Part shown: piece by piece, positions 1 to 41,427 of the stretch
Numbering within the stretch: position 1 is the stretch's first letter
Layout: every line of letters starts with the position of its first letter
Assembly (NCBI GenBank): GCA_944391285.1
Contig: CALXSY010000015.1
Location: forward strand, 1 to 41,427
Source: an uncultured Clostridia bacterium
GTDB lineage: Bacteria > Bacillota > Peptococcia > Peptococcales > Peptococcaceae
Length of the DNA: 41,427 nt
Direction: 5' to 3'
Notes under the pieces: model-generated
The model's database searches: none
Told to the model about the DNA's origin: nothing
Seen by the model: only the letters and a program-made list of their open reading frames with translations
Translations under genes and position numbers: made by a program

Positions 1-1452
1 GGTTTAACTGACGGTGTTCGTCCTATTGAATTAGCGGCAGCTTATGCAGCCTTTGCCAACGAAGGCGTTTATATCGAACCTTATACCGTTACCAAAATTA
101 CCAATATGGACGGTGTTGTACTTTACGAAAACAAACCGGAAAAGAAAGTTGCCATGAAAGAGTCCACCGCCTATATGATTAGCGATGCCTTAGCCAGCGC
201 CACTTCCGAAAGCGGCGGTACCGGCGGCAGAGCTAAATTAAGCGGCAGAGTTACCGCCGGTAAAACCGGTACTACTACCGACAGAAAAGATTATTGGTTT
301 GCCGGATATACTCCGCAATACGCCTGTGTAGTCTGGATGGGATATGATCAGCCTAAACAGATCAACTCCATTACCAGCGCCGGCGGCAGCTGCGGTCCGG
401 TATTTAAAGCTATTATGGAATATGCCCACCAAGGCTTGCCGGTAGAGGATTTCAAACGTCCTGATGATGTCGTATCAGTAACTGTTGATACTAAATCAGG
501 CTTACTGCCCAGCACTTTGACTCCTGCTGAATATCAGCGCAGTGAGTTATTCACCAAAGATACTGTTCCCAAAGAAACATCTAATGTGTGGGTAAAAGGT
601 CAGGTTTGCTCCGAAACCGGTCAGCTTTATACTCAGTATTGCCCCGGTGAACCGGTAGACAAGGTATTCTTGCAGAGAGAAATTCCTTGGAGCAGCAATA
701 TCGCCCCCGGTGTATCTGCCCCCAGCGACAGCGCTTTGGAAGTTCCGGGATACTGCACCGTACACAACAGCGAAAATAATGCCAACACCAATACTAACCC
801 CAGCTCTTTGGTTCTCCATGCTACTTTAAACGGCAATAATGTAGAATTAAGCTGGAACAGCTTGGGTGATAATATCTATTACGAAGTACACCGCGGCAAT
901 TCATCAGGCTTTGCCGCCAGTTCCAGCACCTTAATCAGCCAGACGGAAAGCACTTCCTTTGTCGACAGCAATATCGACAGCACCCAGCTTTACTACTACT
1001 ATTTAGTTGCCTACAGCAAAGCTACCAATGCTCCGATTAATGCCAGCAATGAATTAGCCATAGCCGGCAGCAATTACGGCTCTGCCACTACTCCTGACAG
1101 CGGCAACAACCAAGGCAGCAGCGGTAACAACCAAGGCAGCCAGGGTAATCAAGGCGGTTCAAGCACGGTCACAAGCATGACCTTGAACGCCCAGGCAACT
1201 TCTCAAGGAGTTTTGTTGGAATGGAACGCTCCCAGCAGCGATGAATATCAATATTACGTCTTCAGAGGCGAATCCCCGGATTTTGCCGCTAATAATGCTA
1301 ACCAAATCGGCAAATCCGAGGTAATCACTACCACTGCTTACAATGATTCCACTGCCCAAAGCGGTCACACTTATTATTACAAAGTTTTAGCCTATGACCG
1401 CACCGACAGCTCCAAAGAACCAATCAGCGCTTCAACTTCAATATCTGTCTAA
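1..1452 (+). CDS. Class A penicillin-binding protein (PBP1A-like), C-terminal part
   Basis: The reading frame is open from the first base, so the N-terminus (membrane anchor, glycosyltransferase and most of the transpeptidase domain) lies upstream. The first residues (GVRPIELAAAYAAFANEG) match the transpeptidase core of PBP1A-type enzymes, which cross-link peptidoglycan outside the membrane. The KTG triad is at 262–270, followed by the usual YWFAGYTPQ strand. After the catalytic domain come two fibronectin-III-like modules (about 820–1075 and 1175–1450) joined by a Gly/Asn/Gln/Ser-rich linker (about 1085–1165). Such tails occur in several Firmicute PBPs and probably contact wall polymers (inference). 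A bidirectional terminator follows at once. The catalytic Ser motif lies outside the window. Confidence 0.92.
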   Translation, partial: GLTDGVRPIELAAAYAAFANEGVYIEPYTVTKITNMDGVVLYENKPEKKVAMKESTAYMISDALASATSESGGTGGRAKLSGRVTAGKTGTTTDRKDYWFAGYTPQYACVVWMGYDQPKQINSITSAGGSCGPVFKAIMEYAHQGLPVEDFKRPDDVVSVTVDTKSGLLPSTLTPAEYQRSELFTKDTVPKETSNVWVKGQVCSETGQLYTQYCPGEPVDKVFLQREIPWSSNIAPGVSAPSDSALEVPGYCTVHNSENNANTNTNPSSLVLHATLNGNNVELSWNSLGDNIYYEVHRGNSSGFAASSSTLISQTESTSFVDSNIDSTQLYYYYLVAYSKATNAPINASNELAIAGSNYGSATTPDSGNNQGSSGNNQGSQGNQGGSSTVTSMTLNAQATSQGVLLEWNAPSSDEYQYYVFRGESPDFAANNANQIGKSEVITTTAYNDSTAQSGHTYYYKVLAYDRTDSSKEPISASTSISV

Positions 1453-1459
1453 TAACACA

Positions 1460-1490
1460 AAAAATCCGCCTTGCACAGGCGGGTTTTCTT
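1460..1490. terminator. Bidirectional Rho-independent terminator
   Basis: A GC-rich stem CCGCCT/AGGCGG with a 5-base loop (about 1467–1483) is flanked by A-rich and T-rich tracts on both sides. It can end the PBP transcript on the plus strand and the rnc–mtaD operon on the minus strand. Confidence 0.8.
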
Positions 1491-2781
1491 ATTTTGCGGT
1501 AATTCTTTTGGCGCATTTTTGAGCATGAGCCATAACTTCGGCAAGATCGATAGTTAAAAGCTTGCGCTCCTCCATCAAAATTTGTCCGTTAACAATTGTA
1601 TGGGTTACATCACTGCTTTTGGCGGAATAAACCAAATCATTGACGGAATTATTCCACGGGCAGAAGTGAGGTTGATTTAAATCCAAAAGGATTAAATCGG
1701 CTTTTTTGCCGGCTTCCAAGGTGCCGATTTCCTTATCCCAATGAAGAGCTTTGGCACTGCCGACGGTTGCCATTTTTAAAACCTCATAGGCAGGCAGCGA
1801 GGTAGGCTCCATAGTGCTTAATTTGCTTAAAAAAGCCGCTGCTGCCATCTCCTTAAACATATCCAAGCTGTTATTGCTGGAAGCACCGTCGGTGCCTAAG
1901 CCGACATTTAAACCGCAAGCGAGCATTTTTGCCACCGGTGCCGCTCCGGAAGAAAGCTTCATATTGCTCACCGGATTATGAGCAACGCTGACATCTTTGC
2001 CTTTTAAAAACGCTATTTCTTCATCACTAAGCCATACACCGTGAGCAGCTAAGCACGGACCGTCAAAAATTCCTGCCTGCGCCAAATATTCAACCGGCGA
2101 AAGACCGTAGCCCTCTTTAATCTGCTCCAGCTCCGAGGTAGTTTCGGCAAGGTGAACATGGATTCCGCTGCCACGCTCCCAAGCGGCTTGCGCCAGCTTT
2201 TGCAGATATTCCTTAGAGCAGGTATAGGGCGCATGCGGACCGAACCAGACTTTGATTCGTCCGTCAGCTCCATTATTATACTGCTCAAAAAGAGCAATAT
2301 TTTCCGCTATTTTAATTTTCTCCGGATCAGCTGCGCCGACACAGCCGCGGGAAAGATTGGCACGGATACCGCTGGAGGTGACTGCTTCCGCTACTTTATC
2401 CATAAACGGACCATACATATCGGCAAAGGTCGTTGTGCCGCCTTTAATCATTTCAGCTATAGCTAACATCGTACCCCAATAAATATCCTCAGCGTCCATC
2501 TTGTCTTCTGCCGGCCAGATTTCGTCATGGAGCCAAGTCATCAGTTCCAAATCATCGGCATAGCTGCGCAAAAGGGTCATTGCCGCATGAGTGTGAGCGT
2601 TTATAAGTCCCGGCATAGCCAAATGATTGTCAGCCTCAATTACTTTCTCACTGCCTGTCAGCATTTCCCGGGGTACTTGTCCGACGGCGGCTATTTTATC
2701 CTCAATGATTAAGATATCGCCTTTTTGAAGCTCCGGAGCAGTCATGGTCAAAATTTGAGCGTTTTTGATTAAAATTCTCAT
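1489..2781 (-). CDS. mtaD: 5-methylthioadenosine / S-adenosylhomocysteine deaminase
   Basis: Amidohydrolase-superfamily enzyme of 430 aa, the normal length for MtaD. Deaminates methylthioadenosine and S-adenosylhomocysteine in purine and methionine salvage (family knowledge). Metal ligands are visible: NAHTH (H63, H65), HVHLAET (H210) and GTDGASSNN (D298), with HGVWL near 248. The N-terminal beta-sandwich and C-terminal YSAKSSDVTHTIVNG segment are also typical of the MtaD/SsnA group. The start overlaps the ftsY stop by 4 bases, so it is probably translationally coupled as the last gene of the rnc–smc–ftsY operon. A guanine deaminase or chlorohydrolase relative is possible but less likely. Confidence 0.9.
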   Translation of the reverse strand: MRILIKNAQILTMTAPELQKGDILIIEDKIAAVGQVPREMLTGSEKVIEADNHLAMPGLINAHTHAAMTLLRSYADDLELMTWLHDEIWPAEDKMDAEDIYWGTMLAIAEMIKGGTTTFADMYGPFMDKVAEAVTSSGIRANLSRGCVGAADPEKIKIAENIALFEQYNNGADGRIKVWFGPHAPYTCSKEYLQKLAQAAWERGSGIHVHLAETTSELEQIKEGYGLSPVEYLAQAGIFDGPCLAAHGVWLSDEEIAFLKGKDVSVAHNPVSNMKLSSGAAPVAKMLACGLNVGLGTDGASSNNSLDMFKEMAAAAFLSKLSTMEPTSLPAYEVLKMATVGSAKALHWDKEIGTLEAGKKADLILLDLNQPHFCPWNNSVNDLVYSAKSSDVTHTIVNGQILMEERKLLTIDLAEVMAHAQKCAKRITAK

Positions 2782-3746
2782 GCTTCTTCCTCCTCGTCCA
2801 TAAAGAGTGCCCGAGCAAAGCTTTGCGGGTCAAACACCTGCAAATCCTCCACCTGCTCGCCGATACCGATAAATTTAACCGGCAAATCGTACTGCGATTT
2901 AATGCCTAAAACTACACCGCCTTTGGCTGTGCCGTCTAATTTAGTCAAGACTACACCGGTAATGCCGGTAGCTTCTCCGAAAACTTTGGCTTGGGACAAG
3001 GCATTTTGCCCGGTTGTAGCATCAAGCACCAAAAGAACTTCTTTCAAAGCGCCGTTTGCTTCTCTGTCGATAACCTTGCGGATTTTGCTGAGCTCATTCA
3101 TCAGATTGGTTTTGTTTTGCAGTCTGCCGGCAGTATCGATAATTAAGACATCGGCTTTGCGGTTTTTCGCCGCGGCAATAGCATCAAAAACTACCGCCGC
3201 CGGATCAGCCCCTTCCTGGTGAGCGATGACATCAATACCGACCCGCTCGCCCCAGATTTTCAGCTGATCCGCCGCTGCTGCTCTAAAGGTATCAGCAGCA
3301 CCTAAGATAACCTTATAGCCGTCTTTGCTCAGGCGGCTGGAAATTTTGCCGATGCTGGTAGTTTTGCCGACACCGTTTACGCCTACAACCAAAATAATAT
3401 TCAATTCACCTTTTGCCAAAGCCAAAGGAGCAACCTCCTGCCCCAATAAATCGGCAATCTCCTCCGCCAAAGCTTCTTTTAAGTCGCTGGCATATTTAAT
3501 TTTGTCGGTTTTGGCTCTTTTGCGCAAGCGTTCCGTGATTTCCAGCGCCGTTTCCACGCCTACATCGCCGGCGATTAATGCTTCTTCCAATTCCTCATAC
3601 AAATCATCATCGATTTCTTTGCCGTTAAAGACGCCGAATATTTTGCTGACAAAGCCCTGTCTGGTTTTATCCAAGCCTAAATTAAGCTGTTTTTCCTCGG
3701 CTGTTTCTTCTTCCTTTTTGCCTCTGAATCTTGCTAGAAAACCCAT
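2778..3746 (-). CDS. ftsY: Signal recognition particle receptor FtsY
   Basis: SRP-type GTPase of 322 aa with a short N-terminal charged segment, the helical N domain (about 25–105) and the GTPase G domain. Motifs: G1 GVNGVGKTT (122–130), ADTFRAAAADQL (151–162), DTAGR (204–208) and TKLDGTAKGG (268–277). It receives ribosome–SRP complexes at the membrane. It lacks the long acidic A domain of E. coli FtsY, as usual in Firmicutes. It lies 18 bases after smc and overlaps mtaD by 4. Confidence 0.97.
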   Translation of the reverse strand: MGFLARFRGKKEEETAEEKQLNLGLDKTRQGFVSKIFGVFNGKEIDDDLYEELEEALIAGDVGVETALEITERLRKRAKTDKIKYASDLKEALAEEIADLLGQEVAPLALAKGELNIILVVGVNGVGKTTSIGKISSRLSKDGYKVILGAADTFRAAAADQLKIWGERVGIDVIAHQEGADPAAVVFDAIAAAKNRKADVLIIDTAGRLQNKTNLMNELSKIRKVIDREANGALKEVLLVLDATTGQNALSQAKVFGEATGITGVVLTKLDGTAKGGVVLGIKSQYDLPVKFIGIGEQVEDLQVFDPQSFARALFMDEEEEA

Positions 3747-3764
3747 ATCTTTCTCTCCTTCATT

Positions 3765-6700
3765 TTATTCATAATCCTCTAAGCGCACCGAAACCAATTT
3801 GGACACGCCGTCATTTTCCATTGATACGCCGTAAAGCACATCTGCCGCCTCCATCGTACCTTTGCGGTGAGAAATCACGATAAACTGGCTTCTTTTCGTG
3901 TATTCCTTGATAAAGCGGGCAAAGCGCTCGACATTAACCTCGTCCAATGCCGCCTCAATCTCATCCAGCACGCAAAAGGGGCTGGGACGCACATTTAATA
4001 AGGCAAACAAAAGAGCAATCGCTGTCATCGCTCTTTCACCGCCGGAAAGCAAAGACAAGGTCTGCTCCTTTTTGCCGGGCGGACGAGCTACTATTTCTAC
4101 CCCGGTGCGCAGATAATCATTGGGGTTGGACAACTGCAAGCGCGCCTCACCGCCGCCAAACATGGTGGCAAAAACTTCGCTGAAGATATTATTGACCACC
4201 ACATAAGTCTCCCGGAATTTTTTTGCCATGATTTGCTCCATCTCTTTGATGACCTGATCCAATGACGCTTTGGCTTGGGTTAAATCGTCTAACTGCTTCT
4301 GCAAAAATTCCAAGCGTTCCTCGACCTCGGCAAATTCCTCGATAGCGGCAAAGTTAATATTGCCTAAAGCGGCGATTTTGCTTTTGAGCTTAGAAACTGT
4401 TTTCTTAGCCTGCTCCTTATCCGCGATTTCTGTTTTTTTAAGCAACGCCTCTTCAAAGGTGCAGGCATAGTTTTCGGCTAAATTTTGGTTTAGTGATTCC
4501 AAACGGTTGTTAATTTTATTAAACTCTAACTCCGTTTGAAATTTTTCTGCCTGCAAGCTTTGCGTCAAACGCTGTTTTTGCCGCAGATCTTCTTCATTAG
4601 CGGCAATTATTTGCTTCAGATTGTCTATTTTACTGCGCAGAATTTCTTGATTTTGCTTATGAGTATAGAAATTTGCCTGAGCTTCTTTTAAATTTTGAGC
4701 ATTAAGCGCTAAATCTTGCTCAGTTTGCGCCAATAGCTGCTCTTTGGCTGTATATTCTTCGGTTTTGGCGGCAAACTGGCTGTCGTAGCCGTCAAGCTGT
4801 CTTTCAGCCTCTGCCCTCTGCTCTTTTAATGCCTGCAGGCGCTCCTTCACTTGGGTGAATTGCAATTCCTCACTATGGAGAAACTCCTGCTTTTCCTTCA
4901 AGGCTTGCTCTAAGCTATTGATGAGCTGTTTTTGACTTTCATCGGTATCGCTCCAAGAGGCGAGTTTGGCGGCTAAGTCTTCTAATTGACCGGCAATTTC
5001 TTGGAGCTCTGCCTTAGCCAAGCGCAGTTCCTCTGCTGCCTCATTGACCTCCAAGCTTTCCAGGCTTAAATCACCCTCTAAGCGCTGCAAATCCTTTTGT
5101 GTTTGAGTCAGCTTATTTTCCAAAGTCAAAGCCTGGCGGATATACTCCTCGTTTTTCTCCTGCAAAAGCTGATTATCTTCGTTTAAGCCTTTGAGTTTTT
5201 CCTGCACACTTTCTAATTTTGCCCCGATATCCTGCCAGCTTTGCTTAAGCAGCTCAGTTTTTTGGCTCAATTCTTCAATTTGGCGCAAACGCAGTAAAAT
5301 GCCGCTTTTTTGGTTGGCAAAACTGCCGCCGCTTAATGTTCCGCCGGGGCTTATTACCTCGCCCTCCAAGGTTACCAAACGTAAAGAAAATCTATGTTTT
5401 TTGCCGATTTCTACTGCTTGCGCTAAATTATCAACGATCCAAACCCGTCCTAAGAGGTTATTGATAATATTTTCATACTGCTTATCATACCCCAGCAAAT
5501 CGGCGGCTAATCCTAAAACGCCCTTTTCCTTTAAATCTTCCTTGCTTTTTTGTCCGTTTACGGTATTTAAAGGCATAAAGGTTGCCCGGCCTTTTTTCTG
5601 CTGCTTAAGATAATTAATTGCCCTTTGAGCGTCTTGATCGTTAGCCGTAATAATATTTTGCAAACTGCCGCCCAAAGCTACTTCGATGGCTTTTTCCAGA
5701 TTAGGCGGCACTTTGATGACTTGAGCAACTGTGCCGACGATGCCTTGCAGCCTGCCGCCACGTTTGGCTTCTAAAATACTTTTAACACCGTATTGGTAGC
5801 CGTCGCCGCCTTCTTCCAGCTCCTTTAATGCCTGCAAGCGGGAACTGGATTTTTGCCATAGGCTTTGGACTTCCTTTTCTTCTTCCAATAAATTGCCGTA
5901 ATCAGCACGATATTTAGCCAGCTCTTTGGCTAAATCTTCAATTTTAACTGCCAAATCCTCTTTAGCTTTTTGGTTTTCCTCATAAAGCTTTTGCCAAGCG
6001 GCTAAATCATTATTGCACTGCTCTTTTTCCTGATTTAAGCGGGCAATTTTCTCCCCGCTTCGTTTAAGCATCTGCTCCAGCTGGTCGCTCTTTTGCGCCA
6101 AAGCGCTGTTTTGGTTATTTTTATGAGCTTGCTTTTGCAGAAGCTCCAAATAATTGTTGCTGTGTTCGTTCTGTGCTTGGCGCTTAAGCTCCAGCTCGGA
6201 GGATAATTTTTCACTCTCGGCTTTCAGCTCCGTCAAAGCACTGCGCATCTTCTGCCAATCAGCGCTTAATTCCTGCTCTTTGGCTTTTTTCTCTGCCAAT
6301 GAGCTTTGCAAATGCTCTTTTTCGCGCAGAAGATAAGTTTTTTCCTCTTTAATTTGCTCCATTCGAAGCAAAGTCTGCTCCTTTGCCTGAGTTAAAATGC
6401 GCTCTTCATTGGCGCAGTCTTCGCTTTTTCTTTGCCAGGCAAAAGTGTTTTCATTGACTTTAGAATATTCCTCTTCTTTTTCCTGCAAATGCTGTTTTTC
6501 GACAATATTGGCGCCGTCCAAGCTGTTAACTGCTGCTTCGGCGGCTAAAAACTGGTCTGTCCGGTTTTTTAAATTTTGCTCAAAAATAACTTTTTTAGCG
6601 GCTAAAGCTTCCATTTCTTCTAAATCTAAGCTTAAAGCCAAAGCATCCATTTCATTTTTCCACAAATGATAGCTTTTCGCCTTTTGGGCTTGCTCGCCCA

Positions 6701-7313
6701 AAGGACCTAAGCGCTCTTTTAATTCGTAAGTTATATCATTCAAGCGCTCCATGTTGGCGGTGGTTTCTTCCAAGCGGCGCTCGGCTTCTTTTTTGCGGTA
6801 TTTATATTTCATGATTCCCGCCGCTTCCTCAATCAAGCCCCGGCGGTCCTCAGCTTTTAAGCTTAAAACCTCATCGACCTTGCCTTGACCGATAACCGAA
6901 AATCCCTCTCTGCCTACGCCGGTATCCAAGAATAATTCGTGAATATCCTTTAAACGGCAGGGAGATTTATTAATCATGTATTCGCTCTCACCGCTGCGGT
7001 AAAGGCGGCGGGTAATGGAAATTTCGCTTTGCTCCATGGGAAATTTGCCGTCGGAGTTGTCCATTACCAAGCTTACCTGCGCCATACCGACAGCCCGGCG
7101 CTTGCTGCTGCCGGAGAAAATGACATCGTCCATTTTACTGCCCCGGAGGCTTTTGGCGCTCTGCTCGCCCAAAACCCAGCGAATGCTGTCCACCACATTG
7201 GACTTGCCGCTGCCGTTAGGTCCGACAATGGCGCTCACTCCGGGAGTGAATTGAAACTGTACTTTATCGGCAAAGGATTTAAAACCTTGTATTTCTAAAC
7301 TTTTTAAATACAA
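3765..7313 (-). CDS. smc: Chromosome segregation protein SMC
   Basis: Condensin ATPase of 1182 aa, the usual bacterial length. Walker A GPNGSGKSNVVDSIRWVLGE is near residue 32. Two long Glu/Lys/Gln-rich coiled coils flank a hinge at about 505–660 (GVKSILEAKRGGRLQGIVG and onward). The C-terminal head has the signature LSGGERAMTA and Walker B FCVLDEIEAALD. Works with ScpA/ScpB, which are not in this window, to organise and separate sister chromosomes. Located 12 bases after the radical SAM gene and before ftsY, the common Firmicute order. Confidence 0.98.
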   Translation of the reverse strand: MYLKSLEIQGFKSFADKVQFQFTPGVSAIVGPNGSGKSNVVDSIRWVLGEQSAKSLRGSKMDDVIFSGSSKRRAVGMAQVSLVMDNSDGKFPMEQSEISITRRLYRSGESEYMINKSPCRLKDIHELFLDTGVGREGFSVIGQGKVDEVLSLKAEDRRGLIEEAAGIMKYKYRKKEAERRLEETTANMERLNDITYELKERLGPLGEQAQKAKSYHLWKNEMDALALSLDLEEMEALAAKKVIFEQNLKNRTDQFLAAEAAVNSLDGANIVEKQHLQEKEEEYSKVNENTFAWQRKSEDCANEERILTQAKEQTLLRMEQIKEEKTYLLREKEHLQSSLAEKKAKEQELSADWQKMRSALTELKAESEKLSSELELKRQAQNEHSNNYLELLQKQAHKNNQNSALAQKSDQLEQMLKRSGEKIARLNQEKEQCNNDLAAWQKLYEENQKAKEDLAVKIEDLAKELAKYRADYGNLLEEEKEVQSLWQKSSSRLQALKELEEGGDGYQYGVKSILEAKRGGRLQGIVGTVAQVIKVPPNLEKAIEVALGGSLQNIITANDQDAQRAINYLKQQKKGRATFMPLNTVNGQKSKEDLKEKGVLGLAADLLGYDKQYENIINNLLGRVWIVDNLAQAVEIGKKHRFSLRLVTLEGEVISPGGTLSGGSFANQKSGILLRLRQIEELSQKTELLKQSWQDIGAKLESVQEKLKGLNEDNQLLQEKNEEYIRQALTLENKLTQTQKDLQRLEGDLSLESLEVNEAAEELRLAKAELQEIAGQLEDLAAKLASWSDTDESQKQLINSLEQALKEKQEFLHSEELQFTQVKERLQALKEQRAEAERQLDGYDSQFAAKTEEYTAKEQLLAQTEQDLALNAQNLKEAQANFYTHKQNQEILRSKIDNLKQIIAANEEDLRQKQRLTQSLQAEKFQTELEFNKINNRLESLNQNLAENYACTFEEALLKKTEIADKEQAKKTVSKLKSKIAALGNINFAAIEEFAEVEERLEFLQKQLDDLTQAKASLDQVIKEMEQIMAKKFRETYVVVNNIFSEVFATMFGGGEARLQLSNPNDYLRTGVEIVARPPGKKEQTLSLLSGGERAMTAIALLFALLNVRPSPFCVLDEIEAALDEVNVERFARFIKEYTKRSQFIVISHRKGTMEAADVLYGVSMENDGVSKLVSVRLEDYE

Positions 7314-7325
7314 AACCCTTCCTCC

Positions 7326-8354
7326 TTAAATCATCGGTTTAATTTGAATATCAGGGGCATTAATTCCCTCAGCGGCTTCGATATAAAGCCTTTGGGCATA
7401 TTTTTGGGCGAAATAAAGAACATTGCAATTTTTCTGCCCTTTAACCTGTGAAAGCATTTTGGGCGCACATAAAACCCGATAAGCTTGATTGGAAGGCAAA
7501 TTTTTTAATGTTTCTTCCATTTTCATTCTCATGATGCGCCCTTTAACCAATTCACCCAATGCCGGGTGATAAGCTCCGCCCAATAAATCCTTGCCCAAAT
7601 TCAGATTATCCGCCGCTTGCAGCCCGATGCGAATAATCAAAATATTGTTCTTTTGAAAAAGCAGGGCAATTTGAGCCGCCGTATCCAACAAAATATCCCA
7701 ATCCCACGGCTCATATGAGCCTTTTTGCCAAAGCTCTGCCAGCTCAGTGTCTTTAATGATCGCCGTAGGATAAATCCGCACCAAAGCAGGCTTTAAGGCA
7801 ATAATCTTTTTGGCGGTGGCTAGGGATTTTTCCGGTGTATCACCGGGCAGGGCAATCATCATTTGCAAGCCTAAAGTAATGCCGGCTTGCTTGATTAGCT
7901 CTGCCGCTTTTTCCACATCTGCCGCCGTATGCCCCCGTTTGGACAGCTTTAATACTTCCTCGTCCATGGACTGCACACCTAATTCCACGATATCCACCTG
8001 ATAAGATTTCAGCCGCGCGATAATCTTGGCATCGATATAGTCAGCCCGGGTTGAAAGGCGGATTTTCGCAATCAAGCCTTGCTTTTTTAAAGCCAAAGCA
8101 AAGCTTAAATAATCCTCCTGCATTTTTTCGCTGATACCGGTAAAACTGCCGCCGTAAAAGGCTAAGTGCACTTCCCGCTCATTAAGATTAGAGCAGCTTT
8201 TGCGGTACTCGCCAACCTGTGACCTAATTTCCTCTAATGTGGGAATGGTGGCTTGTCCTGAAATTTTACGCTGATTGCAAAACACACATCTGTGCTCACA
8301 CCCCAAATGGGGAATGAAAACCGGAATGATTAACTCTTTACTCACCGGCTTCAC
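7326..8354 (-). CDS. Radical SAM protein, Elp3-like without acetyltransferase domain
   Basis: 342 aa. The cluster-binding motif is CEHRCVFC (C19, C23, C26), followed by YGGSFTG, typical of the Elp3/COG1243 radical SAM group. Full Elp3 modifies wobble uridine in tRNA and carries a C-terminal acetyltransferase. This protein ends near where that domain would begin and is probably the short form often found beside rnc and smc in Clostridia. The substrate is unknown to me. The start overlaps the 3' end of rnc by 17 bases. Confidence 0.85.
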   Translation of the reverse strand: MKPVSKELIIPVFIPHLGCEHRCVFCNQRKISGQATIPTLEEIRSQVGEYRKSCSNLNEREVHLAFYGGSFTGISEKMQEDYLSFALALKKQGLIAKIRLSTRADYIDAKIIARLKSYQVDIVELGVQSMDEEVLKLSKRGHTAADVEKAAELIKQAGITLGLQMMIALPGDTPEKSLATAKKIIALKPALVRIYPTAIIKDTELAELWQKGSYEPWDWDILLDTAAQIALLFQKNNILIIRIGLQAADNLNLGKDLLGGAYHPALGELVKGRIMRMKMEETLKNLPSNQAYRVLCAPKMLSQVKGQKNCNVLYFAQKYAQRLYIEAAEGINAPDIQIKPMI

Positions 8355-9039
8355 CTATTTTCTGCAAATAATAAAGGGCAGCATTTTGCTCCGCTTCCTT
8401 TTTGGTTTTGCCTGTTCCTTCTCCTTTTAACTGGCTATTTACAAAAACCTGCGCCGTAAATTCCTTGTCATGGTCCGGACCTTTTTCGCTGACGATTTTA
8501 TACTCGATAAGGCTGTCCGGATTTCGTTGTACTATTTCTTGGAGTTGTGTTTTGTAATCACCATAAAATCCTTTGAAGACCAGCTCCATCTCAGGCTCTA
8601 AAAATTTAAGCATAATCGGCTTAACCTGCTCGATAGAAGCTGTTAAATAAATAGCGGCCATCACGGCTTCCCAAGCGTCGGCTAAATTGGACGAACGTTT
8701 GGCTCCGCCGTTATTGATTTCCCCTTTGCCTAAAAGCAAATAGCGGCCTAAATCCACTCTTTTGGCGGCATTAGCCAGCGATGTTTCGCAGACTAAGGCG
8801 GCACGCATGCGTGTCAGTTCACCCTCGGGCTTCCGGGGGAAATGCTCGTAAAGATATTCGCCCATGATTAAATCCACTACCGCATCACCCAAAAATTCCA
8901 AACGCTGGTTGTTTTCCTCGCCGCTGTCACAAACATGAGACGGATGGGTTAAGGCGCGATCCAATAAAACATAATCCTTGAGCTCCACGCCTAAGACTGT
9001 GCATAATTTTGCTAAACTCTTTTCCCTTTCTTTGGTCAT
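8338..9039 (-). CDS. rnc: Ribonuclease III
   Basis: 233 aa: N-terminal RNase III domain (1–155) and C-terminal double-stranded RNA-binding domain (about 160–230, ending KTKKEAEQNAALYYLQ). Processes rRNA precursors and structured mRNA. The signature is QRLEFLGDAV at 45–54; catalytic E48 and D52 and the later D121/E124 pair are present. The first position of the signature, Glu in most homologues, is Gln here. An AGGAGG ribosome binding site lies 6 bases upstream and a good promoter at 9062–9090. First gene of the operon. Confidence 0.97.
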   Translation of the reverse strand: MTKEREKSLAKLCTVLGVELKDYVLLDRALTHPSHVCDSGEENNQRLEFLGDAVVDLIMGEYLYEHFPRKPEGELTRMRAALVCETSLANAAKRVDLGRYLLLGKGEINNGGAKRSSNLADAWEAVMAAIYLTASIEQVKPIMLKFLEPEMELVFKGFYGDYKTQLQEIVQRNPDSLIEYKIVSEKGPDHDKEFTAQVFVNSQLKGEGTGKTKKEAEQNAALYYLQKIGEAGE

Positions 9040-9061
9040 TTAAAAACCTCCTAACTAATCT

Positions 9062-9090
9062 ATTTTAACCTATTTAAAAGTAAAGTGCAA
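9062..9090 (-). promoter_or_regulatory. Sigma-A promoter of the rnc–smc–ftsY–mtaD operon
   Basis: On the minus strand, -35 TTGCAC (9085–9090) and -10 TAAAAT (9062–9067) are separated by exactly 17 bases. They lie just upstream of the rnc ribosome binding site. No other equally good promoter is seen between glmS and rnc. Confidence 0.75.
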
Positions 9091-9195
9091 TCCTTTAAGC
9101 AAACTTTTAGCCAATTTATTTTGCTTTTAGCTTTTGCTTATGACAGGATATTTATAATCAAACAAAGAAGCCATTTTTTAGCATTTTTGCGACAA

Positions 9196-9226
9196 AAAAG
9201 CCCTTGAATAAAATTCAAGGGCACAA
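9196..9226 (-). terminator. Rho-independent terminator of glmS
   Basis: A perfect 10-bp stem GCCCTTGAAT/ATTCAAGGGC (9200–9209 with 9213–9222, 3-base loop) is followed on the minus strand by a run of six T, immediately after the glmS stop codon. Confidence 0.9.
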
Positions 9227-9227
9227 A

Positions 9228-11051
9228 TTATTCTACTGTGACGCTTTTTGCCAGATTGCGGGGCTGGTCAATAGAGCAGCCGCGGTCTTTGGCTGTATAA
9301 TAAGCGATTAACTGCAACGGTATAACGCTTAAAATCGGCATGACCATATCGTCCATTGCCGGCAGATAAAGAACCTTATCCACTACCTTATCAATTTGCT
9401 CAGCGCCTTCCTTGACTACTGCCAAAACTTTAGCGTCACGGGCTTTGATCTCTTTGATATTGGAGAGGGTTTTGTCATAGGTTTTTCCCTGCACCGCCAA
9501 AGCGATAACCGGCGTTTTGTCGGTGATTAAAGCTAAGGTGCCGTGCTTGAGCTCACCGGCAGCATAGGCTTCCGCATGGATATAGGAGATTTCCTTTAAT
9601 TTTAACGAGCCTTCCAAAGCAATCGCCCAATCCATGCCTCTGCCGACGAAAAATAAATTTTCCGTGTCATGATATTCTTCAGCCAGTTTGGCTAATTGCT
9701 TTAAATTCTCCTCCAGCATGATTTTTTCGGCATACTGAGGCAGCAAGGTTAATTGATGTACCAAAGAAGCATAAGCATCCTGGCTGATGCACTCTCTTAA
9801 GTCTGCCAGATAAATTGCCAGTAAATATTGCGCCAAAAGCATAGTTGTATAAGCTTTAGTGGACGCTACGGAAATTTCCGGTCCAGCCTGCAGATAAAAG
9901 ACATAATCCGCTTCTCTGGCAACAGCGCTGTCCACCACATTAGTTAACGCTAAAACCTTGCAGCCTTTGCTTTTGCCTTCTTCCAAAGCAGCCTTAGTAT
10001 CCGCTGTTTCGCCGGATTGGCTGATAGCGATAACCAAGGTATCTTCATCGAGCATCGGCTCACGATAGCGGAACTCGCTGGCGATTTCTACCTCTACCGG
10101 AATCTTTGCCAGTTTTTCAAAGACAGTTCTGCCGACCAAGCCGGAATGATAAGCCGTGCCGCAGGCGACAATATGGATTTTGCGCCATTTTTTAGCCTGC
10201 TCTTTATTCCAGGTGAATTCTTCAAAATAAACTTTGCCGTCCTTCAAGCGATTTTTCAGCATCCGGCGGAACGCATCCGGCTGCTCGTGAATCTCTTTGA
10301 GCATATAATGCTCATAGCCGTTTTTCTCTACCGCTTCGGCATTCCACAAAATTTGCTTAATTTTAGGCTCGATTATCTTCCCCTCGCTGTCCTTAATGGT
10401 GATGCCCTCACGCTTAACAAAGCATAATTCACCGTCATTAGGATAGATGCAGTTTCTGGTGTAGGCCAATAAAGCCGGCACATCGGAAGCGATAAAGTTT
10501 TCGCCCTCGCCTACGCCCAAAACCAAAGGATTGGCTTTGCGGCAAGCGATCAATAAATCCGGATAGTCGCTGCAAAGGATAACCAAGGTGTAGGAGCCCT
10601 TTAACAGCGCCAAAACCCGGCGCACCGTTTCTTCTAAATTGCCGTCATAAAATTTACCCAAAAGCTGAGCCACTACCTCTGTGTCTGTTTCCGACTGAAA
10701 GCAAACATCATTTAAATAATCTTCTTTTAACTGCAAATAGTTTTCGATAATGCCGTTGTGGACAACAGCAAATTTTTTATTTGCCGAAGTATGCGGATGA
10801 GCATTGGCATCTGAGGGTTTGCCGTGGGTTGCCCAGCGGGTATGACCGATGCCGATTGTTGCGTTTAACTCTTTATCTTTCAGTTTTTCCACTAAATTAG
10901 CTAATTTGCCTACTGATTTTTCTACTTCTAAGCCGTCTTCCAGCACAGCTATGCCTGCCGAATCATATCCCCGATATTCTAACTTTGCCAAACCGTCCAA
11001 TAAAATATCTTTAGCAGGTCGTACTCCGATAAAGCCTACTATACCACACAT
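9228..11051 (-). CDS. glmS: Glucosamine-6-phosphate synthase (isomerizing)
   Basis: Converts fructose-6-phosphate and glutamine into glucosamine-6-phosphate, the entry to amino-sugar and cell-wall synthesis. I start it at the ATG giving MCGIVGFIG because Cys2 becomes the N-terminal nucleophile of the glutaminase domain; an in-frame ATG 27 bases upstream would bury it. The chosen start has a GGAGGT ribosome binding site and gives 607 aa, the usual length. Domains: class II glutaminase (1–240) and two SIS sugar-isomerase domains (about 285–420 and 455–595), ending LAKSVTVE. Expression is probably controlled by the ribozyme in its leader. Confidence 0.97.
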   Translation of the reverse strand: MCGIVGFIGVRPAKDILLDGLAKLEYRGYDSAGIAVLEDGLEVEKSVGKLANLVEKLKDKELNATIGIGHTRWATHGKPSDANAHPHTSANKKFAVVHNGIIENYLQLKEDYLNDVCFQSETDTEVVAQLLGKFYDGNLEETVRRVLALLKGSYTLVILCSDYPDLLIACRKANPLVLGVGEGENFIASDVPALLAYTRNCIYPNDGELCFVKREGITIKDSEGKIIEPKIKQILWNAEAVEKNGYEHYMLKEIHEQPDAFRRMLKNRLKDGKVYFEEFTWNKEQAKKWRKIHIVACGTAYHSGLVGRTVFEKLAKIPVEVEIASEFRYREPMLDEDTLVIAISQSGETADTKAALEEGKSKGCKVLALTNVVDSAVAREADYVFYLQAGPEISVASTKAYTTMLLAQYLLAIYLADLRECISQDAYASLVHQLTLLPQYAEKIMLEENLKQLAKLAEEYHDTENLFFVGRGMDWAIALEGSLKLKEISYIHAEAYAAGELKHGTLALITDKTPVIALAVQGKTYDKTLSNIKEIKARDAKVLAVVKEGAEQIDKVVDKVLYLPAMDDMVMPILSVIPLQLIAYYTAKDRGCSIDQPRNLAKSVTVE

Positions 11052-11104
11052 TTTTTTGACCTCCATAATCGTATTCATTATATACGGTCTGCAACTGTAT
11101 CGGA

Positions 11105-11227
11105 AAATCTTTGTTATGCCGTTGCCGGCATTTTTTGTTTTTTCCTTAGGTCATACAGCGACCGAGAAGCATCCGCCGAAAATTTCGATAAACTTCTTCC
11201 TCGTCAACCAATCTGGTCCTGGCGCTT
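11105..11227 (-). ncRNA. glmS ribozyme (glucosamine-6-phosphate-activated self-cleaving riboswitch)
   Basis: The minus strand upstream of glmS reads AAGCGCCAGGACC, then GGTTGACGAGGA, GTTTATCGAAATTTTCGGCG, GGATGCTTCTCGG and an ATGCCGGC/AACGGCAT hairpin (11116–11131) before AACAAAG. These are the conserved blocks of the glmS ribozyme in the right order. The expected cleavage site is between 11226 (A) and 11225 (G of GCGCC). Known action: binding of glucosamine-6-phosphate triggers cleavage and mRNA decay, giving feedback control of glmS. Confidence 0.95.
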
Positions 11228-11260
11228 ATAATTTTTTTTGCAGAGTATAAATTTCAATAT

Positions 11261-11289
11261 ATTATAAACTATAAAAAATGAAAAAGCAA
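11261..11289 (-). promoter_or_regulatory. Sigma-A promoter of the glmS ribozyme–mRNA
   Basis: On the minus strand, -35 TTGCTT (11284–11289) and -10 TATAAT (11261–11266) are separated by 17 bases. Transcription would begin about 25–30 bases before the ribozyme cleavage site. Confidence 0.7.
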
Positions 11290-11356
11290 GGATATTTTTA
11301 TTTTTTTACTCTTGCTTGACATTTTTGTGCTTAAAAATGTTAAAATTTAAAAATTG

Positions 11357-11424
11357 TCCCCTAAAGTGTTTGCAAAAATCTTAAGATTATCCTCTAAAAT
11401 GTTTGCAAAAATCTTAAGATTATC
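11357..11424 (+). repeat. Two tandem 33-bp-period repeats with palindromic cores, likely operators
   Basis: Two 35-base units (11357–11391 and 11390–11424) differ at only two positions. Each contains TGTTTGCAAAAATC followed by TTAAGATTATC. Inside each is the perfect 12-bp palindrome AATCTTAAGATT (11377–11388 and 11410–11421). The centres are 33 bp apart, about three helical turns, so two dimers would sit on the same face of the DNA. The second ends 20 bp before the -35 box of the transporter promoter, a typical activator or repressor position. The regulator is unknown. Confidence 0.7.
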
Positions 11425-11443
11425 ATATATATTGTATTTCACC

Positions 11444-11472
11444 TTGACAATATTACCCTGCTCGTGTATAAT
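11444..11472 (+). promoter_or_regulatory. Consensus sigma-A promoter of the amino-acid transporter operon
   Basis: TTGACA (11444–11449) and TATAAT (11467–11472), both perfect consensus, with a 17-bp spacer. The start codon of the binding protein is at 11518, preceded by the ribosome binding site AAAGGGG. Confidence 0.9.
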
Positions 11473-11517
11473 TATGTATGCTTAATGCAAAATTATTAAT
11501 CCAAAGGGGTAATTAAA

Positions 11518-12303
11518 ATGAAAAAGACTATGAAAACTTTATTAGTAGTTTCATTGGCATTAATGATGATGTTCTCCTTTACTGCTTGCAGTAACGATGA
11601 AACTACTCAAAACCCGGAAAACGGTGACCAAGAAGTTTTAACTATGGCTACCAATGCTTATTTCCCGCCTTATGAATACTACGACGGTGAAAACATTGTA
11701 GGTATCGATGCAGAAATCGCTGCTAAAATTGCTGAAAAATTAGGCATGCAGTTAGAAATCGTTGACATCGAGTTCGATTCTATTGTTACCGGTGTTGCTA
11801 CCGGCAAATACGACATGGGTATGGCAGGTATGACCATTACCGAGGATCGTTTGGAAAATGTTAACTTTACCGACAGCTATGCTACCGGCTACCAAGTAGT
11901 TATCGTTCCCGAAGGCTCTGACATCACCTCTCCTGATGATTTATATGCAGAAGGTGCTTCTCAAGTTGTCGGCGTACAATTAGCCACTACCGGTGACATC
12001 TATGCCAGCGAAGATTTCGGTGCTGACCGTGTACAGCAGTATAACAGCGGCAACGATGCTGTTGAAGCATTAAAAGCCGGCAAGGTTGACTGCGTTATCA
12101 TCGACAATGAGCCTGCTAAATACTATGTTGAAGCCAACGAAGGCTTAACTATTCTGCCTACCGAGTTTGTGGTTGAAGACTACTCCATCTGTGTTGCCAA
12201 AGAAAACACCGAGCTTTTGGAGAAAATCAACACTGCTTTGAATGAATTGATCGAAGACGGTACTGTTCAGGAAATCATCGACAAATATATTGCTGCAGAA
12301 TAA
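11518..12303 (+). CDS. Polar amino-acid ABC transporter, substrate-binding lipoprotein
   Basis: 261 aa. Lipoprotein signal peptide: KK start, hydrophobic stretch 8–20, lipobox FTAC with C24 as the lipidated residue. The mature part is a family 3 extracellular solute-binding protein, with the typical FPPYEYYDGENIVGID, DAEIAAKIAEKLG and YDMGMAGMTITEDRLENVNFT segments. It captures an amino acid outside the membrane; the substrate (glutamine, arginine, cystine or other) cannot be told from sequence alone. First gene of the operon with the following permease and ATPase. Confidence 0.93.
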   Translation: MKKTMKTLLVVSLALMMMFSFTACSNDETTQNPENGDQEVLTMATNAYFPPYEYYDGENIVGIDAEIAAKIAEKLGMQLEIVDIEFDSIVTGVATGKYDMGMAGMTITEDRLENVNFTDSYATGYQVVIVPEGSDITSPDDLYAEGASQVVGVQLATTGDIYASEDFGADRVQQYNSGNDAVEALKAGKVDCVIIDNEPAKYYVEANEGLTILPTEFVVEDYSICVAKENTELLEKINTALNELIEDGTVQEIIDKYIAAE

Positions 12304-12317
12304 TTTATAGAACCCAA

Positions 12318-12356
12318 ATAGCTGGAGATGGTTCTGCCGTCTTCAGCTTTTTTCCT
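12318..12356 (+). terminator. Intra-operon stem-loop, probable attenuator
   Basis: The stem AGCTGGAGA/TCTTCAGCT (12320–12328 with 12340–12348, one G·T pair) is followed by TTTTTCCTTTTT. It lies between the binding-protein gene and the permease. Such partial terminators commonly give more binding protein than membrane components. Confidence 0.6.
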
Positions 12357-12395
12357 TTTTCTCATATTTTTACCTAAAAAAGGAGATGCAAGCCT

Positions 12396-13151
12396 TTGGA
12401 ACAATTATTATATAACATCGAATTATTTTTCTATGACTTAAAGGGGCAGTTTATCCTCAACTTTATCGAAAAAGACCGCTACAAAACCATGCTAACCGGT
12501 TTGGAAAACACCTTGAAAATAACTATTGCTGCGGCAATAATCGGTATTTTGATCGGTATCCTCCTTGCCACTATCCGCTCTACATATGATAAAAATTATG
12601 AAACGCTGAAACGGCATAAAGGCTTAAAGTATTATCTGATGTCAATTTTAAACTTTGTAGCGCAGACTTACCTAACCATTATCCGCGGCACACCGGTAGT
12701 AGTACAGCTTTTAATATTCTTTTTTATCATATTTGCTTCTTCCAAAAACGGTGTTGCCATCGCGATGCTGACTTTCGGTGTCAATTCCGGTGCGTATGTA
12801 GCGGAAATATTCCGCGGCGGCATTATGTCCATCGACAACGGGCAGTTTGAAGCAGGATATTCTTTAGGATTTAACTATTTTCAAACGATGCTTTATATCA
12901 TCATCCCCCAAGTTCTAAAAAATGTGCTGCCAATGCTGTTAAACGAGTTTATCGCCCTTTTAAAGGAAACCTCGGTAGCCGGTTATGTGGCTGTTACCGA
13001 TATCACCAGAGCAGGTAACGTTATTCGCGGGACAACCTTTTCTCCTTTTATGCCCTTAATCGCGGTTGCCTTGTTCTATCTTGTCATGGTTCTGATTTTA
13101 ACTAGAGTTGTTCGAAAAGTAGAAAGGAGACTGCGTAAGAGTGAACGATAA
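12396..13151 (+). CDS. Amino-acid ABC transporter permease (HisM/GlnP type)
   Basis: 251 aa integral membrane protein of the His/Glu/Gln/Arg permease family. An N-terminal extension (1–30) precedes about five membrane spans. The [20 protein letters not shown] segment and the EAA-like loop ([22 protein letters not shown]) are characteristic; the latter contacts the ATPase. The start codon is TTG at 12396, supported by AAAAGGAGATG upstream and no better in-frame start nearby. It overlaps the ATPase gene by 11 bases. Confidence 0.93.
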
Positions 13152-13890
13152 TAAAGAAGTATTAATCAAAGTAACCAATCTCAAAAAACATTACAATAAC
13201 GGCGCTGTCAAAGCCTTAGACGGCGTTACTGCCGAGATTTACAAAGGCGAGGTTGTAGTCATTATCGGACCTTCCGGCAGCGGCAAATCAACCTTCCTGC
13301 GCTCGCTCAATCTCTTAGAGTTGCCTACTTCCGGCACTATTGAATTAGACGGCATAGACATTACCGGCAAGCATGTTAATATCAACAAGCACCGGCAAAA
13401 GATGGGTATGGTTTTTCAGCATTTTAATCTCTTCCCCAATATGACTATTTTGCGCAATATGACCTTGGCACCGACTAAACTCTTGAAAAAGAAGCCGGCT
13501 GAAGCAGAAAAACACGCCCGGGAGCTCTTAAGCCGGGTTGGTTTAGCTGATCGTGCTGATGCTTATCCCAGCCAATTGTCCGGCGGTCAAAAGCAGCGTA
13601 TTGCCATCGTGCGTGCCTTGTGCATGGAGCCGGAGGTTATGCTTTTTGACGAACCAACCTCTGCTTTAGACCCGGAAATGGTCGGCGAGGTTTTAGACGT
13701 TATGAAGGAGTTAGCCGCTGAAGGCATGACGATGATCGTCGTTACTCACGAAATGGGCTTTGCCCGTGAAGTAGCCGACCGAGTAATTTTTATGGACGGC
13801 GGCGTAATCATTGAGCAAGGGATACCGGAAGAAATATTTAATCACCCCAAAAGTGAACGTTTACAAAATTTCTTGGCCAAAGTATTATAA
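13141..13890 (+). CDS. Amino-acid ABC transporter ATP-binding protein
   Basis: 249 aa ATPase of the GlnQ/ArtP group, on the cytoplasmic side of the transporter. Walker A GPSGSGKS (43–50), Q-loop [10 protein letters not shown] (91–100), signature LSGGQ (146–150), Walker B MLFDEP (167–172), switch His in VVTHEMGFA. The start is GTG at 13141 within the end of the permease gene, with AAAGGAGACTG upstream. Last gene of the operon before a strong terminator. Confidence 0.96.
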
Positions 13891-13925
13891 AAAAAGCAGT
13901 TTGGATTTCCAAACTGCTTTTTTTA
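13889..13925. terminator. Bidirectional terminator between transporter and phage element
   Basis: A long perfect stem AAAAAGCAGTTTGGA/TCCAAACTGCTTTTT around a 2-base loop has A and T runs on both sides. It ends the ABC operon on the plus strand and the phage-element operon on the minus strand, and marks the left edge of the element. Confidence 0.9.
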
Positions 13926-14585
13926 TTTAATAGTAGGTCTGCCTTTTTTGTCATCATAGCCGACTTCAAGCGGCGGGATTAGTTTCGGCACATCTCTTAA
14001 GCGCACATAATTTACGCCGTCCAATTCAATCGCTTCTACTACGACCTCCTTGCCTTTTACATCAACCACCAAACTCTTACGTTCTTCCATAGCTGCTTGC
14101 ACCCTCTCTTTAAAATTTCTCCAAATCGATTCTTCCAAAAATGGTGCCGGACAAGATTTATGTGTTACATCATAGTGTCTTAAAACATGATTTAAGTCGA
14201 TATCATACTTCTTCATCAGCACCACCAACAATTCAATAGTTCTGCTTTGCGTCTCCCCGCTGATATGATAGCCGCTGCTGTCTTTATAGCTACACATCTC
14301 AATGCCAATGCTGTTTTCGTTGCGACACTCCGGATGATAATATTTAGTGCTGCCGCAATGCCAAGCTACATCTTTATCTTTAACCGATTGCCAAATTTCC
14401 TTTTCATCAACAAAATAATGAGCAGATGTCCCCCGGGATGCTCTTGCAAAATATTTGGCATTATTTTCAGCCGTGTCACCATCGTTAGCGGTATAATGCA
14501 CCACTAAATATTTAATTTTTTCTTTTCGGTTCGCCCGAAAATTTCTGCTGTCAGCTTGCAAAAATTCATTTACTATCTCCAACAT
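13923..14585 (-). CDS. Phage endolysin, N-acetylmuramoyl-L-alanine amidase
   Basis: 220 aa. Amidase_2 / T7-lysozyme fold at about 20–165: VVHYTAN with zinc ligand H30, SAHYFVD, GIEMCSY, then RHYDVTHKSCPAP with H137 and C145 as the other ligands and K143 in the place of the T7 lysozyme catalytic Lys. Cleaves the bond between N-acetylmuramic acid and the stem peptide. The C-terminal 50 residues contain GVNYVRLRDVPKLI, resembling a small copper-amine-oxidase-N-type or wall-binding module, uncertain. Last gene of the phage element. The start overlaps the holin stop by 20 bases. Confidence 0.92.
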   Translation of the reverse strand: MLEIVNEFLQADSRNFRANRKEKIKYLVVHYTANDGDTAENNAKYFARASRGTSAHYFVDEKEIWQSVKDKDVAWHCGSTKYYHPECRNENSIGIEMCSYKDSSGYHISGETQSRTIELLVVLMKKYDIDLNHVLRHYDVTHKSCPAPFLEESIWRNFKERVQAAMEERKSLVVDVKGKEVVVEAIELDGVNYVRLRDVPKLIPPLEVGYDDKKGRPTIK

Positions 14586-14868
14586 TTTCTTCTACCTCTT
14601 CTTTCGGCTTGGTATAATTAAGAGCTTGCTTGCTGTCCCCAATTCCACTGGTGGTCGGATCCAGCAGCACCCCTAATATCGCTAAAAAAACACTGCCTAA
14701 CATAAAAGGATTGCTAATCAATAGCTTAAATTGTTCAAACACCGACTGCCAGGAAGTAAAGGCATCTGCCGATACCCCCATCGCAGTCAAAATTACACCT
14801 AAAAGACCAATCCAAAAATATGGATTTTTTGCCCGCACTAAAAAGTTAATTTTCATTGTCTCACTCAT
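14566..14868 (-). CDS. Phage holin, phi LC3 type
   Basis: 100 aa. The N-terminal KINFLVRAKNPYFWIGLLG is typical of phi LC3-family holins. Two hydrophobic spans (about 15–33 and 50–66) surround a short amphipathic loop, with the conserved LDPTTSGIGDS after span 2 and a charged C-terminal tail. Forms membrane lesions that let the adjacent amidase reach the wall. Confidence 0.9.
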   Translation of the reverse strand: MSETMKINFLVRAKNPYFWIGLLGVILTAMGVSADAFTSWQSVFEQFKLLISNPFMLGSVFLAILGVLLDPTTSGIGDSKQALNYTKPKEEVEENVGDSK

Positions 14869-15190
14869 CCTTTCCCCAAGCTTTACTGCCTATATCAACC
14901 ACATAGGAAGGCAATTTCTTTAATTCTTCAACCAGCTTAGTAATTGTTCCGTTGCCGCCTAAACGATGATAAGCCTTATACATTTCACCAATATTTTCCA
15001 TAGCATAAATAGGAATATACTCTTTAGCCATATAATGATTATATCCGCCGATAATCTCGTTGCGCAAAAGTGCCCTGACACCGCTGAAAAGCGAAAATAC
15101 CGCCAAAGCAACAGCCGTGATAGCTGTCACACTCATTGCCAAAACAATCTGCACATAATATCTTATGATAAAATCAAGCACTTGCCACAC
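14861..15190 (-). CDS. Small phage lysis-region membrane protein
   Basis: 109 aa with one N-terminal membrane span (about 8–38) and a soluble tail. The segment LLRNEIIGGYNHYMAKEYIPIYAMENIGEMYKAYHRLGGNGTI (about 41–84) is a pattern I recognise from many Firmicute phage proteins encoded directly before the holin. These are often called holin or hypothetical; the role is unproven. Overlaps the holin gene by 8 bases. Confidence 0.75.
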   Translation of the reverse strand: MWQVLDFIIRYYVQIVLAMSVTAITAVALAVFSLFSGVRALLRNEIIGGYNHYMAKEYIPIYAMENIGEMYKAYHRLGGNGTITKLVEELKKLPSYVVDIGSKAWGKDE

Positions 15191-15321
15191 CCCTTTTCCT
15201 GAAAATTTTTCCCAATTATTTTCAAATTGTCGCTTCTGAAACGACCAAATTTGCCTTTCATCCTGCTAAAATAAATTATGTACCTTTTTTTACCAAAAAT
15301 TTATTTGTAAAGGATGATTCC

Positions 15322-16203
15322 ATGTTTTCCAATCAAGCTAATATTAATGAATTATTGCAAATTTGCAGCAAAGCTGATCCCGCTGAACTTTCTTTAGCCC
15401 AATTACTCTTAACCAATATTGATGCCAATACAAAATTAGGCTCCCGGCAAACTCCTGTTTTAGCGCAAATAATTCAAAATTTTTCTAAGTATTCTATAGC
15501 CAATACCTTTATGCTGCTGGAATACATCCGCCTGTTTTTAAGCCAAGGCTTTGATTGCCCTGCTAATGGTGCTGCCTGCCTCCATGCCCTTTTGGAATCC
15601 GTTTCGGATGAAAACTTGCTTACAGCAGCTGATTTATTAATCGCCGCAGGAACTATTATCACGCCAAAGAAGCTGGAGGAAATTTTAAAGGATATTTCTG
15701 AAATAGCCGCTTATCACGAATTTCAAACTCATAACTATTATTTGCAAAATCTCTTTTTTGCCTACCGCCAGCTTCTGCTCAATACCTTTACTTCTGTCAA
15801 TCCTCGTTATCTCGCTATCTCTCATTACACCACTGCTCTGCAGCAAAAGCTGCGCAATATCTGCTTTAACTCTTTAGAGCCACTTCCTAAGCACCTTTAT
15901 TTCAATTTTACTAACGGCACCCTCATCGTGCAGAACCACCCAAATATCTTTATGTGCTCCACCATTGAAAAGACCTTAACCCCACCCGCCCACCTTAATT
16001 TACAAATATCCCCTGTTTTAACGTCACTTTTAAAAGACCAATCTTTAGAAAGTGTTTCTTTCAGCTATCAAAAATTGGAAAACAGCCAAACAATCCAATA
16101 CTTCCCAACTATTCACCTAAATTTTTCGAAAAACCATTTAACTATTACTCGCAGCAAATCCTCCGGCAGCCTGCAAACAGCCATCGATGGTGAAATAATT
16201 TAG
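15322..16203 (+). CDS. Unrecognised protein on the opposite strand inside the phage element
   Basis: 293 aa with a credible start (AAAGGATG ribosome binding site). No signal peptide or membrane span. Residues 1–135 are helical with a repeat-like pattern (TFMLLEYIRLFLSQGFDCP, LLTAADLLIAAGTIITPKK) resembling ankyrin or other alpha-solenoid units. The C-terminal 100 residues look beta-rich. It is the only plus-strand gene in the element, and its stop overlaps the stop of the convergent ejection-protein gene by 4 bases. I do not recognise a family. Position and orientation suggest an accessory (cargo) gene with its own promoter, though I found no convincing sigma-A promoter in 15191–15321. Confidence 0.8.
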   Translation: MFSNQANINELLQICSKADPAELSLAQLLLTNIDANTKLGSRQTPVLAQIIQNFSKYSIANTFMLLEYIRLFLSQGFDCPANGAACLHALLESVSDENLLTAADLLIAAGTIITPKKLEEILKDISEIAAYHEFQTHNYYLQNLFFAYRQLLLNTFTSVNPRYLAISHYTTALQQKLRNICFNSLEPLPKHLYFNFTNGTLIVQNHPNIFMCSTIEKTLTPPAHLNLQISPVLTSLLKDQSLESVSFSYQKLENSQTIQYFPTIHLNFSKNHLTITRSKSSGSLQTAIDGEII

Positions 16204-17297
16204 TTTTCTTGTCTGCTGCTCAAAAGCCTTTGTGCAATACTAACCAAGAGATTTTGCGGGAACCCCATTTTAACCAGTTCTGCAATCCGAGCAATCTGCT
16301 CTTGAGTGTTTTCGCTGTCTGCAATATAGTTAACGATACTCTGATAATTGCCGACAACATCACTGTTTAAAGCTTGAGCAAATTCTTCCTCACTTACCTC
16401 ATCGCTCTGAGTGGATTTTTGATTAGAAGGCACTTGTTTATTTTGAAAAACTCCTTGAGCATCGCTGATTTTACTTAATTTAATAACCGGAAATTCCTTT
16501 TGCGCAAATTCAATAGTATCTTCATTCAAAAGTCCGCTGCTGGCTAAAATTTCGCTTAAAGCATCAGCTCCTTGCTGACGAATATCGCTTTCCTGACTTT
16601 CAGCTTCGCTTAAACCAGCCGACAATTCCTGCTGTATCTCCCGCAAGGCATCTTCATAATCATTTTTCAGGCTTTGCTGATTTTTTTGATAATATCCGCT
16701 GTTAACTAAACCATAGCGTGAAAAATTATTGCGCAGGGACTTTTGTGCCAACTGCTGATTGACATAAGCCTGCCTTGCTGCATCTTCCGCCGATGATTGG
16801 AGAGAAGCACGATAATCCGCCAGCTCAGAAACATAATCATCAATCTGCTTTTGCGTTTGATTAATACTGTTCATAATAGCCGAGCCGCCGCCTCCGGCAG
16901 CCAATCCATTATAAAACTGCACCTTGCCGTAATCTTTGCCGCCGATCAAATACTCCTGTCCGCCGCTGGCAAAGTAAACATTGCCTTTATCGTCTACACT
17001 CACCTTTTCATTGTATCCCAACCGGCGATTAATACTTTGCAGTCCTTCTTCACTGGTGCCATATTTATTTACTAATTGCTGCGCATTGTTTTTTTTGTAT
17101 TCAATGCTGCTTGTATTTGTCCCGCTTGTTCCCCCGCTTACGTAACTGCTGCCACTGCCGGCAGAACTACTGCTGTTATTATTTTGTGTGATACTGCTTA
17201 CAAAATCGCTGACACTGCTTTTAATATCATCGACATCGTAACCTTGATTAATTATGCTGCCTATTATAGCACCAATACCACTTGCCAATGCACCCAT
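16200..17297 (-). CDS. Putative phage ejection / internal virion protein
   Basis: 365 aa. It opens with a Gly/Ala/Ile-rich amphipathic stretch (GALASGIGAIIGSII), followed by a Ser/Gly/Asn-rich linker (about 35–65), a small folded segment (70–135) and a long Gln/Ala/Glu-rich helical region (140–255). This layout, and the position after the fibre genes and before lysis genes, fits a membrane-active DNA-ejection protein of a short-tailed phage. It is far too short for a tape measure. The assignment rests on composition and position. Confidence 0.5.
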   Translation of the reverse strand: MGALASGIGAIIGSIINQGYDVDDIKSSVSDFVSSITQNNNSSSSAGSGSSYVSGGTSGTNTSSIEYKKNNAQQLVNKYGTSEEGLQSINRRLGYNEKVSVDDKGNVYFASGGQEYLIGGKDYGKVQFYNGLAAGGGGSAIMNSINQTQKQIDDYVSELADYRASLQSSAEDAARQAYVNQQLAQKSLRNNFSRYGLVNSGYYQKNQQSLKNDYEDALREIQQELSAGLSEAESQESDIRQQGADALSEILASSGLLNEDTIEFAQKEFPVIKLSKISDAQGVFQNKQVPSNQKSTQSDEVSEEEFAQALNSDVVGNYQSIVNYIADSENTQEQIARIAELVKMGFPQNLLVSIAQRLLSSRQEN

Positions 17298-17314
17298 TTT
17301 ATCTACACTCCTTT

Positions 17315-17443
17315 TTAACGATAAACCTCGCCTACAATTTGATAATACTCATCTTTGTTGATCAACTTTTTCTGCACTGCTTTGCGCACCATTGACCTGC
17401 TCCAGTAGCCTAAAATAAAGTTTTTTTTGATAATATCCTTCAT
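17315..17443 (-). CDS. XkdX-like small phage protein
   Basis: A 42-aa peptide starting MKDIIKKNFILGYW and ending EYYQIVGEVYR. The aromatic-rich N-terminus, central VRKAVQKKLINKDEY and terminal ITGE-like motif match XkdX-family proteins, encoded just after tail-fibre genes in many Firmicute phages. A strong ribosome binding site (GGAAGGAG) overlaps the end of the preceding gene. Function of the family is unknown. Confidence 0.75.
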   Translation of the reverse strand: MKDIIKKNFILGYWSRSMVRKAVQKKLINKDEYYQIVGEVYR

Positions 17444-17446
17444 CGT

Positions 17447-17887
17447 CTACTCCTTCCACATAATCCAGCGAAATTCAGCCCCGCCGGTAAAAGCAACATA
17501 ATTAGCCGTATATCCTCCGCTTGCTCCTTTAAAAATCAATTCACCTGAATCTTCATTGTAGGTCAATTGAATAGAGGAGTCCCAACTCTCTAAGCTGTCA
17601 TAATGCCCTACTTTAGAATCGCTGCTGGTTCCACGGCCCCAAACTATATTCCAACTGTCCTCGCTGCGGTTAAAAAATAATGTAAACAAATATCCCATAG
17701 AATAACCGGTTGATGTTCCTTTGCCAACACACATAATGGCAATATAATCGGGAATAAATTCTGTGCTTAACTGCACAGTTTGCGTGTAATCGTTTGCCTC
17801 AGTTGCCGAGACAGCAACAAATTCTCCTGTAGCCAGTTTTACATTGCCACCGGCGCCGCCTTGTCCATACAAAAAACATTCGCCCAT
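17447..17887 (-). CDS. Probable tail-fibre tip protein
   Basis: 146 aa, Gly/Ser/Tyr/Thr-rich and predicted all-beta, starting MGECFLYGQGGAGGN. The start codon overlaps the stop of the fibre gene by one base, so it is translationally coupled. Position and composition fit a distal fibre or receptor-binding module. No specific family recognised. Confidence 0.6.
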   Translation of the reverse strand: MGECFLYGQGGAGGNVKLATGEFVAVSATEANDYTQTVQLSTEFIPDYIAIMCVGKGTSTGYSMGYLFTLFFNRSEDSWNIVWGRGTSSDSKVGHYDSLESWDSSIQLTYNEDSGELIFKGASGGYTANYVAFTGGAEFRWIMWKE

Positions 17888-18978
17888 TATCTAATCACCT
17901 CAATCTGTACATTAATGGCTACTGCAGGTTTTTTAGCAAAACAAGAAAAAAGTATCGCCCCATTATCTGCTGTTGCTTTATTAATTAATGCCCATGCCTC
18001 CAGCTCCGCGGCAGCTGTACCGCTATTAGTGCTAAAAATAGGCGTAATATGAGGCGTATCGCTGGCTAAAATTCCCGAAATGCTGACAGACTGTGTAAAA
18101 GGAGCCTCTTCTCCGCTCCACGAAGCAGAAATAGTTGCAGTAAATAATTTCCTTTCGGCTTTTGTTTGAAATTTGCTATTATGGGCATCTGCAGCGCTGT
18201 CATGAGCATTTAACTGAGCCTCAGTATAACTATTAACATAGCTATCCGTGTACTCTTCCGCATAAGCCTGAGCCGCATTCTGAGCTTCACTGGCTGCATC
18301 ATCAGCATAAACAAATATATCTGTTAGCTTGTTGGTGCTGTCATAAATAGCCTTAAACATATCACCGCCGCTGGCGCTTTCTCCCCCTATACTAACAAGC
18401 GCAGCATACACAGCTTTTGAGGTTGGTACTAAACTTTCATCATCCACCACCGTATCACTCAATGCCTCCATAGAAACAGCGCCTATTTGCAAAGCAGAGA
18501 CCTCATGAGGATTGCTCTTATCATCCATATGATCTTTAATATCCAGCCATTGATTATACACAGCCTTTGATGTAGGAACTTTAGTATTATCATTAACTAT
18601 TGTTTCAGTTAATTTGCTGTTAGCAACTGCCCCAATTTGCTCCGGAGAAACATTGTGAGGATTTCCACTGTTACTTACATGAGCAGTTAAGCTGACATTA
18701 ACATTATTTAAATCATTAGAAATGTCATTTAAAACTGCCTGCACATTATTGCCGTTATCAGTGCTGATCGTTGTTCCGATTTGACCGGCACCGCCTTCAG
18801 CCAGCAAAATATCAATAACATTATTTAAGCTTTCGCCTACATAATTTTTGCTCAAATCATCAAATGCAGCTTTTAATTCCGCAGCAGTCATGCCATTAGC
18901 GCTGGGAGTATCTGATAAAGCAATAATGCCTTTTTCATTAAAAAAACTTTCACTTAACTTGCATTCACTTAATCCCAT
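17887..18978 (-). CDS. Phage tail-fibre protein
   Basis: 363 aa. It contains tail-fibre-type repeats: GNPHNVSPEQIGAVANSKL with DNTKVPTSKAVYNQW, then SNPHEVSALQIGAVSMEAL with DESLVPTSKAVYAAL (about 108–195). The NPH-V----IGA pattern is common in phage fibre shafts. An Ala/Glu-rich helical segment follows (about 220–275) and then a beta-rich C-terminal domain with Ser/Thr-rich strands. Likely binds the host surface together with the next gene product. Confidence 0.8.
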   Translation of the reverse strand: MGLSECKLSESFFNEKGIIALSDTPSANGMTAAELKAAFDDLSKNYVGESLNNVIDILLAEGGAGQIGTTISTDNGNNVQAVLNDISNDLNNVNVSLTAHVSNSGNPHNVSPEQIGAVANSKLTETIVNDNTKVPTSKAVYNQWLDIKDHMDDKSNPHEVSALQIGAVSMEALSDTVVDDESLVPTSKAVYAALVSIGGESASGGDMFKAIYDSTNKLTDIFVYADDAASEAQNAAQAYAEEYTDSYVNSYTEAQLNAHDSAADAHNSKFQTKAERKLFTATISASWSGEEAPFTQSVSISGILASDTPHITPIFSTNSGTAAAELEAWALINKATADNGAILFSCFAKKPAVAINVQIEVIR

Positions 18979-19001
18979 CTGTTCATCACCTCTCTTTTAA
19001 C

Positions 19002-20900
19002 TTATAAAGCTCGATATCGCCCTTGTATAATATACTGCACTTCAAAACCATAAAAACCAAATGCCTCAGCCTCAGCATTTTCAAAACGAAACTGCACCAG
19101 CATAAAGCGCCTTAAAGGCTTATTAGTTGCCACGATAAGAGGAGAATCATCAGTATTAAAAGTAAACCTGTTAAAATCTATATCGGCAAAATCAAAAATA
19201 TCTGCATAAGCGGTTCGCACTTCACTTAAATCGCCTTTCGCCCGATAATAAATTTTAACCCCCGAACGATGATACGGCGCCAGCATTAACCAAAAGCCGA
19301 TAATTTTTTTCAAATACCCCATATGTCCAAAGGAAAAATACGGCGTATCCCAAACCGCTTTAATAGCCACTCCGTTATCCATATAAACATTGTTCGTAGC
19401 ACTATGCTCGCTTTCCCGAAAGAAGCGATAAATTTTTCCTGCGCTATCAGCAAAATACAAATCTCCCTCATGCTCAAACCAAACTCTGACCGGTACATTT
19501 TCGAAATAATACCACTCATACTGAAAAGAAGAAGATGAAGCATTCTCTTCATAAACCTTCTGCCTGCCGTCAGCCACATAAACATGATCGTTGATGGCTA
19601 AATAATAATAATTGTTATACTCCATGCCTACACATTCAGCCAAATTTTCCTCCGCTAAAAGCTTAGGATTGACATAATAACTCCGCAGCTCAGCATATTT
19701 ATTGCCGGTCACGTCTTGAGTAGTTACAGCAAAAACACCTTCACTGGCGACAAAAATAGGCTCACCATTAAAAACCGCAAATCCATGCTTGCTGCAAGCC
19801 CCAACACCGCTTACCCCGTCAAAAGCAGGAAAAAATGCATTGCCATCACTATCCAAATCTCCGATCCGCAAAAAAACCGTAATATCCTGTCCATTGTCTT
19901 CTTTATGCACAGCCATCTTATTGCCAACTCGGCTGTAGCCCATAATATTCGAAGATTCCAGACCTAAGCGTGCATAATTATTTTCCGGGAAATAAGTCAA
20001 ATCATCCATTTCCGACCAAAAATCATAATTTCCCCATTGCTCGTTACCACTGACAAATAACCGGTTGCTCTCACCATCAACCCCGTAAAGCATACCAAAT
20101 TCGCAGCCATTAATCTTTTCTTTACCGCCTTTTTCTGATACCCAAGCAAACTCAATTATAACATTATCTTCACCTAAACTGGGGCTGGTTCCGGGAGCAG
20201 TAGTGAATGTTACTTTTCCATCTGTTCTATTGACTGACAAACCGCTTCCCTCATTTATCGTCTGCCAACTACCATTAGACTGCAGCACCCTGGCACTGAC
20301 ACTGCCTGATGCTAAATTTACTTTATCTAAAACAAACACCTTGGTAGCAGCATTTTCTTGGTCAACATAAAAACTGTTTTTTCTGTAGCTGCTAAGTAAA
20401 TTGCCATCTTCAAAAACTAATCCTTCACTGCCATCCGGATTCGCCCCAATAATGGTAGTTGGCACATAAGCTATATCCTCGACCTTCTGCACCGAAAAAC
20501 TTTGGTCGTCATCCTCACCGTAAACCAATAGCTTTTTGCCATCCATCAGCCACAGCTTATTAGCAAATTGCACACAAGAAGAGCGCTTATTTTCCATTTC
20601 TGTGTAAATTGCTGTAAATCCATTACCCACACCGGCATTTTCCAATAATTTTCCTTCTGATATTTCCCACTCATATAAATTAGTGCCGCTATGCACTAAC
20701 ACTTTTTCGACGCTGCTCGTCTTTAAACGGTAAATACCATTAATCTGAGCTCCCAAACTTCCCAAAACTTTATAACCCGTTCGTTTGATAGGCTTTCCAG
20801 CCAAGTCGCTGATTAAATTAACCGCATTAGGGCTGCGTCCATTAGCCACATTGACCGGAGAAGAAGCAAAGTCCACTCCACGGAAACTATCAACTTTCAT
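19002..20900 (-). CDS. Large structural protein, tail nozzle/hub type (beta-propeller-like)
   Basis: 632 aa from the ATG giving MKVDSFRGVDFASSP, which has an AAAGG site upstream. The frame remains open to a GTG at 20963 that lacks a ribosome binding site. The N-terminus (FRGVDFASSPVNVANGRSPNAVNLI, then KRTGYKVLG) resembles the start of short-tailed-phage nozzle/hub proteins such as P22 gp10 or T7 gp12. Many short beta repeats follow with Trp, Tyr and Gly (VLVHSGTNLYEWE, LWLMDGKKLLVYGED, YYYLAINDHVYVADG), suggesting a propeller. No tape-measure or tube gene lies nearby, consistent with a short tail. The analogy is pattern-based. Confidence 0.6.
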   Translation of the reverse strand: MKVDSFRGVDFASSPVNVANGRSPNAVNLISDLAGKPIKRTGYKVLGSLGAQINGIYRLKTSSVEKVLVHSGTNLYEWEISEGKLLENAGVGNGFTAIYTEMENKRSSCVQFANKLWLMDGKKLLVYGEDDDQSFSVQKVEDIAYVPTTIIGANPDGSEGLVFEDGNLLSSYRKNSFYVDQENAATKVFVLDKVNLASGSVSARVLQSNGSWQTINEGSGLSVNRTDGKVTFTTAPGTSPSLGEDNVIIEFAWVSEKGGKEKINGCEFGMLYGVDGESNRLFVSGNEQWGNYDFWSEMDDLTYFPENNYARLGLESSNIMGYSRVGNKMAVHKEDNGQDITVFLRIGDLDSDGNAFFPAFDGVSGVGACSKHGFAVFNGEPIFVASEGVFAVTTQDVTGNKYAELRSYYVNPKLLAEENLAECVGMEYNNYYYLAINDHVYVADGRQKVYEENASSSSFQYEWYYFENVPVRVWFEHEGDLYFADSAGKIYRFFRESEHSATNNVYMDNGVAIKAVWDTPYFSFGHMGYLKKIIGFWLMLAPYHRSGVKIYYRAKGDLSEVRTAYADIFDFADIDFNRFTFNTDDSPLIVATNKPLRRFMLVQFRFENAEAEAFGFYGFEVQYIIQGRYRAL

Positions 20901-21013
20901 CTGATAAACCTTTTGTCCACTGCCAAAATTATATATCACTTCCGCAAAGCACCACCAAAGCACCCTAATCTTTTGAAACCATCAGTGCGCTTTCATGCCT
21001 TGCTCCCTCCCTT

Positions 21014-21391
21014 CTAATAATGTTTTTCAATATCCTGCCATCTGCCCCTGAGAGCGTACATCTTCCCGACCTCAAATTTATTGTTAAAATATCCGGCTCG
21101 CACATTATCATCATCGCTGCTGGCTAAAAGAGCGCATACTCCCCATACTGCACAACTTAACAGTAAATTTTCGTCATAATCAATCTCATCACTAAAAGCG
21201 CCTACTATAATAGGTTCTTTCAACTCCTCTTTACCGTTAGCGAGTCTAATTCCATTTTCCAAATCCCAGCATTCAGCCAATATACTATTCAGCATCCCTA
21301 AAAATCCATTGCGCCAAACCGCGCAATCACTGCCATGTTCGCCAAAAATTCCGGCACACAACTCGAATAATTTTTCCGCTGTCACAAGCAC
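21014..21391 (-). CDS. Head–tail adaptor-like protein
   Basis: 125 aa, mostly helical and acidic, with the pattern ENLLLSCAVWGVCALLASSDDD followed by FNNKFEVGKM. Location immediately after the capsid gene and the helical pattern fit the connector/adaptor protein under the portal. No firm family match. Confidence 0.55.
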   Translation of the reverse strand: MLVTAEKLFELCAGIFGEHGSDCAVWRNGFLGMLNSILAECWDLENGIRLANGKEELKEPIIVGAFSDEIDYDENLLLSCAVWGVCALLASSDDDNVRAGYFNNKFEVGKMYALRGRWQDIEKHY

Positions 21392-21414
21392 ACACCCCTA
21401 TTCTTTGTGACCCT

Positions 21415-21446
21415 GCAAGAGAAATAGCTTACGCTATTTCCCTTGC
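21415..21446 (-). promoter_or_regulatory. Intergenic stem-loop between capsid and adaptor genes
   Basis: A 14-base inverted repeat GCAAGAGAAATAGC/GCTATTTCCCTTGC (one mismatch) with loop TTAC lies 14 bases after the capsid stop. There is no T-run on the minus strand, so it is more likely an mRNA 3'-end stabiliser or processing site than a terminator. It could help keep capsid mRNA abundant. Confidence 0.6.
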
Positions 21447-21460
21447 CGCCACATTAAATA

Positions 21461-22522
21461 TTAAACGCAAACATGCTCTACGACTCCAGAGGCAAACATA
21501 CCATCTTTGTAAGCATAAGCTTTAATCACTGTACCTGCTTCAGGATTAGTAATTGCTGCTGTATATACTTGAGCAGTAGGGCTATACCTGGGATCAGAAC
21601 CATCCAAAGTATACTTAACCTTACTATCTAAAGTATTGCTTTCAATAGTAGTTGTGCTTCCTTTAGTTACCGCAGGAGTCTCACATACGGAATCAACATC
21701 AACCAAAGCATAAACACCATCAGCTTTAGCCCCTAAAACAAAAGCATCAAAATAATTTCTGCCTTCCAATAAAGAACCATCTAAGCCGGGCACATTTTTC
21801 AACACTCTGGCAGTTTTGATCTTGTTGGGCAAAATAACTGCATCTTTATAAGCAATTAAAAAATAAGTATTCTCCGGGAAATAGCAATCCGGTACTTTGA
21901 TAACCTTCATATCAGCGATCTCACCAACTAATCCTTTTTCCAATGCCTTGGCAGCCAAAGAATCTACAGCTAAAAATTCACTTGCCTGGCGCAGCAAATT
22001 GTAATAGGTCGCTTTAATATATAAATATCTGTTTTCCGGTGGCACCAATTTATTATCCATAAGAGTTGCTGCCTCAAAAATATGAGAAACAATATTTGAC
22101 TCACTTGGTGCCTTGTCGGCGCCAACAATATTGCCGGCTTCATGGAAATACTTATTCAAAGCATACTTATCCATCATTGGCACAACCTTTTCTGCCAATT
22201 GAATACCTAACATCTTGCCGGCTTCTTTAGTCAGCATCTGATCGCTGTCATTGCCACGGTCAATAGTAATACTGAATCCTTTATCCTGAGTCATTACCAA
22301 CTCCTGAATAGTATCCCCTAACTCAGTTGGCGTGCCAAATCTATTGGCTGCTGCTGTGCGGTCATAATCATTCAAATCAACGGTAACCGGAGTGTAAATA
22401 GTTAAGCTTTTAACACCCGCAAAATCATAATCTGTAGATACATTACCGGCAAAATAGGATGAATGAGTAAATTTTGCCGCTATTTTTTCACTATATTTAC
22501 TTGCTAAATTAATACTGCTCAT
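21461..22522 (-). CDS. Major capsid protein with C-terminal Ig-like domain
   Basis: 353 aa. Residues 1–275 have the features of an HK97/P22-type coat protein (SSINLASKYSEKIAAKFTHSS at the start, later YFDAFVLGAKADGVYALV), and the gene follows a scaffold-like gene. Residues about 285–350 (KYTLDGSDPRYSP, VYTAAI, GTVIKAYAYKDG) match the chitobiase/beta-hexosaminidase C-terminal fold, an Ig-like module. It would project from the capsid surface and could bind cell-surface sugar or protein. A TAAGGAGG ribosome binding site is present. Confidence 0.85.
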   Translation of the reverse strand: MSSINLASKYSEKIAAKFTHSSYFAGNVSTDYDFAGVKSLTIYTPVTVDLNDYDRTAAANRFGTPTELGDTIQELVMTQDKGFSITIDRGNDSDQMLTKEAGKMLGIQLAEKVVPMMDKYALNKYFHEAGNIVGADKAPSESNIVSHIFEAATLMDNKLVPPENRYLYIKATYYNLLRQASEFLAVDSLAAKALEKGLVGEIADMKVIKVPDCYFPENTYFLIAYKDAVILPNKIKTARVLKNVPGLDGSLLEGRNYFDAFVLGAKADGVYALVDVDSVCETPAVTKGSTTTIESNTLDSKVKYTLDGSDPRYSPTAQVYTAAITNPEAGTVIKAYAYKDGMFASGVVEHVCV

Positions 22523-22554
22523 TTTAAAATCCTCCTTAAATTATCTTCATTTAA

Positions 22555-23136
22555 TTACCTGCCAAACAAAGCCTTAACAAACCCATCTTCTTCATATCGT
22601 CCGTTAGAACGGGCATTAGGCGCAGCCGCCTTTCTGTTAGCCTGCTCCCGCTCCAGCATTACCATTTTTAACTGCTGGCGGGCAAGCAAATATTCCTGCC
22701 AAGCCTCTAACGGCGACAAACCGCTTTCCAAGCCTTCGACAAATCCTCGGGGCAGCGCCTCAAAATGACGATATCTGCTTACCTCCGGATATCTCCGCAT
22801 CAGCTCGGCAAATGCCCTCTTCTTTCCGCCGTTAGCCCAAACCATTTCCTCTGCGCCTTCAGGCAATGCATTAATTGCAACATCTGCCCCACTACCCGTT
22901 TCATCTCTAAGCAAAGCCTTGCCTTCTCCAGCCATGCCGTTTATACTTTCCAGCATTTTAATCTTTTGGCGGCATTCGTCACGATCCTTGCGGATGCGGT
23001 CATAGTCCATGCCCTTTTGTGCCAATCTTACTAATTCCTCAAATCCAACCTCATACAAATTTCCGTTGTGTTTTAAAGTAAATACATCCTGTACCTGCGG
23101 ATTCATTTCCTCATTTTTCAACAACTCTTCCAACAT
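22555..23136 (-). CDS. Probable scaffolding protein
   Basis: 193 aa, highly charged and helical, with a central coiled-coil-like stretch (DRIRKDRDECRQKIKMLE) and a basic C-terminal tail. The position between portal and capsid and the length fit a scaffold. The early YEVGFEELVRLAQKGMDYDRIR pattern is common in Firmicute phage scaffold-like proteins. Good ribosome binding site GAGAGGAG. No protease motif is visible. Confidence 0.65.
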   Translation of the reverse strand: MLEELLKNEEMNPQVQDVFTLKHNGNLYEVGFEELVRLAQKGMDYDRIRKDRDECRQKIKMLESINGMAGEGKALLRDETGSGADVAINALPEGAEEMVWANGGKKRAFAELMRRYPEVSRYRHFEALPRGFVEGLESGLSPLEAWQEYLLARQQLKMVMLEREQANRKAAAPNARSNGRYEEDGFVKALFGR

Positions 23137-23233
23137 TCCTCTCTCCTCTCTTTTGCAAATTTATGCTTAAAGTCTTGGTAAACCTCAAGCTTTATCAAAA
23201 AAGTCTCCCTGGTAAGAAACCTTGATAACCTTT

Positions 23234-24811
23234 TTAGGATAATTTTTTCTCAATGCTTTCTACTGCTTCTTGGGCTTGACTTTCATTTTCTTTCATCTTT
23301 TTCTTGATAGCCCGCATAATTCTCGACTTGTTGCGCACATATCCATCAGGCATCTGCTCCAAATAAGTAAAGGCATCAGGAATAATTCCGCCCGCCAGCA
23401 TATTATCCAGCGTCTGCACCTGAACCAACTCGGACCAATAGCTTGCCGCACCGACATTAACCTTGAGCTTCATCGCCAATCCTTCCAGCACAGCAAAGTC
23501 GAACCAAACAAATTCCTCCTTGCCGTCCTCGTCCACTACCATAATTTCTCTAAGCCCATAGAACCTGCCCATAAAGTCCAAAACTACCCGAATAAAATCT
23601 TCGACTGCCTGATAAAAATCCAGCTTCTGAACCTCCAGCGGCTGGGCGCTGGCCTGCTGCACCGCAATAATCGCCGATGTATTATTAGGCTTAACATTGC
23701 CTAACGCCGCATCATAAACCCCCATACTGTCTTTCGTCAAACTAATCGTGCTGTTAGCCAAGGACAGCGCCTGCTCATTCATTCCCGCCGGCGCAAAGGT
23801 AGCAAATAAAGCCTGCTGCGGATTACCATTCACCGCAATAGCCTGCCCAACCTTATTGCTCCATTTAGGAATCAAGGTTGCATCATACAGAAGTTTCGGA
23901 AAAGCCATATTTTTCTGATATTCCATCGCCATAGCGTAAATTTTATTGATAAAAATCTGATTATTGATTCTGCCCGTAAGCGGCGAAACACCATGACAGC
24001 AATTTTTCTCCCGCTCCCAGCTCATAAAAACGCACGGATAATGCCGAACACCTAAGCAAACCGGCTCGTCTAATACTATATTCCGACAGCATCTCGTCCA
24101 CCACACTACCCCGTCTTCCTTCCAAAACTTGATAGCCAGCGTAGTAAACTCGCCTTCCAGCTTCTCATCATTATAAATTCTATCCGTCCGATACCCGTCC
24201 GGCACAATGCTTTCCCAATCCTCAATTCCCGCCTTTCTTGCCTCCTGGCGCACAGTTACCGTCGGCTTTCTCTGGCGTATAATAATAAACGGCTGTCTTT
24301 CCACCACATTGGTCGATTTATCACCAAAGCAAACATCCACATTGTCCACCAAATCAACCTCAATTTTTCCCGGCACCAACAGCTTTTCCCCGTTATACGC
24401 ATCTTTGTCCCACCATACATACATACAAGCATCACCGTCAATAGCACAATTACGCAAAAATCTCCTGCTCAGCCAGTTAAATTTCACATTCTCCAGCAAA
24501 CTGTCAATACTGCTGCGCACTGCATTCTCTACCGCTGCCTTGTCAACGCCCTGCATGCCCTCTAAAAGTTCAACATCAACCCCAACATCATCGCTGACCA
24601 GCATCGATACAAAATAATTAACCGCCGGCTTCAGCACATTAAATACCGGTTTATCCAAATCCGGAGCCTTAACCCCTTCCCACTGCTTATCATGATAAAA
24701 ATTATTATTCCGCTTTACTGTATCAAATAATCCCAAACCCTCTTTAAAGCTATCATCCTCATCCAGCTCTTTAAAAATATCCTCAGCACTTACAGCCATA
24801 CTTCTATTCAT
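23234..24811 (-). CDS. Phage portal protein (P22-like type)
   Basis: 525 aa from the ATG giving MNRSMAVSAEDIF, which has GAGGGGG upstream; a further in-frame ATG lies 21 bases before. Portal-like segments include NNNFYHDKQWEGV, FNVLKPAVNYFVSMLVSD, FLRNCAIDGDACMYVWWD, LTGRINNQIFINKIYAMAM and ISLTKDSMGVYDAALGNVKPNNTSA. The last is typical of P22-like portals. The portal forms the dodecameric DNA channel at one capsid vertex. It overlaps the preceding small gene. The gap to the scaffold gene (23137–23233) holds only a weak inverted repeat. Confidence 0.87.
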   Translation of the reverse strand: MNRSMAVSAEDIFKELDEDDSFKEGLGLFDTVKRNNNFYHDKQWEGVKAPDLDKPVFNVLKPAVNYFVSMLVSDDVGVDVELLEGMQGVDKAAVENAVRSSIDSLLENVKFNWLSRRFLRNCAIDGDACMYVWWDKDAYNGEKLLVPGKIEVDLVDNVDVCFGDKSTNVVERQPFIIIRQRKPTVTVRQEARKAGIEDWESIVPDGYRTDRIYNDEKLEGEFTTLAIKFWKEDGVVWWTRCCRNIVLDEPVCLGVRHYPCVFMSWEREKNCCHGVSPLTGRINNQIFINKIYAMAMEYQKNMAFPKLLYDATLIPKWSNKVGQAIAVNGNPQQALFATFAPAGMNEQALSLANSTISLTKDSMGVYDAALGNVKPNNTSAIIAVQQASAQPLEVQKLDFYQAVEDFIRVVLDFMGRFYGLREIMVVDEDGKEEFVWFDFAVLEGLAMKLKVNVGAASYWSELVQVQTLDNMLAGGIIPDAFTYLEQMPDGYVRNKSRIMRAIKKKMKENESQAQEAVESIEKKLS

Positions 24812-25046
24812 CAATATCATCCCCCTCATCACCGTTATATCCTAATAAATTATTCCACTGCTTTAATAACGCACTGTCCATCTTGCCTGCGCCGCTTTCC
24901 TCCACCGCAAACGCCATCTTTTGCCCTTCTTCATTGCGCCGGCAGCTCATCCCCGTCAATACTATCACTGCCACCGCCGTTAGACAAAGCACAAAGATTC
25001 CGCACAACACTAAAAACATACCCATAACCAGCAAATCTTCAAGCAT
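24804..25046 (-). CDS. Small membrane protein between terminase and portal
   Basis: 80 aa. One strong hydrophobic span (about 7–32), then MSCRRNEEGQK and an acidic tail ending DEGDDIDE. The ATG overlaps the stop of the large terminase gene by one base, and its own stop lies inside the portal gene, so it is translated as part of the packaging operon. Role unknown: spanin-like, superinfection exclusion or a virion component are all possible. Confidence 0.7.
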   Translation of the reverse strand: MLEDLLVMGMFLVLCGIFVLCLTAVAVIVLTGMSCRRNEEGQKMAFAVEESGAGKMDSALLKQWNNLLGYNGDEGDDIDE

Positions 25047-26380
25047 TACTCTTCACCCCCGTAACTAAAAAAATCCAGCTCTTCCTCATCATCTATCTCA
25101 ATATGCCTATCCTGCCCCAGCATGCAGCCAAAATCAGCCGCCACCGGTCGCCAAGCACAAAAATAGCGCAGCGCATCAACTACATGAGTCAAATCATGGG
25201 GCTCTGTCGCCACATCCTCAACCCCGCCTTTGGCAAATTGCACCGCCGGCAAACAGCGAATCAATTCTTCGCAATTTTCAAATATTTTCAGCCGGCTGTC
25301 CCTTTCTCCTTTTTCGTTCACCACAACCTTCAGCCACTCCCGGACATTAAACCAACCGCCGATTCTCTCGCTTTTAACCATCGTCAGCACCAGTCCACAG
25401 GCAGCAAATATTTCCGCCCGGCTTCTCCCCGACTCCTGACTTCTCCCCCATAGATCAGCCGGTGCCAGCGTGCAGAAAACTTCATCACCGTTATGGCTCA
25501 ATATCCTCCTTGCCGCCTCTGAAACGATCAAATTGCTCACGCATAATTCATCATAAACATATGCCCTGCCCATTCCGTCCAAAGCAATCCATAAGCACGC
25601 CAGCCTGTCCAATCCATAATCAAATACCCTTATCCTCGTCCACTCTTTCCTAAGCCCACAGGGCTTAATCACATGAACATTCCAGTCAAACTCGCCAAAA
25701 AACTGCCCGCTGAAAACATCCCAATCCCCATCTAACCACGCCCGCCTTCTCTGCGGCGGCAATGCCTTCAGCTGCTCCACATAAGCTGGATCCTGCTTCA
25801 GCAGCGCCTTATTATCGAAAACCGTAGCCTTGATAAAGACATAATCTTCGCCCTTTTCCCCTTCACGAAAATTTCTATCAATAAATAACCGCTTGACCCA
25901 GCCATGTCCCACACCTCCGGGATTACACGTCAGATAAAAGCGCTTGGGAAAATCATTCACTCCCCTTATACAAACCTTCAGCGCATCAAAAACCTCTTCA
26001 GGAAAATGGGTCGCTTCGTCTAAAAATATCACATCAAATTCCATACCTTGATAACGATCCACATCGCTTACGCACCCACAAAATCCAAAAAAGATCATCG
26101 AGCCATTCAAAAAAGCCAGCGATTTATCCATCTCTTTATAAACAGCCACGCCTTTAGTATCCCTCACCAACGGTCTGATATGATTTTCCCTCAGCTCGCC
26201 ATAGCTTCTCCTGACAATCAAAATCTTAATTCCGCCATACCTCAGCGCCAACAGTAAACTCTTGCGTCTCACCGCCCAAGATTTGCCGCCGCCTCTGGCA
26301 CCGCCGTAAGCCACATATCTATTTTTCGCCTCAAAAAACAGCCTCTGTTTTTCATTCGGCACCCCCAAAACCAACTTCAC
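25046..26380 (-). CDS. Phage terminase large subunit
   Basis: 444 aa DNA-packaging motor. ATPase domain: Walker A GGARGGGKS (26–34), Walker B VIFLDEA (117–123) and coupling motif YLTCNPGG. Nuclease domain: VFDYGLDRLACLW (about residue 250) with the first acidic residue and HVVDALRYF near 415 with the last. All key motifs appear intact, which argues against decay. It lies 29 bases after the small subunit. Confidence 0.95.
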   Translation of the reverse strand: MKLVLGVPNEKQRLFFEAKNRYVAYGGARGGGKSWAVRRKSLLLALRYGGIKILIVRRSYGELRENHIRPLVRDTKGVAVYKEMDKSLAFLNGSMIFFGFCGCVSDVDRYQGMEFDVIFLDEATHFPEEVFDALKVCIRGVNDFPKRFYLTCNPGGVGHGWVKRLFIDRNFREGEKGEDYVFIKATVFDNKALLKQDPAYVEQLKALPPQRRRAWLDGDWDVFSGQFFGEFDWNVHVIKPCGLRKEWTRIRVFDYGLDRLACLWIALDGMGRAYVYDELCVSNLIVSEAARRILSHNGDEVFCTLAPADLWGRSQESGRSRAEIFAACGLVLTMVKSERIGGWFNVREWLKVVVNEKGERDSRLKIFENCEELIRCLPAVQFAKGGVEDVATEPHDLTHVVDALRYFCAWRPVAADFGCMLGQDRHIEIDDEEELDFFSYGGEE

Positions 26381-26409
26381 ATCTTCTCACCTCTAACTTT
26401 CCCTTTCAC

Positions 26410-26844
26410 CTATCCGCCAAACGCCTCAGCCTCCTCAGAAAATACAACCTCAACTACCTTATCAAAATTATCCACCCGCTCACTCCATAAATCAGGACGG
26501 CGGTTTTTCAGCCAAAACAATTGCGCTGTCACATTAGGCTCCACAACCTTTTGCACCACTTTTACCACCACCAACTCCCCAGATTTATCCAGCTGCTTGG
26601 TGATCTCTTCCGACACATATCCTACTGCCCGCTTAAAAAGTGCGCTTTCCACAGCAATATCAGCCGCATCCCGCCCTCTTTTCAGCGTTTCCTCTAAATC
26701 AGGATACTTCTTTCTCCACCGCCGCAGTGTGGCAACCCCCACACCCATTTTGGCGGCAATCTCTTCCAAATTTAACCCTTCACGGCACCATCCAGCCAAC
26801 AAATCCAATCCTTCACTCTCCAGCCACCGGTCTACCCGTGCCAC
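26410..26844 (-). CDS. Phage terminase small subunit
   Basis: 144 aa. N-terminal helix-turn-helix (LNLEEIAAKMGVGVATLRRWRKKYPDL, about 24–50), central helical oligomerisation region and a C-terminal NVTAQLFWLKNRRPDLWSER motif found in many Firmicute small terminases. Recognises the packaging start site and recruits the large subunit. Confidence 0.9.
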   Translation of the reverse strand: MARVDRWLESEGLDLLAGWCREGLNLEEIAAKMGVGVATLRRWRKKYPDLEETLKRGRDAADIAVESALFKRAVGYVSEEITKQLDKSGELVVVKVVQKVVEPNVTAQLFWLKNRRPDLWSERVDNFDKVVEVVFSEEAEAFGG

Positions 26845-26876
26845 AGTGCCTCACCTCTCCATACTTTACAATTTAT

Positions 26877-26885
26877 ATTATATCA
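26877..26885 (-). promoter_or_regulatory. Candidate extended -10 late promoter of the structural operon
   Basis: On the minus strand, TGATATAAT is an extended -10 element. No good -35 box lies 17 bases upstream; instead there is TCAC-N8-GTGA, a short inverted repeat overlapping the -10. A weak -35 with a nearby dyad is typical of an activator-dependent promoter. It lies directly after the sigma-like regulator gene and before the small terminase gene. Confidence 0.45.
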
Positions 26886-26923
26886 CAGACAAAAGTGACA
26901 ATTTGTGCCAATTTCAGCAACAA

Positions 26924-27301
26924 TCAATTTTTCTCCATTATTTCCAACTTTTTTAATCCCATCTCATTGATTCTCAGTACATGCCGTCTGGAAAATCCCG
27001 TTCTTTTAGCAATCTCCTGCCAGCTTAAATAATTAACGTACCTCAACTCCAGCACCAAGCGCATCCGCCGATCTGTAAGCTTTTGCAAATTTTCCAACAC
27101 TTCTTCTCTTAAGCCAATATAACTCTCCACCTCATCTTGCAGCTTTATTTGAATATTTGCCAGCCTTCCTTCTAAATACTTGCCTTTTTTCAGTCCGCGG
27201 CAGCTTTTCTTCAGCAGCTCTAAATGTCCCTGTTCCTCAACCAGCGCCTCAATTAAACCTTCCGTCCACCTTAAAGCCTGCAGTTCGTCGACAATACCCA
27301 T
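26924..27301 (-). CDS. Sigma-region-4-like / ArpU-type late regulator
   Basis: 125 aa, helical. The C-terminal RMRLVLELRYVNYLSWQEIAKRTGFSRRHVLRINEMGL (about 78–115) is a sigma-factor region 4 type helix-turn-helix as in DUF1492/ArpU-family phage proteins, which sit before the terminase genes and switch on late transcription. No region 2 is present, so it is not a full sigma factor. The ATG directly follows the stop of the preceding gene with no spacing. Confidence 0.75.
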   Translation of the reverse strand: MGIVDELQALRWTEGLIEALVEEQGHLELLKKSCRGLKKGKYLEGRLANIQIKLQDEVESYIGLREEVLENLQKLTDRRMRLVLELRYVNYLSWQEIAKRTGFSRRHVLRINEMGLKKLEIMEKN

Positions 27302-27868
27302 TTAAGCCTCCTCAAAAATTTTCATAAATTCACTCATCGACTCAACCTTATCACCCATATTTTCCAACATTACCCTTCTGCGCTCGATTTTGATCATTTT
27401 CATAAAATTAGCATCGTTATTATCAATAAATAAAGGACAATCCAAAACAATAGGCAAAGCTATTGTCTCACCATTGCTAATTTTTAAATATTTCTTGCAA
27501 TAAACCGCCCCATGAGGCAAAATTAAATCAGCATCCCAGCTGCATCTTAAACTAATAGGAGCACCGCTCCTGGCACAATCAAAACAAATCGTCCCGCCTT
27601 CCTCATTAACCATCACCCCGGCAGAAACATCAGCCCTGTGCCAATCATCAATTCCGCTTACACTGTTAAGTTTTCTCCTTTTCCCTAATGACGGACATAA
27701 AACTCCGGCAGCCATACAAGCCTTAGCCCAGCTGCCATACTCTTCAATAGCGCATTGCCGTACCCGGCTCGATACATAACTTGATACCGCGACCCCATCA
27801 TTATTTTTAGCAACCTGCAAAATCTCCTCTAAAACTCTACCCCTGTTCCATATACTCTTTCTTGACAT
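27302..27868 (-). CDS. Putative zinc-binding DNA-binding protein with homing-endonuclease-type repeat
   Basis: 188 aa, first gene of the phage element. Residues about 9–56 (VLEEILQVAKNND then EEYGSWAKACMAAGVLCP) match the homing-endonuclease-associated repeat (HNH_repeat), a helical DNA-binding unit with a GSW-AL--AG core. Residues 95–124 hold CFDC, C109 and C124, a possible four-Cys zinc site. No HNH or GIY-YIG catalytic motif is seen, so it is more likely a regulator than a nuclease. Strong GGGGAG ribosome binding site and a consensus-like promoter upstream. Confidence 0.65.
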   Translation of the reverse strand: MSRKSIWNRGRVLEEILQVAKNNDGVAVSSYVSSRVRQCAIEEYGSWAKACMAAGVLCPSLGKRRKLNSVSGIDDWHRADVSAGVMVNEEGGTICFDCARSGAPISLRCSWDADLILPHGAVYCKKYLKISNGETIALPIVLDCPLFIDNNDANFMKMIKIERRRVMLENMGDKVESMSEFMKIFEEA

Positions 27869-27908
27869 TCCTTATCTCCCCTTTTATTCAATAAACGCCT
27901 ATACTTAA

Positions 27909-27937
27909 AATATACCTAAACAGACAAGAAAAGTCAA
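27909..27937 (-). promoter_or_regulatory. Sigma-A promoter at the head of the phage element
   Basis: On the minus strand, TTGACT (27932–27937) and TATATT (27909–27914) are separated by 17 bases, just upstream of the 188-aa gene. It would drive the regulator genes and possibly the whole 14-kb operon. No repressor gene or clear operator is seen next to it. Confidence 0.75.
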
Positions 27938-28021
27938 CAAATACCAATAAAGTTAATTATATACAATAATACTAAATTTTTTTTTCAAAAAACAGCAAAA
28001 TGCGCCATCACCGCTCAATCT

Positions 28022-28073
28022 AAAAAGAAATGAGCGTTACTTCACCCCTCAAAGGGCTCTGTAACGCTCATTT
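28022..28073 (-). terminator. Rho-independent terminator of der–plsY–gpsA
   Basis: A 13-bp perfect stem AAATGAGCGTTAC/GTAACGCTCATTT (28028–28040 with 28061–28073) encloses an inner hairpin CCCT/AGGG, followed on the minus strand by CTTTTTAG. The 9-base direct repeat ACCGCTCAA flanks it on both sides (28010–28018 and 28074–28082). It lies about 41 bases past the gpsA stop and marks the right edge of the phage element. Confidence 0.8.
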
Positions 28074-28115
28074 ACCGCTCAAAATATTTTTTTCTAAAAT
28101 TTTTCTTTCTTTAAC

Positions 28116-29120
28116 CTATTCTAACTCATTTTTCTTATCTCTGAGCATCAGCCGCTCCACCACATCCTTAACATCTACATCGCCAAAAAGCACACCGTAC
28201 ATCTGCTCAGCAATCGGCATCGAAACGCCAATCTTCTCTGCCAATTCTACCGCCGCCTTAGTCGTGTTAACTCCTTCAACAACCATGCCCATATTTTTCA
28301 GCACATCTTCCAGCTTTTGCCCCTGTCCCAAGGCTACACCGCAGCGGCGGTTACGGCTGTGTAAACTATTACACGTTACCACCAAATCCCCGATTCCGGT
28401 CAATCCTTGGAACGTCGCAGCATTTGCTCCTAAAGCAACTCCTAAGCGAGTAATCTCAGCCAAACCTCTGGTCAATAAAATTGCCTGGGTATTGTCGCCA
28501 TACCCTAAGCCTACAGCAATACCATTAGCCAAAGCAATAATATTCTTTAACGCCCCGCCGATTTCTACCCCAATCAAATCATGATTAGTATAAACCCGCA
28601 AGCTAGCCGAAATAAACACATCCTGCACCGCCAACGCAGCTTCCCTGTTTTCCGATGCCGCTACCAAACCGGTCGGCATGCCAATGCTTACCTCCTCAGC
28701 ATGGCTCGGTCCATATAAAGCGACAAAAGGATTCTTCGGCAATATTTCACCTACCACTTGGCTGAGCCGTAAATTACTGCCTATTTCCAACCCCTTGGCC
28801 ACATTAACAATAATCATTTTATCATCAACCAGCGGCTTAATATCTTCCGCAACAGCTCTGATGCTCTGCGATGTCACCGCCAAAACTACAATATCTTTGC
28901 CCGCCACCGCTTCTTTTAAATCAGTCAATATTCTAATATTTTCCGGCAAAGAAGCATTGGGCAAATATTTCTTATTCAAACGAGTGCCGCGCATCTCCTC
29001 AGCCTGAGCAGTATTGCGGCACCATAAATCAACCGCCAAACCTTTTTTCGCCAGCGATATAGCCAGCGCCGTTCCCCAGCTTCCGCCGCCTAAAATTACA
29101 ATGTTTTTCACTTTCAGCAC
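28116..29120 (-). CDS. gpsA: Glycerol-3-phosphate dehydrogenase, NAD(P)-dependent
   Basis: 334 aa. Reduces dihydroxyacetone phosphate to sn-glycerol-3-phosphate for phospholipid synthesis. N-terminal Rossmann motif GGGSWGTALA (11–20), the YGPSHAEEVSIGMPT segment (Gpd family) and the catalytic-Lys region EIGGALKNIIALANGIAVGLG near 185–205. The start is GTG at 29120 with AGGAAAG upstream; a second GTG nine bases later is possible. It follows plsY by 8 bases, supplying the substrate PlsY acylates. Confidence 0.96.
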   Translation of the reverse strand: MLKVKNIVILGGGSWGTALAISLAKKGLAVDLWCRNTAQAEEMRGTRLNKKYLPNASLPENIRILTDLKEAVAGKDIVVLAVTSQSIRAVAEDIKPLVDDKMIIVNVAKGLEIGSNLRLSQVVGEILPKNPFVALYGPSHAEEVSIGMPTGLVAASENREAALAVQDVFISASLRVYTNHDLIGVEIGGALKNIIALANGIAVGLGYGDNTQAILLTRGLAEITRLGVALGANAATFQGLTGIGDLVVTCNSLHSRNRRCGVALGQGQKLEDVLKNMGMVVEGVNTTKAAVELAEKIGVSMPIAEQMYGVLFGDVDVKDVVERLMLRDKKNELE

Positions 29121-29128
29121 CCGCTTTC

Positions 29129-29731
29129 CTAATTGCTCTTGCTCTTGCCAATTTTATTTTCCGTACCGTTCATCAGCCTAATAATATTAGGCTTGTGCTT
29201 GTAAATTACATACAAACAGCAGCAGCCAATACCCAGCACATACTGTATCGGCTCATTTAAGAAAAACAAAATAAACGGACACAGCACCGCCGTTGTAATA
29301 GACCCTACGGACATATATCTGGTAATCATCGTAACCGTTGATAAACAAATCACGCAAAGCAAAAAGGCAAGCGGCGATAAATACAATATAACCCCGGCAC
29401 CGCAGGCAACTCCCTTGCCGCCCTTAAACTTGATAAATATGCTGAAAGTGTGAGCCAAAATAGCCACAATACCGGCAATAATCGCCCCGTTTTCTCCCAT
29501 AATAGCAAAACCGATCATAGCCGATAAATATCCCTTCAGCAAATCGCAAACCAAAACCACTATTCCCGACTTAATCCCTAAAACCCGCCAAACATTGGTA
29601 AAACCAATATTTCCGCTGCCTTTAGTCATTATATCGATTCCCTGAAATCTCGCTACCAAATACCCAAAAGGAAGTGCTCCTAAAAAATAAGCAATCAACA
29701 CAACTATAATTAACTTCAACACCGCTATCAC
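29129..29731 (-). CDS. plsY: Acyl-phosphate:glycerol-3-phosphate acyltransferase
   Basis: 200 aa membrane protein with about five to six spans. PlsY signatures: GALPFGYLVARFQGIDIMTKGSGNIGFTNVWRVLG (residues about 18–52), FKGGKGVACGAG (about 102–113) and a C-terminal YVIYKHKPNIIRLMNGTE. Transfers an acyl group from acyl-phosphate to glycerol-3-phosphate, the first step of phosphatidic acid synthesis. Overlaps der by 4 bases. The common der–plsY–gpsA order is kept. Confidence 0.97.
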   Translation of the reverse strand: MIAVLKLIIVVLIAYFLGALPFGYLVARFQGIDIMTKGSGNIGFTNVWRVLGIKSGIVVLVCDLLKGYLSAMIGFAIMGENGAIIAGIVAILAHTFSIFIKFKGGKGVACGAGVILYLSPLAFLLCVICLSTVTMITRYMSVGSITTAVLCPFILFFLNEPIQYVLGIGCCCLYVIYKHKPNIIRLMNGTENKIGKSKSN

Positions 29732-31047
29732 TCCTCATTTTCCCGCTTACGCACGACAAATTTAATGGAAGTCCCTTCAAAACCAAAGCTCTCCCTAAGC
29801 TTATTCTCCAAATATCGCTCATAAGAGAAATGTAAAATTTCCGGCTCGTTTACAAATAATACAAACGTAGGCGGCTTAACTCCCGATTGAGTGATATATA
29901 AAATTTTCAAACGCTTACCCTTATCGGTCGGCGGCGGATTCTGCATCACCGCTTCCCGCACTATCTCATTGAGCACACTGGTGCTAATCCTTACACTCTG
30001 CTGCTCTGCCACATATTTAACCAAATCCAATACCTTATGCACTCTCTGCTTGGTCAGCGCCGAAACAAAAATAATAGGTGCATAACTCATAAACAGCAAA
30101 TTTTTTCTTAAATTTTTCTCAAACTCCGTATAAGTTTTATCGTCCTTTTCAAGCAAATCCCACTTGTTGACGACCAAAATAAGCCCCTTGCCCTGCTCGT
30201 GGGCATATCCGGCAATCTTCTTATCCTGCTCAATCAATCCTTCTTCAGCATTGATGACCATCAGCACCACATCACAGCGGTCAACAGCCCTCAAGGAACG
30301 AATAACACTGTATTTTTCCGTAGTCTCAAATACCTTGCCCCTTTTGCGCATGCCGGCAGTGTCAATAATAGCATAATCCTGCCCATCACGGCTGAATGCC
30401 GTGTCAATAGCATCTCTGGTTGTTCCCGGCACATTACTGACAATACATCTTTCCTGCCCCAATATAGCATTGGTCAAAGAGGATTTTCCTACATTAGGAC
30501 GCCCGATCACCGCAATTTTAATAACATCCGGATCGTACTCCTCGTTATCAATATCGCCCAATCTTTCTAAAATTTCATCCAGCAAATCACCGGTGTTCAT
30601 ACCATGGCTGGCCGAAATAGGATAAATCTCCCCCAGCCCTAGCTCATAATACTCATATAGCTCCTCCGGATTAGAATAATCTTCAATCTTGTTGACTACC
30701 AGCATAACATCTTTTTTAGTGCGCATCAGCATTTGTGCCACTTCGGCATCTTCGCTGGAAATTCCCATCTGCCCGTCACAGACAAACAAAATCAAATCCG
30801 CTTCTTCGATGGCAATCTGCGCCTGCTTTTTAACAGCCGTTAAAATGCTGTCCTTGCTGTTCATCTCAATCCCGCCGGTGTCAATCAACGTAAATACTTT
30901 CCCGTTCCACTCCACATCCTGATACAACCGATCTCTCGTAACTCCGGGAGTGTCTTCTACTATGGCTAACTTAGTTTTAGTTAAGCGGTTAAACAACGTC
31001 GACTTGCCCACATTAGGTCTGCCAACGATTGCAACAATTGGCTTCAT
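29728..31047 (-). CDS. der: Ribosome-associated GTPase Der (EngA)
   Basis: 439 aa with two tandem GTPase domains: GRPNVGKS at 9–16, DTPGVTRDR and NKIE in the first; a second GRPNVGKS near residue 184, NVPGTTRD, DTAGMRKRGK and NKWDL in the second; then the KH-like C-terminal domain. Needed for 50S ribosome assembly. I start it at the ATG with AGGAGG upstream (MKPIVAIVG), not at an in-frame ATG 21 bases earlier. Confidence 0.97.
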   Translation of the reverse strand: MKPIVAIVGRPNVGKSTLFNRLTKTKLAIVEDTPGVTRDRLYQDVEWNGKVFTLIDTGGIEMNSKDSILTAVKKQAQIAIEEADLILFVCDGQMGISSEDAEVAQMLMRTKKDVMLVVNKIEDYSNPEELYEYYELGLGEIYPISASHGMNTGDLLDEILERLGDIDNEEYDPDVIKIAVIGRPNVGKSSLTNAILGQERCIVSNVPGTTRDAIDTAFSRDGQDYAIIDTAGMRKRGKVFETTEKYSVIRSLRAVDRCDVVLMVINAEEGLIEQDKKIAGYAHEQGKGLILVVNKWDLLEKDDKTYTEFEKNLRKNLLFMSYAPIIFVSALTKQRVHKVLDLVKYVAEQQSVRISTSVLNEIVREAVMQNPPPTDKGKRLKILYITQSGVKPPTFVLFVNEPEILHFSYERYLENKLRESFGFEGTSIKFVVRKRENEE

Positions 31048-31078
31048 TATACATGTCCTCCTAAACATTCTTCTTCTT

Positions 31079-31107
31079 ATTATCCCCTATTTTACGCTAA
31101 ATGTCAA
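31079..31107 (-). promoter_or_regulatory. Sigma-A promoter of der–plsY–gpsA
   Basis: TTGACA (31102–31107) and GATAAT (31079–31084) with 17-bp spacing on the minus strand, about 31 bases before the der start codon. Confidence 0.75.
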
Positions 31108-31176
31108 GCATTTCTCATTAGCTTATCCTATCTGTTAATATCTCTGCCCCTTGCCATAGCTATTCGGTTAACGCAT

Positions 31177-31209
31177 AAAAAAAGGACACGATTTCATCGT
31201 GTCCTTTAA
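31177..31209 (-). terminator. Terminator of the tRNA-Cys–tRNA-Leu transcript
   Basis: A 12-bp perfect stem AAAGGACACGAT/ATCGTGTCCTTT (31181–31192 with 31196–31207) with loop TTC, followed on the minus strand by a run of T. Confidence 0.9.
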
Positions 31210-31215
31210 AATAAA

Positions 31216-31301
31216 TGCCGGAAACCGGGGTCGAACCGGTACGGAGTATTACCTCCGCAGGATTTTAAGTCCTGTGCGTCTGCCTATTCCGCCACTCCGG
31301 C
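31216..31301 (-). tRNA. tRNA-Leu (anticodon TAA)
   Basis: 86 bases on the minus strand. Acceptor GCCGGAG pairs with TTCCGGC, discriminator A, anticodon loop centred on ACTTAAAAT (anticodon TAA), long variable arm with a GGAG/CTCC stem, T arm CCGGTTCGACCCCGG. The long variable arm and anticodon identify a class II tRNA-Leu. CCA is not encoded. Confidence 0.97.
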
Positions 31302-31327
31302 ATAGATTATAAACAATTTATAATCTA

Positions 31328-31399
31328 AGGCGACATCCAGATTTGAACTGGAGAATAAAGGATTTGCAGTCCTCTGCCTTACCACTTGGCTATGTCGCC
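31328..31399 (-). tRNA. tRNA-Cys (anticodon GCA)
   Basis: 72 bases on the minus strand. Acceptor GGCGACA/TGTCGCC, anticodon GCA in CTGCAAA, T arm CCAGTTCAAATCTGG, discriminator U as expected for tRNA-Cys. CCA is not encoded. Co-transcribed with tRNA-Leu 26 bases downstream. Confidence 0.96.
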
Positions 31400-31422
31400 G
31401 TGTTACTTCAGCAACGTATCTA

Positions 31423-31451
31423 AGTATATCATTGCTTAAAAGTTTTGTCAA
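31423..31451 (-). promoter_or_regulatory. Promoter of the tRNA-Cys–tRNA-Leu unit
   Basis: TTGACA (31446–31451) and TATACT (31423–31428) with 17-bp spacing on the minus strand; the -10 ends 24 bases before tRNA-Cys. In the remaining gap up to the MFS gene (31452–31568) I see no gene and no clear terminator. Confidence 0.8.
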
Positions 31452-31568
31452 TACTTTTTTCAAGGTTTTTTTTATTTTTTTCCAGATTAACAAGAATCTC
31501 GATCAACCAAACCACTATCGTTCTGCCCTCAGCACAAAATGCTTTCCTTATTTTGGCAACTAATTATC

Positions 31569-33014
31569 TCAAGCATTCTTTTCCTTGCCTTTTTTTATGG
31601 TGATTAAAGCAACTAAAGCAGCACCGGTAGCAATAACCCCCAGATAAAAATAATCGCTGTTAACTGCCTGCAGCAAACACTCCTGATAAACAGCCGATCC
31701 CTCTACTACCTGCTTGCTGCCGGTAGCAGCAGCATAATACCTATTGGTATTGAGGCTCAAAATAATCGTCAAAATATTAGTAGAAACTACCGTAGCCGTC
31801 TGCTTGCTCCAGTTTAACAAACTAGAGGCATGACCTGCCATTTCCTGAGAAATTCCCTTCATACCATAGTCGCTTAATGGAGTCTGTGCCATGCCCAAAC
31901 CCCAATATCGAAAAGACAGGTACAAAACAATAATTATTAATGAAGTATTCATTTGACAGCTGCTCATCAAAAAATTGCCTAACGCAGCCAATGCCATTCC
32001 TCCGACTACTAAAGTCTTTACAGAAGTCTTTTTATAAATCTTATCTGAAAATTCCGTTCCTAAAAGCAAAGCCACCGAAGGAATAAACATGGCAATACCA
32101 GCTTTTATCGGAGAAAATCCCAACAAAGTCTGCATAAACAAATTATTTAAAATGCCGGTAATACCTAAAATCATAGCCATGCAAGAGTTAACAAGCACCG
32201 TAACCGCAAAAGCTTTAGATTTTAAAACAGCAAAATTCAGCAAAGGATGTGCAATCCTTTTTTGCCGCCAAATAAAGATGATTACAAAGCAAATACCCAC
32301 ACCAAACATCAATAAAAACTTATAAGATTTAATTCCCCAGACCTCTAAATTAGTAAATGCAAGCAATACTAATCCTGTTCCTAAACAAACCTGTAAAATT
32401 CCCAAAAAATCAACCTTGTTAGTTACTTCGCTGCCTTTTTGCTCCGGCAAAATTCTTCTGGCTAAACAAACCGTTATTAAAACCAACGGCACATTAATTA
32501 AAAACAGCACATGCCAGCTGCTATACTGCAGCAACATTCCTGCCAATGAAGGACCAACTGCCAAGCCAAAAGCATTAGTCATATTGGAAACCCCTAAAAA
32601 ATGAATCTGCTTGTGCTTAGGAATATAATAATAAATCATAGAAATATTAAAAGGAACGACAATACCGGCAAAAATGCCGGTTAAAAAGCGAAAGACAGCC
32701 AGTGATAAAAAATTCCAAGATAAAGCACATCCTAAAGATGCCATTGCCATACAAGTTAACATTAGCAGATAGATTTTTTTGATACCATAGCGCTGCCCTA
32801 AATATCCGGACAAAGGCATGCACATCCCTAAAGGCAGCATATATCCAACTGCAACCCATTGCACTGTGCGCACATCAACATTAAAAATTTCCATAAAACT
32901 GGGCAAGGCAATGCTGACAGTAGTATTGTTCATCATAATCATAATGCCGCTTAATGCTACAGCTAAAATAAAACTTTTTTGCTTTTTGGTCTCTCTTATC
33001 AGACAGTCTTCCAT
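31569..33014 (-). CDS. MFS transporter, DHA2 (EmrB/QacA) type
   Basis: 481 aa from the ATG giving MEDCLIRETKKQKS, which has AGGAAGG upstream; the frame extends 16 codons further without a better site. About 14 hydrophobic spans. Motifs: TVSIALPSF in span 1, LSGYLGQRYGIKKIYL (motif A), FGLAVGPSLAGMLLQYSSWHVLFLINVPL (motif C region). Probably a proton-coupled exporter of hydrophobic compounds; substrate unknown. Single-gene unit with its own promoter. Confidence 0.9.
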   Translation of the reverse strand: MEDCLIRETKKQKSFILAVALSGIMIMMNNTTVSIALPSFMEIFNVDVRTVQWVAVGYMLPLGMCMPLSGYLGQRYGIKKIYLLMLTCMAMASLGCALSWNFLSLAVFRFLTGIFAGIVVPFNISMIYYYIPKHKQIHFLGVSNMTNAFGLAVGPSLAGMLLQYSSWHVLFLINVPLVLITVCLARRILPEQKGSEVTNKVDFLGILQVCLGTGLVLLAFTNLEVWGIKSYKFLLMFGVGICFVIIFIWRQKRIAHPLLNFAVLKSKAFAVTVLVNSCMAMILGITGILNNLFMQTLLGFSPIKAGIAMFIPSVALLLGTEFSDKIYKKTSVKTLVVGGMALAALGNFLMSSCQMNTSLIIIVLYLSFRYWGLGMAQTPLSDYGMKGISQEMAGHASSLLNWSKQTATVVSTNILTIILSLNTNRYYAAATGSKQVVEGSAVYQECLLQAVNSDYFYLGVIATGAALVALITIKKGKEKNA

Positions 33015-33052
33015 AAAATCCTTCCTAACATTTTTATTAATCTCTACAAATA

Positions 33053-33081
33053 ATTTTACCATTTTTTTTATTTAATATCAA
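33053..33081 (-). promoter_or_regulatory. Promoter of the MFS transporter gene
   Basis: TTGATA (33076–33081) and TAAAAT (33053–33058) with 17-bp spacing on the minus strand. Confidence 0.6.
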
Positions 33082-33212
33082 TTTATTTTTACTAATTATA
33101 TATATTCGTATTTAGTTAGGATGTTAACATATTTTAATAATTTTTTATCACCTATTTTTCATCGTTTACATATACTACAACAACTGTAAAACTATTAAAA
33201 GGGGGAATCGGC

Positions 33213-33713
33213 ATGAACCGCACTACCAGACAGGTTTCAGCCATTGATATCACGCAAAAGGAGAGAGCACTGGAACCGGCAAACCCAATACGCCGGGAAG
33301 CACCTCGCTTTCCTTGTTACTGCCAGCGCAGAAGCAATACCTCACTGCTTCAGCGCCTGCGCCAAAGCAGCACCCAAGCACTTATAACCGGCAGCTGCTC
33401 TAATATGCGGGAATTCTGCACCAGCATCCAAAGCATTACCGCCGAGGTCAATAATATCCTAAACGCTATTGAAAACTTCCTACCCTTGCTCAACACTTAT
33501 TTAAATACAGCACAAACAAGGGAAACCATCTCGATTTCCCCTGCCAACTTACCAAAACAGCCTTCTGAAACCATTTCTACTCCCCAAACATCCCCGTCGT
33601 CACCCACCTTTCCCCGGCAGCCGCGTCCGGAAGACATCCAGCAGCTTTTAGAGAACCCTTTAGTTAAAAATCTTCTAAGCAGTTTTGTCCAAAACACCGC
33701 CCCTAAAAATTAA
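33213..33713 (+). CDS. Unrecognised small protein, Pro/Ser-rich
   Basis: 166 aa with a strong ribosome binding site (AAAAGGGGG). The basic N-terminal third contains CYCQRRS; a helical middle (CTSIQSITAEVNNILNAIENFLPLLNTYLN, about 69–98) precedes a Pro/Ser/Thr-rich linker (105–140) and a short helix (EDIQQLLENPLVKNLLSSF). No signal peptide or membrane span. Its stop overlaps the stop of the convergent M16 gene. A CATATACTA box 30–40 bases upstream resembles -10 elements of mother-cell sporulation sigma factors, weakly hinting at a spore-related role. Confidence 0.75.
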   Translation: MNRTTRQVSAIDITQKERALEPANPIRREAPRFPCYCQRRSNTSLLQRLRQSSTQALITGSCSNMREFCTSIQSITAEVNNILNAIENFLPLLNTYLNTAQTRETISISPANLPKQPSETISTPQTSPSSPTFPRQPRPEDIQQLLENPLVKNLLSSFVQNTAPKN

Positions 33714-34966
33714 CTAAATTCTTTAGCTAACTCTCCGCCAATTTCACCTAAAACCAAAAGCACATACCGATCATCCGCAAAAATTTTCTGTGCCAATTTC
33801 TTCACCTCAGCAGCGGTCACCTTTTCTAAGCGAGCAATGCTTTCTTCGGGAGTGATAATTCTCTGCTTATGCATCAAAGCCCGTCCTAAACGATTCATCC
33901 GACTGGTCACACTCTCGCTTGCCAGATACAAACTACCCTTAAACTGACCTCTGATGCGTTTCAGCTCTTCTTCACCAATCCCATTTTGCGCCACATCTTT
34001 CATCTCTGCCAAAATGGCTCTAATCACCTTTAAAGAATTCTCCTCTCTCGTCGCCGCCGCAACTCCCAGCAATCCATTGTCACTGTATGAACTGTGATAA
34101 GTATATATGGAGTACGCCATCGCCATTTCCTCTCTGACCTTCTGCACCAGTCTGGAGCTCATGCTGCCGCCTAAATAGGCATTTAAAACACTCATTGCAT
34201 ACTGTTCATCACTGTCATTGTTGGCGATTCCTTCTACCCCTAAGCAAATCTGCACCTGCTCGGTATCTTTTTCAACTAATCTCTTCCCTTTTTTAAAGTT
34301 TCCGACCGGCACATAAGCATTGACCTCACCCTTTGGAAGTCCGGAAAAATACTTTTGCCCCAATCTCACCAGTTCCTCATGCTCAATAGCACCGGCAGCA
34401 GCGATTACAATATTGCTGCCGGTATACATCTTTTGCATATATTCCAATAAAGCCTTGCGGTCAATCTTTTCCAAGCTTTCATAAGTCCCCAAAATCGGGC
34501 GTCCCAAAGGATGATCCTCCCAAACCAGCGCATTAAATAAATCATTTGCCAGCTCATCGGGAGCATCGGCATACATCTTAATCTCCTCTTCAATAACACT
34601 GCGCTCTTTTTCTATATCCTCTTGGGCAAAACGGCTTTTTAACAGCATATCCGCCAATATATCCATTCCCTGAGCCAAATTTTCATCAATCACCCTGATA
34701 TAATAGCAGGTGTATTCCTTAGCAGTAAACGCATTGATCTGCCCGCCCATACCATCAACCTCTTCGGCAATCATCCTGGCGGAGCGTTTTTCTGTGCCCT
34801 TAAAAAGCATATGCTCAATAAAATGGGTAATCCCGTTATTCTCCTCATCCTCATAACGAGAGCCCACTCTCACCCATATCCCTAACGACACAGACCTTAC
34901 TCCTTCAATTTTTTCGCTTACAACCTGTACCCCATTTTCCAGCTCCGTTATTTGATGTCTTTCCAC
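33710..34966 (-). CDS. M16 family zinc metallopeptidase (YmxG/MlpA-like)
   Basis: 418 aa. Inverted zinc motif HFIEH (48–52) with the distal Glu in ERSVIEEEIKMYAD (about 120–133). The rest has the duplicated M16 fold including the YLGGSMSSRLVQKVREEMAMAYSIY segment (about 262–292). Homologues lie next to ylxY-like deacetylase genes in Bacillus and Clostridia, as here. Substrate unknown. Starts 3 bases after the carboxypeptidase gene. Confidence 0.93.
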   Translation of the reverse strand: MERHQITELENGVQVVSEKIEGVRSVSLGIWVRVGSRYEDEENNGITHFIEHMLFKGTEKRSARMIAEEVDGMGGQINAFTAKEYTCYYIRVIDENLAQGMDILADMLLKSRFAQEDIEKERSVIEEEIKMYADAPDELANDLFNALVWEDHPLGRPILGTYESLEKIDRKALLEYMQKMYTGSNIVIAAAGAIEHEELVRLGQKYFSGLPKGEVNAYVPVGNFKKGKRLVEKDTEQVQICLGVEGIANNDSDEQYAMSVLNAYLGGSMSSRLVQKVREEMAMAYSIYTYHSSYSDNGLLGVAAATREENSLKVIRAILAEMKDVAQNGIGEEELKRIRGQFKGSLYLASESVTSRMNRLGRALMHKQRIITPEESIARLEKVTAAEVKKLAQKIFADDRYVLLVLGEIGGELAKEFS

Positions 34967-34969
34967 TTC

Positions 34970-35776
34970 TTAATCCTCCAAACTAAATGCATAATCTAAT
35001 AATTTTGTGCAGTCTAAAAATCTGTTTTGGCTCTTAAGCACTACCGCTATATAACACTTGCCGTCTCTTTCCGCCGCCGCAATCAAGCACTGCCCGGCAG
35101 CGTTGGTCGTACCGGTCTTCACGCCAATCGCCCCATCATAAGTACTCAACATTCGATTGGTAGTGCTTATCGTTTTTTTTCTGCCGCTGACCCACTCCAT
35201 CGTGTAGCTTTGGGTACCTACAATCTCCGCAAATGTTTCATTTTGCAAAGCATATCTGCTGATCAACGCCAAATCATAACACGTCGAATAATGTTCTTCG
35301 TCCGGCAGCCCGTTAGTATTGGTAAAATGCGTATCTTTACAGCCAAGCAGCTTAGCCTTTAAATTCATCATCGCCACAAACTGTTCTTCATCATCACCGA
35401 TATTTTCAGCCATAACTACGCACGCATCATTTCCCGATTTCAAAAGCGCCCCGTAAAGCAGGTTTTCCACAGTAATCTTTTCTCCGGCAGCAAAACCAAT
35501 ATGGCTCTCCCCGGTAGCCGCTGCTTCTTTGGAAACTACGCAAACATCATCTAAATCTGCCTTCTCCAGCGCCAAAACAGCTGTCATCACCTTGGTCAAG
35601 CTGGCCGGCGGTCTGGGCGAATAAGCGTCCAGCTCGCAAATCACTTCTCCGCTCTCAGCGTCCATCACTATAGCCGCCTCAGCGCTGACTTCCACCGCCG
35701 CTCCATAAGCAGGAATACTTCCTATCCACAAAAGCATAGCCAAAAAGGCTATGCCAAATTTTTTTAAATTTCTCAT
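34970..35776 (-). CDS. D-alanyl-D-alanine carboxypeptidase (S11 family)
   Basis: 268 aa with an N-terminal signal peptide (cleavage near AYGA, 23–26). Active-site motifs SLTK (S59, K62), SGN (114–116) and KTG (220–222). Removes the terminal D-Ala of peptidoglycan stem peptides. It stops soon after the KTG domain and lacks the C-terminal beta domain and amphipathic anchor of PBP5 or DacF, so it is probably a secreted short form. One base separates it from the deacetylase gene. Confidence 0.93.
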   Translation of the reverse strand: MRNLKKFGIAFLAMLLWIGSIPAYGAAVEVSAEAAIVMDAESGEVICELDAYSPRPPASLTKVMTAVLALEKADLDDVCVVSKEAAATGESHIGFAAGEKITVENLLYGALLKSGNDACVVMAENIGDDEEQFVAMMNLKAKLLGCKDTHFTNTNGLPDEEHYSTCYDLALISRYALQNETFAEIVGTQSYTMEWVSGRKKTISTTNRMLSTYDGAIGVKTGTTNAAGQCLIAAAERDGKCYIAVVLKSQNRFLDCTKLLDYAFSLED

Positions 35777-35777
35777 C

Positions 35778-36482
35778 TTAAGCTATCTCCGAAATTCCAA
35801 CTAAAGTATACCCTTTTTGCTGCAAATTATCAATAATCAAAGGCAAGGCTTCCAAAGTGTGGCTTTTGGGATGCATCAAAACAATCGCTCCCGGCACCAC
35901 CTTTTCGCCGCTGACCCTTTCCACCAAAACATCGACATCACTATCCCGCCAATCAATAGTATCCAGAGTCCACATTACTACCTTATAATCATTGTTTTCC
36001 GCCGCCTTTAAAACATTTTCTCCGTGCTCACCATAAGGCGGAGCAAAATATTCCGGCTTCACTCCCGTCACTTCAGTTAAAATTTCTTCAGCCTTTAAAA
36101 TATCCTCTTCATTGCCCTCTACCGACAGCTGATCGGGATGAGGATGTCCATAGCCGTGATTGCCTATCTCATGCCCTTTTTCGGCAATCATCTGCACAAT
36201 CTCCGGATTTTCTTCGGCAAATCTGCCGGTCACAAAAAAGGTTGCCTTCACACCCTTTTCCTCTAAAACTTCCAGCATCCCGCCGATAATATCCTCTCCC
36301 CAATCCACATTAATGGTAATAGCCGCTTTCTGTCCTTCTTCATCGCCTCGGTAAATTGGTTCAGCCAGCGTGCTTTGTGTCATTTGACCTACCACCATCC
36401 ATAAAATCACCGCCAAAACCAATACTGCCAAAGCTACCACTAAAATTTTCAGCTGACCTTTTTTCATATAGACAATTTTCAC
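35778..36482 (-). CDS. Polysaccharide deacetylase (NodB domain), YlxY-like
   Basis: 234 aa from a GTG with AAAGGAGG upstream; an earlier in-frame ATG at 36515 lacks a site. One N-terminal membrane anchor (about 10–30), then a NodB domain: AITINVDWGED replaces the usual TFDDGP, followed by NHGYGHPHPDQLS (metal-binding His pair) and YFAPPYGEHG. The altered first motif is typical of YlxY-type members, whose activity is uncertain. The neighbours (carboxypeptidase, M16 peptidase) support a role in cell-wall maturation. Confidence 0.88.
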   Translation of the reverse strand: MKIVYMKKGQLKILVVALAVLVLAVILWMVVGQMTQSTLAEPIYRGDEEGQKAAITINVDWGEDIIGGMLEVLEEKGVKATFFVTGRFAEENPEIVQMIAEKGHEIGNHGYGHPHPDQLSVEGNEEDILKAEEILTEVTGVKPEYFAPPYGEHGENVLKAAENNDYKVVMWTLDTIDWRDSDVDVLVERVSGEKVVPGAIVLMHPKSHTLEALPLIIDNLQQKGYTLVGISEIA

Positions 36483-36542
36483 CCATACCGCCTCCTTTAG
36501 TGCTATATGGTTCATCTATATGAAAATTAGCCGCAAATAATA

Positions 36543-36887
36543 CTATTTTAACAATAAAACTTTGCCCTTCTCCTCATCTTCTGCCAAGGTCAATATTTTA
36601 TCCAGCTTGGCAATTTTAATAATTTTTGCTACATAATCACCAAGCGAGCAATAAACAATTTTCCCCTTTTTCTCATTGACCATCTTAAACCAGGAAATCA
36701 ATACTCCTAAACCAGAGGAATCTACAAATTCCAATTCTTTTAAATTGATCAAAACCTTCGGCTCCTCTATCTCTGCCAGCTTTCCTTTAACCTCATCTTT
36801 CACCCCGGCAGCACTATTCAAAACCAATTCTCCTACTAAATCTACCTGTACTATTTCTCCGTTTTTCTCTATTTTGACCTCAATCAT
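36543..36887 (-). CDS. STAS domain anti-sigma factor antagonist
   Basis: 114 aa single STAS domain of the SpoIIAA/RsbV type. The motif FVDSSGLGVL (54–63) contains the phosphorylatable serine (S57/S58). Unphosphorylated forms bind an anti-sigma kinase and free a sigma factor or other partner. It overlaps the upstream PP2C phosphatase gene by 8 bases; that phosphatase is the likely activator. No RsbW-type kinase lies in the window. Confidence 0.93.
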   Translation of the reverse strand: MIEVKIEKNGEIVQVDLVGELVLNSAAGVKDEVKGKLAEIEEPKVLINLKELEFVDSSGLGVLISWFKMVNEKKGKIVYCSLGDYVAKIIKIAKLDKILTLAEDEEKGKVLLLK

Positions 36888-38025
36888 TTTTCTTTCCTCC
36901 CGAATTATACAATGCTATATAATTAATATCATCATCAATATCTTCGTTTAAATTATTCCTTATTTCCCTTTTCAATTCCTCTAATTCATCCCTGCCAAAA
37001 CCTTCCGGATAAACCTTATCCAGCAGTTCTTTAACACTTATCACCTCATGCCAATCCCTGCCGAATAATTTCAATTCAAAAATTCCGTCCGTATAGCAAA
37101 ACATCTGCCCGCCAAAGGGAAATTCCGCTACCTTTAATTCATACCTGCTTTCAGCAAATAATCCTAACGGAAATCCCCCGTCAGTATCAATCTCCACTGC
37201 CTCTTCTCCGAGCAATAACGGCGGACAATGCCCGGCATTACTGTAAATCACCACTTCCTTGGAAGCGTTCACAATCCCATAAAAAGCCGTCACAAAATAA
37301 TCTTCCATTCCATGAGCAAAAAATTCATTCAATGCCCGATTTAACTCCCTTAAAAGCACATCCGGTCTAGCCCATTCCTCTCTCAGTCGCTGCAAATTAT
37401 CTTTAAGCGTCGCCGTTACCATCGCCGAAGCAATTCCCTTACCCTTGACATCAGCAATAAATATACCGATTCCCTTTTCATTAGGCAGATAATCATAAAA
37501 ATCACCGCCGACAAAGCTGCACGGCATATACACACTTTCAATCTGCAAATTTTGATAATTAGGCTCATTTTTCGGCAAAAAACTCTGCTGCAGCATCTGC
37601 GCCATTCCCAATTCCTTGCGCAGCTTTTGATACCGCTCCTCTTTTTCCACATACAGTTTGCGAATAGTCAAAAGATTTTTCAGCCGCAAAATCAATTCAT
37701 TGCTGTCCACCGGCTTGGTCAAATACTCGTCCGCTTCTGCCAGCAAGCCATCATGCAAATTTTTCCGGTCTTTCAATGCCGTTATCAAAACCACCGGCAA
37801 ATTAGGATCCTTCTTTTTGATGATTTTACAAATTTCAATTCCGCTTATATCCGGCAGCATAACATCCAAAAGCACAATATCCATCTTCTGCTTTGCCAAA
37901 ATTTCCAGCGCACTTTTGCCGTCATAAGCTTTATGCATATTCAAAGGAAGCTTACTTTTTTTCAAATAAGCTTCCAAAATCTCCACATTCATCTCATAAT
38001 CATCAACCAAGAGAATTTCAAACAT
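36880..38025 (-). CDS. Response regulator with PP2C-type (SpoIIE/RsbU) phosphatase domain
   Basis: 381 aa. N-terminal receiver (1–120): VDD at 7–9, phospho-acceptor D54 in LLDVMLP, K104 in LTKP. A coiled linker (120–150, ending MAQMLQQSFLP) joins it to the PP2C domain with metal motifs VGGDFYDY (D175), ADVKGKG (D192), AGH, YTDGIFEL and a terminal DDDINYIAL. Probably dephosphorylates the adjacent STAS protein when its receiver is phosphorylated. The sensor kinase is not in the window. A TATAAT with poor -35 lies about 40 bases upstream. Confidence 0.95.
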   Translation of the reverse strand: MFEILLVDDYEMNVEILEAYLKKSKLPLNMHKAYDGKSALEILAKQKMDIVLLDVMLPDISGIEICKIIKKKDPNLPVVLITALKDRKNLHDGLLAEADEYLTKPVDSNELILRLKNLLTIRKLYVEKEERYQKLRKELGMAQMLQQSFLPKNEPNYQNLQIESVYMPCSFVGGDFYDYLPNEKGIGIFIADVKGKGIASAMVTATLKDNLQRLREEWARPDVLLRELNRALNEFFAHGMEDYFVTAFYGIVNASKEVVIYSNAGHCPPLLLGEEAVEIDTDGGFPLGLFAESRYELKVAEFPFGGQMFCYTDGIFELKLFGRDWHEVISVKELLDKVYPEGFGRDELEELKREIRNNLNEDIDDDINYIALYNSGGKKND

Positions 38026-38058
38026 ATTTTCACATCCTAAAAGTTTCTCCTGGCACTA

Positions 38059-38886
38059 TTATACCTTACTTTTAGAAAAATTCATAGCCTTTTTTAACAA
38101 AACTACCTCACTAATTGTCCCTTTTTTCATATATCCCACTAAAAATACACTGAGCAAAATAATCGCCCCGCCGAAATACACATAAAAATACCTGCTCAAA
38201 TTAGCCAGCACCAATAATCCCAGCCCATAAAGCAACAGCAAACTATTTGCCCCAACCATTTTTTCACTTTTTATTCCTTCGTTTAGCTTCGGCAAAGACA
38301 CCAGCTTATTTTTAAGCGCTAAATCATATAAATCCTTTATACTGCCCAAAATAACCTTGCCCTCAGCTTTCGCCTTCATTCTCTGCCGTATTTTCTTTTC
38401 ATCACCGGCAACAATTATTATCACATTTTCCTTCTCTTTCAGCACCTCTGCCAATTCATCTTCTTTTAAAGCAATTTTTAATTCATACTCCTCTTGCCAC
38501 CACAGCTTATCTCCGTCCTTTTTCATGCCGCCTTTAATCAAAATTTCGCAAGCTCTTTTCTGTATTTTTTCCCTCTCCAGCTTAACCAATTCAGCCTGAA
38601 ATTTTTCCAATCCCTGCTCATAGCAAATCATCTTGACAATCTTGTCTTTTTGCCGTTTTTTTACCCGGCTTTTCAATATCCCCGCACCAACTATATACCC
38701 AAACGCCAAAACCAAAAATATTTCCAAATCCAAATTAACCCTATAACTTCCCCATACTAAACCAGCTCCGACCATTAAAGCCAATAAATCATAATAATCG
38801 CTCCAAAACAGCTTTTTCCCTTTTTTCTCCGTCAAATATTTTTTCTGAGCTATCTCTTCGCTTTTTTCTTTTAAATAACTATTCAT
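38059..38886 (-). CDS. Membrane protein with cytoplasmic domain between two pairs of spans
   Basis: 275 aa from the ATG with GAGGTGAGAAAG upstream. Two spans lie near 35–72 and two near the C-terminus (about 210–250). The central 100–200 region is charged and includes CEILIKGGMKKDGDKLWWQEEYELKIAL and VIIIVAGDEKKIRQRMKAKAEGKVILGSIKDLYDLAL. The order of a hydrophobic VIIIV strand, a basic helix and a terminal IKDLYDLAL loosely recalls restriction-endonuclease-fold (Mrr-like) proteins, but I cannot see a D-ExK catalytic triad. Function unknown. Confidence 0.75.
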   Translation of the reverse strand: MNSYLKEKSEEIAQKKYLTEKKGKKLFWSDYYDLLALMVGAGLVWGSYRVNLDLEIFLVLAFGYIVGAGILKSRVKKRQKDKIVKMICYEQGLEKFQAELVKLEREKIQKRACEILIKGGMKKDGDKLWWQEEYELKIALKEDELAEVLKEKENVIIIVAGDEKKIRQRMKAKAEGKVILGSIKDLYDLALKNKLVSLPKLNEGIKSEKMVGANSLLLLYGLGLLVLANLSRYFYVYFGGAIILLSVFLVGYMKKGTISEVVLLKKAMNFSKSKV

Positions 38887-39020
38887 CTTTCTCACCTCAA
38901 TACCATTATTGCCGGATTTTTCTTTTGCAAACCCCTTTTTTCGCACAATTTAAAATTTCCCCTTTATTTTTCTCCTCTTTTATCTTATAATTAAAGAAAA
39001 CCTTACGAGGAGGAATACTT

Positions 39021-39374
39021 ATGCCCACTGAACAACAAATCAACGACGCCCGGGAATATTTGATTGCCAAAGAAAATAAACTAAAAGAAGCTATCGCCGT
39101 CACTGAGCAAATCTTAGAGTCTGTCGGCGACTATTACAAGCAAAACGAGCTCCAGCGCAAACGCCACGAGCTTCTTTCCCAGCTCCAGGAAATAGACCAA
39201 ATCTACGCTCCCAAACTGGCAGGCTTAGAATTCACCGAAGAAGCCTTAGAAAATTTAACCGTTTTAGCCGAGTACCTCTGGGATGTCGACAATAAAATTA
39301 CCGAAAAAATGCAAGCCAGCAAAGACCTCTTCCGTCAAGCCGTGCAAAAAGCCGGCGAACTTCCGGACGAATAA
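39021..39374 (+). CDS. Small helical coiled-coil protein, unknown function
   Basis: 117 aa, almost wholly alpha-helical and Glu/Lys/Gln-rich, no membrane span, two helical hairpins likely (residues 1–65 and 70–112). AGGAGG lies 7 bases before the ATG and a TATAAT at 38986–38991 with a poor -35. Followed by a tiny gene on the same strand. No family recognised. Confidence 0.75.
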   Translation: MPTEQQINDAREYLIAKENKLKEAIAVTEQILESVGDYYKQNELQRKRHELLSQLQEIDQIYAPKLAGLEFTEEALENLTVLAEYLWDVDNKITEKMQASKDLFRQAVQKAGELPDE

Positions 39375-39414
39375 TATTTCAAGCTTTGGCAATACTATCT
39401 TTGAGGTGAATTCC

Positions 39415-39546
39415 ATGACCCAAAACTTAGATGCCAAAATTGAAAACAAAACCACCTCCAGTACCTTTAATGCCGGTGAGTTAAACTTATCCCCCATGGA
39501 CAAAGATAAGAAACTCAACCGCCCTTTAAAAAAATCCATTGATTGA
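39415..39546 (+). CDS. Very small hypothetical protein
   Basis: 43 aa (MTQNLDAKIENKTTSST at the start, LNRPLKKSID at the end) with a GAGGTGA ribosome binding site at good spacing and a strong terminator 10 bases after the stop. Hydrophilic and probably disordered. The good translation signals and its place between the 117-aa gene and the terminator support a real gene. Confidence 0.55.
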   Translation: MTQNLDAKIENKTTSSTFNAGELNLSPMDKDKKLNRPLKKSID

Positions 39547-39553
39547 CCCCTAC

Positions 39554-39597
39554 CAAAAAGACACTTTTTGCTGAGCAAAAAGTGTCTTTTACTTTTT
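39554..39597. terminator. Bidirectional Rho-independent terminator
   Basis: A 16-bp perfect stem AAAAGACACTTTTTGC/GCAAAAAGTGTCTTTT (39556–39571 with 39575–39590) with loop TGA. It separates the plus-strand small genes from the convergent minus-strand gene. Confidence 0.9.
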
Positions 39598-40133
39598 TAT
39601 TTAACTAAGAGATAGCCGTAATGCTTTAGCGGCTCCTGCCACACTTCCATCTTCTCTAATTTTTCAATATCCTCAGGCTTTAGTTCAGCCAGAGCTATCC
39701 TTTTCAGCTCTACTCCTTTGACCTCTTCGCCGAGCCAGCCATACCACAATTCTATGCTGTCGGCATCTTCCAGCTGTTCCTTTAAATATTCAATCAGCAT
39801 GGCTCCCCTTTCCGTTGTAAACCGCAGCCACTCTACCACCGCACAATATTTCTTTTCCGTCGGCATCTGGCTATCCTTCTCCCTTAACCACACCGCAAAA
39901 TCATCAGCAAAGTTTCCGTCTTCAATCACTCCGCTATCCACATCAATATTGATCTCTCTGTCGGCATACAGCAATACATCTTTCTTATCCCTGTCAAATC
40001 CCTCTTTCAGCATAAATTCCGGAATATCCTCAATCCCCAGCGCCAGCGCCTCATTAACCGACAAAGTAAATTCATGAGGATTTTTCCTTTCCTTTAACGG
40101 CACGTCAGAAGCAATATACATAATACAGCTCAT
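39597..40133 (-). CDS. Hypothetical soluble protein
   Basis: 178 aa, acidic, no signal or membrane span, starting MSCIMYIASDVPLKE. Strand-helix pattern with EWLRFTTERGAMLIEYLKEQLEDADSIELWYGWLGEE (about 105–141). I have a general impression of similar proteins in gut Firmicutes and Bacteroides but no known function; an immunity-protein-like role is only a guess. Ribosome binding site AGGTGGG; 13 bases after the upstream membrane-protein gene. Confidence 0.75.
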   Translation of the reverse strand: MSCIMYIASDVPLKERKNPHEFTLSVNEALALGIEDIPEFMLKEGFDRDKKDVLLYADREINIDVDSGVIEDGNFADDFAVWLREKDSQMPTEKKYCAVVEWLRFTTERGAMLIEYLKEQLEDADSIELWYGWLGEEVKGVELKRIALAELKPEDIEKLEKMEVWQEPLKHYGYLLVK

Positions 40134-40146
40134 CTATTTCCCACCT

Positions 40147-40812
40147 TTAATTCTCCCGATTTCTATTCAATATTTTTAATAATTTCAAAAAAACTACAAT
40201 AATATCTAAATATATATCCAATGCACAATCGAGAGCATTATCCAATGTTTTGACATTTTCCTGCGCCCTCAGCCAATCATAGCCAATATATAAAGAAAAA
40301 ATAACTGCCCCAATAACCGAAATAATTGTCAAATCAAGCCCCAGTGCCCAGCACACTGCCCCGCCGATAATCAAACAAACTAATGCACAAAACAAAAGAA
40401 TGCCTATCCTGCGGAAAATATCAGGAAACACTCCGGCAGCAATTATCATTTCTACGGCGATAACTGCACACAAAACAACCGCCGTTAAAATTACCTCATC
40501 TGACTTTCCCTGCATAATCTGCACTATTATCATACTCATCGCTATAACAACCAAATTATAACCCACAAAGCTTAAAAAAGCATTTTTTGACTTCCAGGAT
40601 AATGTCACTCCGCCAAATCCCAAAACCACACACACACTAAAAATAACCCAGAAATCAAAGCTTAAAATCATCTCGGTAAGATATTTAATAAACAACGCAT
40701 TCACAGCAAACCCATAAGCAATAACTGCACCTATTATCAAATTATAAACCCTACCAGATAAGATTTTCTCGCCTTCATGCAGGATTTTTCTTTCCTCTTT
40801 TCTTCTATTCAT
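40147..40812 (-). CDS. Bax inhibitor-1 / YccA-like membrane protein
   Basis: 221 aa with about seven membrane spans. The C-terminal part IGYDWLRAQENVKTLDNALDCALDIYLDIIVVFLKLLKIL matches the conserved end of bacterial Bax-inhibitor-1 family proteins (Tyr-Asp after a span, then a YLD-I--FL-LL-IL helix). The family includes pH-sensitive calcium-leak channels. The N-terminal 15 residues are basic and cytoplasmic. Lies between two unrelated small genes on the same strand. Confidence 0.75.
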   Translation of the reverse strand: MNRRKEERKILHEGEKILSGRVYNLIIGAVIAYGFAVNALFIKYLTEMILSFDFWVIFSVCVVLGFGGVTLSWKSKNAFLSFVGYNLVVIAMSMIIVQIMQGKSDEVILTAVVLCAVIAVEMIIAAGVFPDIFRRIGILLFCALVCLIIGGAVCWALGLDLTIISVIGAVIFSLYIGYDWLRAQENVKTLDNALDCALDIYLDIIVVFLKLLKILNRNREN

Positions 40813-40831
40813 ATTTTTCTCCCTTTGCAGT

Positions 40832-41314
40832 TTACTTTATTTCAAACATACATATTTGTTTGAAAAATTCATACTCCTTAACCTCGCCGTCACCGTAATA
40901 AAATATTGCCCGATATTCCCCCGGCTTAAGCTTTCCGCCCAATACTTCCCGCCATTTAAATTCTAAACTATATCCTACATTAACACCATATTCATTTTTC
41001 TGTGAAACAGCCGCCGGTGCCTCCTGCCAAATCCTATGACTGATAATCCTATGCCACCCATCGTCCTCTTTAACTTCAAAATGAATCGGCTTACTTGATA
41101 AATCAAAGACAATATAGCCTTCCCCGTTATTAATAATTTGTAACTTTCCGCCTCTTTTATCAGCGCTAATCGCAAAATCAACATTTAACGGCGAATTTTC
41201 CTCGATATCGCTCACCTTCTGATCAATCTCATAAGTCAAACAATTATCCCACCAAAACACCCCTGCGATGACAATCAACAAAATTGCTCCGATAATATAC
41301 CATTTCTTCCTCAT
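40832..41314 (-). CDS. Membrane-anchored protein with Ig-like domain, hypothetical
   Basis: 160 aa from the ATG with AGGAG 11 bases upstream; a GTG four codons earlier sits directly on that site and is less likely. One N-terminal span (about 6–24), then a beta-rich extracellular domain with LQIINNGEGYIVFDLSSKPIHFEV and LGGKLKPGEYRAIFYYGDG. The L--G-Y- pattern resembles the Ig-like domain of small Firmicute surface lipoproteins. Function unknown. Probably co-transcribed with the next two genes. Confidence 0.7.
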   Translation of the reverse strand: MRKKWYIIGAILLIVIAGVFWWDNCLTYEIDQKVSDIEENSPLNVDFAISADKRGGKLQIINNGEGYIVFDLSSKPIHFEVKEDDGWHRIISHRIWQEAPAAVSQKNEYGVNVGYSLEFKWREVLGGKLKPGEYRAIFYYGDGEVKEYEFFKQICMFEIK

Positions 41315-41369
41315 TGTCTTTTTCACTCCTTGGCTACCTCTTTTTCCATTATGGATCTATATTAAAAAA

Positions 41370-41427
41370 GTGGACACATAAAGTAATTATCTATTATAAT
41401 AAAGTAGACACCAAAAGGAGGTATCCA
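41370..41427 (+). mobile_element. Possible left end of an insertion sequence, truncated by window edge
   Basis: GTGGACACATAAAGTA at 41370–41385 and a related GTAGACACCAAAAGG at 41407–41421 lie around a promoter-like TGGACA–N18–TATAAT (41371–41376, 41395–41400). An AAAGGAGG ribosome binding site at the very end points to an open reading frame just beyond the window. GTGGACA-type ends preceding a promoter and a gene are common in IS3-like elements, but neither a transposase nor the other end is visible. Confidence 0.35.

Follow-up and report, generated by a model that had tools for sequence, protein, structure and literature searches.

Described regulators of phage-like particles

PBSX of Bacillus subtilis is a defective phage-like particle with Xre and a long tail, in which a sigma-like positive factor, Xpf, is encoded just before the small terminase. 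The control of PBSX is closer to that of a Christensenella hongkongensis relative of the cluster described here, which has Xre, ImmA and a sigma-like gene, than to that of the cluster itself, although both PBSX and the cluster have a sigma-like factor gene before the small terminase of a phage-like particle.

Three further systems are relevant. The phi13 Ltr protein, in the part of its description used here (PMC13123087), is a small regulator encoded directly upstream of its own late promoter, which requires four repeats for activity. For CcGTA, the corresponding part of PMC11150451 describes a two-gene activator, GafYZ, of which GafZ has a sigma-like helix-turn-helix and a site between the -10 and a poor -35. 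Podovirus-type gene-transfer-like particles of gut Clostridia were reported in January 2026 (sections of PMC12946183); the text of that paper on FpGTA contains "promoter" zero times and "regulat" twice, and therefore leaves open how such particles are turned on.

The particle cluster and its insertion site

The window, i.e. the whole stretch of 41,427 nucleotides analysed, is contig C15 of a 1.70-Mb genome of an uncultured Clostridia bacterium (Peptococcaceae). An intact particle cluster of the short-tailed-phage type occupies positions 13923-27868 of the minus strand, between an amino-acid ABC transporter operon at left and gpsA at right. Its genes, in the order of transcription, are:

27302-27868, minus strand: gene 1 (zn), 188 aa, N-terminal HNH-associated repeat and four conserved cysteines
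26924-27301, minus strand: gene 2 (sig), 125 aa, predicted helical hairpin plus sigma region 4, DUF1492-like fold
26410-26844, minus strand: terS, small terminase with helix-turn-helix (PHROG 309, E 1.6e-46; HTH_23, 4.3e-6)
25046-26380, minus strand: terL, large terminase (Pfam and PHROG matches)
24804-25046, minus strand: small membrane-type ORF, conserved in L012 (see below)
23234-24832, minus strand: portal, P22 type (Pfam P22_portal, 3.5e-10; PHROG 156)
22555-23136, minus strand: putative scaffold, by position and similarity to L012
21461-22522, minus strand: major capsid protein with C-terminal Fn3-associated domain (PHROG 422, 3.9e-43; Fn3_assoc)
21014-21391, minus strand: putative head-tail adaptor, by synteny and similarity with L012 and L013
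19002-20963, minus strand: virion structural protein, likely tail nozzle (PHROG 3287, 7.1e-36)
16200-18978, minus strand: tail-fibre type and other virion genes, three ORFs (PHROG tail matches for 17887-18978)
13923-14868, minus strand: lysis module, holin and amidase endolysin (Phage_holin_1, 2.4e-18; Amidase_2, 2.7e-27)

All of the recognised particle and lysis ORFs are intact in the ORF list. The start codon of terS is GTG, preceded by GGAGAGGTG. A 293-aa ORF at 15322-16203 lies on the plus strand, opposite to the particle operon that surrounds it, and has no match in Pfam, PHROG or NCBIfam. The C-terminal domain of the capsid protein (Fn3-associated/chitobiase-C-like) also matches a 1765-aa open frame in genome G059.

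The element holds neither the integrase nor the repressor of a temperate prophage: the seven PF00589 matches of the genome are all on contigs other than C15, and no repressor or replication genes are recognisable among the ORFs of the element. Nor were att-like repeats found at its flanks, the longest common word being 10 nt compared to a mean of 8.8 and a maximum of 12 in shuffles. A cluster free of replication and integration genes is also a feature of FpGTA of Faecalibacterium, which, as far as described in sections of PMC12946183, shares with the window the podovirus-type TerS-TerL-portal-scaffold-capsid series without replication genes and the Gram-positive host, a likeness of gene content. 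According to the same sections, which mention no regulator for FpGTA, it differs in having its lysis genes in a second operon and a TerS without an obvious DNA-binding domain (PMC12946183), whereas the TerS of the window, with its matches to HTH_23 and PHROG 309, has such a domain and is phage-like as judged from its sequence.

Among 12 relatives of the same family, eight have a gpsA match, and in all eight the gene after gpsA encodes a YkvA-like protein; this gene has no match in the window genome, where the element stands in its place (right flank, 28116). The capsid protein was found at E at most 1e-60 only in its own genome within a set of 46 genomes of the class, and at 1e-3 among 60 genomes only in its own genome, in G002 (32%) and in G059 (C-terminal domain only); among the 12 other family genomes it has no kin except the 32% one in G002. 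The insertion is therefore lineage-specific, in a genome set that contains one genome of the window's genus. In codon usage, the element is somewhat unlike the host genes (RSCU r 0.83, compared to 0.92 between halves of the host genes).

The sigma-like gene sig

The product of sig is a small basic protein (pI 9.0) of about the size of Ltr-type regulators (~130 aa), and its gene is followed, as in Ltr systems, by a promoter and then by terS. It matches Sigma70_r4 (sigma-70 region 4) above the Pfam cut-off (E 6.7e-8) and the transcriptional regulators of PHROG 36 (2.4e-11); matches to PHROG 79, 'anti-termination protein Q-like' (E 0.0095), and to Pfam DUF1492 (E 0.047) are weak. A profile of seven relatives of sig, compared to the PDB, retrieved region 4 of sigma factors (best 7.6e-7). 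The AlphaFold2 model built with the seven-relative alignment (pLDDT 94) combines an N-terminal helical hairpin with sigma region 4, and a DUF1492-like fold is confidently predicted; the best viral folds in BFVD are DUF1492 proteins (E 2.5e-6, TM 0.94 to the query). A Foldseek search of the PDB gave no match at E 0.001, with sigma factors and region-4 domains at the top of the list. These results agree with a preliminary description of the locus in recognising a sigma-4-like gene, and disagree with it in calling the product ArpU-like: none of the 23 NCBIfam matches is named ArpU, and the nearest family by fold is DUF1492.

The companion gene zn

The stop codon of zn and the start codon of sig abut (TAAATG). 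The zn protein of the window has no Pfam match (0 families) and no convincing match in PHROG or NCBIfam. Its homologue in L012, a 7.7-kb IMG/VR contig, is 43-45% identical and matches PF18780 (HNH_repeat) below threshold (E 6.1e-4, 20.5 bits compared to the curated cut-off of 26). Cysteines 95, 98, 109 and 144 are aligned in the two proteins within the context CFDCARSGAP...RCSWDA...CP, which is kept between them. The histidines are H77 and H119 in the window and none in L012; because no histidine is common to both, zn is concluded to be without an HNH catalytic core. Thus, of the homing-endonuclease-type repeat, the four-cysteine motif and the absence of a catalytic motif that had been attributed to this protein, the latter two stand, and the repeat is seen below threshold through the L012 homologue. 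Zinc binding may be supposed, and zn probably binds DNA. The AlphaFold model (pLDDT 48.9) is confident only at the N-terminal helices. A match to an Aerococcus phage primase (E 0.1) was judged to be a chance cysteine match.

Beyond L012, no homologue of zn was found in viral contigs, in 149 other relatives or in 248 genomes of the C. hongkongensis order, and no homologue with an established role came to light. zn is a rare companion of sig.

Promoters and repeats at the head of the element

The control elements of the region are:

28015-28085, minus strand: gpsA intrinsic terminator (fold -29.9 kcal/mol, z -6.2, 0/200 shuffles; 13-bp perfect inverted repeat)
27909-27937, minus strand: sigma-A-type promoter TTGACT-17-TATATT before zn, predicted start ~27902
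26895-26914, minus strand: tandem 10-bp direct repeats AAATTGGCAC-AAATTGTCAC, putative sig binding site (P 0.006 versus shuffles)
26877-26885, minus strand: extended -10 TGATATAAT without -35 (8/8 positions; 0.65% of shuffles, P 0.0065), predicted start ~26870

The gpsA terminator separates the element from the der-plsY-gpsA operon, and the promoter before zn lies ~80 nt past it. Among dinucleotide shuffles, 3.3% reach a score of at least 10/12 when the last 100 nt are shuffled and 5.6% when the whole 247-nt gap is; promoter-like matches in the entire element number 44, not much more than in shuffles (33.3, sd 5.4). A sigma-A-type promoter is thus present at the head of the element, as previously proposed, and is plausible by its location, but its match is only modestly above chance. 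No significant operator repeat was found at this promoter, nor any LexA-type box within one mismatch, one site having two mismatches. An operator common to both promoters was also considered, as TTGTCTGT occurs in each of them, and was rejected because 677/2000 shuffles likewise gave a common word of at least eight letters.

The gap between sig and terS is 79 nt, and its best -35/-10 pair matches at 8/12 positions only, so that the extended -10 with a poor -35 expected before terS is indeed present. With +1 at 26870, the tandem repeats extend from -44 to -25, over the missing -35. The overlapping dyad noticed earlier is mainly a tandem direct repeat (0.6% of shuffles), in which a short palindrome, ACAA-A-TTGT, spans the joint of the two copies. 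A reading of the gap as four repeat copies was not significant (P 0.17). There is no stable hairpin between the 26870 promoter and terS.

This arrangement is the one published for phage late-regulator promoters. The Ltr families, RinA and phi13 Ltr, in the portions of PMC13123087 that describe them, share with sig a small basic protein encoded directly upstream of a late promoter, direct repeats between the gene and the -10, and a packaging gene next in order. The differences from the Ltr cases described there are two significant tandem 10-bp repeats for sig in place of four, the abutting zn gene, and the membership of sig in a named Ltr family, which is not established by sequence (PMC13123087, same portions).

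Related elements

The viral contig L012 has the order zn-sig-terS-terL-portal-MCP-nozzle, as in the window, with terL, portal and MCP 67-71% identical; zn and sig adjoin or overlap there too. The contig starts 18 bp before zn, which places the zn promoter outside the comparison. Between sig and terS, L012 has a gap of 32 bp without repeats and without an extended -10, the closest match reaching 5-6 of 8 positions. Relatives of terL in viral contigs were collected as well (80/117 loci kept). A screen of the regions upstream of them with loose profiles found zn only in L012 and sig-like sequences in eight ORFs of seven loci, L012 included; most of these terL relatives belong to other phages and were left out of the promoter comparison.

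In Christensenella-type elements, a sig-like gene is followed by an extended -10 (TGGTATGAT in L013 and L202; TGGTATTAT at a similar distance in L006). An enolase gene adjoins both L013 and L202, two related elements whose sig-like proteins share 85% identity. Past the sig-like gene of L013 come four copies of GTCC at a spacing of 10-11 bp (0/200 shuffles); L202 keeps them, as judged by eye, and L006 has no significant repeats there by the shuffle test. Directly past the sig-linked promoter, there is an intrinsic terminator in each of the three (L202:3285-3400, L013:3936-4050, L006:2342-2460), a layout that would be expected for anti-termination of the Q or GafZ type. Both L202 and L013 carry Xre. 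In L206 (C. hongkongensis), which is the same element as L006, ImmA and Xre are divergent from the sig-like gene beside host genes, and there is no integrase between the host nrdDG-like genes and ImmA. L202:3414-17400 contains two or more copies of terL, which alternate with large proteins rich in Arg and Glu whose N-terminal parts are in common, as if cassettes had been duplicated.

A tree of 34 capsid proteins pairs the window with L012 (100/95), places the capsids of Christensenella and Ventrousia beside them (99/99) and leaves a larger group from Clostridia outside. Of the 87 genomes of the Ventrousia family, 51 have a capsid gene of this kind (E at most 1e-30), and one locus was fetched from each of 20 of these 51. 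Flanking host genes are common with at least one other locus in 18/20, in two main sets. The clusters of L007 and L009 occupy one and the same locus. Between them, terS, terL, portal, capsid and nozzle have dN/dS values of 0.047-0.085, and the tail gene has 0.158; dS of those first five genes is 0.54-0.76, compared to 0.68 in clpB, 0.87 in a gene of the ACC-deaminase-like type and 0.22 in rplQ. Two further locus pairs have dN/dS of 0.030-0.097 for recognised particle genes. Because of the common flanking genes and the low dN/dS, the Ventrousia-family clusters are considered to be inherited vertically and under selection; purifying selection on these relatives of the window's cluster is strong, and their sites in the chromosome are fixed. 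They resemble FpGTA, as described in sections of PMC12946183, in gene content. L007, L009 and L068-L087 (the family reached from G151) are a candidate family of domesticated particles like FpGTA. Divergent sig-like and ImmA-like genes lie beside rplQ in L007 (948-2061) and L009 (975-2054), ~3 kb from the particle cluster, with dN/dS of 0.08 and 0.11, and are a possible remote regulator pair.

A sig-like gene is absent from 19/20 loci of the Ventrousia-family clusters, the exception being the phage-like L086, and zn is absent from all 30 loci searched, among which some stretches are shorter than 20 kb and L006, L014 and L206 are one element. With these absences, the lack of a terS promoter in L012 and the lineage-specific insertion, the earlier suggestions that zn is a switch, that the host controls the pair and that the pair is the domestication switch are not sustained.

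Models for control of the particle operon

The preferred reading, to which a probability of roughly 0.6 is assigned, is that an intact particle cluster without an integrase has its control head here, with a terS promoter that would be driven by sig. The gene pair and its abutting junction, the sigma-4 domain and predicted fold of sig, the promoter elements, the intact operon and the lack of integrase, repressor and replication genes in the element are read from the sequence itself; binding of the tandem repeats by sig, activation by sig, and any part played by zn or by the host are what we infer. In this model, zn and sig would be read as a bicistronic unit from the sigma-A promoter at ~27902, and the product of sig would be a late transcription regulator whose sigma-region-4 helix-turn-helix binds the repeats at -44 to -25. 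It would thereby make up for the -35 contact that the extended -10 promoter (start ~26870) lacks, and would turn on terS together with the genes for head, tail and lysis. The product of zn, probably co-translated with sig, would most likely be a DNA-binding partner or gatekeeper. The sigma-4 domain with its DUF1492-like fold, the above-chance repeats and extended -10, the isolation of the unit by the gpsA terminator, the same gene order in L012, the repeats and extended -10 past the sig-like gene of L013 and L202, and the extended -10 of L006 all favour this model; the L012 gap without a terS promoter, the insignificance of four-fold repeats in the window and in L006, a zn promoter only modestly above chance, the near-shuffle number of promoter-like matches in the element and the lack of a zn homologue with an established role count against it. 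An activator of the adjacent late promoter is probably what sig is, a regulator of known kind; for this gene, the proposal that the pair turns on the particle operon is well supported, fitting the phi13 Ltr precedent and the arrangement in L013 and L202.

An ordinary decayed prophage, which has lost its integration, immunity and replication region and retains zn-sig as a leftover early-to-late boundary of no use to the host, is a serious alternative at slightly short of even odds, and is itself compatible with the mechanism proposed for sig. It would account for the DNA-binding helix-turn-helix of TerS, the YkvA-like gene in place of the insertion in 8/8 family relatives, the scarcity of capsid kin in the family and the deviating codon usage; the intactness of all recognised particle and lysis ORFs counts against it. 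The C. hongkongensis relative is likewise without an integrase between the nrdDG-like genes and ImmA, and therefore absence of integrase seems to be a property of the lineage and not only of decay. A different possibility, considered unlikely, is a single transcript from 27902 through zn to the amidase, with the 26870 promoter inactive or minor and sig acting elsewhere or as an anti-terminator. The lack of a separate terS promoter in L012, the weak PHROG 79 match of sig and the terminators past the sig-linked promoters of L202, L013 and L006 speak for it; the above-chance extended -10 and repeats of the window, and the absence of a stable hairpin from there to terS, speak against it.

The position of zn invites comparison with repressors. 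The window has no repressor where relatives carry Xre (L202, L206 and L013), with ImmA in one of them (L206), and to this extent the suggestion that the gene pair replaces the usual phage repressor is fair. That zn is a substitute repressor, keeping sig or the promoter of sig silent until the host gives a signal, is doubtful: a strong unrepressed promoter feeding lysis genes would presumably be lethal, but zn is in the same operon as the activator, L012 keeps this order, and the zn promoter has neither a significant operator repeat nor a close LexA-type box. Caulobacter GafYZ, in the passages of PMC11150451 that describe it, resembles zn-sig in being a two-gene activator operon whose second protein has a sigma-factor-like helix-turn-helix, and in having a target promoter with a poor -35, a binding element around the spacer and one particle cluster to control; it differs in being alphaproteobacterial and in that GafZ is an anti-terminator (PMC11150451), the likeness being one of layout. 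zn-sig is a possible Gram-positive counterpart of GafYZ. It is decidedly improbable that zn and sig together are a dedicated two-gene activator, an independent Gram-positive counterpart of GafYZ for a podovirus-type gene-transfer or bacteriocin-like particle that shares its capsid lineage with the vertically inherited Clostridia clusters, in which zn replaces the repressor and ties release to a host signal.

What is new in the preferred reading of a sig-driven terS promoter is that a zn gene, and no repressor, adjoins sig on a particle of this lineage that lacks an integrase. With a probable activator next to a compact promoter, the element makes a switch testable in a related particle, and the zn-sig head offers a way into how such particles are turned on.
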